Assembly (NCBI GenBank): GCA_025453655.1
Contig: JALOPX010000024.1
Coordinates: 1 to 42,043 of the forward strand
Source: Candidatus Krumholzibacteriia bacterium
GTDB lineage: Bacteria; Krumholzibacteriota; Krumholzibacteriia; Krumholzibacteriales; Krumholzibacteriaceae
Direction of reading: 5' to 3'
DNA: 42,043 bases
The notes below the pieces were generated by a model. It made no database searches and was not told the DNA's origin. It saw only the letters and a list, made by a program, of their open reading frames with translations. Shown piece after piece: positions 1-42,043 of this stretch (positions are counted from its first letter, which is position 1; every line of letters begins with the position of its first letter). The translations under genes and the position numbers were made by a program.

Positions 1-53
1 GCCGATTCGTCGAGCTGTATCTGGATCTGCTGCTGATGCGGCTGTTTTTCCAT
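1..53 (-). CDS. DUF3467 family protein, N-terminal fragment
   Basis: Only the first 17 codons lie in the window; the gene runs off the left edge. The reading MEKQPHQQQIQIQLDES matches the usual start of DUF3467 proteins, small (about 100 residue) proteins that open with a Gln-rich stretch followed by I-x-I-x-L-D-E. The function of the family is not established. The ATG is the complement of 51-53 and is preceded on its own strand by an AAGGGG ribosome site about 9 bases upstream. A candidate promoter for this strand lies at 125-153. The family call rests on the short N-terminus alone. Confidence 0.6.
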   Translation of the reverse strand, partial: MEKQPHQQQIQIQLDES

Positions 54-90
54 CAAAGGCACCCCTTTTCAAATCGATCGTTTTTATCAC

Positions 91-107
91 GGGCCGCCGG
101 GCGGCCC
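91..107 (-). other. GC-rich hairpin in the DUF3467 leader
   Basis: GGGCCGC and GCGGCCC flank a 3-base loop (perfect 7 bp stem). It sits between the candidate minus-strand promoter at 125-153 and the DUF3467 start, so it would lie in the 5' leader of that transcript. There is no U-run after it on either strand, so a simple terminator is unlikely. Any regulatory role is speculation. Confidence 0.3.
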
Positions 108-124
108 CCCGGGCGGCTGAACGG

Positions 125-153
125 ATTATATTCCAGGCGCGAATTTGAGGCAA
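125..153 (-). promoter_or_regulatory. candidate sigma-70 promoter for DUF3467 gene
   Basis: Read on the minus strand: TTGCCT (complement of 148-153), a 17-base spacer, then a perfect TATAAT (complement of 125-130). Transcription would start near 118 and run left into the DUF3467 gene, leaving a leader of about 65 bases. Confidence 0.45.
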
Positions 154-197
154 GATCTTCGATTCCTTTTCATGTGGTGCGGGGATATTCCCGCGTG

Positions 198-203
198 TAT
201 AAT
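198..203 (+). promoter_or_regulatory. candidate -10 box for the dehydratase gene
   Basis: A perfect TATAAT lies 115 bases upstream of the chosen dehydratase start. No good -35 box is found at 16-19 bases spacing, so this is a weak prediction. The rest of 204-317 holds no gene I can support. Confidence 0.25.
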
Positions 204-317
204 GTGAAGCCATATTGAACCGGATGCAGCCGCGGCGGAGCCGGGGTGGAGTCGTATCCACAGGCGCGCCGCGGGCACTTATACGACGTTGCGCCGCAGG
301 GTGCCTGGGAGAGACTG

Positions 318-1265
318 ATGAGCCTGCCTGTAAAACCGGGCGATATCGTGGAGGCCGCCGGGCGGATCGCGCCGTGGATCAACCGGACACCCGTTCTGAC
401 ATGCGGAACGCTGGACAGGATGAGCGGGGCCTCCCTCTTTTTCAAGTGCGAGAATTTTCAGAAGGCCGGGGCCTTCAAGGCGAGGGGGGCGATGAACGCC
501 GTTCTCTCCCTTTCGGAGGAGGAGGCGAAAAAGGGGGTCGCGACGCATTCATCGGGAAACCACGCAGCCGCCCTTTCGCTCGCCGCTGCTAAACGGGGCA
601 TCCCGGCATATGTCGTGATGCCGTCGAACGCGCCTCCGGTGAAGGTGGCCGCGGTGCGAGGATACGGAGGGCTGATAACCTTCTGCGAGCCGACGCTCGA
701 GGCGAGGGAGACCGGGCTCGCCGCCGTCATAAGGGAAACCGGGGCGTCGACCGTTCACCCGTACGACGACAGGCGGGTGGTGGCCGGGCAGGGGACCGCC
801 GCGATGGAGTTGCTCGAGGACCACGGCGATCTCGACGCGATCGCGGCCCCGGTCGGGGGCGGGGGGCTTTTGAGCGGCACGTCGATAGCCGCCGGGGCGA
901 AAGGACGGCGCCGCGCCGTTTACGGATGCGAACCGCGCAACGCGGACGACGCGCTGAGGTCGTTCAGAAGCGGGAAGCTGGTTCCTTCCGTCAATCCAGA
1001 CACGATCGCCGACGGGCTCCGCACATCGCTCTGCCCCCTGACATTGTCGATAATAATGGAAAATGTGGAGGATATAGTCACGGTCTCCGAGGATGAAATC
1101 GTTGCCGCGATGCGCCTCGTCTTCGAGAGGATGAAGATCATCATCGAACCTTCGTCGGCCGTCGCCGTCGCGGCGGCGCTCTCGGGCCGCATGAAGATCG
1201 AGGGGAAAAGGGTCGGGATAATCATCTCGGGTGGGAACGTCGATACCTCGGCGCTGCCGTGGTGA
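318..1265 (+). CDS. PLP-dependent threonine/serine dehydratase (serine racemase-like)
   Basis: Fold-type II PLP enzyme of 315 residues, expected to deaminate threonine or serine to the 2-oxoacid plus ammonia, or to racemise serine. Visible motifs: the Schiff-base lysine in AGAFKARGA (Lys54), the SSGNHAAA substrate loop near residue 90, the glycine-rich phosphate loop VGGGGLLSG near 180, and SGGNVD at the C-terminus. It ends where the catalytic domain ends, so the ACT-like regulatory domain of biosynthetic IlvA is absent, as in TdcB and serine racemases. The frame is open from 246, but the ATG at 318 follows GGGAGAG and matches the family start. It appears to be a single-gene unit ending at the terminator at 1342-1376. 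Exact substrate cannot be told from sequence. Confidence 0.85.
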   Translation: MSLPVKPGDIVEAAGRIAPWINRTPVLTCGTLDRMSGASLFFKCENFQKAGAFKARGAMNAVLSLSEEEAKKGVATHSSGNHAAALSLAAAKRGIPAYVVMPSNAPPVKVAAVRGYGGLITFCEPTLEARETGLAAVIRETGASTVHPYDDRRVVAGQGTAAMELLEDHGDLDAIAAPVGGGGLLSGTSIAAGAKGRRRAVYGCEPRNADDALRSFRSGKLVPSVNPDTIADGLRTSLCPLTLSIIMENVEDIVTVSEDEIVAAMRLVFERMKIIIEPSSAVAVAAALSGRMKIEGKRVGIIISGGNVDTSALPW

Positions 1266-1341
1266 TTGCCGCGCTATTCGGGATCGAACGATCGCGTAGG
1301 GCCGGGGTGTGACGGTCGGGGCGATGCCGCCGCGGATGAAT

Positions 1342-1376
1342 ACGGCGCCGGGGCCCCCGGCGCCGTCTCGTTTTTT
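1342..1376 (+). terminator. rho-independent terminator after the dehydratase
   Basis: A 12-bp perfect inverted repeat (ACGGCGCCGGGG at 1342-1353 and its complement at 1355-1366) is followed by CTCG and six T at 1371-1376. It also separates this gene from the convergent ferritin-like gene. On the minus strand there is an A-tract before the hairpin but no T-run after it, so it should act mainly on plus-strand transcripts. Confidence 0.85.
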
Positions 1377-1398
1377 CTCCGTTTAAAAAAAACGGCCC

Positions 1399-1869
1399 TC
1401 AGTTTTCGCGATTGAACGCGTCGTCGAACAGCGTTTCGAGCCTGTTCTTGTGTTTCAACTCCTCCTGAAGGATTATTTCGAGCGTCGCGGCAATCTTGGG
1501 GGAGCCGGTCGCTTTGGCGAACTCCGAGTAGAGCTGGACCGCCGCCTTTTCGCGCTGGATTGCGACGCGCACCGCCTCCCTGTAGTCCATGTCCGGAGAC
1601 GGGATCACTTCGACGAGGTAGTCGGCAAGGTGCAGGTCCACAACCTTCCTGTCCGGTTTTTCCTTGGTGTGCCCCGATTTGAGATCGTGGAACAGCTTTA
1701 TATGGCCGGCTTCCTGCTCGGCGAATTCCTCGAAGACTTCCCTCAACGCGGGTTTTTCGATCTTCTTCGCCCATTTCCTGTAGAAATCGTAGGCCTCTTT
1801 TTCCTTCTCGATGGCGAAGTCGAAGACATCGTCCACATTGTCGAAGTCGAGGCAGTCATACTCGAACAT
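1399..1869 (-). CDS. ferritin-like / rubrerythrin-type diiron protein
   Basis: A 156-residue all-helical protein of the ferritin-like superfamily. Two helix-pair repeats carry the diiron ligands: EKEKEAYDFY (Glu23/Glu25) with EQEAGH (Glu53, His56), then QREKAAVQLY (Glu107) with EELKH (Glu137, His140). The C-terminal rubredoxin domain of classical rubrerythrin is missing, so it belongs with the short rubrerythrin-like proteins often linked to peroxide or iron handling. The ATG follows AAAGGA about 10 bases upstream. It stands alone, divergent from the symporter. The fold call is secure; the physiological role is inferred from the family. Confidence 0.85.
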   Translation of the reverse strand: MFEYDCLDFDNVDDVFDFAIEKEKEAYDFYRKWAKKIEKPALREVFEEFAEQEAGHIKLFHDLKSGHTKEKPDRKVVDLHLADYLVEVIPSPDMDYREAVRVAIQREKAAVQLYSEFAKATGSPKIAATLEIILQEELKHKNRLETLFDDAFNREN

Positions 1870-1967
1870 CGCGTTTGGTCCTTTCTGATAACTGTTCCTG
1901 TGCGCCCATCGCTGAAAGATTAAATCAAACCGGCCCTAAAATCCATACATAAGTGACCCGATAATAC

Positions 1968-1996
1968 TTGAGCGCGGAAATGGGTTGGACTACGAT
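1968..1996 (+). promoter_or_regulatory. candidate promoter for the symporter
   Basis: TTGAGC at 1968-1973, a 17-base spacer and TACGAT at 1991-1996, each 4/6 to consensus, lie about 40 bases before the start of the symporter. The ribosome site AAGGGAG follows near 2027. Confidence 0.3.
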
Positions 1997-2037
1997 ATCG
2001 GATCGAACTGGCAAAGATACACAGAAGGGAGATCGCG

Positions 2038-3597
2038 ATGGAATGTCAGGCCCAGCTCCTTGCCGTGGTCGCGGGGTACTTCCTGCTGCTGATCGCCTGG
2101 GGGATATACCAGGGCAGGAAGGTTAAAAACGACGCCGACTACCTGATCGCCGGGCGGAACCTGCCCGGATGGGCGGCGGCACTTTCGGAGAGGGCGACCG
2201 GCGAATCCTCGTGGGCCCTGCTCGGCCTTCCCGGCGCGGCCTACGCGACCGGGCTTGTGGAGATCTGGACTGCGATAGGATGCGTCGCGGGGATAATAAC
2301 GGCATGGGCCGCGATCGCCTGGAGGCTGAGGGACGAGGCGGAGAAATACAGGGTCAACTCCTTCATCGAATACATCTCGTGCAGGCACAGCGAATCGGGG
2401 AGGTGGCTGCGGGTGGCCGGGAGCGCGACGATCGTCTTCTTCTTTTTCTTCTACGTGGGGGCGCAGTTCCTCGGAGGCGGGAAGACGCTGCACGCGATGT
2501 TCGGCATAGCTCCGAAGTTCGGCCTATTGATAACGGCGCTCATCATCGTCCCGTATACGGTATACGGAGGATTCAGAAGCGTGGTCTACACCGACGTGAT
2601 CCAGGCGATCGTCATGATAACGACCCTCATCGTCGGCCCGATCGTCGGGGTGATCGCTATAATGCACATGCCCGGCATCTTCGCGAATTCGATTCCGGAG
2701 GCCCTCTCCCGGGCGGGCGGAGGATACCTTTCCCTGACCGGCGCCTCGGGCGGATTCGCGGCGGGGATCGTCATAGCGGGCGGATTCTCGTGGTTCTTCG
2801 GGTACCTCGGCGGGCAGCCGCAGCTCAGCGTGCGTTTCATGGCGATCAGGGACCCCGGGCAGGCGCGGAAGGGCCGCAACATCGGGATCGCCTGGACGCT
2901 GATCGCGTATATCGGGGCGCTGTCGATCGGGTGGATAGGCCTCGCCCTTTTCGGCCCCGGCGGCCTTAAGGATCCCGAGTATGTGATGCCCGCAGTCATG
3001 TTGAAGCTGTTCCCCCCGGCCATCGCGGCGGTCCTGATAACGGGGGCGATCGCCGCAATGATCTCTACGGCCGATTCGCTGCTGATCCTCTCGGCGGGGG
3101 AGCTCTCGGAAAATATAATTAAGCCCCTCCTCAACAGGAACTGGTCATGCCGCGTGGACTCTTCCCGCCGGGCAGGCGGAGCGACGAGCGGCTGTGCGGG
3201 GACGGGCGCGAAGAATAGGGATTCGGGAAGAGGCGGCCGGGACCTCGCCCTCTCAAGGCTCGTGACGGGCGCTCTCGCCGCCGTCGCGCTCGCGCTGGCG
3301 TATCTCTTCCCTTCGACCCTGATCTACACGATGGTGAGCTATGTCTGGGCCGGTATCGGGGGCACCTTCTCCGTGGTCATTCTCCTCACCCTTTTCTGGA
3401 AAAGGTACAGCGGGAAGGCGGCGCTCGTGACGATCGCCGCCGGGATGTTTTTCACGATAGCCTGGATCGCGACCGGTATGGACAGGGTGGTGACCGCGCG
3501 CCTTATGACCTTCCTCGTGGCGGGAGCGTCGGCGCTCGTGGCCGGCATGATCTTCCGGGCGCCCGCGAGGGATATCGATCCCGGGTGCCGGGGATGA
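2038..3597 (+). CDS. sodium:solute symporter (SSS family)
   Basis: A 519-residue inner-membrane transporter with the 12-14 hydrophobic segments of the SSS/PutP family, coupling sodium entry to uptake of a small solute such as proline, a sugar or another organic solute. Recognisable signatures are YLIAGRNLPGW early in the protein, GYLGGQPQLSVRFMA near residue 260, and AAMISTADSLL near 345, the helix that carries a sodium site in this family. The cytoplasmic loop after that helix is long and rich in Gly, Arg, Ser and Cys (about residues 370-402). The ATG is preceded by GGGAG at a good distance. It seems to be a single transcription unit. The substrate cannot be assigned. Confidence 0.85.
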   Translation: MECQAQLLAVVAGYFLLLIAWGIYQGRKVKNDADYLIAGRNLPGWAAALSERATGESSWALLGLPGAAYATGLVEIWTAIGCVAGIITAWAAIAWRLRDEAEKYRVNSFIEYISCRHSESGRWLRVAGSATIVFFFFFYVGAQFLGGGKTLHAMFGIAPKFGLLITALIIVPYTVYGGFRSVVYTDVIQAIVMITTLIVGPIVGVIAIMHMPGIFANSIPEALSRAGGGYLSLTGASGGFAAGIVIAGGFSWFFGYLGGQPQLSVRFMAIRDPGQARKGRNIGIAWTLIAYIGALSIGWIGLALFGPGGLKDPEYVMPAVMLKLFPPAIAAVLITGAIAAMISTADSLLILSAGELSENIIKPLLNRNWSCRVDSSRRAGGATSGCAGTGAKNRDSGRGGRDLALSRLVTGALAAVALALAYLFPSTLIYTMVSYVWAGIGGTFSVVILLTLFWKRYSGKAALVTIAAGMFFTIAWIATGMDRVVTARLMTFLVAGASALVAGMIFRAPARDIDPGCRG

Positions 3598-3655
3598 GCG
3601 CAGTGGAACGCCCGGCGGGGGTAAAGAGGGCCTGGCTGCTACCCCTGATTTGCAC

Positions 3656-3684
3656 TTGATTGCAGGAGAGCGTTGGGATATATT
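3656..3684 (+). promoter_or_regulatory. candidate promoter for the heptose genes
   Basis: TTGATT (3656-3661), exactly 17 bases, then TATATT (3679-3684, 5/6 match). It lies about 80 bases before the hldA start and is the best promoter in the 165-base gap after the symporter. Confidence 0.45.
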
Positions 3685-3762
3685 CCCGTGGTGCAGCCCA
3701 CCCGGATGCCCGCAGGAGCGAACCTGTTGATACGTATCCGGTTAAACTCTGTCCGGAGAACG

Positions 3763-4740
3763 ATGAACAAAAGAAAAGCCGCCGGCATATGCCGGGCGAT
3801 AGGCGGGTCGTCGGTTACCGTAATAGGCGACCTGATGCTCGACAGATAGTTCTGGGGTCAGGTCGAGAGGATCAGCCCAGAGGCTCCGGTCCCCGTCGTC
3901 AACGTGGAGAGGACCGACGTGCGCCCCGGCGGGGCTGCCAATGTCGCATGGAACCTGATATCGCTCGGGTGCAGGCCCGATCTCGTCGGGGTCGTCGGCA
4001 GGGACGGCCAGGCATCGCAGGTGCGTTCGCTTCTGAGGGAAAAGGGGATTTCGACGGGGCACCTCGTGACCGATTCGTCGCGGGTGACCACCGAGAAGAT
4101 AAGGATCGTCGCGCACAACCAGCAGGTCGTGAGAGCCGATTTCGAATCGGGGGGCGCGGTTTCCGGCAGGACCCTTTCCAGGCTGAAGGCCGCGGCGCTC
4201 GAAGGGATCGCCGGGTCGGGGGCCGTGGTGATCTCCGATTACGGCAAGGGGGTCGTGGCGATGCCCCTGATGGAAACCGTGAGAGAGGCCTGCGCCGGGA
4301 GGAATGTGCCCGTCATAATCGATCCCAAGGAGGGGCGTTTCGAGCTTTACAGGGGAGCCTTCGCGCTGACGCCGAACCTCAAGGAGGCGGGAGGCTTTTA
4401 CAACATGAAGATACGCACCGCGGGAGAGCTCGAAACGGTCGGCAGGTCGCTACTCGAAGACCTTGAGGCGCACGCCGTGCTCATAACGCGCGGCGAGGAG
4501 GGGATGACCCTCTTCGAGGAGGGGAAGTCGCCGAGGCATTTCCCCACGAGGGCGAGCGAGGTTTACGACGTGACGGGGGCGGGGGACACGGTGATCAGCG
4601 TTTTCGCCGCGGCCATCGCGGCCGGGGCTTCGATATACGACTCGATCGAGCTTGCCAATTCCGCAGCCGGAATCGTGGTAAGGGAACTGGGCACGGCCAC
4701 GGTCACCGTGGATGAGCTTGCCGGTTCGTTCGCGGGATAG
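3763..4740 (+). pseudogene. hldA: D-glycero-beta-D-manno-heptose-7-phosphate kinase with in-frame amber codon
   Basis: PfkB-family sugar kinase (RfaE domain 1) that phosphorylates heptose-7-phosphate at C1 for ADP-heptose synthesis. Starting at the ATG at 3763, after GGAG, the frame reads VIGDLMLDR, then TAG at 3847-3849 (codon 29), then FWGQVERISPEAPVPVV. In the family this position is Tyr (LDRY), so one base change from TAT or TAC explains the stop. Everything after it is intact: PGGAAN, the GAGDT catalytic motif near the C-terminus, and full length (325 codons). TAG also ends this gene and several neighbours, so it is not generally recoded. A restart at an internal GTG such as 3904 would lack the N-terminal substrate strand. 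Alternatives are a consensus error, strain variation, or amber suppression. hldC follows 30 bases downstream. Confidence 0.8.
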
Positions 4741-4770
4741 ATATCGTGCGGTTCCGGGAGCCGCAGAAGA

Positions 4771-5241
4771 ATGAGCGTCGGCATACTTGAAAGGAAGGAC
4801 CTCTCGGCATTCAGGAAACGGAATCCTGATAAACGGATCGTATTCACGAACGGCTGCTTCGACATACTTCACAGGGGGCATGTCGCCCTTTTGAAGGAGG
4901 CCCGCTCCCTGGGCGATTGCCTCGTGGTCGGAGTCAATACGGACGCCTCGGTGCGAAGGCTCAAGGGCGCCCCGAGGCCCCTGGTCCAGGAGAAGGACAG
5001 GGCGTTCATCCTTCTGGAACTCAGGTGCGTCGACCACGTGACCTTCTTCGGAGAGGATACTCCGCTCGAGACGATCGAGGAGCTTCTCCCCGATGTTCTC
5101 GTCAAGGGCGATGAATACGCGGCGGAGGATATCGTCGGCGCCGGTTTCGTGGAGAGCAGCGGCGGCAGGGTCGTCAGGGTGAGGATGGTGGGCGGTTTTT
5201 CAACAAGCGCTCTGATAAAGAGAATGAGGGGGGATCCTTAG
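4771..5241 (+). CDS. hldC: D-glycero-beta-D-manno-heptose 1-phosphate adenylyltransferase
   Basis: A 156-residue nucleotidyltransferase (RfaE domain 2) that joins AMP from ATP to heptose-1-phosphate, giving ADP-heptose for the LPS inner core. It shows the nucleotidyltransferase start FTNGCFDILHRGH with the catalytic HxGH at residues 34-37, the VKGDEY segment, and the C-terminal STSALIKR motif. Length is normal for a stand-alone HldC. It lies 30 bases after hldA, so kinase and adenylyltransferase are split here instead of fused as in HldE of E. coli. GGGAG is the nearest ribosome site, somewhat far at about 11 bases. The gene looks intact although its partner carries a stop codon. Confidence 0.92.
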   Translation: MSVGILERKDLSAFRKRNPDKRIVFTNGCFDILHRGHVALLKEARSLGDCLVVGVNTDASVRRLKGAPRPLVQEKDRAFILLELRCVDHVTFFGEDTPLETIEELLPDVLVKGDEYAAEDIVGAGFVESSGGRVVRVRMVGGFSTSALIKRMRGDP

Positions 5242-5331
5242 AGAAATTGAAACCCCGTAAGTTGTTTTGACGAATTGAACAGGATTGCATTTTGAGTGTT
5301 ACTCGAGAATTTACCGGAGGTCGTTTTTTTT

Positions 5332-6648
5332 ATGAGCAGAAGGAAGATATTGATCATGGGCGCCGCGGGCAGGGATTTCCACAACTTCAACACCCTGTTC
5401 AGGGACGATAAATCCGTCGAGGTCGTGGCCTTCACCGCGACACAGATACCGGACATCGCCGACCGGAAATACCCCGCGGCTCTCGCGGGCAGCCTCTATC
5501 CGAAGGGGATTCCGATCTATCCGGAGGAGAAGCTCGCCTCGCTCATCAAAAGCAAAAAGGTCGAAGAGGTGATCTTCGCCTACAGCGACGTGTCGAGCCA
5601 GTACGTGATGCAGAAGGCGCAGATGGTCAATTCCCTCGGGGCGCACTTCACGATGGCGGGCGCCGCCCCGACGATGGTCAGGAGCACGAAGCCGGTGATC
5701 TCCGTCTGCGCGATCAGAACGGGGTGCGGCAAGAGCCAGACTACGCGCGCCGTCGCGAGGATCCTCCTCGACGCCGGCAAGAAGGTCGCCGCGATACGCC
5801 ACCCTATGCCGTACGGGGATCTGGCGAAACAGAAGGTCCAGCGTTTCGCCTCGCTCGGCGATCTGAAAAAACACAAATGCACGATCGAGGAGATGGAGGA
5901 ATACGAGCCGCACATCGTCAACGGCGTCGTGATCTACGCCGGCGTCGATTACGAGGCGATTCTCCGCGAGGCCGAGAAGGAGGCCGACGTCATCCTCTGG
6001 GACGGCGGGAACAACGACATGCCGTTCTACAGGCCCGATTTCAGCATAGTCGTGGTCGATCCGCACAGGCCGGGGCACGAGCTGGAGTATTACCCCGGCT
6101 TCGCGAACCTCCTGATGGCCGACGCGATCGTCATCAACAAGATAGATACCGCCGATCTCGAGGGCATCGAAATGGTCCGCGAGAACATCGCGGCTTTCAA
6201 TCCGAAGGCGATCGTGATAGACGCCGCGTCGCCACTCTCGGTCGACAAGCCGGAGCTGATCAGGGGCCGAAAGGTTCTCTGCGTCGAGGACGGGCCTACG
6301 CTGACCCACGGAGGAATGCTTTACGGCGCGGGTATCATGGCCGCGATGAAATTCGGCGCCTCCGAGCTCGTCGATCCGAGGCCCTGGGCGACCGGCAAGC
6401 TCGCGGGGACCTTCGAGAAGTACCCCGATATCGGGACCCTGCTGCCGGCGATGGGGTATGGCGCGCAGCAGATAAAGGATCTCGAGAGGACCATCGCGAA
6501 GGTGAAATGCGATACGGTGATCATCGGCACGCCGATCGATCTTGCCAGGGTCATCGAGATAAAGCAGCCCAAGGTCAGGGTCACCTACGATCTCGACGAG
6601 ATCGGCCACCCCGACCTGAAAGACGTGCTGAAGCCTTTTCTGAAGTAA
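5332..6648 (+). CDS. predicted GTPase, cyclic 2,3-diphosphoglycerate synthetase family
   Basis: A 438-residue cytosolic protein of the COG2403 / CpgS type. An N-terminal nucleotide-binding-like domain (ILIMGAAGRDFHNFN) precedes a P-loop, RTGCGKSQTTR, near residue 130, WDGGNND near 223 and NKID near 269. In thermophilic methanogens CpgS makes cyclic 2,3-diphosphoglycerate; many bacteria carry homologues of unproven function. Start: ATG at 5332 after GGAGG and a T-tract; a longer reading from 5296 would lack a ribosome site. The 90-base gap upstream is AT-richer than its surroundings but shows no convincing promoter. sucC begins 64 bases downstream. Family membership is clear; the reaction in this organism is not. 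Confidence 0.8.
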   Translation: MSRRKILIMGAAGRDFHNFNTLFRDDKSVEVVAFTATQIPDIADRKYPAALAGSLYPKGIPIYPEEKLASLIKSKKVEEVIFAYSDVSSQYVMQKAQMVNSLGAHFTMAGAAPTMVRSTKPVISVCAIRTGCGKSQTTRAVARILLDAGKKVAAIRHPMPYGDLAKQKVQRFASLGDLKKHKCTIEEMEEYEPHIVNGVVIYAGVDYEAILREAEKEADVILWDGGNNDMPFYRPDFSIVVVDPHRPGHELEYYPGFANLLMADAIVINKIDTADLEGIEMVRENIAAFNPKAIVIDAASPLSVDKPELIRGRKVLCVEDGPTLTHGGMLYGAGIMAAMKFGASELVDPRPWATGKLAGTFEKYPDIGTLLPAMGYGAQQIKDLERTIAKVKCDTVIIGTPIDLARVIEIKQPKVRVTYDLDEIGHPDLKDVLKPFLK

Positions 6649-6712
6649 TTATAAAATGCTCTAAATAAAGGGCGTAACAGGCTGTGGCATAATTAATTGG
6701 CGGAGGTTGTAA

Positions 6713-7846
6713 TTGAAAATACATGAAGCGGACGCGAGGGTGATATTCGCGAAGTACGGGCTTCCGGTCCCGCCGAGCCGCCTTGTAACGAAGGCGGCGG
6801 AGGCGAAGGGCGCCGCGGAGGAACTCGGATGCCCGGTCGTCGTGAAGGCCCAGGTTCTCGTCGGCGGCAGGGGGAAGGCGGGCGGCGTGAAGCTCGCCAA
6901 GGATCCGGCCGAGGCGGCTGAGAAGGCGAAGGCGATCCTGGGAATGGACATAAAGGGGCTCACGGTGGAGAAGGTCCTCGTGGCGAAGGCAGTCGACATC
7001 TCGAGCGAATTCTATGTCGGGATGCTCTTCGACAGGGTCTCGAGGAAACCGCTCATGATGATATCGCCCGCGGGCGGCATCGACATCGAGGAAGTGGCAA
7101 GGTCGACCCCGGAAAAGATCATGAAGGTCGTAATCGATCCGTCCGCCGGGCTTCTTCCCTTCCAGGTGAGGAAGATGGCCGCCTTCCTGACCGGCGAGAA
7201 GGAAGTCGCAAAACAACTGGGGCCGGTTTTCAGGTCTCTCTACAGGGCATTCATGGAGGTCGACGCCTCGCTGGCCGAGATCAATCCCCTGGTCGTGAGC
7301 CCCGACGGAAAGGTCTGGGCCATCGACGCCAAGATCAATATAGACGATAACGGCCTCTACAGGCACGTCGACATGGAGGGATTGAGGGACGACTCGGAAG
7401 AGGATCCCGGCGAGGTCGAGGCGAGGGAAGCGGATCTTTCCTTCGTCAAGCTCGACGGAAACATCGGGTGCATCGTCAACGGGGCCGGCCTCGCGATGGC
7501 GACGATGGACATGATAAAACATTACGGCGCCCGGCCGGCGAACTTCCTCGATATCGGGGGAAGCTCCAACCCCGGCAAGGTGCTTTCCGCGATGAAGATC
7601 ATCGTGCGCGATAAAAACGTGAAGGCGATCCTCATAAACATATTCGGCGGGATCACGAGGTGCGACGATGTCGCCAACGGGCTGCTCCAGGCCAAAAAGG
7701 ATCTCGATCTCGACATACCCCTGGTCGTCAGGCTGATCGGCACGAACGAGGAGGAGGCGAGGAAGCTTCTCGAGGGGACGGAGCTCGTCCCGGCCGCCAC
7801 GATGGACGAAGGGGTAAAGAAGGCCATTGCCATAGCGAACGGCTGA
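6713..7846 (+). CDS. sucC: succinyl-CoA synthetase, ADP/GDP-forming, beta subunit
   Basis: A 377-residue subunit of the TCA-cycle enzyme that interconverts succinyl-CoA and succinate with substrate-level phosphorylation. It has the N-terminal ATP-grasp domain (MKIHEADARVIFAKYG, KAQVLVGGRGKAGG near residue 45, EINPLVV near 190) and the C-terminal ligase domain with FLDIGGSSNP and INIFGGITRCD. The start is TTG, supported by GGAGG seven bases before it and by the family's N-terminus. It is followed 21 bases later by sucD and then ndk, a common arrangement that puts nucleoside diphosphate formation and exchange together. Confidence 0.96.
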   Translation: MKIHEADARVIFAKYGLPVPPSRLVTKAAEAKGAAEELGCPVVVKAQVLVGGRGKAGGVKLAKDPAEAAEKAKAILGMDIKGLTVEKVLVAKAVDISSEFYVGMLFDRVSRKPLMMISPAGGIDIEEVARSTPEKIMKVVIDPSAGLLPFQVRKMAAFLTGEKEVAKQLGPVFRSLYRAFMEVDASLAEINPLVVSPDGKVWAIDAKINIDDNGLYRHVDMEGLRDDSEEDPGEVEAREADLSFVKLDGNIGCIVNGAGLAMATMDMIKHYGARPANFLDIGGSSNPGKVLSAMKIIVRDKNVKAILINIFGGITRCDDVANGLLQAKKDLDLDIPLVVRLIGTNEEEARKLLEGTELVPAATMDEGVKKAIAIANG

Positions 7847-7867
7847 TCGCCGGAAAGGAAGTCTGAC

Positions 7868-8737
7868 TTGAGCATTCTAGTGGATAAAGGGACCAGGCTG
7901 ATCGTCCAGGGGATCACCGGGCGTGACGGCGGGTTCCACGCGAAACAGATGGCCGCCTACGGCACGAAGGTCGTCGGCGGAGTGACCCCCGGCAAGGGAG
8001 GGACGAAGACCGAGGACGGGGTGCCCGTTTTCGATTCGATGGAGGACGCCGTCCGGGAAACGGGAGCCAACACGAGCGTGATATACGTTCCGGCGGCCTT
8101 CGCCGCCGACGCGATTTACGAGGCGTCGGACGCGGGAGTGGCCCTCGTGGTCTGCATAGCGGAGGGGATTCCCGTGAGGGATATGGTGAGCGTGCTCCCC
8201 TACGCCCGCGAGCGGGGGACGAGGGTCATCGGGCCCAACAGCCCGGGGGTGATATCTCCGGGGAAGACGAAGGTCGGGATCATGCCCGGTAACATTCACA
8301 TGGAAGGCGGCGTCGGCGTCATCTCGCGAAGCGGAACCCTGACCTATGAGATCGTCTACAATCTCACGAGGAACGGGATCGGCCAGTCGACGTGCCTCGG
8401 TATCGGCGGGGATCCTATCGTCGGGACGAACCTTCTCGAGGCGATGGAGCTTTTCGCCGCCGACGACGAGACCGAAGCGGTCGTCCTGATCGGCGAGATC
8501 GGGGGAAACGACGAGGAGCAGGCGGCGCTTATGGTGAGGAACGGATACCCGAAGAAGGTGGCGGCATTCATAGCCGGGCGGACGGCCCCTCCCGGGAAGA
8601 GGATGGGACATGCGGGGGCGATAGTCACCGGCGGCACGGGAACCGCAGCCGACAAGGTGAAGGCTTTCGAGGAAGCAGGGGTCCCGGTCGCGGCCACGCC
8701 GGGCGAGATGGCTGGCATCGTCTCGGGCCTGTTGTAA
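7868..8737 (+). CDS. sucD: succinyl-CoA synthetase, alpha subunit
   Basis: A 289-residue partner of SucC. The CoA-binding Rossmann domain begins [15 protein letters not shown]. The C-terminal domain carries the phosphohistidine in [11 protein letters not shown] (His248), which relays phosphate between succinyl-CoA and the nucleotide. [10 protein letters not shown] near residue 123 is also typical. Length matches the family. The TTG start follows AAGGAAG and sits 21 bases after sucC. Product acts with SucC as a heterodimer or heterotetramer in the cytoplasm. Confidence 0.96.
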
Positions 8738-8815
8738 GAACGGCGGGAAGTTGCGCCGGGAGGCCCGCTGCCGGGCGGCGGGTCCGGGCGGCCTTAACGG
8801 ACAGGGGAGGAATCC

Positions 8816-9220
8816 GTGGAAAAGACCTTTCTGATGATAAAACCCGAGATGGTCGAGGCCGGGAAGCAGGGCGAGATAATCGACCTTCTTATAAAGAACC
8901 GCTTCACGGTCAGGGGTATGAAGCAGTTCAGGTTCGACCGGGAGAGGGCCGGGGAATTTTACGGTATCCACAGGGAAAAACCGTTCTTTCCGGACCTGGT
9001 GAGATATATAACCTCCGGGGATGTCGTGGGCATCGAACTGGAGAGGGAGAACGCCGTAAAGCTGCTCAGGGAACTGGTCGGGGCGACCGATCCGGCGGGG
9101 GCGAGGCCGGGGACGATACGTTACATGTACGGTTCGAGCCTTCAGACGAATGCCGTTCATGCCTCCGATTCGCCGGAATCGGCGGAAAAAGAGCTTGCTA
9201 TCGTCTTCGCCGGAGATTAA
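8816..9220 (+). CDS. ndk: nucleoside diphosphate kinase
   Basis: A 134-residue enzyme that moves the gamma phosphate between nucleoside triphosphates and diphosphates through a phosphohistidine. The N-terminus KTFLMIKPEMV and the active site NAVHASDSPESAEKE (His115) are diagnostic. The start is GTG after a strong GGGGAGG. The 78-base gap after sucD is very GC-rich and can form weak hairpins, but has no T-run, so co-transcription with sucCD is likely. Confidence 0.96.
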   Translation: MEKTFLMIKPEMVEAGKQGEIIDLLIKNRFTVRGMKQFRFDRERAGEFYGIHREKPFFPDLVRYITSGDVVGIELERENAVKLLRELVGATDPAGARPGTIRYMYGSSLQTNAVHASDSPESAEKELAIVFAGD

Positions 9221-9253
9221 TATAAGCGCTTTATGGAGAAGGATTTTCCAAAG

Positions 9254-9799
9254 ATGGAATTGGACCTCGGCCACATGGGCGAACGATCGTCCTTTTCCTT
9301 CGATGAAAATTTCGAGATCGAGCCGGTCGGCGGGGAGCCGACTCCATGCCGTGTAAGGGTGGATGTGGAAATAACGAAGACCGGCGCCAGGTATCTGCTC
9401 GAGGCGAAGGTCGCCTCGATTTTCAGGACGGGGTGCGGCAGATGCCTGGAAACCTTCGAATGCCGTATCGACACCGGATTCGATATCGTATTTCAGGGCG
9501 GCGAGAAGGTTCAAATCCCCGATGGCGCCGAGGAGGACGATTTCATCTTCCTCGGATCGGGCGAGGAATACTGTTTCGACCTGTTTCCACGCGTAAGGGA
9601 GGCGGTACTGCTCGACCAGCCGATAAGGTATCTCTGCAGTGAAGACTGCCGCGGGATCTGCCCGGGCTGCGGAGAGAACCTGAATGTGAATGAATGCAGG
9701 TGCGCGAAGGAGGGGAGAGATCCCCGGTGGGGGGCTCTCAAGGATGTCTTCGACGCGCGGCAGGCAGGAAGTGAAGAATCCCGCGAGCGGGAGGAGTGA
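9254..9799 (+). CDS. yceD: YceD / DUF177 family protein
   Basis: A 181-residue DUF177 protein, almost always encoded just before rpmF. The family is linked to ribosome assembly and 23S rRNA accumulation in bacteria and plastids. It shows CGRCLETF in the middle and a second cysteine set CSEDCRGICPGCGENLN near residues 125-142, likely zinc ligands. Start choice: an upstream in-frame ATG at 9233 has no ribosome site, while the ATG at 9254 is preceded by GAGAAGGA at normal distance, so I prefer 9254. It ends two bases before the rpmF start. Confidence 0.85.
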   Translation: MELDLGHMGERSSFSFDENFEIEPVGGEPTPCRVRVDVEITKTGARYLLEAKVASIFRTGCGRCLETFECRIDTGFDIVFQGGEKVQIPDGAEEDDFIFLGSGEEYCFDLFPRVREAVLLDQPIRYLCSEDCRGICPGCGENLNVNECRCAKEGRDPRWGALKDVFDARQAGSEESREREE

Positions 9800-9801
9800 A
9801 C

Positions 9802-9993
9802 ATGGCAAATCCAAAACACAGGACTTCGAAATCCAAAAAGAACAAACGCAGAACGCACTGGAAGGCCACCAATCCGGCAATGTCGGTATGTTCCCATTGT
9901 CATCAGCCTAAGCAGCCCCACATCGTATGCCCTAATTGCGGCTACTATGGCGGACGCGAAGTGATCACCCCCCGGGTCGAGGAAGAGAAGTAG
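9802..9993 (+). CDS. rpmF: 50S ribosomal protein L32
   Basis: A 63-residue basic ribosomal protein, beginning MANPKHRTSKSKKNKRR, with the zinc-ribbon cysteine pairs CSHC and CPNC of the zinc-binding (C+) form of L32. The ATG follows GGGAGGAG, part of which is the end of yceD. The yceD-rpmF-plsX-fab order is one of the most conserved in bacteria and couples ribosome and lipid synthesis. Confidence 0.96.
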   Translation: MANPKHRTSKSKKNKRRTHWKATNPAMSVCSHCHQPKQPHIVCPNCGYYGGREVITPRVEEEK

Positions 9994-9995
9994 AA

Positions 9996-10027
9996 TTCTT
10001 CGCCGTTACGAACGGGGTAATGAAGAA
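9996..10027 (+). other. nested hairpin between rpmF and plsX
   Basis: TTCTTC (9996-10001) can pair with GAAGAA (10022-10027), and inside it CCGTT pairs with AACGG around an ACG loop (10003-10015). There is no T-run, so it is not a standard terminator. It may be an RNA processing or stability element in the rpmF-plsX transcript. The remaining gap to plsX has no visible gene. Confidence 0.3.
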
Positions 10028-10074
10028 GTGGCCGATAGGGATGGCGGGACAGGATCCGGATCCCCGACGGGGGC

Positions 10075-11076
10075 ATGATGAAAATAGCTCTGGACGCCAT
10101 GGGCGGCGATAAAGCGCCCGAGGAAATAATCGACGGTGCGGTCGAAGCGGTGAACGAGGCTTCCGGAAGGTTCCACGTTGTTCTTGTGGGCCAGAGGTCC
10201 GTTATAGAGAATTATATTCAAACCAAGGGTTTTCCCACCGCCAATCTCGAGATAGCGGACGCCCCCGAAGTGATCGGGATGTCCGAGAGTCCGGCCACGG
10301 CCATACGCAGGAAAAAGGGATCTTCAATATCGGTCGCCGTGAGGATGCATCGCGACGGCGAGGTGCAGGCAGTGGTGAGCGCCGGAAATACGGGAGCCGT
10401 CGTCGCAAGCTCGCTTCTTTACCTCGGCAGGATCCCCGGCATAGACAGGCCCGCCATCGCGATCTATTTCCCCACACGCAACGGGGGGACCGTCCTGCTC
10501 GACGGGGGAGCCAATTCCGACTGCGTCCCGAAGCATCTGGAACAGTTCGCCCTCATGGGCTCTGTGTACGCCGAGCATTTCCTCAGGCGCACCAATCCCC
10601 GGATAGGCCTTCTCAGCATAGGAGAAGAGCCTTCCAAGGGGAACGAGCTCGCGAGGGAGACTCACATCCTTCTCGGGAAAAGCGGCATGAACTTCGTCGG
10701 CAACGTCGAAGGCAGGGATATATTCAGGGAAACGGTCGACGTCGTCGTCACGGACGGTTTCGTCGGGAACGTCGTCCTGAAGTTCACGGAAAGCATCATC
10801 TATTACATAACGAGCCTCATCAGGGAGGGCGTCAACGAGAGTTTCTCCGCCAAACTCGGCGCCGTCCTGATGAGACCCGTTTTCCGGAAGATGAGGGAGA
10901 CGCTCGACTACGCCGAATACGGGGGGATGCCCCTTCTCGGCGTCGACGGCGTGACGATCATCGGGCACGGAGGCTCCTCCGCCAAGGCCATAAAGAACGC
11001 GATATTCGCCGCGGAGCGCTTCGTTCAGAGCGGCATCAACGACAAATTGCGATCCAGGACGGAGGGATTGCAATGA
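10075..11076 (+). CDS. plsX: phosphate acyltransferase PlsX
   Basis: A 333-residue enzyme that converts acyl-ACP and phosphate to acyl-phosphate, the donor used by PlsY to make lysophosphatidic acid. The N-terminus MKIALDAMGGDKAPEEII is diagnostic, as are SAGNTGAVVA near residue 103, LDGGAN, SIGEEPSKGN, and the C-terminal GVDGVTIIGHGGSSAKAI. Two adjacent ATG codons (10075, 10078) are possible starts behind GGGGG. Its stop overlaps the fabH start by 4 bases (ATGA), implying translational coupling. Confidence 0.96.
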   Translation: MMKIALDAMGGDKAPEEIIDGAVEAVNEASGRFHVVLVGQRSVIENYIQTKGFPTANLEIADAPEVIGMSESPATAIRRKKGSSISVAVRMHRDGEVQAVVSAGNTGAVVASSLLYLGRIPGIDRPAIAIYFPTRNGGTVLLDGGANSDCVPKHLEQFALMGSVYAEHFLRRTNPRIGLLSIGEEPSKGNELARETHILLGKSGMNFVGNVEGRDIFRETVDVVVTDGFVGNVVLKFTESIIYYITSLIREGVNESFSAKLGAVLMRPVFRKMRETLDYAEYGGMPLLGVDGVTIIGHGGSSAKAIKNAIFAAERFVQSGINDKLRSRTEGLQ

Positions 11077-12074
11077 CCGGCCCAAAAGACGCGCGGATGA
11101 GCGCGAGAATTTCGGGGATCGGCTATTACATACCCGAGAAGATACTGACGAACTTCGACCTCGAGAAGATGGTCGATACGACCGACGAATGGATCATGAC
11201 GAGGTCCGGGATCAGCGAGCGGCGGATCGCCGCTCCGCACGAGGCTTCGAGCGACCTCGCCCTCGCGGCTTCCAGGGCTGCCCTCGAGGACTCGGGAGTC
11301 GACCCGAAGGACCTCGACCTGATCATAGTGGCCACCGTGACCCCGGACATGTCCCTCCCCTCGACGGCATGCATCATCCAGGACAAGCTCGGCTCGGCGA
11401 AGGCGGCAGCCTTCGACATCAGCGCCGCCTGTTCGGGATTCATATACGGTCTCGCGACAGCCCAGTCGATGATCGCCGCCGGGCACACGAAGAAGGCCCT
11501 GGTTGTCGGAGTGGAGGTGCTTTCGAGGATAATCGACTGGGAGGACAGGACGACATGCGTGCTTTTCGGAGACGGAGCCGGCGCCGTCGTGCTCGAGCCG
11601 TGTCCCCACGGCGAGGGGATAATCGGGACGTACATGCAGAGCGACGGTTCGCTCGGCGACCTGCTCTACCGGCCCGGTGGAGGATCGAGGGCGCCCCTCA
11701 CGGTCGAGACCCTCATGGAGCGTCAGCAGTACGTGAAGATGAAGGGGGACGGCCTCTTCAAGTACGCGGTCAGGGCCATGGTCGACGCCGCCGAGAGAAC
11801 CCTCGAGGAGGCCGGCGTGGCGAAGGAAGACATAGATTACCTGGTTCCCCATCAGGCCAATATAAGGATCATCGAGGGAGTGAGGAAACGGCTCAATCTT
11901 CAGAAGGAACAGGTCGTGGTCAACATCGACAGGATAGGCAACACATCCTCCGCGAGCATTCCCATCGCCCTCGGCGAACTCAAGGAGAACGGCACGCTGA
12001 AAAAAGGCGATCTCGTTATAATGGTCGCCTTCGGCGGCGGGCTGACCTGGGGATCGATACTTTTCAGAAACTGA
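11073..12074 (+). CDS. fabH: beta-ketoacyl-ACP synthase III
   Basis: A 333-residue thiolase-fold enzyme that starts fatty acid synthesis by condensing an acyl-CoA primer with malonyl-ACP. The catalytic triad is visible: Cys120 in SAACSGF, His260 in VPHQANIRI, and Asn290 in GNTSSAS. The ATG overlaps the plsX stop. The first residues before SARISGIGYYIPEK are a short extension; an internal ATG at 11097 is an alternative start. Confidence 0.96.
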   Translation: MTGPKDARMSARISGIGYYIPEKILTNFDLEKMVDTTDEWIMTRSGISERRIAAPHEASSDLALAASRAALEDSGVDPKDLDLIIVATVTPDMSLPSTACIIQDKLGSAKAAAFDISAACSGFIYGLATAQSMIAAGHTKKALVVGVEVLSRIIDWEDRTTCVLFGDGAGAVVLEPCPHGEGIIGTYMQSDGSLGDLLYRPGGGSRAPLTVETLMERQQYVKMKGDGLFKYAVRAMVDAAERTLEEAGVAKEDIDYLVPHQANIRIIEGVRKRLNLQKEQVVVNIDRIGNTSSASIPIALGELKENGTLKKGDLVIMVAFGGGLTWGSILFRN

Positions 12075-12082
12075 CGGCGCGG

Positions 12083-12104
12083 GGCCGGGAAGGGTTCCCG
12101 GGCC
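12083..12104 (+). other. hairpin between fabH and fabD
   Basis: CCGGGAA and TTCCCGG flank a GGG loop, and the stem extends by GG/CC across a one-base bulge. It lacks a T-run, so it may tune fabD expression or mark an RNA end rather than end the operon. fabD has its own AAGGGAG ribosome site at about 12126. Confidence 0.3.
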
Positions 12105-12141
12105 GTCCCCGTCGATTCACGATTCAAGGGAGAAGAGTCTG

Positions 12142-13086
12142 ATGAAAGCTGCGATGATATTTCCCGGTCAGGGATCGCAGTATGTCGGGATGGGGAGGGA
12201 TCTCATGCTTCGTTTTCCCTCCGTGAAGGATATCTACGCCGAGGCCGATGAGGTTCTCGGGTTCGCCATCTCCGCCATGTCGTTCGAGGGAGATCCGGCC
12301 GTACTCACCGAGACGCGCAACGCGCAGCCTGCCATACTTCTTCACAGCGTCGCTGCCGCCGGTGTTCTCAGGGAGGAGGCGGGAGTGGAGCCCGCCATCG
12401 CGGCGGGGCACAGCCTCGGGGAATATTCCGCCCTGGCGGTCGCGGGCGTGATGGATCCGATGGACGCGCTGAGGATAGTCAGAAGGCGCGGGGAACTGAT
12501 GTTCGAGGCCGGAGTGAAGCAGCCCGGGACGATGGCGGCCGTGATAGGCCTGGATCGCGGCGACGTCGAGGCGATATGCGCGGAGGCCTCGTCGGGGGGG
12601 CTCGTGGCGGTCGTTGCGAACATCAACTCGCCGGGTCAGATTGTCATATCGGGGCATGTCGGGGCGGTGGAGAAGGCGATGGAGAAGGCCGCCGCGAAAG
12701 GGGCGAAGAAGGTCATACGCCTCAACGTGAGCGGGGCCTTTCATTCCCCGCTGGTGGCTCCCGCCCAGAGCGAGCTCGTCGAATACATTAGGAGCTTCGA
12801 CCTCAGGGACGCGGCAGTGGACGTCGTCTGCAACGCCGACGCCGGGATAGTCCGGAGCCGCGATGAGATCGTGGACGCCCTGTCGCGCCAGTTGACCAGC
12901 CCGGTCCTCTGGTCCGATTCGATGGAGACTCTTCTTTCCCGGTGGGATGGTCCCGTGATCGAGGCCGGTCCGGGAAAGGTCCTTGCCGGCCTTCTGAAAC
13001 GCATCGACAGGGACAGGGAGGCGGTTCCAGCCGGGACCATCGATGACATCGAGAAGTTTCTTGCCCGCCGGGACGGATTGAATTAA
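12142..13086 (+). CDS. fabD: malonyl-CoA:ACP acyltransferase
   Basis: A 314-residue transferase that loads malonyl groups from malonyl-CoA onto ACP. It opens with IFPGQGSQYVGMG, has the nucleophile in GHSLGEYSA (Ser91 with His90), and the catalytic His201 in GAFHSPL. Length is typical. The ATG has a clear AAGGGAG at a normal distance. Confidence 0.96.
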   Translation: MKAAMIFPGQGSQYVGMGRDLMLRFPSVKDIYAEADEVLGFAISAMSFEGDPAVLTETRNAQPAILLHSVAAAGVLREEAGVEPAIAAGHSLGEYSALAVAGVMDPMDALRIVRRRGELMFEAGVKQPGTMAAVIGLDRGDVEAICAEASSGGLVAVVANINSPGQIVISGHVGAVEKAMEKAAAKGAKKVIRLNVSGAFHSPLVAPAQSELVEYIRSFDLRDAAVDVVCNADAGIVRSRDEIVDALSRQLTSPVLWSDSMETLLSRWDGPVIEAGPGKVLAGLLKRIDRDREAVPAGTIDDIEKFLARRDGLN

Positions 13087-13094
13087 AGTTATTC

Positions 13095-13123
13095 TTTACC
13101 TTAACGGCTTTTTTTGGTATATA
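13095..13123 (+). promoter_or_regulatory. possible internal promoter before fabG
   Basis: TTTACC (13095-13100), 17 bases, TATATA (13118-13123). The gap is AT-rich for this genome and includes a run of seven T. The match is modest, and the start of fabG would follow closely, so this is only a candidate for extra transcription of fabG-acpP. Confidence 0.22.
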
Positions 13124-13134
13124 GGACAATCGTC

Positions 13135-13881
13135 ATGAAGGAACTTGAAGGAAATGTCGCGGTAATAACGGGAGCGGGGCAGGGTATCGGACGGGATATC
13201 GCGCTCGCTCTCGGCGATCACGGCGTGGACGTGGCGGTGATCGACGTGAACCTCGCCACGGCCGGAGAGACCGTAGCGATGCTGAAGGAGAAAGGCCGCG
13301 ACGGCCTCGCCCTGAAGTGCAACATCGTCGATTACGAAGAGGTCCAGGAGTGTTTCCGGGAGATACTCGGCTGGAGGGAGCAGATTCACATTCTGGTCAA
13401 CAACGCCGGGATCACCAGGGACAATCTTCTTCTCAGGATGGGGGAGGACGAGTGGAAAAGCGTGATCGACGTCAACCTCACCGGGACTTTCAACGTGACG
13501 AAGGTCGCGACGAAGCACATGTTCAAGAAACGTTACGGCAGGGTGATCAATATCGCGTCGGTGATAGGGCAGATGGGCAACGCGGGCCAGAGCAACTACG
13601 GCGCGAGCAAGGCGGGCATAATCGGGTTCACGAAATCGGTGGCGAGGGAATTCGCCCCGAGGAACGTGACGGTCAACGCGATCGCGCCCGGTTTCATCGA
13701 GACGGCGATGACCGCCGTGCTTCCGGAGGAAGTGCGGGAGGGCATGCGCCGCATGATCCCGCTCGGAAAATTCGGAACCGGCGCCGACGTGGCCAACGTC
13801 GTGCTGTTTCTCTCTTCCGGGCTGGGGAGCTACGTCACGGGACAGGTCATAAACTGTGACGGCGGCATGGTCATGGCATAA
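13135..13881 (+). CDS. fabG: 3-oxoacyl-ACP reductase
   Basis: A 248-residue short-chain dehydrogenase that reduces 3-oxoacyl-ACP with NADPH. The cofactor loop TGAGQGIG is at residues 12-19, NNAG at 89-92, and the catalytic Ser142, Tyr155 and Lys159 (YGASK) are present. The NPGFIETAM-like segment reads APGFIETAM. The frame is open upstream to 13114, but the ATG at 13135 gives the standard N-terminus; the ribosome site AGGA is rather distant (about 9 bases). Confidence 0.96.
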   Translation: MKELEGNVAVITGAGQGIGRDIALALGDHGVDVAVIDVNLATAGETVAMLKEKGRDGLALKCNIVDYEEVQECFREILGWREQIHILVNNAGITRDNLLLRMGEDEWKSVIDVNLTGTFNVTKVATKHMFKKRYGRVINIASVIGQMGNAGQSNYGASKAGIIGFTKSVAREFAPRNVTVNAIAPGFIETAMTAVLPEEVREGMRRMIPLGKFGTGADVANVVLFLSSGLGSYVTGQVINCDGGMVMA

Positions 13882-13912
13882 ACAGGCTGTTTAACAGGAG
13901 GTACGTGGCTCT

Positions 13913-14149
13913 ATGACGATCGAAGAAAGAGTAAAGAAGGTAGTCGAGGACCAGCTTTCGGTGAATCCCGACCAGATCAGCAGGGAGGCTTCGTTCATCG
14001 ACGATCTCGGAGCGGATTCGCTCGACACGGTGGAGCTCGTGATGGCCCTTGAAGAGGAATTCGGCGTGGAGATCCCGGACGAGGAAGCGGAAAAGATAAC
14101 GAAGGTCGGGGAAGCCATCGATTACATCGAGGCTCATCTTGATGAATAG
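13913..14149 (+). CDS. acpP: acyl carrier protein
   Basis: A 78-residue acidic carrier protein. The phosphopantetheine attachment serine is Ser36 in [11 protein letters not shown]. Length and the helix pattern ([11 protein letters not shown] at the start, [10 protein letters not shown] at the end) are standard. A strong AGGAGG lies 12-13 bases before the ATG, a little farther than usual. It carries the growing chain for FabD, FabH, FabG and FabF encoded around it. Confidence 0.97.
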
Positions 14150-14199
14150 AAACCCCGGCGCCGGACATTCCCGGAGGGGGTTTCGTTCCTGGAGGAATA

Positions 14200-15441
14200 T
14201 TGCGTAACAATGGCAGAAGAGTCGTCGTGACCGGGCTCGGCGCGGTTTCCCCGTGCGGAAATTCCGTGTCCGAAAGCTGGGGCAACATAATCGCCGGAAG
14301 GTCCGGCATAACCAGGATCACGGCCTTCGATCCGGCCGGTTACGGTTCGCAGATCGCCGGCGAAGTGAAGAATTTCAATCCTGAAGATTATATCGACAGG
14401 AAGGAGGCGAAACGGATGGACCGTTTCGTCCACCTCGCCATGGCGGCCTCCGTCGAAGCGATGAAGGATCTGGAAGGGACCGGCTTCGACGGAGACGATG
14501 TCGCGACCGTGATCGGGTCCGGGATAGGCGGAATCGGCACCTTCGAAACCCAGCACTCCAACCTGGTCGAGAAAGGCCCGGGAAGGATAAGCCCCTTTTT
14601 CATCCCGATGATGATCGCGGACATGGCCTCGGGGCTCGTGTCGATAAGATTCGGGCTCAAGGGGCCGAACTACGCCACCGTGTCGGCCTGCGCTTCGGGA
14701 GGGCACGCGATAGCCTCCTCCTTAAGTCTCATAAGGGAAGGGTACGCTGAAGCGTCGCTGGCCGGAGGGGCCGAGTCGACGATCAGCCCGATGGCCCTCG
14801 GCGGGTTCAGCTCGATGAAGGCGCTCTCCACCCGGAACGACGACCCCGGGAGGGCGAGCCGCCCCTTCGATACGGACAGGGACGGATTCGTCATGGCGGA
14901 AGGGGCCGGCATCGTGCTCCTCGAGGAACTGCATCACGCGATGGACAGGGGAGCCGCCATTCTGGCCGAGCTCGTGGGGGCGGGAATGTCGGGCGACGCG
15001 TATCACATGACCTCTCCGCCTCCAGGCGGAGCCGGCGCGATAAAGTCGATGAGGATGGCCCTGAAGGACGCCGGCATCGACGCGTCCGAGGTCGATTACA
15101 TCAACGCCCACGGCACCTCCACCCAGTACAACGACAAGGCGGAATCCGACGCGATAAACGAGGTATTCGGCGGAAGGGAAACGCTGCACGTCAGCTCGAC
15201 AAAATCCTGCACTGGGCATCTTCTCGGCGCGGCCGCCGGCATCGAGATGATACTGTGCGTGAAGGCTCTGCAGGAACAGACCATGCCCCCGACGACGAAC
15301 CTCGACAACGTCGACCCCGAATGCGCCATAAATCATGTGCGGAACACCGCTGTCAAAAAGGAATTGAACTATATCCTGAGCAACTCTTTCGGTTTCGGAG
15401 GGCATAACGTGAGCCTTCTGCTCAAGAGGTTCGAGTCATAA
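14200..15441 (+). CDS. fabF: beta-ketoacyl-ACP synthase II
   Basis: A 413-residue elongating condensing enzyme. Cys164 (VSACASGGHA), His304 (NAHGTSTQYND) and His340 (CTGHLLGAAAG) form the Cys-His-His active site, and the GFGGHN motif is near the C-terminus. The start is TTG at 14200, supported by a strong GGAGGAA and by the family start RRVVVTGLGAVSPCG. It is followed by rnc after 7-16 bases depending on the rnc start. Confidence 0.96.
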   Translation: MRNNGRRVVVTGLGAVSPCGNSVSESWGNIIAGRSGITRITAFDPAGYGSQIAGEVKNFNPEDYIDRKEAKRMDRFVHLAMAASVEAMKDLEGTGFDGDDVATVIGSGIGGIGTFETQHSNLVEKGPGRISPFFIPMMIADMASGLVSIRFGLKGPNYATVSACASGGHAIASSLSLIREGYAEASLAGGAESTISPMALGGFSSMKALSTRNDDPGRASRPFDTDRDGFVMAEGAGIVLLEELHHAMDRGAAILAELVGAGMSGDAYHMTSPPPGGAGAIKSMRMALKDAGIDASEVDYINAHGTSTQYNDKAESDAINEVFGGRETLHVSSTKSCTGHLLGAAAGIEMILCVKALQEQTMPPTTNLDNVDPECAINHVRNTAVKKELNYILSNSFGFGGHNVSLLLKRFES

Positions 15442-15457
15442 GGGAATATTGATCCTC

Positions 15458-16213
15458 ATGCGAAGATTGCTCGACGGATTCAGGAAGCTTTTCGCGCCCG
15501 GGCCGGGAAAAGTCCCCGAGAATATTCTGCTGCTCGAAAAGAAACTGGACTATCGTTTCAAGAACAGGGAGCTCCTCACAGAGGCGCTTACCCACAGGTC
15601 GACGCTCGGCGAGCTCAAGCCGGGGGAAACGGGAATAACATACGAGCGGCTCGAATTTCTCGGCGACTCCGTCCTGGCCCTCGTCACGACCGAATACCTG
15701 ATGAAAAATTTCCCCGACGAAAACGAAGGGCAGCTGACGCAGAAAAAATCGCTTCTCGTCAGCAAAAACGTCCTTTCGAAGAAAGCGGAGATCATCGACC
15801 TCAAGGAACACGTCATCCTGAGCGAAAACGCCTTCAAAGGCGGAGTGCACGGGCAGGATTCGATCCAAACGGCCGTTCTCGAGGCGGTGATAGGCGCGAT
15901 GTACCTCGACGGCGGGCTGGAGCCGGCGCGCCTCTTCATCGAGGATCTCGTCCTGAGCGACATAGACGAGATCGTGGGGCATACGGACCATATCAATTAC
16001 AAGAGCCATCTGCAGGAATGGACCCAGAGGAAATACAAGGGATACCCGAAATACAGGGTGAAATCCACGACCGGCCCGGAACACGACAAGTTGTTTCTCG
16101 TGGAAGTGAGGATAAACGAAGGCGTGGCGGGAAGGGGGCGCGGCAAGAGCAAGAAGGACGCCGAGCAGATGGCGGCGAAGGAGGCTCTTGTCAAGCTGAG
16201 GAAGATCCACTGA
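15458..16213 (+). CDS. rnc: ribonuclease III
   Basis: A 251-residue double-strand-specific endoribonuclease used in rRNA and mRNA processing. The signature ERLEFLGDS is at residues 63-71, with the second acidic cluster EAVIGAMYLDGG near 146, followed by a C-terminal double-stranded RNA-binding domain (NYKSHLQEW through GKSKKDAEQMAAKEAL). The start is uncertain: ATG at 15458 lies 12 bases after AGGGA, TTG at 15449 only 3 bases after it. The position after fabF is conserved in many bacteria. Confidence 0.95.
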   Translation: MRRLLDGFRKLFAPGPGKVPENILLLEKKLDYRFKNRELLTEALTHRSTLGELKPGETGITYERLEFLGDSVLALVTTEYLMKNFPDENEGQLTQKKSLLVSKNVLSKKAEIIDLKEHVILSENAFKGGVHGQDSIQTAVLEAVIGAMYLDGGLEPARLFIEDLVLSDIDEIVGHTDHINYKSHLQEWTQRKYKGYPKYRVKSTTGPEHDKLFLVEVRINEGVAGRGRGKSKKDAEQMAAKEALVKLRKIH

Positions 16214-16223
16214 GAGGAATGCC

Positions 16224-16712
16224 GTGGGAGACACTGAAAAAGCGAGGCAGTTCCCCTTCACCTTCGGATGCGACCCGCGGGTCATATGCGAGGAATGCCG
16301 GCTCCCCTGCAAACTCGAGCGGATGTCGATCGACTGCCACAGGCGTGTTTTCCTCCAGGGGATGCTCAACTGCGTTTATTTCATTCAGGGGTACTGTTTC
16401 CTGATAGATCATCCCGGTTGCGTCTTCGACAACTCCGGTTCGCACGACACTTACTGGCTCCACCTTCTGGGGGAGTTTTTTCACAACGTCAACGGCCTGG
16501 AGGAGGACGGGGAATTCCTGCGCAATCGCGCGGAGGTGCTGAAACTCGTCGAAAGGCAGATCGAAAACAAGGATGTCTTCCTCTGCAGATACCTCGAGGA
16601 GTACTATACGCAGATCCTCGCGTCCGGCGGAGGGCTGTCGGAGGACATGCTCTCGAAGCTCGACGAAGCCTATCTCTCCATTCTTCGGGGCATCAGCCGG
16701 AAAACCGACTGA
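16224..16712 (+). CDS. uncharacterised Cys-rich protein
   Basis: A 162-residue protein I do not recognise. The N-terminal 66 residues hold eight cysteines (16, 22, 25, 29, 38, 50, 58, 66), including C-x5-C-x2-C-x3-C, and a His-containing stretch (SGSHDTYWLHLLGEFFHN) follows. The C-terminal half looks helical and charged. The pattern could bind zinc or an iron-sulphur cluster, but no family motif is certain. The start is GTG ten bases after rnc, behind GAGGA, so it is probably the last gene of the fatty acid operon. No signal peptide or membrane segment is clear. Codon use is like that of its neighbours. Confidence 0.7.
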   Translation: MGDTEKARQFPFTFGCDPRVICEECRLPCKLERMSIDCHRRVFLQGMLNCVYFIQGYCFLIDHPGCVFDNSGSHDTYWLHLLGEFFHNVNGLEEDGEFLRNRAEVLKLVERQIENKDVFLCRYLEEYYTQILASGGGLSEDMLSKLDEAYLSILRGISRKTD

Positions 16713-16723
16713 ACCCGCCCGAC

Positions 16724-16751
16724 GCCGGCCCGTGAGGGGCGCGGGGCCGGC
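16724..16751. terminator. hairpin between convergent genes
   Basis: GCCGGCCC (16724-16731) and GGGCCGGC (16744-16751) form an 8-bp stem in the 53-base gap between two converging genes. There is no T-run on either side, so it is a weak terminator prediction supported mostly by position. Confidence 0.35.
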
Positions 16752-16765
16752 CCCGTATTCACGGA

Positions 16766-18103
16766 TCAGAACCTGTAGGAACCCGAGACTATGATCTCCG
16801 TAAAATCCCTCTTTTCCGTGAGGAAACGCGTCTCCCTCTCGAATTTCCCGTAGGTGAGCGCGAGGTCGAGGGCGAGCACCTCGTCGATTATCCCGCCGAT
16901 GCCGAAGGTGAAGAACCTCCTGTCGTCCTTTATCCTGAAGAACTCGTATTCGGTCGCGAGCCCCCAGTTGTCCGGTTCGTCGATGACGTAGGTCATCTCC
17001 TCCATCCCCTTGAGGACGAGGGGCATGCTGGCGTAACCGCCCCGGAGGCTCACCGCAGTCCCGGGCACGGTGAACTCGGCGCCCGCGCCGAACCCGAAAA
17101 CCGGCTCGAGGACGTCGCGCTGCGGCTCCGTCTCGTCGATGAGCCTCAGGTCGTTGTATTCGGTCTGCGAATAATCCGAGTACGACAGGTCCACGGCAAG
17201 AAGGAGATTTTGGACCTCCATCGCCAGCCCTCCCGCGAATTTCATCGGGAGGGTGAATTCGTCCTCGACGTAGTAGGACTGGTCGTCGGTCGTCCAGGGC
17301 GTTCCGTCGGGGAACGTGCCGGTGTAGGAATCGGCGCCGTCGCCGTCGAAGTAGAGTTTCGCCGGGGTTGACATTGTGAGGCCCGCCTTGATGAAGTCGG
17401 TCACCCACATCATGATCCCGAACTCGAGGCTGACCCCGTCGAGATCCGCCGACACGTCGTCGCTATAGGCGTAGCTCGAATCCGATCCGGTCGCCCGAAG
17501 CGATATGTTCTCCTTCAGATCCAGCGATTCATTCCAGAGCACGAGGGTCGCCCCGGCCGAGATTCTCGGAGTCAGCTCCGCTCCGAGCGCAAAACGGTAC
17601 TGATATATGGAACCGGACTGCAGCAGGGAATTGCCGAGCGTCCCGCCGAGGTCGGGCCTGACCGCGTTCCTTACATATTCGATGTCCGAGGTGGCGGCGC
17701 GAAAGACGCCCAGGCCGAAAACGACGTTGTTCCCGTAGGATGAAATCGGCTGAACCATGGCAAGGTGCCCGAAGGAGGTGCTGGAGTTGTCGGTAGAGGC
17801 CCTTATGCCTTCGTATGTGTTCTCGATGCCGGACTGCGCGTGGTGTATCCCGAAGGAAAGTTCCCTGTCGCCGATCTGGGTGAGGCCCGCCGGATTGTAG
17901 AAAATGGCGAACGCGTCATCGCTCACCGCCGTGTAGGCCCCGCCCATGGAAAGGGGGCGGGCCCCCGCGCCCCTGAGGTCGAGCAGCGAAAGCCTGTCGA
18001 GCGAAAGAAGGCCGATTATCTGGGCGTTGACGATTGCCGGCGAAAATGCCAGGATCGCCGCGATCACCGTCGCGGTTCTCATTTTGCCGTGTCTGTGAAA
18101 CAT
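16766..18103 (-). CDS. outer-membrane beta-barrel protein, PorV/FadL-like
   Basis: A 445-residue exported protein. A signal peptide (hydrophobic core ATVIAAILAFSPAIVNA, cleavage likely after Ala27) is followed by GARPLSMGGAYTAVSDD and FYNPAGL, the hallmark of the UPF0164/PorV and FadL-like barrels. Alternating strands run to a C-terminal aromatic residue (SGSYRF), the usual recognition signal for the BAM complex. Relatives include hydrophobic-compound channels and the PorV shuttle of type IX secretion; nothing here selects one. The start at 18103 has GAGGAGA just upstream; Met8 is an alternative. It is read from a near-consensus promoter at 18160-18188, divergent from the TPR gene. Confidence 0.82.
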   Translation of the reverse strand: MFHRHGKMRTATVIAAILAFSPAIVNAQIIGLLSLDRLSLLDLRGAGARPLSMGGAYTAVSDDAFAIFYNPAGLTQIGDRELSFGIHHAQSGIENTYEGIRASTDNSSTSFGHLAMVQPISSYGNNVVFGLGVFRAATSDIEYVRNAVRPDLGGTLGNSLLQSGSIYQYRFALGAELTPRISAGATLVLWNESLDLKENISLRATGSDSSYAYSDDVSADLDGVSLEFGIMMWVTDFIKAGLTMSTPAKLYFDGDGADSYTGTFPDGTPWTTDDQSYYVEDEFTLPMKFAGGLAMEVQNLLLAVDLSYSDYSQTEYNDLRLIDETEPQRDVLEPVFGFGAGAEFTVPGTAVSLRGGYASMPLVLKGMEEMTYVIDEPDNWGLATEYEFFRIKDDRRFFTFGIGGIIDEVLALDLALTYGKFERETRFLTEKRDFTEIIVSGSYRF

Positions 18104-18159
18104 ATTCTCCTCATTTCCCAGGGGTCGCGTTGAATGGCGCCTGTTCCGTACGTATCGAA

Positions 18160-18188
18160 AGTATATTCCGCGGCGGCCGGCGTGTCAA
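18160..18188 (-). promoter_or_regulatory. near-consensus sigma-70 promoter for the beta-barrel gene
   Basis: On the minus strand: TTGACA (complement of 18183-18188, 6/6), 17-base spacer, TATACT (complement of 18160-18165, 5/6). The predicted start is near 18153, about 50 bases before the ATG. It is the best promoter in the window. Confidence 0.7.
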
Positions 18189-18212
18189 CTTCGCCATTAT
18201 CCGGGCGGGCAT

Positions 18213-18241
18213 TTGCCGGAACGGCGCCATTGCATTATAAT
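18213..18241 (+). promoter_or_regulatory. sigma-70 promoter for the TPR/lipoprotein/sigma genes
   Basis: TTGCCG (18213-18218, 4/6), 17-base spacer, TATAAT (18236-18241, 6/6). Transcription would begin near 18248, giving a short leader with GGGAAGG before the TTG start at 18275. Its -35 box lies 24 bases from that of the divergent promoter, so one regulator could act on both. Confidence 0.6.
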
Positions 18242-18274
18242 TAGGTAACCATCGTTGCGAAAGGACGGGAAGGT

Positions 18275-19984
18275 TTGAATAAAACGATCCTGATATTTAC
18301 CCTGCTCTCCGTCATTTGGCGGGCCGACGCGTCCGCCGGAGCCGAAGACGACGCCATGGGATATTATCTTAAGGGGTCGGTGGCGGAAGCGAGGGGCGAC
18401 CTGATGCGCGCCTACGCGTATTATACCGCGGCCGCCCGTGCGGAAGAGGGCAACGAAATCGTGATCTATTCCCTGGCCAGGGTCACCTTCGATCTCGGCA
18501 AGACCGGCGAGGCGCGCGAATTCGCCGGCCGGCTTCTTCAATCCCGCGAATTCGGCTCGAGGGCAGTGCTGCTTCTCGCCGAAGTCGAGTATCGCGAAGG
18601 GAACTCCGACAAGGCGATCGAGCTTCTCAGGCGTGTAATGGACGATGAGGAAATTCCCGGATTCGAAGTCCGGAAGATGCTCGCCAGGATATACCTTGAA
18701 AAGGAGGATATCGCCGGGGCCAAAACGATGCTCGAAGAGGCGAGGAGGCTTTATCAATACGATCTCTTCGTCGATTACAGGCTCGGGTTCATATATGCCG
18801 AGGCGGGCGAGATAGACAGCGCCATCGTTTCCTTCGAGGACGCGATCGAATCCAATCCCGGATTTGCCAACGCTTATACGGCGCTCGCGTCGATGCAGCT
18901 CAGGAAGGGGGACCGCGCGAAGGCGAAGGGGGCCTTCGAGAACGCGGTGGAGCTCGATCCGGAAAACAGGAGCGCCGTCAAGGATCTGGCTGATCTTTAT
19001 TACGAGGACGGGGAGTACGAGAAAGGCGCCGCGCTTCTCGAGGGATTTTACAGGGAGAAGATGCTGGACGAGGAGGGGAAGATAGCCCTCGGCAAGTTTT
19101 ACTACAGGCTGGGCGAGCACGGGAAGGCGCTCGATCTTTTCAAGGGGATGCTCGAAACGCTGGGGGAGAAGCCCCCCATCCTGCGGATCGTATCGGAGAT
19201 CGAGACGGAGATGGGCAATTTCAGGACGGCGGTCGGCTATATGCGAAGGCTGATCGAGCTCGAAAATGATAATTTCAACAACTACATCGGAATGATCCTC
19301 ATCGCTTTCGACCTCGCCGGACCGGTTTCCGGCCCGGACGAGTCGCCGGAACTGTCCAAAGCCGAGGGGAGGTATTTCCTGAAGGAATCGGTCAGGTTCC
19401 ATGACAGGGATTCCGCAGCCGACACCTATATACTGGGAAGCGTTCACAGAAAGGCGGGGGACCTGGAACGCGCGGAGGATTTCCTGCTGCGGGCCGAGGA
19501 GCTGCAACCGGGCGATCAGCGCACCCTGCTCGAGCTCGCCTCGCTCTTCGAGGCGAAGGGCGAATTCGACAAGGCCCTCGAAAGGGTCAGGTTTCTGCAT
19601 GAACGCACGCCGGACGATCCTTCGATAAGCAATTTCTACGGGTATCTGCTCGCCGAACAGGGGAAGGATCTCGATCTCGCGGAGAAACTCCTGGATAACG
19701 CCCTTGCCGCGCAGCCGGGCAACGGTTATTTCCTCGATTCCATGGGCTGGATCAAGTATATGATGGGCGATTACGAAAAGGCCCGCGAGATACTGCTGCG
19801 GGCGCTCTCGATAGTGGGGGACGATCCGGTCATATGGGAGCATCTCGGCGACGCCTGCCTGAAGCTCGATCTCCGGGCGGAGGCGGAAAAAGCCTATTCG
19901 AAATCGGTCTCGATCGATCCGGGGAATCCGGGGGTTCGCGTCAAACTCGAGAAGGTGAGGAATGCGGCCGTCGAAAGCGATTGA
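18275..19984 (+). CDS. exported TPR-repeat protein
   Basis: A 569-residue protein with an N-terminal signal peptide (MNKTILIFTLLSVIWRADASA) and TPR helices over nearly its whole length: clear units near residues 25-60, 100-135, 165-235 and 385-560 (for example GEIDSAIVSFEDAIESNPG, then ANAYTALASMQLRKGDRAK). TPR arrays bind partner proteins, here probably in the periplasm. The start is TTG behind GGGAAGG. The last 23 bases overlap the following lipoprotein gene, so the two are likely coupled. The specific partner is unknown; arrangements like this occur next to outer-membrane lipoprotein genes. Confidence 0.82.
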   Translation: MNKTILIFTLLSVIWRADASAGAEDDAMGYYLKGSVAEARGDLMRAYAYYTAAARAEEGNEIVIYSLARVTFDLGKTGEAREFAGRLLQSREFGSRAVLLLAEVEYREGNSDKAIELLRRVMDDEEIPGFEVRKMLARIYLEKEDIAGAKTMLEEARRLYQYDLFVDYRLGFIYAEAGEIDSAIVSFEDAIESNPGFANAYTALASMQLRKGDRAKAKGAFENAVELDPENRSAVKDLADLYYEDGEYEKGAALLEGFYREKMLDEEGKIALGKFYYRLGEHGKALDLFKGMLETLGEKPPILRIVSEIETEMGNFRTAVGYMRRLIELENDNFNNYIGMILIAFDLAGPVSGPDESPELSKAEGRYFLKESVRFHDRDSAADTYILGSVHRKAGDLERAEDFLLRAEELQPGDQRTLLELASLFEAKGEFDKALERVRFLHERTPDDPSISNFYGYLLAEQGKDLDLAEKLLDNALAAQPGNGYFLDSMGWIKYMMGDYEKAREILLRALSIVGDDPVIWEHLGDACLKLDLRAEAEKAYSKSVSIDPGNPGVRVKLEKVRNAAVESD

Positions 19985-20720
19985 TCTTCTCTGGATGGGG
20001 GCGGCGATAGCCGCGGCGATCCTGATGGAGTCCTGCGCGGCGAGCCGGGCGGGCGACGGGAGCCCGGCTCCGGAGGATGGGGCGGCCGCCGCGCGGCCCG
20101 CCGCCGCGGCCGGCAGGAGGACGATCATCACGGGCAGGGTAAAGATCGATTTCCCGGAATACCGGATAAGGGGAAGCTGCCGGATCGTCAGCGAACCCGG
20201 CGGGGAGGTCCGCATCGATTTCATCCATTCCAGCCTTTTCGGCTCCTACAGGGAGGACGCCACCCTCCATATCGACGGAGAGGGGATAATCCTCGAAGAC
20301 CATGAGAGGGATAAGGTGTGGGCCTCCGATTCGACCCTCGATCTCATGAGAAGAATTTCGGGTTTCGATGCGCGGCCCGACGACCTTTTGTTCGTCCTTC
20401 TTCTCGCCGTTCCGGAATCGACCGGCGAGGGATCGATCCGGGCGCACGGGGGGAGCGCGGCGCCGGGGGCGGCCGGGACCTGGAGAGGGAGGGATATCGA
20501 GCTTTCGAGGGATGAAAGGCACGGAACCCTGCTTTTCCGGCAATGCGCGAAAGATATATCCCTTTGCTATACGGCCAGATATGAGTATAATGACGGCAGA
20601 CGCTACCCGTCCAGGATAGTGCTCGAAAGGGATCCCGGAGGGGAAAGGATCTCCCTGACGGTCTCGGATGTCCGTGAAGAGGAGACGACGGCGCCGCAGG
20701 ATAAAAACCCGGCACCTTGA
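19962..20720 (+). CDS. putative lipoprotein with LolB/DUF4292-like fold
   Basis: A 252-residue protein with a lipoprotein-type signal (WMGAAIAAAILMESC, Cys25 as the likely lipidated residue; the lipobox is imperfect). An Ala/Pro-rich linker follows, then a stretch of alternating strands (ITGRVKIDFPEYRIRGS, GGEVRIDFIHSSLFG, ATLHIDGEGIILED) that resembles the open beta-barrel of LolA/LolB and DUF4292 proteins, which handle lipoproteins or lipids. The ATG at 19962 sits inside the end of the TPR gene with GAAGGTGAGG as ribosome site. The fold assignment is by pattern only; a precise role is not shown. Confidence 0.6.
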   Translation: MRPSKAIDLLWMGAAIAAAILMESCAASRAGDGSPAPEDGAAAARPAAAAGRRTIITGRVKIDFPEYRIRGSCRIVSEPGGEVRIDFIHSSLFGSYREDATLHIDGEGIILEDHERDKVWASDSTLDLMRRISGFDARPDDLLFVLLLAVPESTGEGSIRAHGGSAAPGAAGTWRGRDIELSRDERHGTLLFRQCAKDISLCYTARYEYNDGRRYPSRIVLERDPGGERISLTVSDVREEETTAPQDKNPAP

Positions 20721-20760
20721 AAATGGCCGGAACATATCCATTTCACAGGGGTATCAGCTG

Positions 20761-21432
20761 TTGGAAGACGATAAAACCGGAGATGACGGATTGAACCTGA
20801 ACGAACAACTTCAGGCCGGCAGGGCCCGGATGGGCGAACTGACCGACGAAGAGCTGATACTGAAGGTCCAGGAGGGCCAGAATCAGGCTTATGACATACT
20901 CGTCGGAAGGTACAAGAACAGGCTCTACGCCTATCTTTTCCGCCTTTTGGGCAATGAGAGCGAAGCAGAGGAGTTCGCCCAGGAGACCTTCGTAAGAGCG
21001 TACATGCACGCCGATAAATACAGGACGGTCGCGAAATTCTCGACATGGCTCTATACGATAGCGACCAACCTGGTGCGCAACAGGATAAGGAATATCAAAA
21101 GAAGGCCGAAGATCATCAGCATCTGGTCGGATGATCAGGGGGGGGACGAGGGACGCTGGGTGGAGATAAAGGACGAGGGACCGAGCCCGGAGGACACTAT
21201 GGACAGGAAGAAACTCAACGAGCTTATTCAGGAAGCCATTGGGAGGATCCCGTCCAAATACCGGCCGTCCTTCGTTCTTCGGGAGATAAACGGGCTTAGT
21301 TACGAGGAAATTTCGGCCGCGACCGGCCTTAAACTCGGAACCGTGCGTTCGAGGATAAATCGCGGCAGGACGCATTTCAAGAAAGCCGTGACGCCTCTTC
21401 TGGGCAGGGACATCAGATTCAAGGAGATGTAA
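20761..21432 (+). CDS. ECF-type RNA polymerase sigma factor
   Basis: A 223-residue RpoE-like sigma factor. Region 2 spans YDILVGRYKNRLYAYLFRL, NESEAEEFAQETFVRAY and FSTWLYTIATNLVRNRIR (core binding and -10 recognition). Region 4 is IPSKYRPSFVLREINGLSYEE and GLKLGTVRSRINRGRTHFKK, the helix-turn-helix for -35 recognition. A longer open frame begins at 20668 inside the lipoprotein gene, but its Arg-rich lead has no ribosome site; the TTG at 20761 follows AGGGG by 9 bases and gives a normal length. A damaged anti-sigma gene follows after 2 bases, the usual sigma/anti-sigma order. Confidence 0.9.
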   Translation: MEDDKTGDDGLNLNEQLQAGRARMGELTDEELILKVQEGQNQAYDILVGRYKNRLYAYLFRLLGNESEAEEFAQETFVRAYMHADKYRTVAKFSTWLYTIATNLVRNRIRNIKRRPKIISIWSDDQGGDEGRWVEIKDEGPSPEDTMDRKKLNELIQEAIGRIPSKYRPSFVLREINGLSYEEISAATGLKLGTVRSRINRGRTHFKKAVTPLLGRDIRFKEM

Positions 21433-21434
21433 AG

Positions 21435-22047
21435 ATGAGATGCAAAAAGGCCAGGGAATGCTGGCTGATGAACAGGGACGGACTTCTCGGCGAATCGGGG
21501 AGGGTCAGGCTGCAGCAGCGCATGCCTTTCGATGCTCGAATCCCTCCCGGAGCCTGAGCTGTCCGAGAATTTTGAATGGAATATCAAGCGAAGGATCGCT
21601 CTCGAGAAGGCGGCGGTGATGAGGCAGAGGGCCGGATCCGCCTTCAGCGGCGGCTGGGGGACAAGTTTCGTGTCCGGCGCGGCCGCCATGCTCGTGATCG
21701 CGCTGGCGGGCGCGTGGTTTCTGCTTCGGGACACCGGGCCGTCTCCCGCGCGGACCGGCGATCAGGCCTCGTACCGGTCCGGAACGGTGACGGCGGAGAG
21801 GCCCAACTATAACATCAACTACACGAATACCGGTTATCCAACGGGTATAAAGATGGTTTCGGACGACATGTTCAACGCGGCCCCCGGCGACGGCGGAGTG
21901 AGGCAGATGCCCTTCTCCATGGAGTCGGAAAGGCGCGTCGAATACCTCGTGAAGGAAAACGCGCTGCTCAGGGAATACCTGGAATATTACAAGCGCGAGA
22001 ACATCTACCTGAAGAAACTTCTTCTCCAGAACAGCTCTAAAAGATGA
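21435..22047 (+). pseudogene. anti-sigma factor, frame disrupted within the zinc-binding region
   Basis: The ATG at 21435, behind AAGGAG, opens a typical zf-HC2 anti-sigma start (MRCKKARECWLMNRDGLLGE), but this frame stops at 21555-21557 after 40 codons. The rest lies in the next frame from about 21523 (MLESLPEPELSENFEW onward): a membrane segment (AAAMLVIALAGAWFLL) and a coiled-coil tail (EYLVKENALLREYLEYY) ending at 22047. The HxxxCxxC part of the zinc site, expected between LQQ and MLESL, is missing in both frames. No ribosome site precedes the second frame. A small indel in the gene, or in the assembly, is the simplest reading; if real, the neighbouring sigma factor would lose its normal inhibitor. 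Confidence 0.72.
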
Positions 22048-22083
22048 CCGCTGGATCGCGGGCTCGAAAAGGATCTGTAATTC

Positions 22084-22110
22084 AGGGGCGGCTGAGGCCG
22101 CCCCTTTTTT
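22084..22110 (+). terminator. rho-independent terminator
   Basis: A 9-bp perfect stem (AGGGGCGGC with GCCGCCCCT), TGAG loop, and a six-T run at 22105-22110. It closes the TPR/lipoprotein/sigma/anti-sigma unit and separates it from the DUF4837 gene. Confidence 0.92.
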
Positions 22111-22157
22111 CTTGATGCGGCGGCTCCGAGCCTCTATGTTTATACCGGAGGTGGGAC

Positions 22158-23168
22158 ATGAGATGCCTGAAGATGCTGATATTCCTGTCGTTGCTCGCCG
22201 AGGTTTCATGCTTTCAAGGGTCCTCGATTTCCCCCGTGGGATCGTACAGCGACATCGTGCTGGTCACGGAGACGGGGAAAAGCGGAGGGTTGAACGATTA
22301 TATAATCAGGGAGCTGCAACACCAGCTGGACTATTACTCGAAGATGGAAATCCAGTTCAAGCTGCGGATGATATCGGCAGAGGATCTTGGCGATGAACCT
22401 CCCACCAAGAACATGGTGATATTCGGCGTGGCCAGGCAGGGGGAGATCGGACGGATCATCGAGGGATACATCGGGACCAACGCGGTTAGAAAGGTTCTCG
22501 AGGGGACGAACCATATTTTCAAGAAGATGAATTATCCCGGGCCGGGGCAGCTCACCGTCATCGTGACGGCGTCCTCCCCCGAGAATCTCCGCGCGGTCGC
22601 GGTCGAGAATGGATCGATAATAAGGGATATCATAGAGGAATCGAACAGGGAGAGGCTCAGGGCCAACCTGCTTCTCGACGAAAACACAGCGCTCGAAGAA
22701 CAGTTGAAGGCGAAATACGGGTTCAGCCTGCGCTTGCCTTCGCTTTACGAGTTGAATCAGGAAAAACCGGACATCCCGGGGATCGAACTGGTCAGGATAC
22801 AGCCCCACAGGGGACTTACCGTATCATGGAAACAGTGGACGGGTGGGAGTCTTTCGACGGCCGATTCGACGGCCCTTTACGGGATGAGGGAGGACCTGGC
22901 ATGGAAGATGTACGACAAGGACGTGATGCGACGGGACCTGGTCTTCTTCCATGAAGGTAGCCTCGGACCATATACGGCGGTAAGGATGGAAGGGTATTGG
23001 GAGAACAGCAAGGATGTTTACGGCGGCCCGTTCGTCTGCTTCTTCATTCAGGACCGTATCAGGGCGAGAATCTGGATGGTGGACTGCCTCGTCTTCGCGC
23101 CCGGAATCGACAAGCATACCCTGCTGCGCGAACTGGTATCGGTGGCCGAGACCTTCAGTATAAATTGA
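22158..23168 (+). CDS. DUF4837 family lipoprotein
   Basis: A 336-residue protein matching DUF4837, a family known mostly from Bacteroidetes and relatives and without an assigned function. The N-terminus is a short signal with a possible lipidated Cys18 (LLAEVSC; lipobox weak). Family-like stretches include ERLRANLLLDENTALEEQL with KYGFSLRLPSLYEL in the middle, and YGGPFVCFFIQDR with DCLVFAPGIDKHTLLREL near the end. The ATG follows GGAGGTGGG. It sits just after a strong terminator, so it must have its own promoter; a weak TTGATG-17-TATGTT at 22112-22140 is the only candidate and lies very close. Confidence 0.75.
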   Translation: MRCLKMLIFLSLLAEVSCFQGSSISPVGSYSDIVLVTETGKSGGLNDYIIRELQHQLDYYSKMEIQFKLRMISAEDLGDEPPTKNMVIFGVARQGEIGRIIEGYIGTNAVRKVLEGTNHIFKKMNYPGPGQLTVIVTASSPENLRAVAVENGSIIRDIIEESNRERLRANLLLDENTALEEQLKAKYGFSLRLPSLYELNQEKPDIPGIELVRIQPHRGLTVSWKQWTGGSLSTADSTALYGMREDLAWKMYDKDVMRRDLVFFHEGSLGPYTAVRMEGYWENSKDVYGGPFVCFFIQDRIRARIWMVDCLVFAPGIDKHTLLRELVSVAETFSIN

Positions 23169-23198
23169 CCTTTTGATTCCGGCCCCGGGACCGGACGC

Positions 23199-23226
23199 TT
23201 GACATTTCCCGCTTGATTTTGATAGC
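23199..23226 (+). promoter_or_regulatory. candidate promoter for the TPR-efp-accB unit
   Basis: A perfect TTGACA (23199-23204) with GATAGC (23221-23226) 16 bases later, inside a locally AT-rich gap between the DUF4837 and TPR genes. The -10 match is only partial (3/6). Confidence 0.42.
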
Positions 23227-23282
23227 CTCCGCAATGAAAGTCACTATATGAAGGGACAGGAAGGGACAAGCGAAGGGCGATC

Positions 23283-24260
23283 ATGACAGGCAATCTGGAT
23301 GAGGATATCCGTCAACTTGAGAGGAAATACGGGGAAAACCCCCGTTCGAGGCTGTTCGCGCCGCTTGCGGACGCGTACAGGAAAAGCGGCCGGATAGACA
23401 GGGCGATCGAGCTTTGCGAGGAAGGGCTCGAGAGGTTCCCCGACTATGCGAGCGCCCATGTCATTCTCGGCAAATGTTTCTACGACAAGGGAGCGACCGA
23501 ACGCGCGAGAACCGAGTACGGAAGGGTGCTCGATCTCGATCCCGAGAACATGGTCGCGCTGAAGAACCTCGGGGACATCCTTCTCGGCGAGAACAGGCGG
23601 GAGGAAGCCGCGGCGCTCTACCGCAAATTCCTCGCCATCGACCCGACGAACGAGGAGGTCGGCGGGATACTCAGGGAGATGAAAGCCGAGTTCCAGGCGA
23701 GGAAGATCGATCTTCAGGATGAAAGCAGCATAAGGAAGGCGGAAAGTTCGCGGGAGCTTGCGACAATGACTCTCGCCGGGATCTACGCTTCGCAGGGGTA
23801 CTACAACAAGGCGCTCAAGATGTACAGGGATATCATCGCGTCGGAGCCGGGAAACAGCGAAGCCTCCAGGATGATCGAGAAGCTGGAGTCGATGGTGCGC
23901 GATGCCGAGAAGGAACGCGAAGAGGTTTTCAACGACGAGATACTGACGATATCGGTGGATGACGTCAGCAGGGACATGGCGGAAAATACGTCGGGACATG
24001 GGGGGATCGGGGAGCCGGTTCGGGAACCGCGTCCTGAGGAAGAGGCGGCGGAGCCGGACGAAAGCGAGCGCGCGCGGATCGGGGATCCGGCGCACGACGA
24101 GTCTGAAAAGACGAAAGGCGCGCTTGCCGATCGAAAGGAACCTTCGGAGGATTCCAAGGGAGACGGGCCGGATGCGGGAGGATCAGGATCGCCCGAAGGC
24201 ATCAATCATTTTCAGCAATGGCTCAGGCAGATGCAGGACAGGAACGAAAAGGGCAGATAG
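23283..24260 (+). CDS. cytoplasmic TPR protein with acidic disordered linker
   Basis: A 325-residue protein without signal peptide. Residues 1-215 hold TPR units (RLFAPLADAYRKSGRIDRA, SAHVILGKCFYDKGATERA, NLGDILLGENRREEAAALY, LAGIYASQGYYNKALKMY). Residues 220-305 are Glu/Asp/Ser/Gly/Pro-rich and probably disordered. The last residues, INHFQQWLRQMQD, look like a short amphipathic helix, perhaps a docking peptide. The ATG follows AAGGGCG. The gene lies 24 bases before efp and heads the efp-accB-pilT-accC run. Its function is not known to me; a scaffold role is inferred from TPRs only. Confidence 0.78.
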   Translation: MTGNLDEDIRQLERKYGENPRSRLFAPLADAYRKSGRIDRAIELCEEGLERFPDYASAHVILGKCFYDKGATERARTEYGRVLDLDPENMVALKNLGDILLGENRREEAAALYRKFLAIDPTNEEVGGILREMKAEFQARKIDLQDESSIRKAESSRELATMTLAGIYASQGYYNKALKMYRDIIASEPGNSEASRMIEKLESMVRDAEKEREEVFNDEILTISVDDVSRDMAENTSGHGGIGEPVREPRPEEEAAEPDESERARIGDPAHDESEKTKGALADRKEPSEDSKGDGPDAGGSGSPEGINHFQQWLRQMQDRNEKGR

Positions 24261-24284
24261 GTTCCTGATTCGAAAGGAAACGAC

Positions 24285-24842
24285 TTGGCGGACACAAGCA
24301 GCTTCAGGAATGGATTGATAATGAGGATGGACGGGCAGCTCTATTCGATCGCCGAATTTCAGCACGTGAAACCGGGGAAGGGGGGCGCCTTCGTCAGGAC
24401 GAAGTTGAAGAAGATACCCGAGGGCTCCGTCATAGACAGGACCTTTCGCGCCGGCGAGAAGATAGAGGAGGTCAGGGTCGAAAGGCACAAGTATCAGTAC
24501 CTCTACAACTCGGGCGACCTTTATTACATGATGGACGTCGAAACGTACGAGCAGATCCCGCTGCCGGAGAAACTCCTCGAGGATATCATACCCTACATGA
24601 AGGAAAACACCGAGGTCGCCGTTCTTCTCGACGGGACGACACCGCTCGCGGTGGAGCTTCCCACCTTTGTAGAGCTCGCAGTGGCCGAGACGGAGCCGGG
24701 GCTCAGAGGGGACACCGCCCAGGGAGGTTCCAAGAGCGCCACGCTGGAAACCGGGGCGGTCGTCACGGTCCCCCTGTTCATCAACGCGGGGGATAGGCTG
24801 AGGATCGATACGAGAACCGGGCGATATATTGAACGGGTGTAG
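24285..24842 (+). CDS. efp: elongation factor P
   Basis: A 185-residue, three-domain translation factor that binds between the P and E sites and relieves stalling at polyproline stretches. The tip loop reads [10 protein letters not shown] with Lys32 at the position that is modified in E. coli (Lys34), so this is a lysine-type EF-P; no modifying enzyme is encoded in the window. TTG is the start, with AAAGGA in front. accB begins 2 bases after the stop. efp next to accBC is common in bacteria. Confidence 0.95.
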
Positions 24843-24844
24843 GC

Positions 24845-25378
24845 ATGCTGCGTGACAGAATAATGGAACTTGTCTCCCTGCTGAAGAGAGAGGATCTCAG
24901 CGAGATCGAGGTCAGATCCTTCTGGAGCACGATACGGGTAGCCCGGTCGCGCGAAGCGGGAGTCGAAGGAGCCGCCGCCTCGGAGCCTTCTGAAAAGGAA
25001 ACGATATCGACCGTCGTCGACGCCGCCCGTCCCGCGCAGGCAGCCGCGGCGGCGGTGACGGAAAGGGCGAAGGACGAGCCGGCTCCCGTCCCCGAAGCGA
25101 AATCGGGCGACCTTCCCGAGGACCAGCCCGAGGCCGAGCTTATGGAGATCGTTTCCCCGATGGTCGGGACCTTCTACAAGGCCTCGGGTCCCGAGGCCGA
25201 GCCATACGTAAAGGTCGGTCAGCATATAGAGATCGGCCAGGTGATCTGCATAATCGAGGCGATGAAGCTGATGAACGAGATAGAGTCCGAAGCGAGCGGC
25301 ATCGTGCGCAAGGTCCTCGTGAAAGATTCACAGCCCGTGGAATTCGGGCAGCCCCTTTTTCTGATCGAATCGGCCTGA
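24845..25378 (+). CDS. accB: biotin carboxyl carrier protein of acetyl-CoA carboxylase
   Basis: A 177-residue carrier. An N-terminal helical part (MLRDRIMELVSLLKRED) is joined by an Ala/Pro/Glu linker (about residues 40-95) to the biotinyl domain, with the biotin site EAMKLMNE (Lys141) and SPMVGTFY at its start. It carries CO2 from the biotin carboxylase (AccC, encoded at 26666) to the carboxyltransferase, which is not in this window. Starts two bases after efp. Confidence 0.95.
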   Translation: MLRDRIMELVSLLKREDLSEIEVRSFWSTIRVARSREAGVEGAAASEPSEKETISTVVDAARPAQAAAAAVTERAKDEPAPVPEAKSGDLPEDQPEAELMEIVSPMVGTFYKASGPEAEPYVKVGQHIEIGQVICIIEAMKLMNEIESEASGIVRKVLVKDSQPVEFGQPLFLIESA

Positions 25379-25406
25379 TAATTGCTCCCCATATCCAGGA
25401 CGCAGT

Positions 25407-25437
25407 TTGACAAGCAATACCAGTACGCGCGTAACTT
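25407..25437 (+). promoter_or_regulatory. candidate promoter in the accB-pilT gap
   Basis: A perfect TTGACA (25407-25412) lies in the 141-base gap before pilT; the best -10 options around 25431-25437 (GTAACT/TAACTT) are poor. An imperfect GC-rich inverted repeat (AACGCGGCC near 25468 against GGCCGCGCGCGTT near 25485) follows in the leader. The gap is the largest within this gene run, which suggests that pilT-accC can be transcribed separately. Confidence 0.3.
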
Positions 25438-25519
25438 TAACTAAACACAGAGGTTGGCAAACGCGGCCGGCGGATGTAGATGGGCCGCGCGCGTTAACTC
25501 CAAAAGAAGGGCATTGCAA

Positions 25520-26656
25520 ATGAACATCAAAGCCGTTCTGGAATCGATGATAACGAAGGGCGGTTCGGATCTTCACCTGAAGGCCGGCCTGCCTCCGGTG
25601 GTAAGGGTGGACGGAAGGCTCGTGCATCTTGATTTCGACAGGCCCGGCCCCAAGGACATGGAGGATATCGCCGACCAGATATTGACGCCCTCCCAGAAGG
25701 AAAATTTCAGGAAGACCAGGGAGGTCGATTTCGCTTTCGGCGTCGCCGGGCTGGCGCGTTTCAGGGCGAACTTTTACGTTCAGCGCGGGTCGATAGCCAT
25801 GGTATTCCGGCACGTTCCGGTGGAGATAAAGAGCCTCGACGAACTGTCGCTTCCGGAGACCCTGAAGAAGCTGTCCCTGAAACAGAGGGGGCTTATCTTC
25901 GTCACCGGGACGGTCGGCAGCGGCAAATCCACGACACTCGCCGCGATGGTCAGGGAAATAAACGAAACGGCGAACAAGAACATAATCACCGTGGAAGACC
26001 CGATCGAGTTCCTGCATCACGACATCAAGAGCATCGTCAACCAGAGGGAGATAGGAACCGACACCTCATCCTTCCATGAAGCCCTCAGGCACATTCTTCG
26101 CCAGGACCCGGACGTGATACTCGTCGGCGAGATACGCGACGCGCTGACCATGGAGATAGCCCTCATGGCCGCCGACACGGGCCACCTCGTCTTTTCCACA
26201 CTGCACACGATAGACGCGATGCAGACGATAAACCGCGTCATATCGTTCTTCCCCCCGCACCAGCATCAGGAGATCAGGTATCTCCTCGCTTCGACACTCC
26301 AGGCCGTCGTCGCGCAGCGCCTCATCCCCCTCAAGGAGGGGAAAGGCCGCGCCCCCGCCGTTGAAGTAATGGTTGTAACTTCAGCGATAAGGGAGTATAT
26401 TATTGACCCTGAAAAGGCGCCTCTCATTCAGCAGGCGATCAGGGAGGGAGTGTCGTCCCATGGGATGCAGAGTTTCGACCAGTCGCTGATGAAACTGCTC
26501 GCCGAGGGCAGGATCAGCATGGAAGAAGCCCTGAAAAACAGTTCCAATCCTCATGAGTTCAGCCTGCGTCTGAAAGGTATTCAAGCCAGCAGCGACAAGA
26601 CCTGGGATACCTTTGAAAGCGCTGAAACCAGCCGTGGAACTGGCGGTGAATTCTAA
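25520..26656 (+). CDS. pilT: type IV pilus retraction ATPase PilT
   Basis: A 378-residue hexameric secretion ATPase of the PilT/PilU class, which drives pilus retraction in twitching motility and DNA uptake. Visible: N-terminal GGSDLHLKAGLPP, Walker A GTVGSGKSTT (residues 130-139), Asp and Glu boxes around VEDPIEFLH, Walker B DPDVILVGEIRD (196-207) and His box TGHLVFSTLHT (220-230). The AIRNLIRE motif of PilT is represented by QQAIREGVSSHGMQSF near residue 315. An open frame extends upstream to 25454, but the ATG at 25520 after AGAAGGG fits the family start. It sits between accB and accC, with accC 9 bases after it. Confidence 0.93.
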   Translation: MNIKAVLESMITKGGSDLHLKAGLPPVVRVDGRLVHLDFDRPGPKDMEDIADQILTPSQKENFRKTREVDFAFGVAGLARFRANFYVQRGSIAMVFRHVPVEIKSLDELSLPETLKKLSLKQRGLIFVTGTVGSGKSTTLAAMVREINETANKNIITVEDPIEFLHHDIKSIVNQREIGTDTSSFHEALRHILRQDPDVILVGEIRDALTMEIALMAADTGHLVFSTLHTIDAMQTINRVISFFPPHQHQEIRYLLASTLQAVVAQRLIPLKEGKGRAPAVEVMVVTSAIREYIIDPEKAPLIQQAIREGVSSHGMQSFDQSLMKLLAEGRISMEEALKNSSNPHEFSLRLKGIQASSDKTWDTFESAETSRGTGGEF

Positions 26657-26665
26657 AAGAGCCTG

Positions 26666-28006
26666 ATGTACAAAAAGATACTCATCGCGTCAAGGGGCGA
26701 GATCGCCTTGAGGATCATCCGCGCCTGCCGCGAGCTGGACATAAGAGCCGTCGCGGTGCATTCCGAGGCGGATGCGGACTCGCTGCACGTGAAACTGGCC
26801 GACGAGGACGTCTGCATCGGCGGCCCCCAGCCGTCCGACAGCTATCTTAACATTCCCCGGATAATATCGGCCGCCGAGATAACAGGGGCCGACGCCATCC
26901 ATCCCGCGTACGGATTCCTGTCGGAGAACCCCCATTTTGCCGAGGTCTGCATGTCGTGCAATATCGGCTGGATAGGGCCGGCTCCGGATATCATGCAGAA
27001 GATGGGGGACAAGGCGGTCGCGCGCAAACTGATGTCCGAGGCCGGGTTGCCCGTCGTCCCGGGAAGCGACGGAGTCGTCGAAAACGAGGAAAGCGCCTTG
27101 AAGCTTGCCGAAGAGACGGGGTATCCGATAATGATAAAGGCCGTCGCGGGAGGGGGCGGCAGGGGCATCAGGATCATAAGGAACGGCGACGAATTGAAGG
27201 AGCTCTTTTTCGCCGCCGGCAGGGAAGCCCAGACGGCCTTCGGCGACGGCGGCCTGTACATAGAGAAATTCCTGAAAAATCCGCGACATATCGAGGTGCA
27301 GATGTTCGGCGACGGGAACGGCAAGGTCGTTCATCTTGGGGAGCGCGAATGCAGCATACAGAGGCGGCACCAGAAACTCCTGGAGGAATCGCCCTCCCCC
27401 GGAATCTCCCCCTCGACCAGGGACAGGATATTCGAGTACGCTCTTGCCGGGGCGCGTTATATCAGGTACGGATCGCTCGGGACCATGGAGTTCCTGGTCA
27501 CGCCGGAGGAGGAGATATATTTCCTCGAGATGAACACCAGGGTGCAGGTCGAACATCCCGTGACCGAGATGGTCACCGGCTTCGATCTCATAAAGGAACA
27601 GATCAGGCTCGCGTCCACGGGTGTGAGCCCCCTTCTCGACACAGTTTTCTCGCCGAGGGGGCATGCGATCGAATGCAGGATCAACGCCGAGGACCCGGAC
27701 AGGAATTTCAAGCCGACCCCCGGGACGATCACATTCTATCATCCCCCGGGCGGGCCCGGCGTCCGGGTCGATTCGCATCTGTATGACGGGTACACGGTGC
27801 CGCCGTATTACGATTCGCTTCTCGCGAAGGTGATAACGTGGGGGGAGGACAGGGAAGAGGCGCGAAGAAGAATGATACGTTCGCTCGAGGAGTGCGTCAT
27901 AGAGGGGATACCGACGACGATTCCGTTCCAGTTGTGGATACTGAGAAATGCCTCCTTCATCAGGGGCGATTTCGACACTTCCTTTATCGACCGCATACAG
28001 CAGTGA
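26666..28006 (+). CDS. accC: acetyl-CoA carboxylase, biotin carboxylase subunit
   Basis: A 446-residue ATP-grasp enzyme that carboxylates biotin on AccB using ATP and bicarbonate. It begins YKKILIASRGEIALRIIRAC, has HPAYGFLSEN near residue 80, the glycine-rich ATP loop KAVAGGGGRGIR near 160, the active-site segments ERECSIQRRHQK near 230 and EMNTRVQVEHPVTE near 290, and a complete C-terminal domain. Length matches the family. The ribosome site (AAGAG) is weak, and pilT ends only 9 bases before, so the gene probably relies on coupling. Confidence 0.97.
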   Translation: MYKKILIASRGEIALRIIRACRELDIRAVAVHSEADADSLHVKLADEDVCIGGPQPSDSYLNIPRIISAAEITGADAIHPAYGFLSENPHFAEVCMSCNIGWIGPAPDIMQKMGDKAVARKLMSEAGLPVVPGSDGVVENEESALKLAEETGYPIMIKAVAGGGGRGIRIIRNGDELKELFFAAGREAQTAFGDGGLYIEKFLKNPRHIEVQMFGDGNGKVVHLGERECSIQRRHQKLLEESPSPGISPSTRDRIFEYALAGARYIRYGSLGTMEFLVTPEEEIYFLEMNTRVQVEHPVTEMVTGFDLIKEQIRLASTGVSPLLDTVFSPRGHAIECRINAEDPDRNFKPTPGTITFYHPPGGPGVRVDSHLYDGYTVPPYYDSLLAKVITWGEDREEARRRMIRSLEECVIEGIPTTIPFQLWILRNASFIRGDFDTSFIDRIQQ

Positions 28007-28031
28007 GCGGGAAGTTTTTGAAAGGAAGGAT

Positions 28032-28745
28032 ATGACTGTAAGAGTATATCCGGTGTGGGAGATGGCGGACAAGGACCTCCTCCAGGGGGCGGCGACCGTC
28101 GTGATCGACGTGCTGCGTGCAACGTCCACGATCGTGGCCGGGATCGAAAACGGGGCGGGCAGCATAATACCGGTGGAGGATATCGAAACGGCATCGAGGC
28201 TGGTGAGGCCGGCGGAAAGGAAAACGAAGCTTCTGGCGGGCGAATGGAAGGGGCAGCCGGTCGAGGGATTCGATCTTTTCAACTCGCCTTCGGAATTTTC
28301 GCGAAAGAGGGTGGAAGGAAAGACGATCATCATGACGACCTCGAACGGGACAAGGGCGATAGTCGCATCCTCCAAGGCGAGGCGCCTGCTGATCTGTTCG
28401 TTCAACAACCTGTCCGCCGTCTGCGGAGCGCTGAGCGGCGAAAAGGAGATAGCAGTCGTCTGCTCGGGAAACTCCGGCAGGCTTGCGGCGGAGGACCTGC
28501 TTTGCGCGGGAATGCTGGCAGATAGGATCATATCGAATGATGCGCCGGAAGGCCAGGGGGACGCGACAATGCTCGCGTTGCGTCTGGCGCGCGGTTTCGA
28601 CGGGAAGATCAGGGATTTCCTCGAGGAATGCGAACGCGGGCGCCAGTTGATCGCCTCAGGGTACGGATCGGACCTGGATTATTGTTCGAATATAGACGTG
28701 TCGGCGATCGTTCCCGAAGTCAGGGACGGCAGGATATCGCGCTGA
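28032..28745 (+). CDS. 2-phosphosulfolactate phosphatase family protein (ComB-like)
   Basis: A 237-residue protein of the ComB family. In methanogens ComB removes phosphate from 2-phosphosulfolactate in coenzyme M synthesis; bacterial members occur without the rest of that pathway and their substrate is uncertain. Family motifs: VVIDVLRATSTIV at residues 23-35, AGEWKGQPVEGFDLFNSP near 70-87, and TTSNGTRA near 102. The open frame extends upstream into accC, but the ATG at 28032 with AAGGAAGG in front is the clear start. No other coenzyme M genes are in the window. Confidence 0.85.
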   Translation: MTVRVYPVWEMADKDLLQGAATVVIDVLRATSTIVAGIENGAGSIIPVEDIETASRLVRPAERKTKLLAGEWKGQPVEGFDLFNSPSEFSRKRVEGKTIIMTTSNGTRAIVASSKARRLLICSFNNLSAVCGALSGEKEIAVVCSGNSGRLAAEDLLCAGMLADRIISNDAPEGQGDATMLALRLARGFDGKIRDFLEECERGRQLIASGYGSDLDYCSNIDVSAIVPEVRDGRISR

Positions 28746-28794
28746 TCTTCCGGCGGCCCGGAGAAGGTTCCGTTCCGATCCAGGATCGGGGAGG

Positions 28795-29871
28795 ATGATG
28801 GAAGGTCCGGACGGGAAAAGTTCCCTTGTCATATTCAGAATCATCGACGCCAACGCCAACCGGTGCGCCGAAGGCCTGAGGGTTATCGAGGAAATCGCGA
28901 GGTTCTCCCTCGAAGACGATCCGCTTTTTCGCGAAATCAAGGATATCAGGCATTCGGTCAGAAGAACGGTCGAAGGCGTATTGTCCCGCCCCGGGCGTTT
29001 CAGGGACAGCGAGGGCGACGTCGGCGCCGCGTTGTCGACCAGGTCCGAGAGCAGCAGGGATTCCTTCGACTCCGTCAGGAGGGCGAACTTCCTGAGGGCC
29101 GAGGAATCGCTCAGGGTGCTCGAGGAATTCGGGAAGCTCCTGGATCCCGCCGCCGCCGCCGGTTTCAAGAATCTCCGCTTCAGGCTGTACTCGGCCGAGA
29201 AATATTTCGCCGGAGACGCCGGCAAACGCGGGAAAATGCCGCCTCCCCCGTTTCTTTACGCGTTCATCGACAGGAAATACACAGGCCCCGGGGAATCCGG
29301 ACCGACGGCGGCGGCGCTCGTCGCGGGGGGCGCAGATATGATACAGTACAGGGCGAAAGGGCTCGGCAGGGAGGAGATGAGATCCGACATACTTGCTGCT
29401 CTTCGCGTGTGCGGGTCAGCCCGGGTGCCGCTTGTCGTCAACGACGATCCGGAGCTGGCCGCCGAGACCGGGGCGGACGGCGCGCATGTCGGTTCAGCCG
29501 ATTCCGATCCGCTGGCCGCGAGGGAGATACTCGGCCCCGGCAGGATCCTCGGCTTTTCCGTCTCCACGATGGAGGAACTGTCCGGAGCTCCTTTGGACGC
29601 GCTCGACTATATCGGCGTCGGCGCTGTCTACGACACCGCGACGAAGGAGGATGTCGAAACGGTCGGCATTCGATTCCTCGAGCGGGCGTGCGCGATGTCG
29701 GCGCTCCCGGTGGTCGCGATCGGCGGGATCGGGGCCGATAACATCGGGGAGGTATTCGACGCGGGAGCCGCCGGGGCGGCGGTCGTGTCGTCGATTCTCG
29801 AGGGGGACGCAAGGAAAAACTGCTTTACCTTGAAGGAAATCATTGATAGAAGGAGGAGGGGCGGCGAATGA
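28795..29871 (+). CDS. thiE: thiamine phosphate synthase with N-terminal ThiD2-like domain
   Basis: A 358-residue two-domain protein. Residues 10-145 (FRIIDANANRCAEGLRVIEE, DIRHSVR, AEESLRVLEEFGKL) match the ThiD2 domain found fused to ThiE and thought to phosphorylate the pyrimidine HMP-P. Residues 155-358 are a ThiE TIM barrel that joins HMP-PP and thiazole phosphate to thiamine phosphate, with QYRAKGLGREEM, VVNDDPELAAETGADGAHVG, the GVGAVYDTATK segment and VVAIGGIGADN. Two adjacent ATG codons (28795, 28798) follow GGGGAGG closely. The other thiamine genes are elsewhere. Confidence 0.9.
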   Translation: MMEGPDGKSSLVIFRIIDANANRCAEGLRVIEEIARFSLEDDPLFREIKDIRHSVRRTVEGVLSRPGRFRDSEGDVGAALSTRSESSRDSFDSVRRANFLRAEESLRVLEEFGKLLDPAAAAGFKNLRFRLYSAEKYFAGDAGKRGKMPPPPFLYAFIDRKYTGPGESGPTAAALVAGGADMIQYRAKGLGREEMRSDILAALRVCGSARVPLVVNDDPELAAETGADGAHVGSADSDPLAAREILGPGRILGFSVSTMEELSGAPLDALDYIGVGAVYDTATKEDVETVGIRFLERACAMSALPVVAIGGIGADNIGEVFDAGAAGAAVVSSILEGDARKNCFTLKEIIDRRRRGGE

Positions 29872-29908
29872 CCGCCCCCTGCCGCTGAAGGCGGCGCCTT
29901 CGAGATGA

Positions 29909-29931
29909 CGGCCGGATCGTAGTGCCGGCCG
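29909..29931 (+). other. hairpin before ftsK
   Basis: CGGCCGG (29909-29915) and CCGGCCG (29925-29931) flank a 9-base loop in the 78-base gap between thiE and ftsK. There is no T-run. It could be a weak terminator or a leader element; position is the only support. Confidence 0.25.
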
Positions 29932-29949
29932 CGAAACGAAAAGAGAATC

Positions 29950-32100
29950 ATGGCGGGCAGGAGAAAAACGGCGTTCGGGCTGTTTCTCGTAGCGGCCGCG
30001 CTCTTCACGATAGTCGCCCTTTATTCCTGGGACCCCGGGGACTGGGGCGAATTCATGAGCGCGCGGAACATGTGCGGGCCGGCCGGCGCCCTGCTCGCCG
30101 GGATCGTCAGGGGCAGCGCCGGCCCGGCGATATCGTGGATCTTCCCCGCCCTTCTCCTCTACTGGGGATGGGTTTCCATCACGGGCCTGAGGTTCAAAAA
30201 CGACGTGAGGAGACTCGTCTGCCTGGGCATCCTTTCATGGATATCCGCAGCGGTGTTATCGGCCACCTTGTCGGAGGAAGCCGGCGGATGGCTCGGGATA
30301 AGGACGATGGAGTTCCTGGAGCTTCTTGCCGGAAGGGTCGGGTCGGTGATAATAATCATCGCGTCCCTCGTCGTTACGATGACGTTGATGTTTTTCGGCT
30401 CGGTGAAGAACCTTTCGACGGCGATGGCCGGGATGAGCCTGCCCTCTTTCTTCAGGCGGAGCCCCGAAAAGGGCGGGCGAAAAAAACGAGCCGCCGCCGT
30501 CGCGGCGAAGGATGTCGGGGAGGATGCCGCGGCGATCGAGGAGCCTGTGGAACGTGATGAACCGAGGCAGATCGACATCCGCGAGCCGCAGGTGAACATT
30601 CCCGTCCCGAGGCCGCGGACGGCTCCGCGGCAGCCGAAACCGGCCGGAGCGACAACGACGCCGGCCGACAACGCGCCCCTGCCCGACCTTTCGCTTCTCG
30701 ACGACTATGACGCGTCGGCCATATCCTTCAGCAAGGAGGAGCTGATAACGCGGTCGGAGGTCATCGAAAGCAAACTGGAGGATTACGGGCTGTCGGGGAA
30801 GGTGCAGAAGGTCCTGCCCGGCCCCGTTGTGACGACATTCGAATTCGTGCCCGCGCCCGGCGTGAAGGTCAGCCAGATAGCGAACAGGTCCGACGACATC
30901 TCGCTGGCCCTCGCCGCGAGGGCGCTCAGGATACAGGCTCCGATTCCGGGAAAGGGGGCGATCGGGATCGAGGTTCCCAATCCGGAGCCGAAACTTGTCG
31001 TGCTCAAGGAGATGATGGAACATTTCCCGCAGGCCGGGCCGGGCCTGACGGTGAGCCTCGGGAAAAGCGTCACCGGCGAGCCGGTTTTCGTGGATATCGC
31101 GGAGATGCCCCATCTTCTGATCGCCGGCGCGACGGGCAGCGGCAAGAGCGTCTGCATCAATTCGATCATCTGCTCGCTTCTTTTCAACCACACTCCGGCG
31201 ACGTGCCGTTTCATACTCATCGATCCCAAGAGGCTCGAACTGATCACGTACAATAATATCCCCCACCTGCTCCATCCCGTCATCACGGAGGCGAGGCAGG
31301 CCCTGAAGGTGCTCAACTGGATGACGATCGAGATGGACCGCCGGTACAAGCTCCTCGCCCAGTTCAACGTCAAGAACATCAAAAGCTACAACATTAAGGC
31401 CGGGACGGAAAAGCTCGTGAACAGCGAGACGGGCGAGACGGCGTCATGCCTGCCTTATTACGTCTGCGTCATCGACGAGCTGGCCGATATAATGGTCCCC
31501 CTGGGAAACGAGATATATCCCCCGATTACACGCCTCGCGCAGATGGCGAGAGCCGTGGGGATACATCTGGTTTTTGCCACGCAGAGGCCTTCGGTCGACG
31601 TCATCACCGGGCTGATCAAGGCGAACTTCCCGTGCAGGATAGCGTTCCAGGTCACTTCGAAGACGGACTCGCGCACCATCCTCGACGTCAACGGCGCCGA
31701 GGCCCTTCTCGGAAACGGCGACATGCTCTATCTGCCGAAGAACCTTCCGTCGCCCGTCAGGATCCAGGGCGCCTATATCTCGGAGAGGGAGGCGGAGAAC
31801 GTCGCGGATTACTGGAGGAGCTTCCAGGGCGAAAGCGTCGACATGGATCTCGGCGGGAGCGTCTCGCACGATGCCGACGACAACGCCGACATCGACGACG
31901 ATCTTTTCGAACAGGCGAGGCAGCTTGTAATCATGCACCAGCAGGGCTCGATCTCCCTCATCCAGAGAAGGCTCAAGGTCGGATATGCCAGGGCGGCGCG
32001 GCTGATCGACATGCTCGAGCACGCCGGGGTCGTCGGGCCTTTCGAAGGCAGCAAGGCGAGGGAGGTCCTCGTGAGGCGTGAGGAATATGAAGGAAGCTGA
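29950..32100 (+). CDS. ftsK: DNA translocase FtsK
   Basis: A 716-residue membrane-anchored DNA pump that clears chromosome DNA from the division septum and assists dimer resolution. Four N-terminal membrane segments lie within residues 1-160, then a charged and Pro-rich linker (about 165-245), the alpha/beta motor domains with Walker A GATGSGKSV near residue 395, Walker B YVCVIDELADIM near 510, ATQRPSVDVITGLIKANFP near 538, and the C-terminal gamma winged helix (SLIQRRLKVGYARAARLID) that reads orientation sequences. The linker is short, as in SpoIIIE-size proteins. Its end overlaps the rimO start. Confidence 0.96.
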   Translation: MAGRRKTAFGLFLVAAALFTIVALYSWDPGDWGEFMSARNMCGPAGALLAGIVRGSAGPAISWIFPALLLYWGWVSITGLRFKNDVRRLVCLGILSWISAAVLSATLSEEAGGWLGIRTMEFLELLAGRVGSVIIIIASLVVTMTLMFFGSVKNLSTAMAGMSLPSFFRRSPEKGGRKKRAAAVAAKDVGEDAAAIEEPVERDEPRQIDIREPQVNIPVPRPRTAPRQPKPAGATTTPADNAPLPDLSLLDDYDASAISFSKEELITRSEVIESKLEDYGLSGKVQKVLPGPVVTTFEFVPAPGVKVSQIANRSDDISLALAARALRIQAPIPGKGAIGIEVPNPEPKLVVLKEMMEHFPQAGPGLTVSLGKSVTGEPVFVDIAEMPHLLIAGATGSGKSVCINSIICSLLFNHTPATCRFILIDPKRLELITYNNIPHLLHPVITEARQALKVLNWMTIEMDRRYKLLAQFNVKNIKSYNIKAGTEKLVNSETGETASCLPYYVCVIDELADIMVPLGNEIYPPITRLAQMARAVGIHLVFATQRPSVDVITGLIKANFPCRIAFQVTSKTDSRTILDVNGAEALLGNGDMLYLPKNLPSPVRIQGAYISEREAENVADYWRSFQGESVDMDLGGSVSHDADDNADIDDDLFEQARQLVIMHQQGSISLIQRRLKVGYARAARLIDMLEHAGVVGPFEGSKAREVLVRREEYEGS

Positions 32101-33445
32101 CCGCCCCGAGCCTTCCCGCACCTATTTCTTCTTCAATCTCGGATGCCCCAAGAATCTCGTCGACGCGGAGAAAACCGCGTACGGCCTGGAGAAACGCGGA
32201 TGGAGCAGGGCCGAATCGCCCGAAACCGCGGCGCTTCTCGTGATCACGACATGCGCGTTCATATCGAGCGCCGTCGAGGAATCGGTGGAGGAAATACTCC
32301 GGGTCGCCTCGGCAAGAAGGGCGTCGCAGAAGCTGGCGGTGCTCGGCTGCCTGGTTTCAAGGGAGGGGGAGAAACTCGAATCGCTGTTTCCGGAAGTCGA
32401 TCTCTTCCTCGCCGTACCGGAGATGGAGTCGCTGGCGCACCGTGCGGATCGGCTTTTCACGCACGCGCCACTGCCGGCGCCATGCCCGGGGCCGGAGGCA
32501 ACCGGCGGGCACGGGAGAATATTGTTCACTCCCGGGCATACCGCTTATCTCAAGATAGCCGAGGGGTGCTCCAATCGATGCAGTTACTGTCTTATACCCG
32601 CGATACGGGGCGTTTTGTCCAGCAGGTCTCGCGACGAGATATTGTCCGAGGCGGAGATGCTGGCCGGAGCGGGAGTAAGGGAGATCGTCGTGATAGCCCA
32701 GGATACCGGCGCCTGGGGAAGCGAGCCCGGGAACGTCGGCGACCTTTACGGGATGCTCGGCGATCTCGGCTCGATCAGCGGGATCGAATGGATCAGGTTG
32801 ATGTACCTTCATCCCGCGCACATCGATCCGCAGCGCATCCTGAAACTGATCGACGGGGGAAAGGTCATCCCCTACCTCGACCTTCCCGTTCAGCACGCGA
32901 ACGACAGGATACTGGAGCGGATGGGGCGGCGGTACCGAAAGGCGGACCTCTCGCGGATCCTGGCGGATTTGCGGTCCGGCAACCCCGGCCTGGTGCTAAG
33001 GACCACCGTAATGGCGGGATTCCCCGGGGAGACGGATGACGAGTTCGCCGAACTGCTCGACTTCATGGCGGAGCAGCGGTTCGATCATCTCGGCGTCTTC
33101 GCGTGGTCGGCAGAGAAAGGGACCGCCGCGGCGAGGCTCAGAGGCCGCGTCGATCCGTCGACGGTCCGGGCCCGGATGGGCGAAATAACCGATCTTCAGA
33201 TGGAGATATCGCAGGAGAAGATGCTGGCGAGAGTCGGAGAAACGCTCACGGTCCTGGTCGACGGCGGATTACCTCGGGGCGAAAAACCTTCAGACGGCGT
33301 GTGGGGGACGGGGAGGTTTTACGGCCAGGCCCCGGAGATAGACGGATTGACCTATCTTTCCGGAAGTACGGCCGCCGCGGGGAACTTCGCGAAGGCGCGC
33401 GTGACGGACGCCGAAGCCTTCGACCTTTTCGCGGCCCTCGAGTAG
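32087..33445 (+). CDS. rimO: ribosomal protein S12 methylthiotransferase RimO
   Basis: A 452-residue radical SAM enzyme that adds a methylthio group to Asp of ribosomal protein S12. The N-terminal UPF0004 domain has NLGCPKNLVDAE (Cys20), TTCAFI (Cys56) and VLGCLV (Cys88), the ligands of the second Fe-S cluster. The radical SAM triad CSNRCSYC is at Cys161, Cys165 and Cys168, and a TRAM domain ends the protein. NLGCPKNLVDAE distinguishes RimO from MiaB. The start could also be GTG at 32078; the ATG at 32087 has AGGA close by. The gene overlaps the ftsK end by 14 bases. Confidence 0.95.
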   Translation: MKEADRPEPSRTYFFFNLGCPKNLVDAEKTAYGLEKRGWSRAESPETAALLVITTCAFISSAVEESVEEILRVASARRASQKLAVLGCLVSREGEKLESLFPEVDLFLAVPEMESLAHRADRLFTHAPLPAPCPGPEATGGHGRILFTPGHTAYLKIAEGCSNRCSYCLIPAIRGVLSSRSRDEILSEAEMLAGAGVREIVVIAQDTGAWGSEPGNVGDLYGMLGDLGSISGIEWIRLMYLHPAHIDPQRILKLIDGGKVIPYLDLPVQHANDRILERMGRRYRKADLSRILADLRSGNPGLVLRTTVMAGFPGETDDEFAELLDFMAEQRFDHLGVFAWSAEKGTAAARLRGRVDPSTVRARMGEITDLQMEISQEKMLARVGETLTVLVDGGLPRGEKPSDGVWGTGRFYGQAPEIDGLTYLSGSTAAAGNFAKARVTDAEAFDLFAALE

Positions 33446-33452
33446 ATTTCGG

Positions 33453-33483
33453 TTGACAATTATCCGCAATTCCTGAATATAAT
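33453..33483 (+). promoter_or_regulatory. candidate promoter for the envelope gene group
   Basis: A perfect TTGACA (33453-33458) and a perfect TATAAT (33478-33483) separated by 19 bases, longer than the optimum of 17. They lie in an AT-rich 114-base gap between rimO and the exported protein gene, giving a leader of roughly 70 bases. Both boxes being perfect makes a promoter likely despite the spacing. Confidence 0.5.
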
Positions 33484-33559
33484 TCACGTTAACCCGGAAC
33501 AAGCATGTCCCGGCCGTATATAATATATGTCGTAAATCAAATTGCGATGGAGGTACGCG

Positions 33560-34252
33560 GTGAAGTTTTTCAGAAATGACGTGGTCATATCGAGGATAGC
33601 GTGTCCATTATGTCTGGCATTTCTGTTCACCGCCATCCCCGTGCTCAGCGACCCGGGAGGAACAGGCGAGAAGCTGCTCACGAATTATGAGGTCATAGAG
33701 GTGATTTCCGGCGAGGCCATCGATGATCTTATGGCGAACATGCCGGATATCGAGAAGAACACGCTGCTCCTGCTCGTCAAGGGAAAGGGGATCGGCAATA
33801 TCGACGATGTCTTCCGGAAAACGCTGATCACGAAACTTGCCGGATCGGACATGAGGGTGTCGGAGATGGTTCCCGACGAAACCTCGACAGGGGAACAGCC
33901 GGCTTACGAATTCAATTATCAACTCGTCAGGCTGAACCTGAGATACGCGGACATAAACCGGAGTTACGGGATCGGTTCCAAGAAGGTCGACAGGACGGCC
34001 GGGATCGGCGTCTTCGCCCAGCTTATCGACCGGTCGAACGGGGATATCGTCTGGGTCGGAGAGACCCGCAGGGATTATGAAGACACGATATCCTATTCGA
34101 TGCTCGGCAGGGTGGAGGATCCCGAGCACGACTTCACCAGGCCGGAACGCAAGGAGCTCCGGTGGAGCAAACTAGTGGAACCGGTAATTGTCACTGGTAT
34201 CGTTACGGGATTGATCTACCTGTTCTTCTCCAATCAGAGCAGTAACGATTGA
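33560..34252 (+). CDS. exported or membrane protein of unknown function
   Basis: A 230-residue protein I do not recognise. An N-terminal hydrophobic signal (VISRIACPLCLAFLFTAIPV) is followed by a mixed alpha/beta domain with strands such as NTLLLLVKGKG, YEFNYQLVRLNLRYADI and GIGVFAQLIDRSNGDIVWVG, and it ends in one membrane segment (VEPVIVTGIVTGLIYLFF) with a short tail. The strand pattern and the D-R-S-x-G-D-I-V-W stretch recall periplasmic CsgG/LpoB/FlgO-like domains, but that is only a resemblance. The GTG at 33560 is fixed by GGAGG six bases before it. It starts a group with a TPR lipoprotein and bamD, suggesting an envelope role. Confidence 0.72.
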   Translation: MKFFRNDVVISRIACPLCLAFLFTAIPVLSDPGGTGEKLLTNYEVIEVISGEAIDDLMANMPDIEKNTLLLLVKGKGIGNIDDVFRKTLITKLAGSDMRVSEMVPDETSTGEQPAYEFNYQLVRLNLRYADINRSYGIGSKKVDRTAGIGVFAQLIDRSNGDIVWVGETRRDYEDTISYSMLGRVEDPEHDFTRPERKELRWSKLVEPVIVTGIVTGLIYLFFSNQSSND

Positions 34253-34317
34253 ACCATGACGCATGAGGGGGGCGGTGCGTTATTTTCCTTGCCAGCCTGA
34301 GAAGTGCGCTGTTTTTC

Positions 34318-35208
34318 ATGCTTGCCGCCGGAGTAATGTCCACGGTCTCCTGCGAACAGAAATCGATCCTGGACAAGGTCAGCGGGGAATTTTCAAAGGG
34401 TAATTACGCGGAGTCGGTCTTTCTCGCCCGCCACCATTTCAAGAAGGGCGGGGAAAAGGATCCGGAACTCCTCTTCATAGTCGGCAGGGCGCTTCTCAAG
34501 CTGGGCAGCGAAGCCGAGGCCGCCGATTCCTTCGCCGAGATATGCGCGATCGATTCGTCATGGGCGGCGCGGATCGCCGGACTCTACCGGGTCGAAGCCG
34601 TTGAGAACCTCGAAACCGGGCAGGAGGCCAGGGGAAAGAGATTCATACTGAAAACCGCCGAATTCGGGCCGGACACCGATTTCGGGCCTTATAATCCGGT
34701 CGCGGGGGGGATATTTCTGGAAAGCAGGGATTTCGACGGCGCGATACGGTATTTCAGAAGATACCTCCAGGCTCATCCCGATACGGCCGGAGCGGCGGAG
34801 GTCATGATACAACTCGGTTCGGCTTACGAGGGGAAGGGGGACAAGCTTCAGGCCATCGAGCTTTACAGGCGGTTCCAGGACATGTACCCCGGAAGCCGGC
34901 TGATGTCCACCGTCGAATGGAAACTGGAGAACCTTCTGCTCAACGCAGGCACGGAGCTTTACTCGGGCGGGGAAATCGAGAAGGCCCGGGCCCTGCTCCT
35001 GGAACTGGCCGATTCGGCGGGGAACCCCCTCGTCAGGGAAAAGGTCAATTTTCTTCTCGCCGAGATATTCGAATCGAGGAACGAGACGGACAGTGCCGTC
35101 GATTATTATTCCAGGGTGGTCCACATGAACCTCGGATCCAGCGGAAGGCTGGCCGAAAGGGCCAAGGAAAGGATCGCAAAGCTTGAAAAACAAAGGTCAG
35201 GGCGTTAA
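34318..35208 (+). CDS. TPR-repeat lipoprotein (start uncertain)
   Basis: A protein of 296 residues or more with TPR-like helices (KGNYAESVFLARHHFKKG, FDGAIRYFRRYLQAHPD, KGDKLQAIELYRRFQDMYPG, RNETDSAVDYYSRVVHMN), related in style to BamD and YbgF-type proteins. Starting at the ATG at 34318 gives a very short signal MLAAGVMSTVSC with no ribosome site. In the same frame the sequence upstream (FLASLRSALFF) would complete a good lipoprotein signal, reachable from an ATT at 34282 lying 9 bases after GAGGGGGG, or from the GTG at 34275 if one base in the TTTTCC run at 34283-34288 is extra. Cys12 (counting from 34318) is the likely lipidated residue. The end overlaps bamD by 26 bases. Confidence 0.75.
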   Translation: MLAAGVMSTVSCEQKSILDKVSGEFSKGNYAESVFLARHHFKKGGEKDPELLFIVGRALLKLGSEAEAADSFAEICAIDSSWAARIAGLYRVEAVENLETGQEARGKRFILKTAEFGPDTDFGPYNPVAGGIFLESRDFDGAIRYFRRYLQAHPDTAGAAEVMIQLGSAYEGKGDKLQAIELYRRFQDMYPGSRLMSTVEWKLENLLLNAGTELYSGGEIEKARALLLELADSAGNPLVREKVNFLLAEIFESRNETDSAVDYYSRVVHMNLGSSGRLAERAKERIAKLEKQRSGR

Positions 35209-35944
35209 AAGGCTCGTTCTCGCGGCCGCCGTGATTCCGGCGGTCATCATGTCTTCGTGCGGCGGCCCGTATTCGGCCAGGAAGATGGAGGAACCGGGGG
35301 GGAAATTGTCCCTTGCCTCCTCGCTTTTCGACAAGGGGAAATACAAGGAGGCGTCCGTCGAGTACAAGGATTTCCTCGCCGCTTTCGCCGGAGACGAGAG
35401 GAGCGATTTCGCCCAGTTCCGTCTCGCGGAATCGTACAGGCTCGACGGCGATTATCCCCTGGCCGCCGTGGAATACAGGATTCTGATCAACGACTACGGT
35501 TACAGCGAATATGTCGACGACGCCTTTTACCTCGAGGGCCTGTGCGCCTTCATGCAGCGGCAGCGTCCCGAGAGGGACCAGTCGAAGACGTACGAGGCGC
35601 TCGGCAGGATCAACAGGTTCCTTCAGGTCTTCAAGGACAGCCCGCTCAGGCCGGAAGCGGAGAAAACGCGCGGCATGATTCACGATATCCTGGGCGAAAA
35701 GGATTTCAAAAACGGCATGCTCTATTTCTCGAGAAAACACAATAACGCCGCGCTCCTTTATTTCGACAAGGTGATCTCGGACTATCCCTCAACGATATGG
35801 GCGGCGAAAAGCAGATATTACAGGGGAAGGATAGCGGAGATAAACGGCGATATGGAGACCGCGCTGAAGGCATACGGGGAATCGGCCTCCTCGGCGTTCG
35901 ATTTCAGCGAGAAGCAGGACGCAGCCGCGCGCGCCGGCAAATAG
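35183..35944 (+). CDS. bamD: outer-membrane assembly lipoprotein BamD
   Basis: A 253-residue TPR lipoprotein of the BAM complex, which folds beta-barrel proteins into the outer membrane. Signal peptide KRLVLAAAVIPAVIMSSC with lipobox MSSC (Cys26), then five TPR-like units including KGKYKEASVEYKDFLAAF, YPLAAVEYRILINDYGYS, EALGRINRFLQVFKDSP and NNAALLYFDKVISDYPST. The PLAAVEY and YFDKVISDYP spacing is typical of BamD/YfiO. The start is TTG within the previous gene, with GGAAAGG upstream. A client protein is encoded at 16766 (minus). Confidence 0.88.
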   Translation: MKNKGQGVKRLVLAAAVIPAVIMSSCGGPYSARKMEEPGGKLSLASSLFDKGKYKEASVEYKDFLAAFAGDERSDFAQFRLAESYRLDGDYPLAAVEYRILINDYGYSEYVDDAFYLEGLCAFMQRQRPERDQSKTYEALGRINRFLQVFKDSPLRPEAEKTRGMIHDILGEKDFKNGMLYFSRKHNNAALLYFDKVISDYPSTIWAAKSRYYRGRIAEINGDMETALKAYGESASSAFDFSEKQDAAARAGK

Positions 35945-35990
35945 GCCGGCCGCTGCGCCGGCAAGGCAGGACAGGCGGGAGAGACCAACA

Positions 35991-36587
35991 GTGAAGATCG
36001 GGGATAGAATAGGGCTTTTCGGAGGGTCCTTCGATCCCATACATACCGGTCATCTGATCCTCGCCCAGACGGCGCTCGATTACGCGAATCTGGACAAGGT
36101 GTATTTCATCCCCACGGCCGTTCCGCCCCACAAGAAAACACGAAAGCTGACGGCGATCGAACACAGGCTGAAGATGGTGGAGCTTGCCGTCGCCGACAAC
36201 GACGGATTCGAAATATCGCTGCTCGAGAAGAAAAAGGAGCCTTCATTCACATTCGAATCGGTGCTGCATTTCAGCTCGCTCGGATATGACAGGGCCGGAA
36301 TCCACCTTCTCGTCGGATCGGATTCGCTTGGGGAGATGGCTTCCTGGAGGGGGCCGGAAACAATCTTCAGAAAAGCCACGATCCTCGCCATGAAGAGGCC
36401 GGGGCACGAAATACCGTCCGGAGTGCCCCGCGAGGCGGCGATCATCGTGATGACGGCCGGCGCGAATTCGATTTCGTCGAGCTCGATCCGCGACATGGTA
36501 TCGAAGGGGCGGTCGGTGCGCTATCTGGTGCCGCGTCCCGTCGAGGAATACATAAGGGCCAATTCCCTGTACGCGGCATCGGAATGA
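35991..36587 (+). CDS. nadD: nicotinate-nucleotide adenylyltransferase
   Basis: A 198-residue enzyme that makes deamido-NAD from nicotinate mononucleotide and ATP. The nucleotidyltransferase motif GLFGGSFDPIHTGHL (His18, His21) and the C-terminal SISSSSIRDMV are clear, with the PTAVPPHKK substrate loop near residue 43. The start is GTG after GGGAGAG. polA begins 12 bases after the stop. Confidence 0.95.
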   Translation: MKIGDRIGLFGGSFDPIHTGHLILAQTALDYANLDKVYFIPTAVPPHKKTRKLTAIEHRLKMVELAVADNDGFEISLLEKKKEPSFTFESVLHFSSLGYDRAGIHLLVGSDSLGEMASWRGPETIFRKATILAMKRPGHEIPSGVPREAAIIVMTAGANSISSSSIRDMVSKGRSVRYLVPRPVEEYIRANSLYAASE

Positions 36588-36599
36588 GGATGTGGTGAC

Positions 36600-39305
36600 G
36601 TGACAATATTTCTCGTTGACGGCCACGCCATAGCTTACAGATCCTATTACGCCTTCATAAGGAATCCTCTGACGAACTCGCGCGGGGAGAACACGAGCGC
36701 CGTGTACGGCTTTATCCGCGTCATCCTGCGGCTGATGGAGAAATACGCCCCGGACCGCCTCGTGGTGGTCTTCGACTCCGAGGAGGAGACCGGGAGGCAT
36801 CAGCAATACGAGCAGTACAAGGCGAACAGGACGGCGATGCCCGACGACATGCGCCCGCAGATCCCGATAATAAAGGAAGTGCTGGAGGCGATGGGCCTGC
36901 CCGTCCTTGCCGCGCCGGGGTACGAGGCGGACGACATCATAGCCACGATCGCGCTGAAGGCGGCCGATGAGGGTTTCGACGTGAGGATCGTCTCGAGCGA
37001 CAAGGACCTCTTTCAGCTTCTCGGAGACCATGTTCGAATGATAAGGCCGTCCAAGGGGAACGACCTGGAGGACGAAATCGGCCCGGAATATCTCAGGGAA
37101 CGGTTCGGGCTCTCGCCGGCCCAGATCGTCGATCTGCTCGCCATGATGGGGGACAGTTCCGACAACATAACGGGGATCAAGGGGATCGGCGAGAAGACGG
37201 CGTTGAAACTCCTGCAGGAGTACGGCACGCTCGACAGGGTCATCGAAAACGCGGAAAGCATAAAGCCGGCCCACGTCGGCAGGAAGATAGTCGAAGGAAA
37301 AGAGGACGCGCTTTTTTCGAGGGAACTGGTGAAACTCGCCTCCGTGCCGATGGAATTCAGCTACGACAGCCTCGTGCGGCGCGGGCAGGACGAAACGAAA
37401 CTGACCGGGATTCTTCTTGAGATGGAGTTCCACCAGATAATCAAGGAACTCGGGCTCGGTTCGAGGATCAGGGAAAATTCCGGGTACATGCCGGTAGGCG
37501 GGGACGGTCTTAAGGATCTGGCGGCCGCGCTGAGGGAGGCGGGTGATTTCGTCCTGGATGTGGAGACAACCTCCCTGGACCCCCTCGAAGCCGAACTGGT
37601 CGGGATCAGCTTCTGCGTCTCCGAAGGACGCGCATGGTACGTCCCTGTCGCCGCCGCCGCGGATGACGGCAGCGGTCTCTTCGCCGCAGAGGCCGCGCCC
37701 GTGAAGTGGGCGGACCTCGATTCGCTCAGGAAAACGCTCGGGCCGGTGCTCGCCGACCCGGATATATGCAAAGCGGGCCACAATATAAAATATGACCTCA
37801 AGGTCCTCGAATCCCACGGATTCACCGTGGAAAACGGCACATGGGACACGATGCTCGCCTCGTACGTGATCGACCCTTCGAGAAGGTCGCACTCGCTCGA
37901 CAACCTCGCGATGGAGTTCCTCAAGCACAGGATGATTCCGTACGACGAGCTGTTCGAGAAGGGGGACAGGACGAGGGACATAAGGACCGTCTCCGTCGAA
38001 CGCCTCTGCGAATATTCATGCGAGGACGCCGACTTCACGCTGAGACTGAAGAAGATCTTCTCCGAAAGGCTCGCGGAGGAGGGGCTCGCCGGGCTTTTCG
38101 ATCACGTGGAGAGGCCTCTCCTTCTCGTTTTGAAGAGCATGGAGATGGCGGGAATGGGGCTTGACGCCGGGAGGCTGAAGGAATTGTCGACAACCATCTC
38201 GGAGGAGATGGAACGGTTGACGGCGAGGATTTACGCGGCGGCCGGCGAGGAATTCAACATCAACTCGAACCGGCAGCTTCAGACCATCATGTTCGAAAAG
38301 CTCGGCCTGCCCTCCGGCAGGAAGACGAAGACGGGATTTTCAACCGACGTCGACGTGCTTACGGAGCTCGCCGCTCAGCATCCCCTCGCCGGGCTGGTCC
38401 TCGAGTACAGGCAGCTCGCCAAGATGGCGAGCACCTACGTCGACAACCTCCCGCTCCTGATAAACGGCAAAACGGGAAGGATACACACCTCCTTCAATCA
38501 GAGCGTGACCACGACCGGAAGGCTCTCGTCGAGCGAGCCGAACCTTCAGAACATCCCGATACGTACGGAGCTTGGGCGGCAGATCCGGAGCGCGTTCATC
38601 CCTGCCGAGGGCAACGTTCTCCTCGACGCGGATTATTCCCAGGTGGAGCTGAGGATCATGGCGCATCTGTCCAGGGATCCGGAGCTCGTCAGGGCCTTCA
38701 ACGAGGACGCCGACATACACACGCGCACCGCCTCGAGGATATACGGCGTGGAAGAGAAGGACGTTTCCAAGGAGATGAGGTCCGCGGCCAAGACGATAAA
38801 CTTCGGCGTGATCTACGGACAGGGACCGAGGGCTTTGTCTCAACAGCTCAGGATCCCCTTCGAGGAAGCGAAGAGATTCATCGACGAATATTTCGGGAAA
38901 TATCCCGGCATCGGGGAATTCATCGAGACGGCGAAGGAATTCGCGAGGAAAAACGGCTATTCCGAAACGTTGCTAGGGCGGAGGCGGCCGCTCCCGGATA
39001 TAAACAGCGCCAACGGCGGCTTCAGGAGTTTCTCGGAGAGGATAGCGGTGAACACCCCCATTCAGGGTACCGCCGCCGATCTGATAAAGGTCGCGATGAT
39101 CGAGATACACGCAGAAATGGCGAGGCTCGGGCTGGAAAGCAGGATGATCCTGCAGGTGCACGACGAGCTGGTTTTCGACGCAGTGCCCGGGGAGGTGGAA
39201 CGCCTGAAGGATCTGGTGAAGACGAGGATGGAATCCGCGATCATGCTGGCCGTGCCGCTGAAAGTCGAAATAGGCACGGGGAAGAACTGGATGGAGGCGC
39301 ATTGA
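36600..39305 (+). CDS. polA: DNA polymerase I
   Basis: A 901-residue repair and Okazaki-fragment polymerase with three domains. Residues 1-290 are the 5'-3' exonuclease (FLVDGHAIAYRSYYAF, YEADDIIAT, GIKGIGEKTA). Residues 310-500 are a 3'-5' exonuclease that keeps its metal ligands (LDVETTSLDP, HNIKYD, YSCEDAD), so proofreading is predicted. The polymerase domain has motif A DYSQVELR, motif B RSAAKTINFGVIYG and motif C VHDE. The start is GTG, twelve bases after nadD. The stop and the coaE start overlap by one base (TGATG). Confidence 0.97.
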   Translation: MTIFLVDGHAIAYRSYYAFIRNPLTNSRGENTSAVYGFIRVILRLMEKYAPDRLVVVFDSEEETGRHQQYEQYKANRTAMPDDMRPQIPIIKEVLEAMGLPVLAAPGYEADDIIATIALKAADEGFDVRIVSSDKDLFQLLGDHVRMIRPSKGNDLEDEIGPEYLRERFGLSPAQIVDLLAMMGDSSDNITGIKGIGEKTALKLLQEYGTLDRVIENAESIKPAHVGRKIVEGKEDALFSRELVKLASVPMEFSYDSLVRRGQDETKLTGILLEMEFHQIIKELGLGSRIRENSGYMPVGGDGLKDLAAALREAGDFVLDVETTSLDPLEAELVGISFCVSEGRAWYVPVAAAADDGSGLFAAEAAPVKWADLDSLRKTLGPVLADPDICKAGHNIKYDLKVLESHGFTVENGTWDTMLASYVIDPSRRSHSLDNLAMEFLKHRMIPYDELFEKGDRTRDIRTVSVERLCEYSCEDADFTLRLKKIFSERLAEEGLAGLFDHVERPLLLVLKSMEMAGMGLDAGRLKELSTTISEEMERLTARIYAAAGEEFNINSNRQLQTIMFEKLGLPSGRKTKTGFSTDVDVLTELAAQHPLAGLVLEYRQLAKMASTYVDNLPLLINGKTGRIHTSFNQSVTTTGRLSSSEPNLQNIPIRTELGRQIRSAFIPAEGNVLLDADYSQVELRIMAHLSRDPELVRAFNEDADIHTRTASRIYGVEEKDVSKEMRSAAKTINFGVIYGQGPRALSQQLRIPFEEAKRFIDEYFGKYPGIGEFIETAKEFARKNGYSETLLGRRRPLPDINSANGGFRSFSERIAVNTPIQGTAADLIKVAMIEIHAEMARLGLESRMILQVHDELVFDAVPGEVERLKDLVKTRMESAIMLAVPLKVEIGTGKNWMEAH

Positions 39306-39928
39306 TGGGATGCCCGCTGATCGTGGTTACCGGTGGGATAGCCTCCGGGAAGACGACGGTGGCGCGCGTGATGGCGGCGGCGGGCGGGTGCCTCCTCGAC
39401 GCCGACACGATAGCGCGCACGGTTTACAGGGATCCGCTTGTCAGGGAAAAGGTGGGGTCGGAATTCGCCGGCGTGTTGACCCCGGGCGGGAGGATTTCGA
39501 GAAAGAGGCTCGGAAGGGCCGTGTTCGGCGATCCAGGCGCCCTCGCGCGGCTCGAGAGTATAGTGAAACCGCACGTCAAAAGGACGATCAGCGGTATCAT
39601 CAGGCAAAAGAGCGAACGGGAACGCTACATAGTGCTTGATGCGGTCCTCTATTTCCAGTATAAGTTCCTGTTCCCGGCGGACCTTTCCGTTCAGACGAGG
39701 GCCGCGGAGAATATAAGGGCCGAAAGGCTCGCCGGAAGGGACGGCATGTCCGCCGCCGAGGCCAGGGCGCGCGTCGAATCGCAAAGGCCCCTTTACAAGG
39801 GATGGGAAAAGGCCGATATTACCCTGGACACATCGGCCGGCCTCGGGGCCGTGAGGAAAAAAGCGGCGGAGATCCGCGACGGATTCCTGAAGAGCCGGGG
39901 CGTTTCACGGAAGGACGATCATGAATGA
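39305..39928 (+). CDS. coaE: dephospho-CoA kinase
   Basis: A 207-residue P-loop kinase for the last step of coenzyme A synthesis. The P-loop GGIASGKTT is at residues 10-18, LDADTIAR near 34, and the LID-type stretch AEARARVESQ near 160. The ATG overlaps the polA stop, and the gene's own stop overlaps the prfB start by 8 bases, so polA-coaE-prfB look tightly coupled. A TTG three bases earlier is also open. Confidence 0.93.
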   Translation: MGCPLIVVTGGIASGKTTVARVMAAAGGCLLDADTIARTVYRDPLVREKVGSEFAGVLTPGGRISRKRLGRAVFGDPGALARLESIVKPHVKRTISGIIRQKSERERYIVLDAVLYFQYKFLFPADLSVQTRAAENIRAERLAGRDGMSAAEARARVESQRPLYKGWEKADITLDTSAGLGAVRKKAAEIRDGFLKSRGVSRKDDHE

Positions 39929-41040
39929 GAGGATATCCACGAAGGAGATAGATTCGGCGGCGGGGGATCTCGAGGAAAGGCTCGACAGCCTGAAGGAGTA
40001 TCTTTGACCTCGAAAAAATGAAAACCGAATCAGCCGCCATCGAGGAGAAGATGTCTTCTCCGGATTTCTGGAACGACCGCGAATCGGCGGAAAAACTCGT
40101 CACGACCCTGAAATCCCTCAAGAACAGGATCGCCCCCTATAATACGCTGAAACACGATCTGGCGTCGCTTCGCGAGCTTCTGGAGCTGAACGAGGGCGAA
40201 GGGGACGATTCTCTCGTCGACGCGATGATCCCGGAACTGGAAAAGATAAAAAAGGCGATCGGGCTCTTCGAGCTCGACGTTCTTCTGTCGGGCGAGCACG
40301 ATCGCGGAAACGCCCTGATGAATATTCACCCCGGGGCCGGGGGCACCGAGTCGCAGGACTGGGCGGAGATGCTCCTGCGGCTCTACACGAGGTATCTCGA
40401 AAGGAACGGCTACAAGCACAGGCTTCTCGACCTGCAGCCCGGAGACGAGGCGGGGATAAAGAACGCGACGATCGAAATAAAGGGCGAGATGGCTTACGGC
40501 AGGCTGAAATCGGAAGGCGGGATCCACAGGCTGGTCAGGATATCCCCGTTCGACGCGAACCACCGCAGGCATACCTCCTTCGCGTCCGTTTTCATCTTCC
40601 CCGAGATCGAGGACAACATTGACGTGGAGATAAACCCGGAGGACATCAGGGTCGATACATACAGGGCGAGCGGCGCGGGCGGGCAGCACGTGAACAAGAC
40701 CGATTCGGCGATCAGGCTGACGCATTTCCCGACCGGGATCGTCGTTCAGTGCCAGAACGAGCGCTCGCAGCACAGGAACCGCGAAATGGCGATGAAGGTC
40801 CTCAGGTCGAGAATCTACGCGAAACGCCTCGAGGAGGAGGACGAGCGGCGTTCGAAGATCGCGGGCGAGAAAAAGGACATATCCTGGGGGAACCAGATCA
40901 GAAGCTACATATTTCATCCGTACACACTGGTCAAGGATCACAGGACGGACGTCCAGACCGGGAACATACCGGCGGTGATGGACGGGGAGATCGACGAATT
41001 CATAGAAGGTTACCTGAGATGGAAAGAAAGGAAGAACTGA
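39921..41040 (+). CDS. prfB: peptide chain release factor 2 (programmed +1 frameshift)
   Basis: RF2 ends translation at UGA and UAA. The gene is in two frames: 28 codons from the ATG at 39921 up to CTT, then TGA at 40005-40007, then, after a +1 shift, 344 codons from GAC at 40006 to the stop at 41040, giving 372 residues. The joined N-terminus reads LKEYLDLEKMKTESAA as in other RF2 proteins. The SPF stop-codon recognition motif (RISPFDAN) and the GGQ catalytic loop (GAGGQHVNKTDS) are intact. An annotation that begins at the ATG at 40018 misses the first 32 residues. The overlap with coaE is 8 bases; lysS follows at once. Confidence 0.95.
39993..40008 (+). promoter_or_regulatory. prfB autoregulatory +1 frameshift site
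   Basis: AAGGAG, TAT, CTT, TGA, C in the standard spacing: a Shine-Dalgarno-like AAGGAG three bases before the slippery CTT, an in-frame TGA, and C after it. When RF2 is scarce, the ribosome waits at UGA, the internal SD interaction strains it and the tRNA slips from CUU to UUU, restoring the frame. This is the well-described feedback control of RF2. Confidence 0.95.
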
Positions 41041-41041
41041 A

Positions 41042-42043
41042 TTGAGCGAGCAGGAGATCACGAAAGAGGGCGGCCGCGAGAGGGATACCAGGATGGAGAA
41101 ACTCTCGAAACTGCGCGAGATCGGGATCAATCCGTATCCGTACCGTTTCGACAGGACGCACAGCATAAGCGACGCCAGGGATAAGGCCGAAACTCTTCTG
41201 GAAAACGGAACGGAGATCGCGCTGGCGGGGAGGGTGATGTCCCTCAGGGGGCACGGCCACACATCGTTCGGCAACATAAAGGACGGCACATCGTCCATTC
41301 AATTCTACATTAAGGACGCGGACGTCGACGAGAAGACATGGTCCCTTTTCAAATTGATCGACCTCGGCGACATCGTGGGAATCCACGGGGCGTTGTTCAT
41401 GACGAAAACCGGAGAGCTCACGATCAAGGCGCGCTCCCTCGAGCTCCTCGGCAAATCGATCCTCCCCCTCCCTGAAAAATACCACGGGTTGCAGGACAAG
41501 GAGCTCCGGTACAGGAGAAGGTATCTCGACCTCATCGTTAATGACGACGTGATGAAGGTGTTCCGGACGCGCACGATGATCATCGACACCGTGAGGGACT
41601 ACCTGAGGGAGCACGGGTTCCTCGAGGTTGAGACGCCCATCCTGCAGCCTCTTTACGGAGGGGCGATGGCCAGGCCCTTCGTGACCCACCACAACGCCCT
41701 CGACATGACCCTCTATCTGAGGATAGCGGACGAGCTCTACCTGAAAAGGCTCGTCGTCGGGGGGATGGAACGGGTCTTCGAGTTCTCCAAGGACTTCAGG
41801 AACGAGGGGATGGACAGGTCGCACAACCCGGAATTCACCATGCTCGAGTGCTACGCCGCATACTGGGATTACAACGACATGATGGAATTAACAGAAGACC
41901 TTTATGTTTATGTTCTAAAAAAACTAAATGGTTCAACAAAAATCAATTTCAAAGGCAAAGAAATTGATTTCAAAAAGCCCTGGAAAAGGATGACGATGCT
42001 TGAAGCAGTCAAGAAATTTGCAAAAATTGATGCAAAGAATATG
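41042..42043 (+). CDS. lysS: lysyl-tRNA synthetase, class II (C-terminus outside window)
   Basis: 334 codons of a class II LysRS; the right edge cuts the gene. The TTG start lies one base after the prfB stop behind GGAAG. The OB-fold anticodon domain (about residues 55-150: ALAGRVMSLRGHGHTSFGNI, then TGELTIKA) is followed by the catalytic domain with motif 1 around RTRTMIIDTVRDYLREHGFLE and motif 2 FRNEGMDRSHNPEFTMLE near residues 258-275. The codons from about 281 on switch abruptly to AT-rich usage (see next entry), though the frame and the protein pattern remain LysRS-like. The prfB-lysS order is common. Confidence 0.93.
   Translation, partial: MSEQEITKEGGRERDTRMEKLSKLREIGINPYPYRFDRTHSISDARDKAETLLENGTEIALAGRVMSLRGHGHTSFGNIKDGTSSIQFYIKDADVDEKTWSLFKLIDLGDIVGIHGALFMTKTGELTIKARSLELLGKSILPLPEKYHGLQDKELRYRRRYLDLIVNDDVMKVFRTRTMIIDTVRDYLREHGFLEVETPILQPLYGGAMARPFVTHHNALDMTLYLRIADELYLKRLVVGGMERVFEFSKDFRNEGMDRSHNPEFTMLECYAAYWDYNDMMELTEDLYVYVLKKLNGSTKINFKGKEIDFKKPWKRMTMLEAVKKFAKIDAKNM
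41881..42043 (+). other. AT-rich tail within lysS, probable assembly chimera
   Basis: The last 163 bases are about 31% GC by hand count, in a window that is otherwise strongly GC-rich up to that point. The switch happens within a few bases around 41881-41890, at the conserved DYNDMME stretch, and the codons become AAA, GAA, TTT and AAT. Both sides still encode LysRS in frame. Two lysS genes from different organisms joined at a shared k-mer would look like this; natural gene mosaicism is less likely. Confidence 0.75.

Follow-up and report, generated by a model that had tools for sequence, protein, structure and literature searches.

The gene for heptose-7-phosphate kinase (hldA) in a draft Krumholzibacteriota genome contains an amber codon within an otherwise intact reading frame, which raises the question of whether the gene has been inactivated by mutation, has been miscalled in the assembly, or is expressed despite the stop. 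The window, i.e., the whole stretch of DNA analyzed here (42,043 nucleotides), is the entire contig C95 of this genome, which comprises 2.55 Mb in 199 contigs and is estimated to be 90% complete. The named relatives of the genome are metagenome-assembled Candidatus Krumholzibacteriota, and the genus of the window is represented by one genome in the comparison set. The features at the locus are as follows.

3755 to 3758, + strand: GGAG, possible ribosome-binding site of hldA (inferred from the sequence)
3763 to 4740, + strand: hldA, heptose-7-phosphate kinase (TIGR02198); closest relatives 75% identical
3847 to 3849, + strand: in-frame TAG, codon 29 of hldA; a Tyr codon in all comparable family members
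4738 to 4740, + strand: TAG terminating hldA itself; relatives end at a matching length, 295 to 296 residues past codon 29
4771 to 5241, + strand: hldC (TIGR02199, 187.7 bits; cut-off, 181.5); adjoins hldA in relatives

The hldA reading frame and its relatives

The frame opens at ATG 3763 and runs for 28 codons upstream of the TAG and 296 codons downstream of it, ending at 4738 to 4740. These counts agree with those of the preliminary description, which had also pointed out the amber codon itself: positions 3847 to 3849 read TAG, and the frame is open on either side. Both the position of the start codon and the length of the gene match those of relatives. With X placed at codon 29, hldA scored 370 bits against TIGR02198 (cut-off, 345), and the part downstream of the TAG alone scored 345 bits, just at the cut-off; a genome-wide scan with the same model flagged "1 TAG" within the hldA match. 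The kinase motif (PfkB GAGD) and the RISPEAPVPV segment are both present in the translation. By score and motifs the gene is an HldA, and what it lacks of a typical member is an uninterrupted frame. The ribosome site described earlier was found as a GGAG a few bases 5' of the ATG; the promoter claimed with it is weak, consisting of a single 9-of-12 match for which the chance expectation is 0.5. The closest solved relative of the window hldA is HldA of Burkholderia cenocepacia (PDB 4e84, 4e8w, 4e8y, and 4e8z). The 296-residue part downstream of the TAG aligns with it from chain residue 69, including the RISPEAPVPV and GAGDT motifs; the window gene differs from it in having TAG at codon 29.

Codon 29 was compared at every locus with a readable segment. 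The homologous codon is TAT or TAC in nine of nine genomes of the same family with a clear N terminus, as the preliminary description had held for the family Tyr, and the same site is Tyr, Phe, or Trp in more distant bacteria. The premature stop is therefore confined to the window gene among these orthologues, as expected of a pseudogene. Identities to the nearest orthologues are 70 to 76% for hldA, 63 to 66% for hldC, and approximately 53 to 84% for the other neighbor genes listed. Since the identity of hldA lies within the range of its operon neighbors, long decay of the gene is not indicated. A decay test based on invariant positions was uninformative, with hldA deviating at 8 of 137 positions compared with 0 to 10 in intact relatives.

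The gene order shared with relatives is hldA, hldC, the gene at 5296 to 6648, sucC, sucD, ndk, yceD, plsX, fabH, and fabD, and an SSF transporter gene precedes hldA in the Krumholzibacteriota order. The gene at 5296 to 6648 (+ strand) encodes a 450-residue protein that is 79 to 84% identical in relatives and matched no Pfam family at 1e-5. In Neisseria meningitidis and Ralstonia eutropha, split HldA and HldC replace the bifunctional HldE (PMC10221265). The window likewise encodes two separate enzymes, with hldC directly after hldA; it differs from those species in the surroundings of the pair, which follow the Krumholzibacteriota order.

Heptose pathway genes in the family

The preliminary description had proposed a search for a second hldA or hldE. 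This search, run genome-wide, found no other heptose kinase in the assembly; other PfkB kinases were matched only weakly. A second kinase copy, 36 to 41% identical to the window hldA, occurs in 11 of the 19 other family genomes, one of which has it alone; the two copies that were checked fall below the TIGR02198 cut-off and are related proteins, not certain equivalents. A second, distant hldA/hldC pair is also found at another locus in many Krumholzibacteriota relatives (e.g., L222; G008, C148) and is absent from the window assembly. A candidate locus for a second heptose kinase at a contig edge (C193) was rejected: a nucleotidyltransferase gene lies there beside a GT9-like gene, which suggested the second hldA/hldC locus of relatives, but its surroundings differ from those of that locus and there is no kinase. 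By eye, this nucleotidyltransferase looks like a glycerol-3-phosphate cytidylyltransferase.

Other parts of the pathway are retained in the window genome, which encodes a GmhA-like isomerase domain and six GT9 domains, one of them over the heptosyltransferase II cut-off; the heptosyltransferase-like genes form a cluster. No match to GmhB was found in the window genome, and none of the 20 family genomes has an HldD epimerase scoring above the family cut-off, even though genes for heptose kinase and adenylyltransferase occur commonly among them. Given these two results, the heptose pathway of the family may differ from that of Escherichia coli.

Decoding of TAG in the window genome

RF1 was found on contig C83 (502 bits), and RF2 is encoded in the window. 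In a sample of 508 kb, about 20% of the assembly, the codons that close 297 long open segments are TGA (179), TAA (62), and TAG (56). The use of TAG as a true stop had been described earlier for hldA itself, rpmF, acpP, efp, rimO, and a gene noted as bamD, and it holds for all of them, the last being a lipoprotein gene at 35183 to 35944; the stop codons of rpmF and acpP were derived from three-frame translations. Coding-like frames on both sides of a TAG were seen at 16 sites in the 508 kb, one being hldA and one lying antisense to genes of the window. By reading of the list, the remaining sites are junctions of neighboring genes, where the following start codon lies 0 to 26 codons away. A stricter, earlier pass over 304 kb listed the TAG of hldA only, and no second conserved gene interrupted by TAG was seen in the 508 kb.

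The prfB gene for RF2 (39921 to 41040, + strand) has a short frame from ATG 39921 with TATCTTTGACC at its end; the long frame goes on in +1. This arrangement resembles the well-known autoregulation of RF2 by a programmed frameshift at CTT TGA C.

A search for a tRNA with a CUA anticodon had also been proposed. None was found among the 35 tRNA genes, all of which had an anticodon assigned by ARAGORN; this set is incomplete, and the assembly has no tRNA-Tyr, tRNA-Phe, or tRNA-Ile. No pyrrolysine synthetase (PylS) scored over the cut-off in the 20 family genomes (best match, 26.7 bits versus 178), and the matches below the cut-off are at the level seen in genomes without pyrrolysine. A pyrrolysine system was thus ruled out, and genome-wide recoding of TAG was ruled out by RF1, the stop usage, and the 20% sample. 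The window hldA resembles cases of pyrrolysine or other amber recoding in having an in-frame TAG within a conserved gene, and it differs from them in that RF1 is kept, TAG serves normally as a stop, neither PylS over the cut-off nor a CUA tRNA was found, and hldA is the only conserved gene interrupted in the 508 kb. Literature searches for work on amber codons in the phylum, and for work on stop codons in draft genomes, surfaced nothing relevant.

Origin and meaning of the premature stop

There is about an even chance, in our estimate, that the TAG is a recent or strain-level nonsense allele, a reading in which both the reality of the base and efficient termination are inferred. A single base change would have converted Tyr codon 29 to TAG in the strain or population behind the draft genome. 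Under the standard code, RF1 would terminate translation at codon 29, yielding only a 28-residue peptide, and heptose-7-phosphate kinase would not be produced from this hldA. The pathway would then be expected to halt ahead of heptose-1,7-bisphosphate and leave the surface glycan free of heptose, as in known lipopolysaccharide (LPS) mutants with this kind of loss. Because the rest of hldA is undecayed, the change would be recent or held at the strain level. This reading is consistent with the in-frame TAG in a full-length gene, Tyr in comparable relatives, the presence of RF1, normal TAG stops, and the lack of a CUA tRNA, and the locus resembles an ordinary pseudogene allele in having one premature stop, an otherwise intact gene, and standard decoding. 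Against it stands the retention of the GmhA-like gene and the heptosyltransferase-like cluster: with these pathway genes kept and no other heptose kinase, loss of hldA should carry a cost.

The TAG lies within a potential secondary structure. An 8-base inverted repeat (CGACCTGA/TCAGGTCG) at 3828 to 3865 of the window flanks it and folds into a predicted hairpin with a 9-base-pair outer stem (z, −2.1) and the TAG in the loop. The hairpin is not kept in any relative checked, and about 0.5 such repeats are expected by chance in 261 bases by our own estimate. It is probably due to chance and was set aside. No homopolymer, tandem or slippage repeat, or invertible element was found at the TAG site.

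A miscall of a Tyr codon as TAG in the draft metagenome assembly, whether because coverage was low, strains were mixed, or reads carried a systematic error, is about as likely as a real allele; taken by itself, we put it slightly short of an even chance. The fragmentation of the draft into 199 contigs, the intact and conserved remainder of hldA, and the retained pathway genes in a genome with no second kinase would all fit a population that has a Tyr codon. The position of the TAG in the loop of a hairpin private to the window points the same way, as inverted repeats are a known context for short-read errors, but a hairpin of this z score, formed by a repeat this close to chance expectation, is weak evidence. 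The consensus is not generally poor, since an obvious internal stop was seen in no further conserved gene of the 508 kb and hldA was the sole match containing a stop in the family searches of the genome itself.

Readthrough, with a tRNA inserting Tyr or another residue at the TAG to give a full-length kinase, would account for the conservation of hldA beyond the stop. The incomplete tRNA set and the missing tRNA-Tyr leave formal room for a suppressor, and an altered or duplicated tRNA-Tyr could hide in the unassembled part. However, RF1 is present and no CUA tRNA was found, TAG terminates about a fifth of the long frames, an internal TAG was seen in no other conserved gene of the 20% sample, all pyrrolysine synthetase matches are below the cut-off, and relatives all encode Tyr directly. 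We therefore regard readthrough as very improbable, and marginally more so its specific form, with an amber-suppressing tRNA (perhaps an altered tRNA-Tyr that was not assembled) reading through hldA while the standard code operates elsewhere. Even less credible is a restart of translation at the first internal start, GTG 3904. The 278-codon open frame from this GTG could give a shorter useful kinase, but the product would be missing the conserved GDLMLDR-FWG-RISPEAPVPV segment found in every relative, and the GTG has no preceding ribosome site. Phase variability is frequent among LPS genes, and the TAG might on that ground mark one position of a switch that reversibly controls surface glycan synthesis; we find this hardly conceivable, as the change is a base substitution and the site has neither a slippage tract nor an invertible element, only the chance-level 8-base inverted repeat that relatives lack. 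Of the four readings offered in the preliminary description, nonsense mutation and consensus error thus survive, undistinguished by the present data, and neither phase variation nor a Tyr-inserting suppressor found support.

The amber codon of the window most likely reflects either a recent mutation of an ordinary kind or an error in base calling, rather than a novel mode of decoding. Taking the sequence as it stands, the simplest reading is that this copy of hldA makes no kinase. A single premature stop in one draft genome is of a kind already known, and alone the TAG at codon 29 matters little. The two wider implications, heptose-free life and a natural suppressor, are each supported by this single codon and nothing beyond it. 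If readthrough is true, a natural amber suppressor would exist in an uncultured phylum. If instead the nonsense allele holds and the base is real, it would suggest that the lineage can live with a heptose-free surface glycan and still retain the remainder of the pathway.
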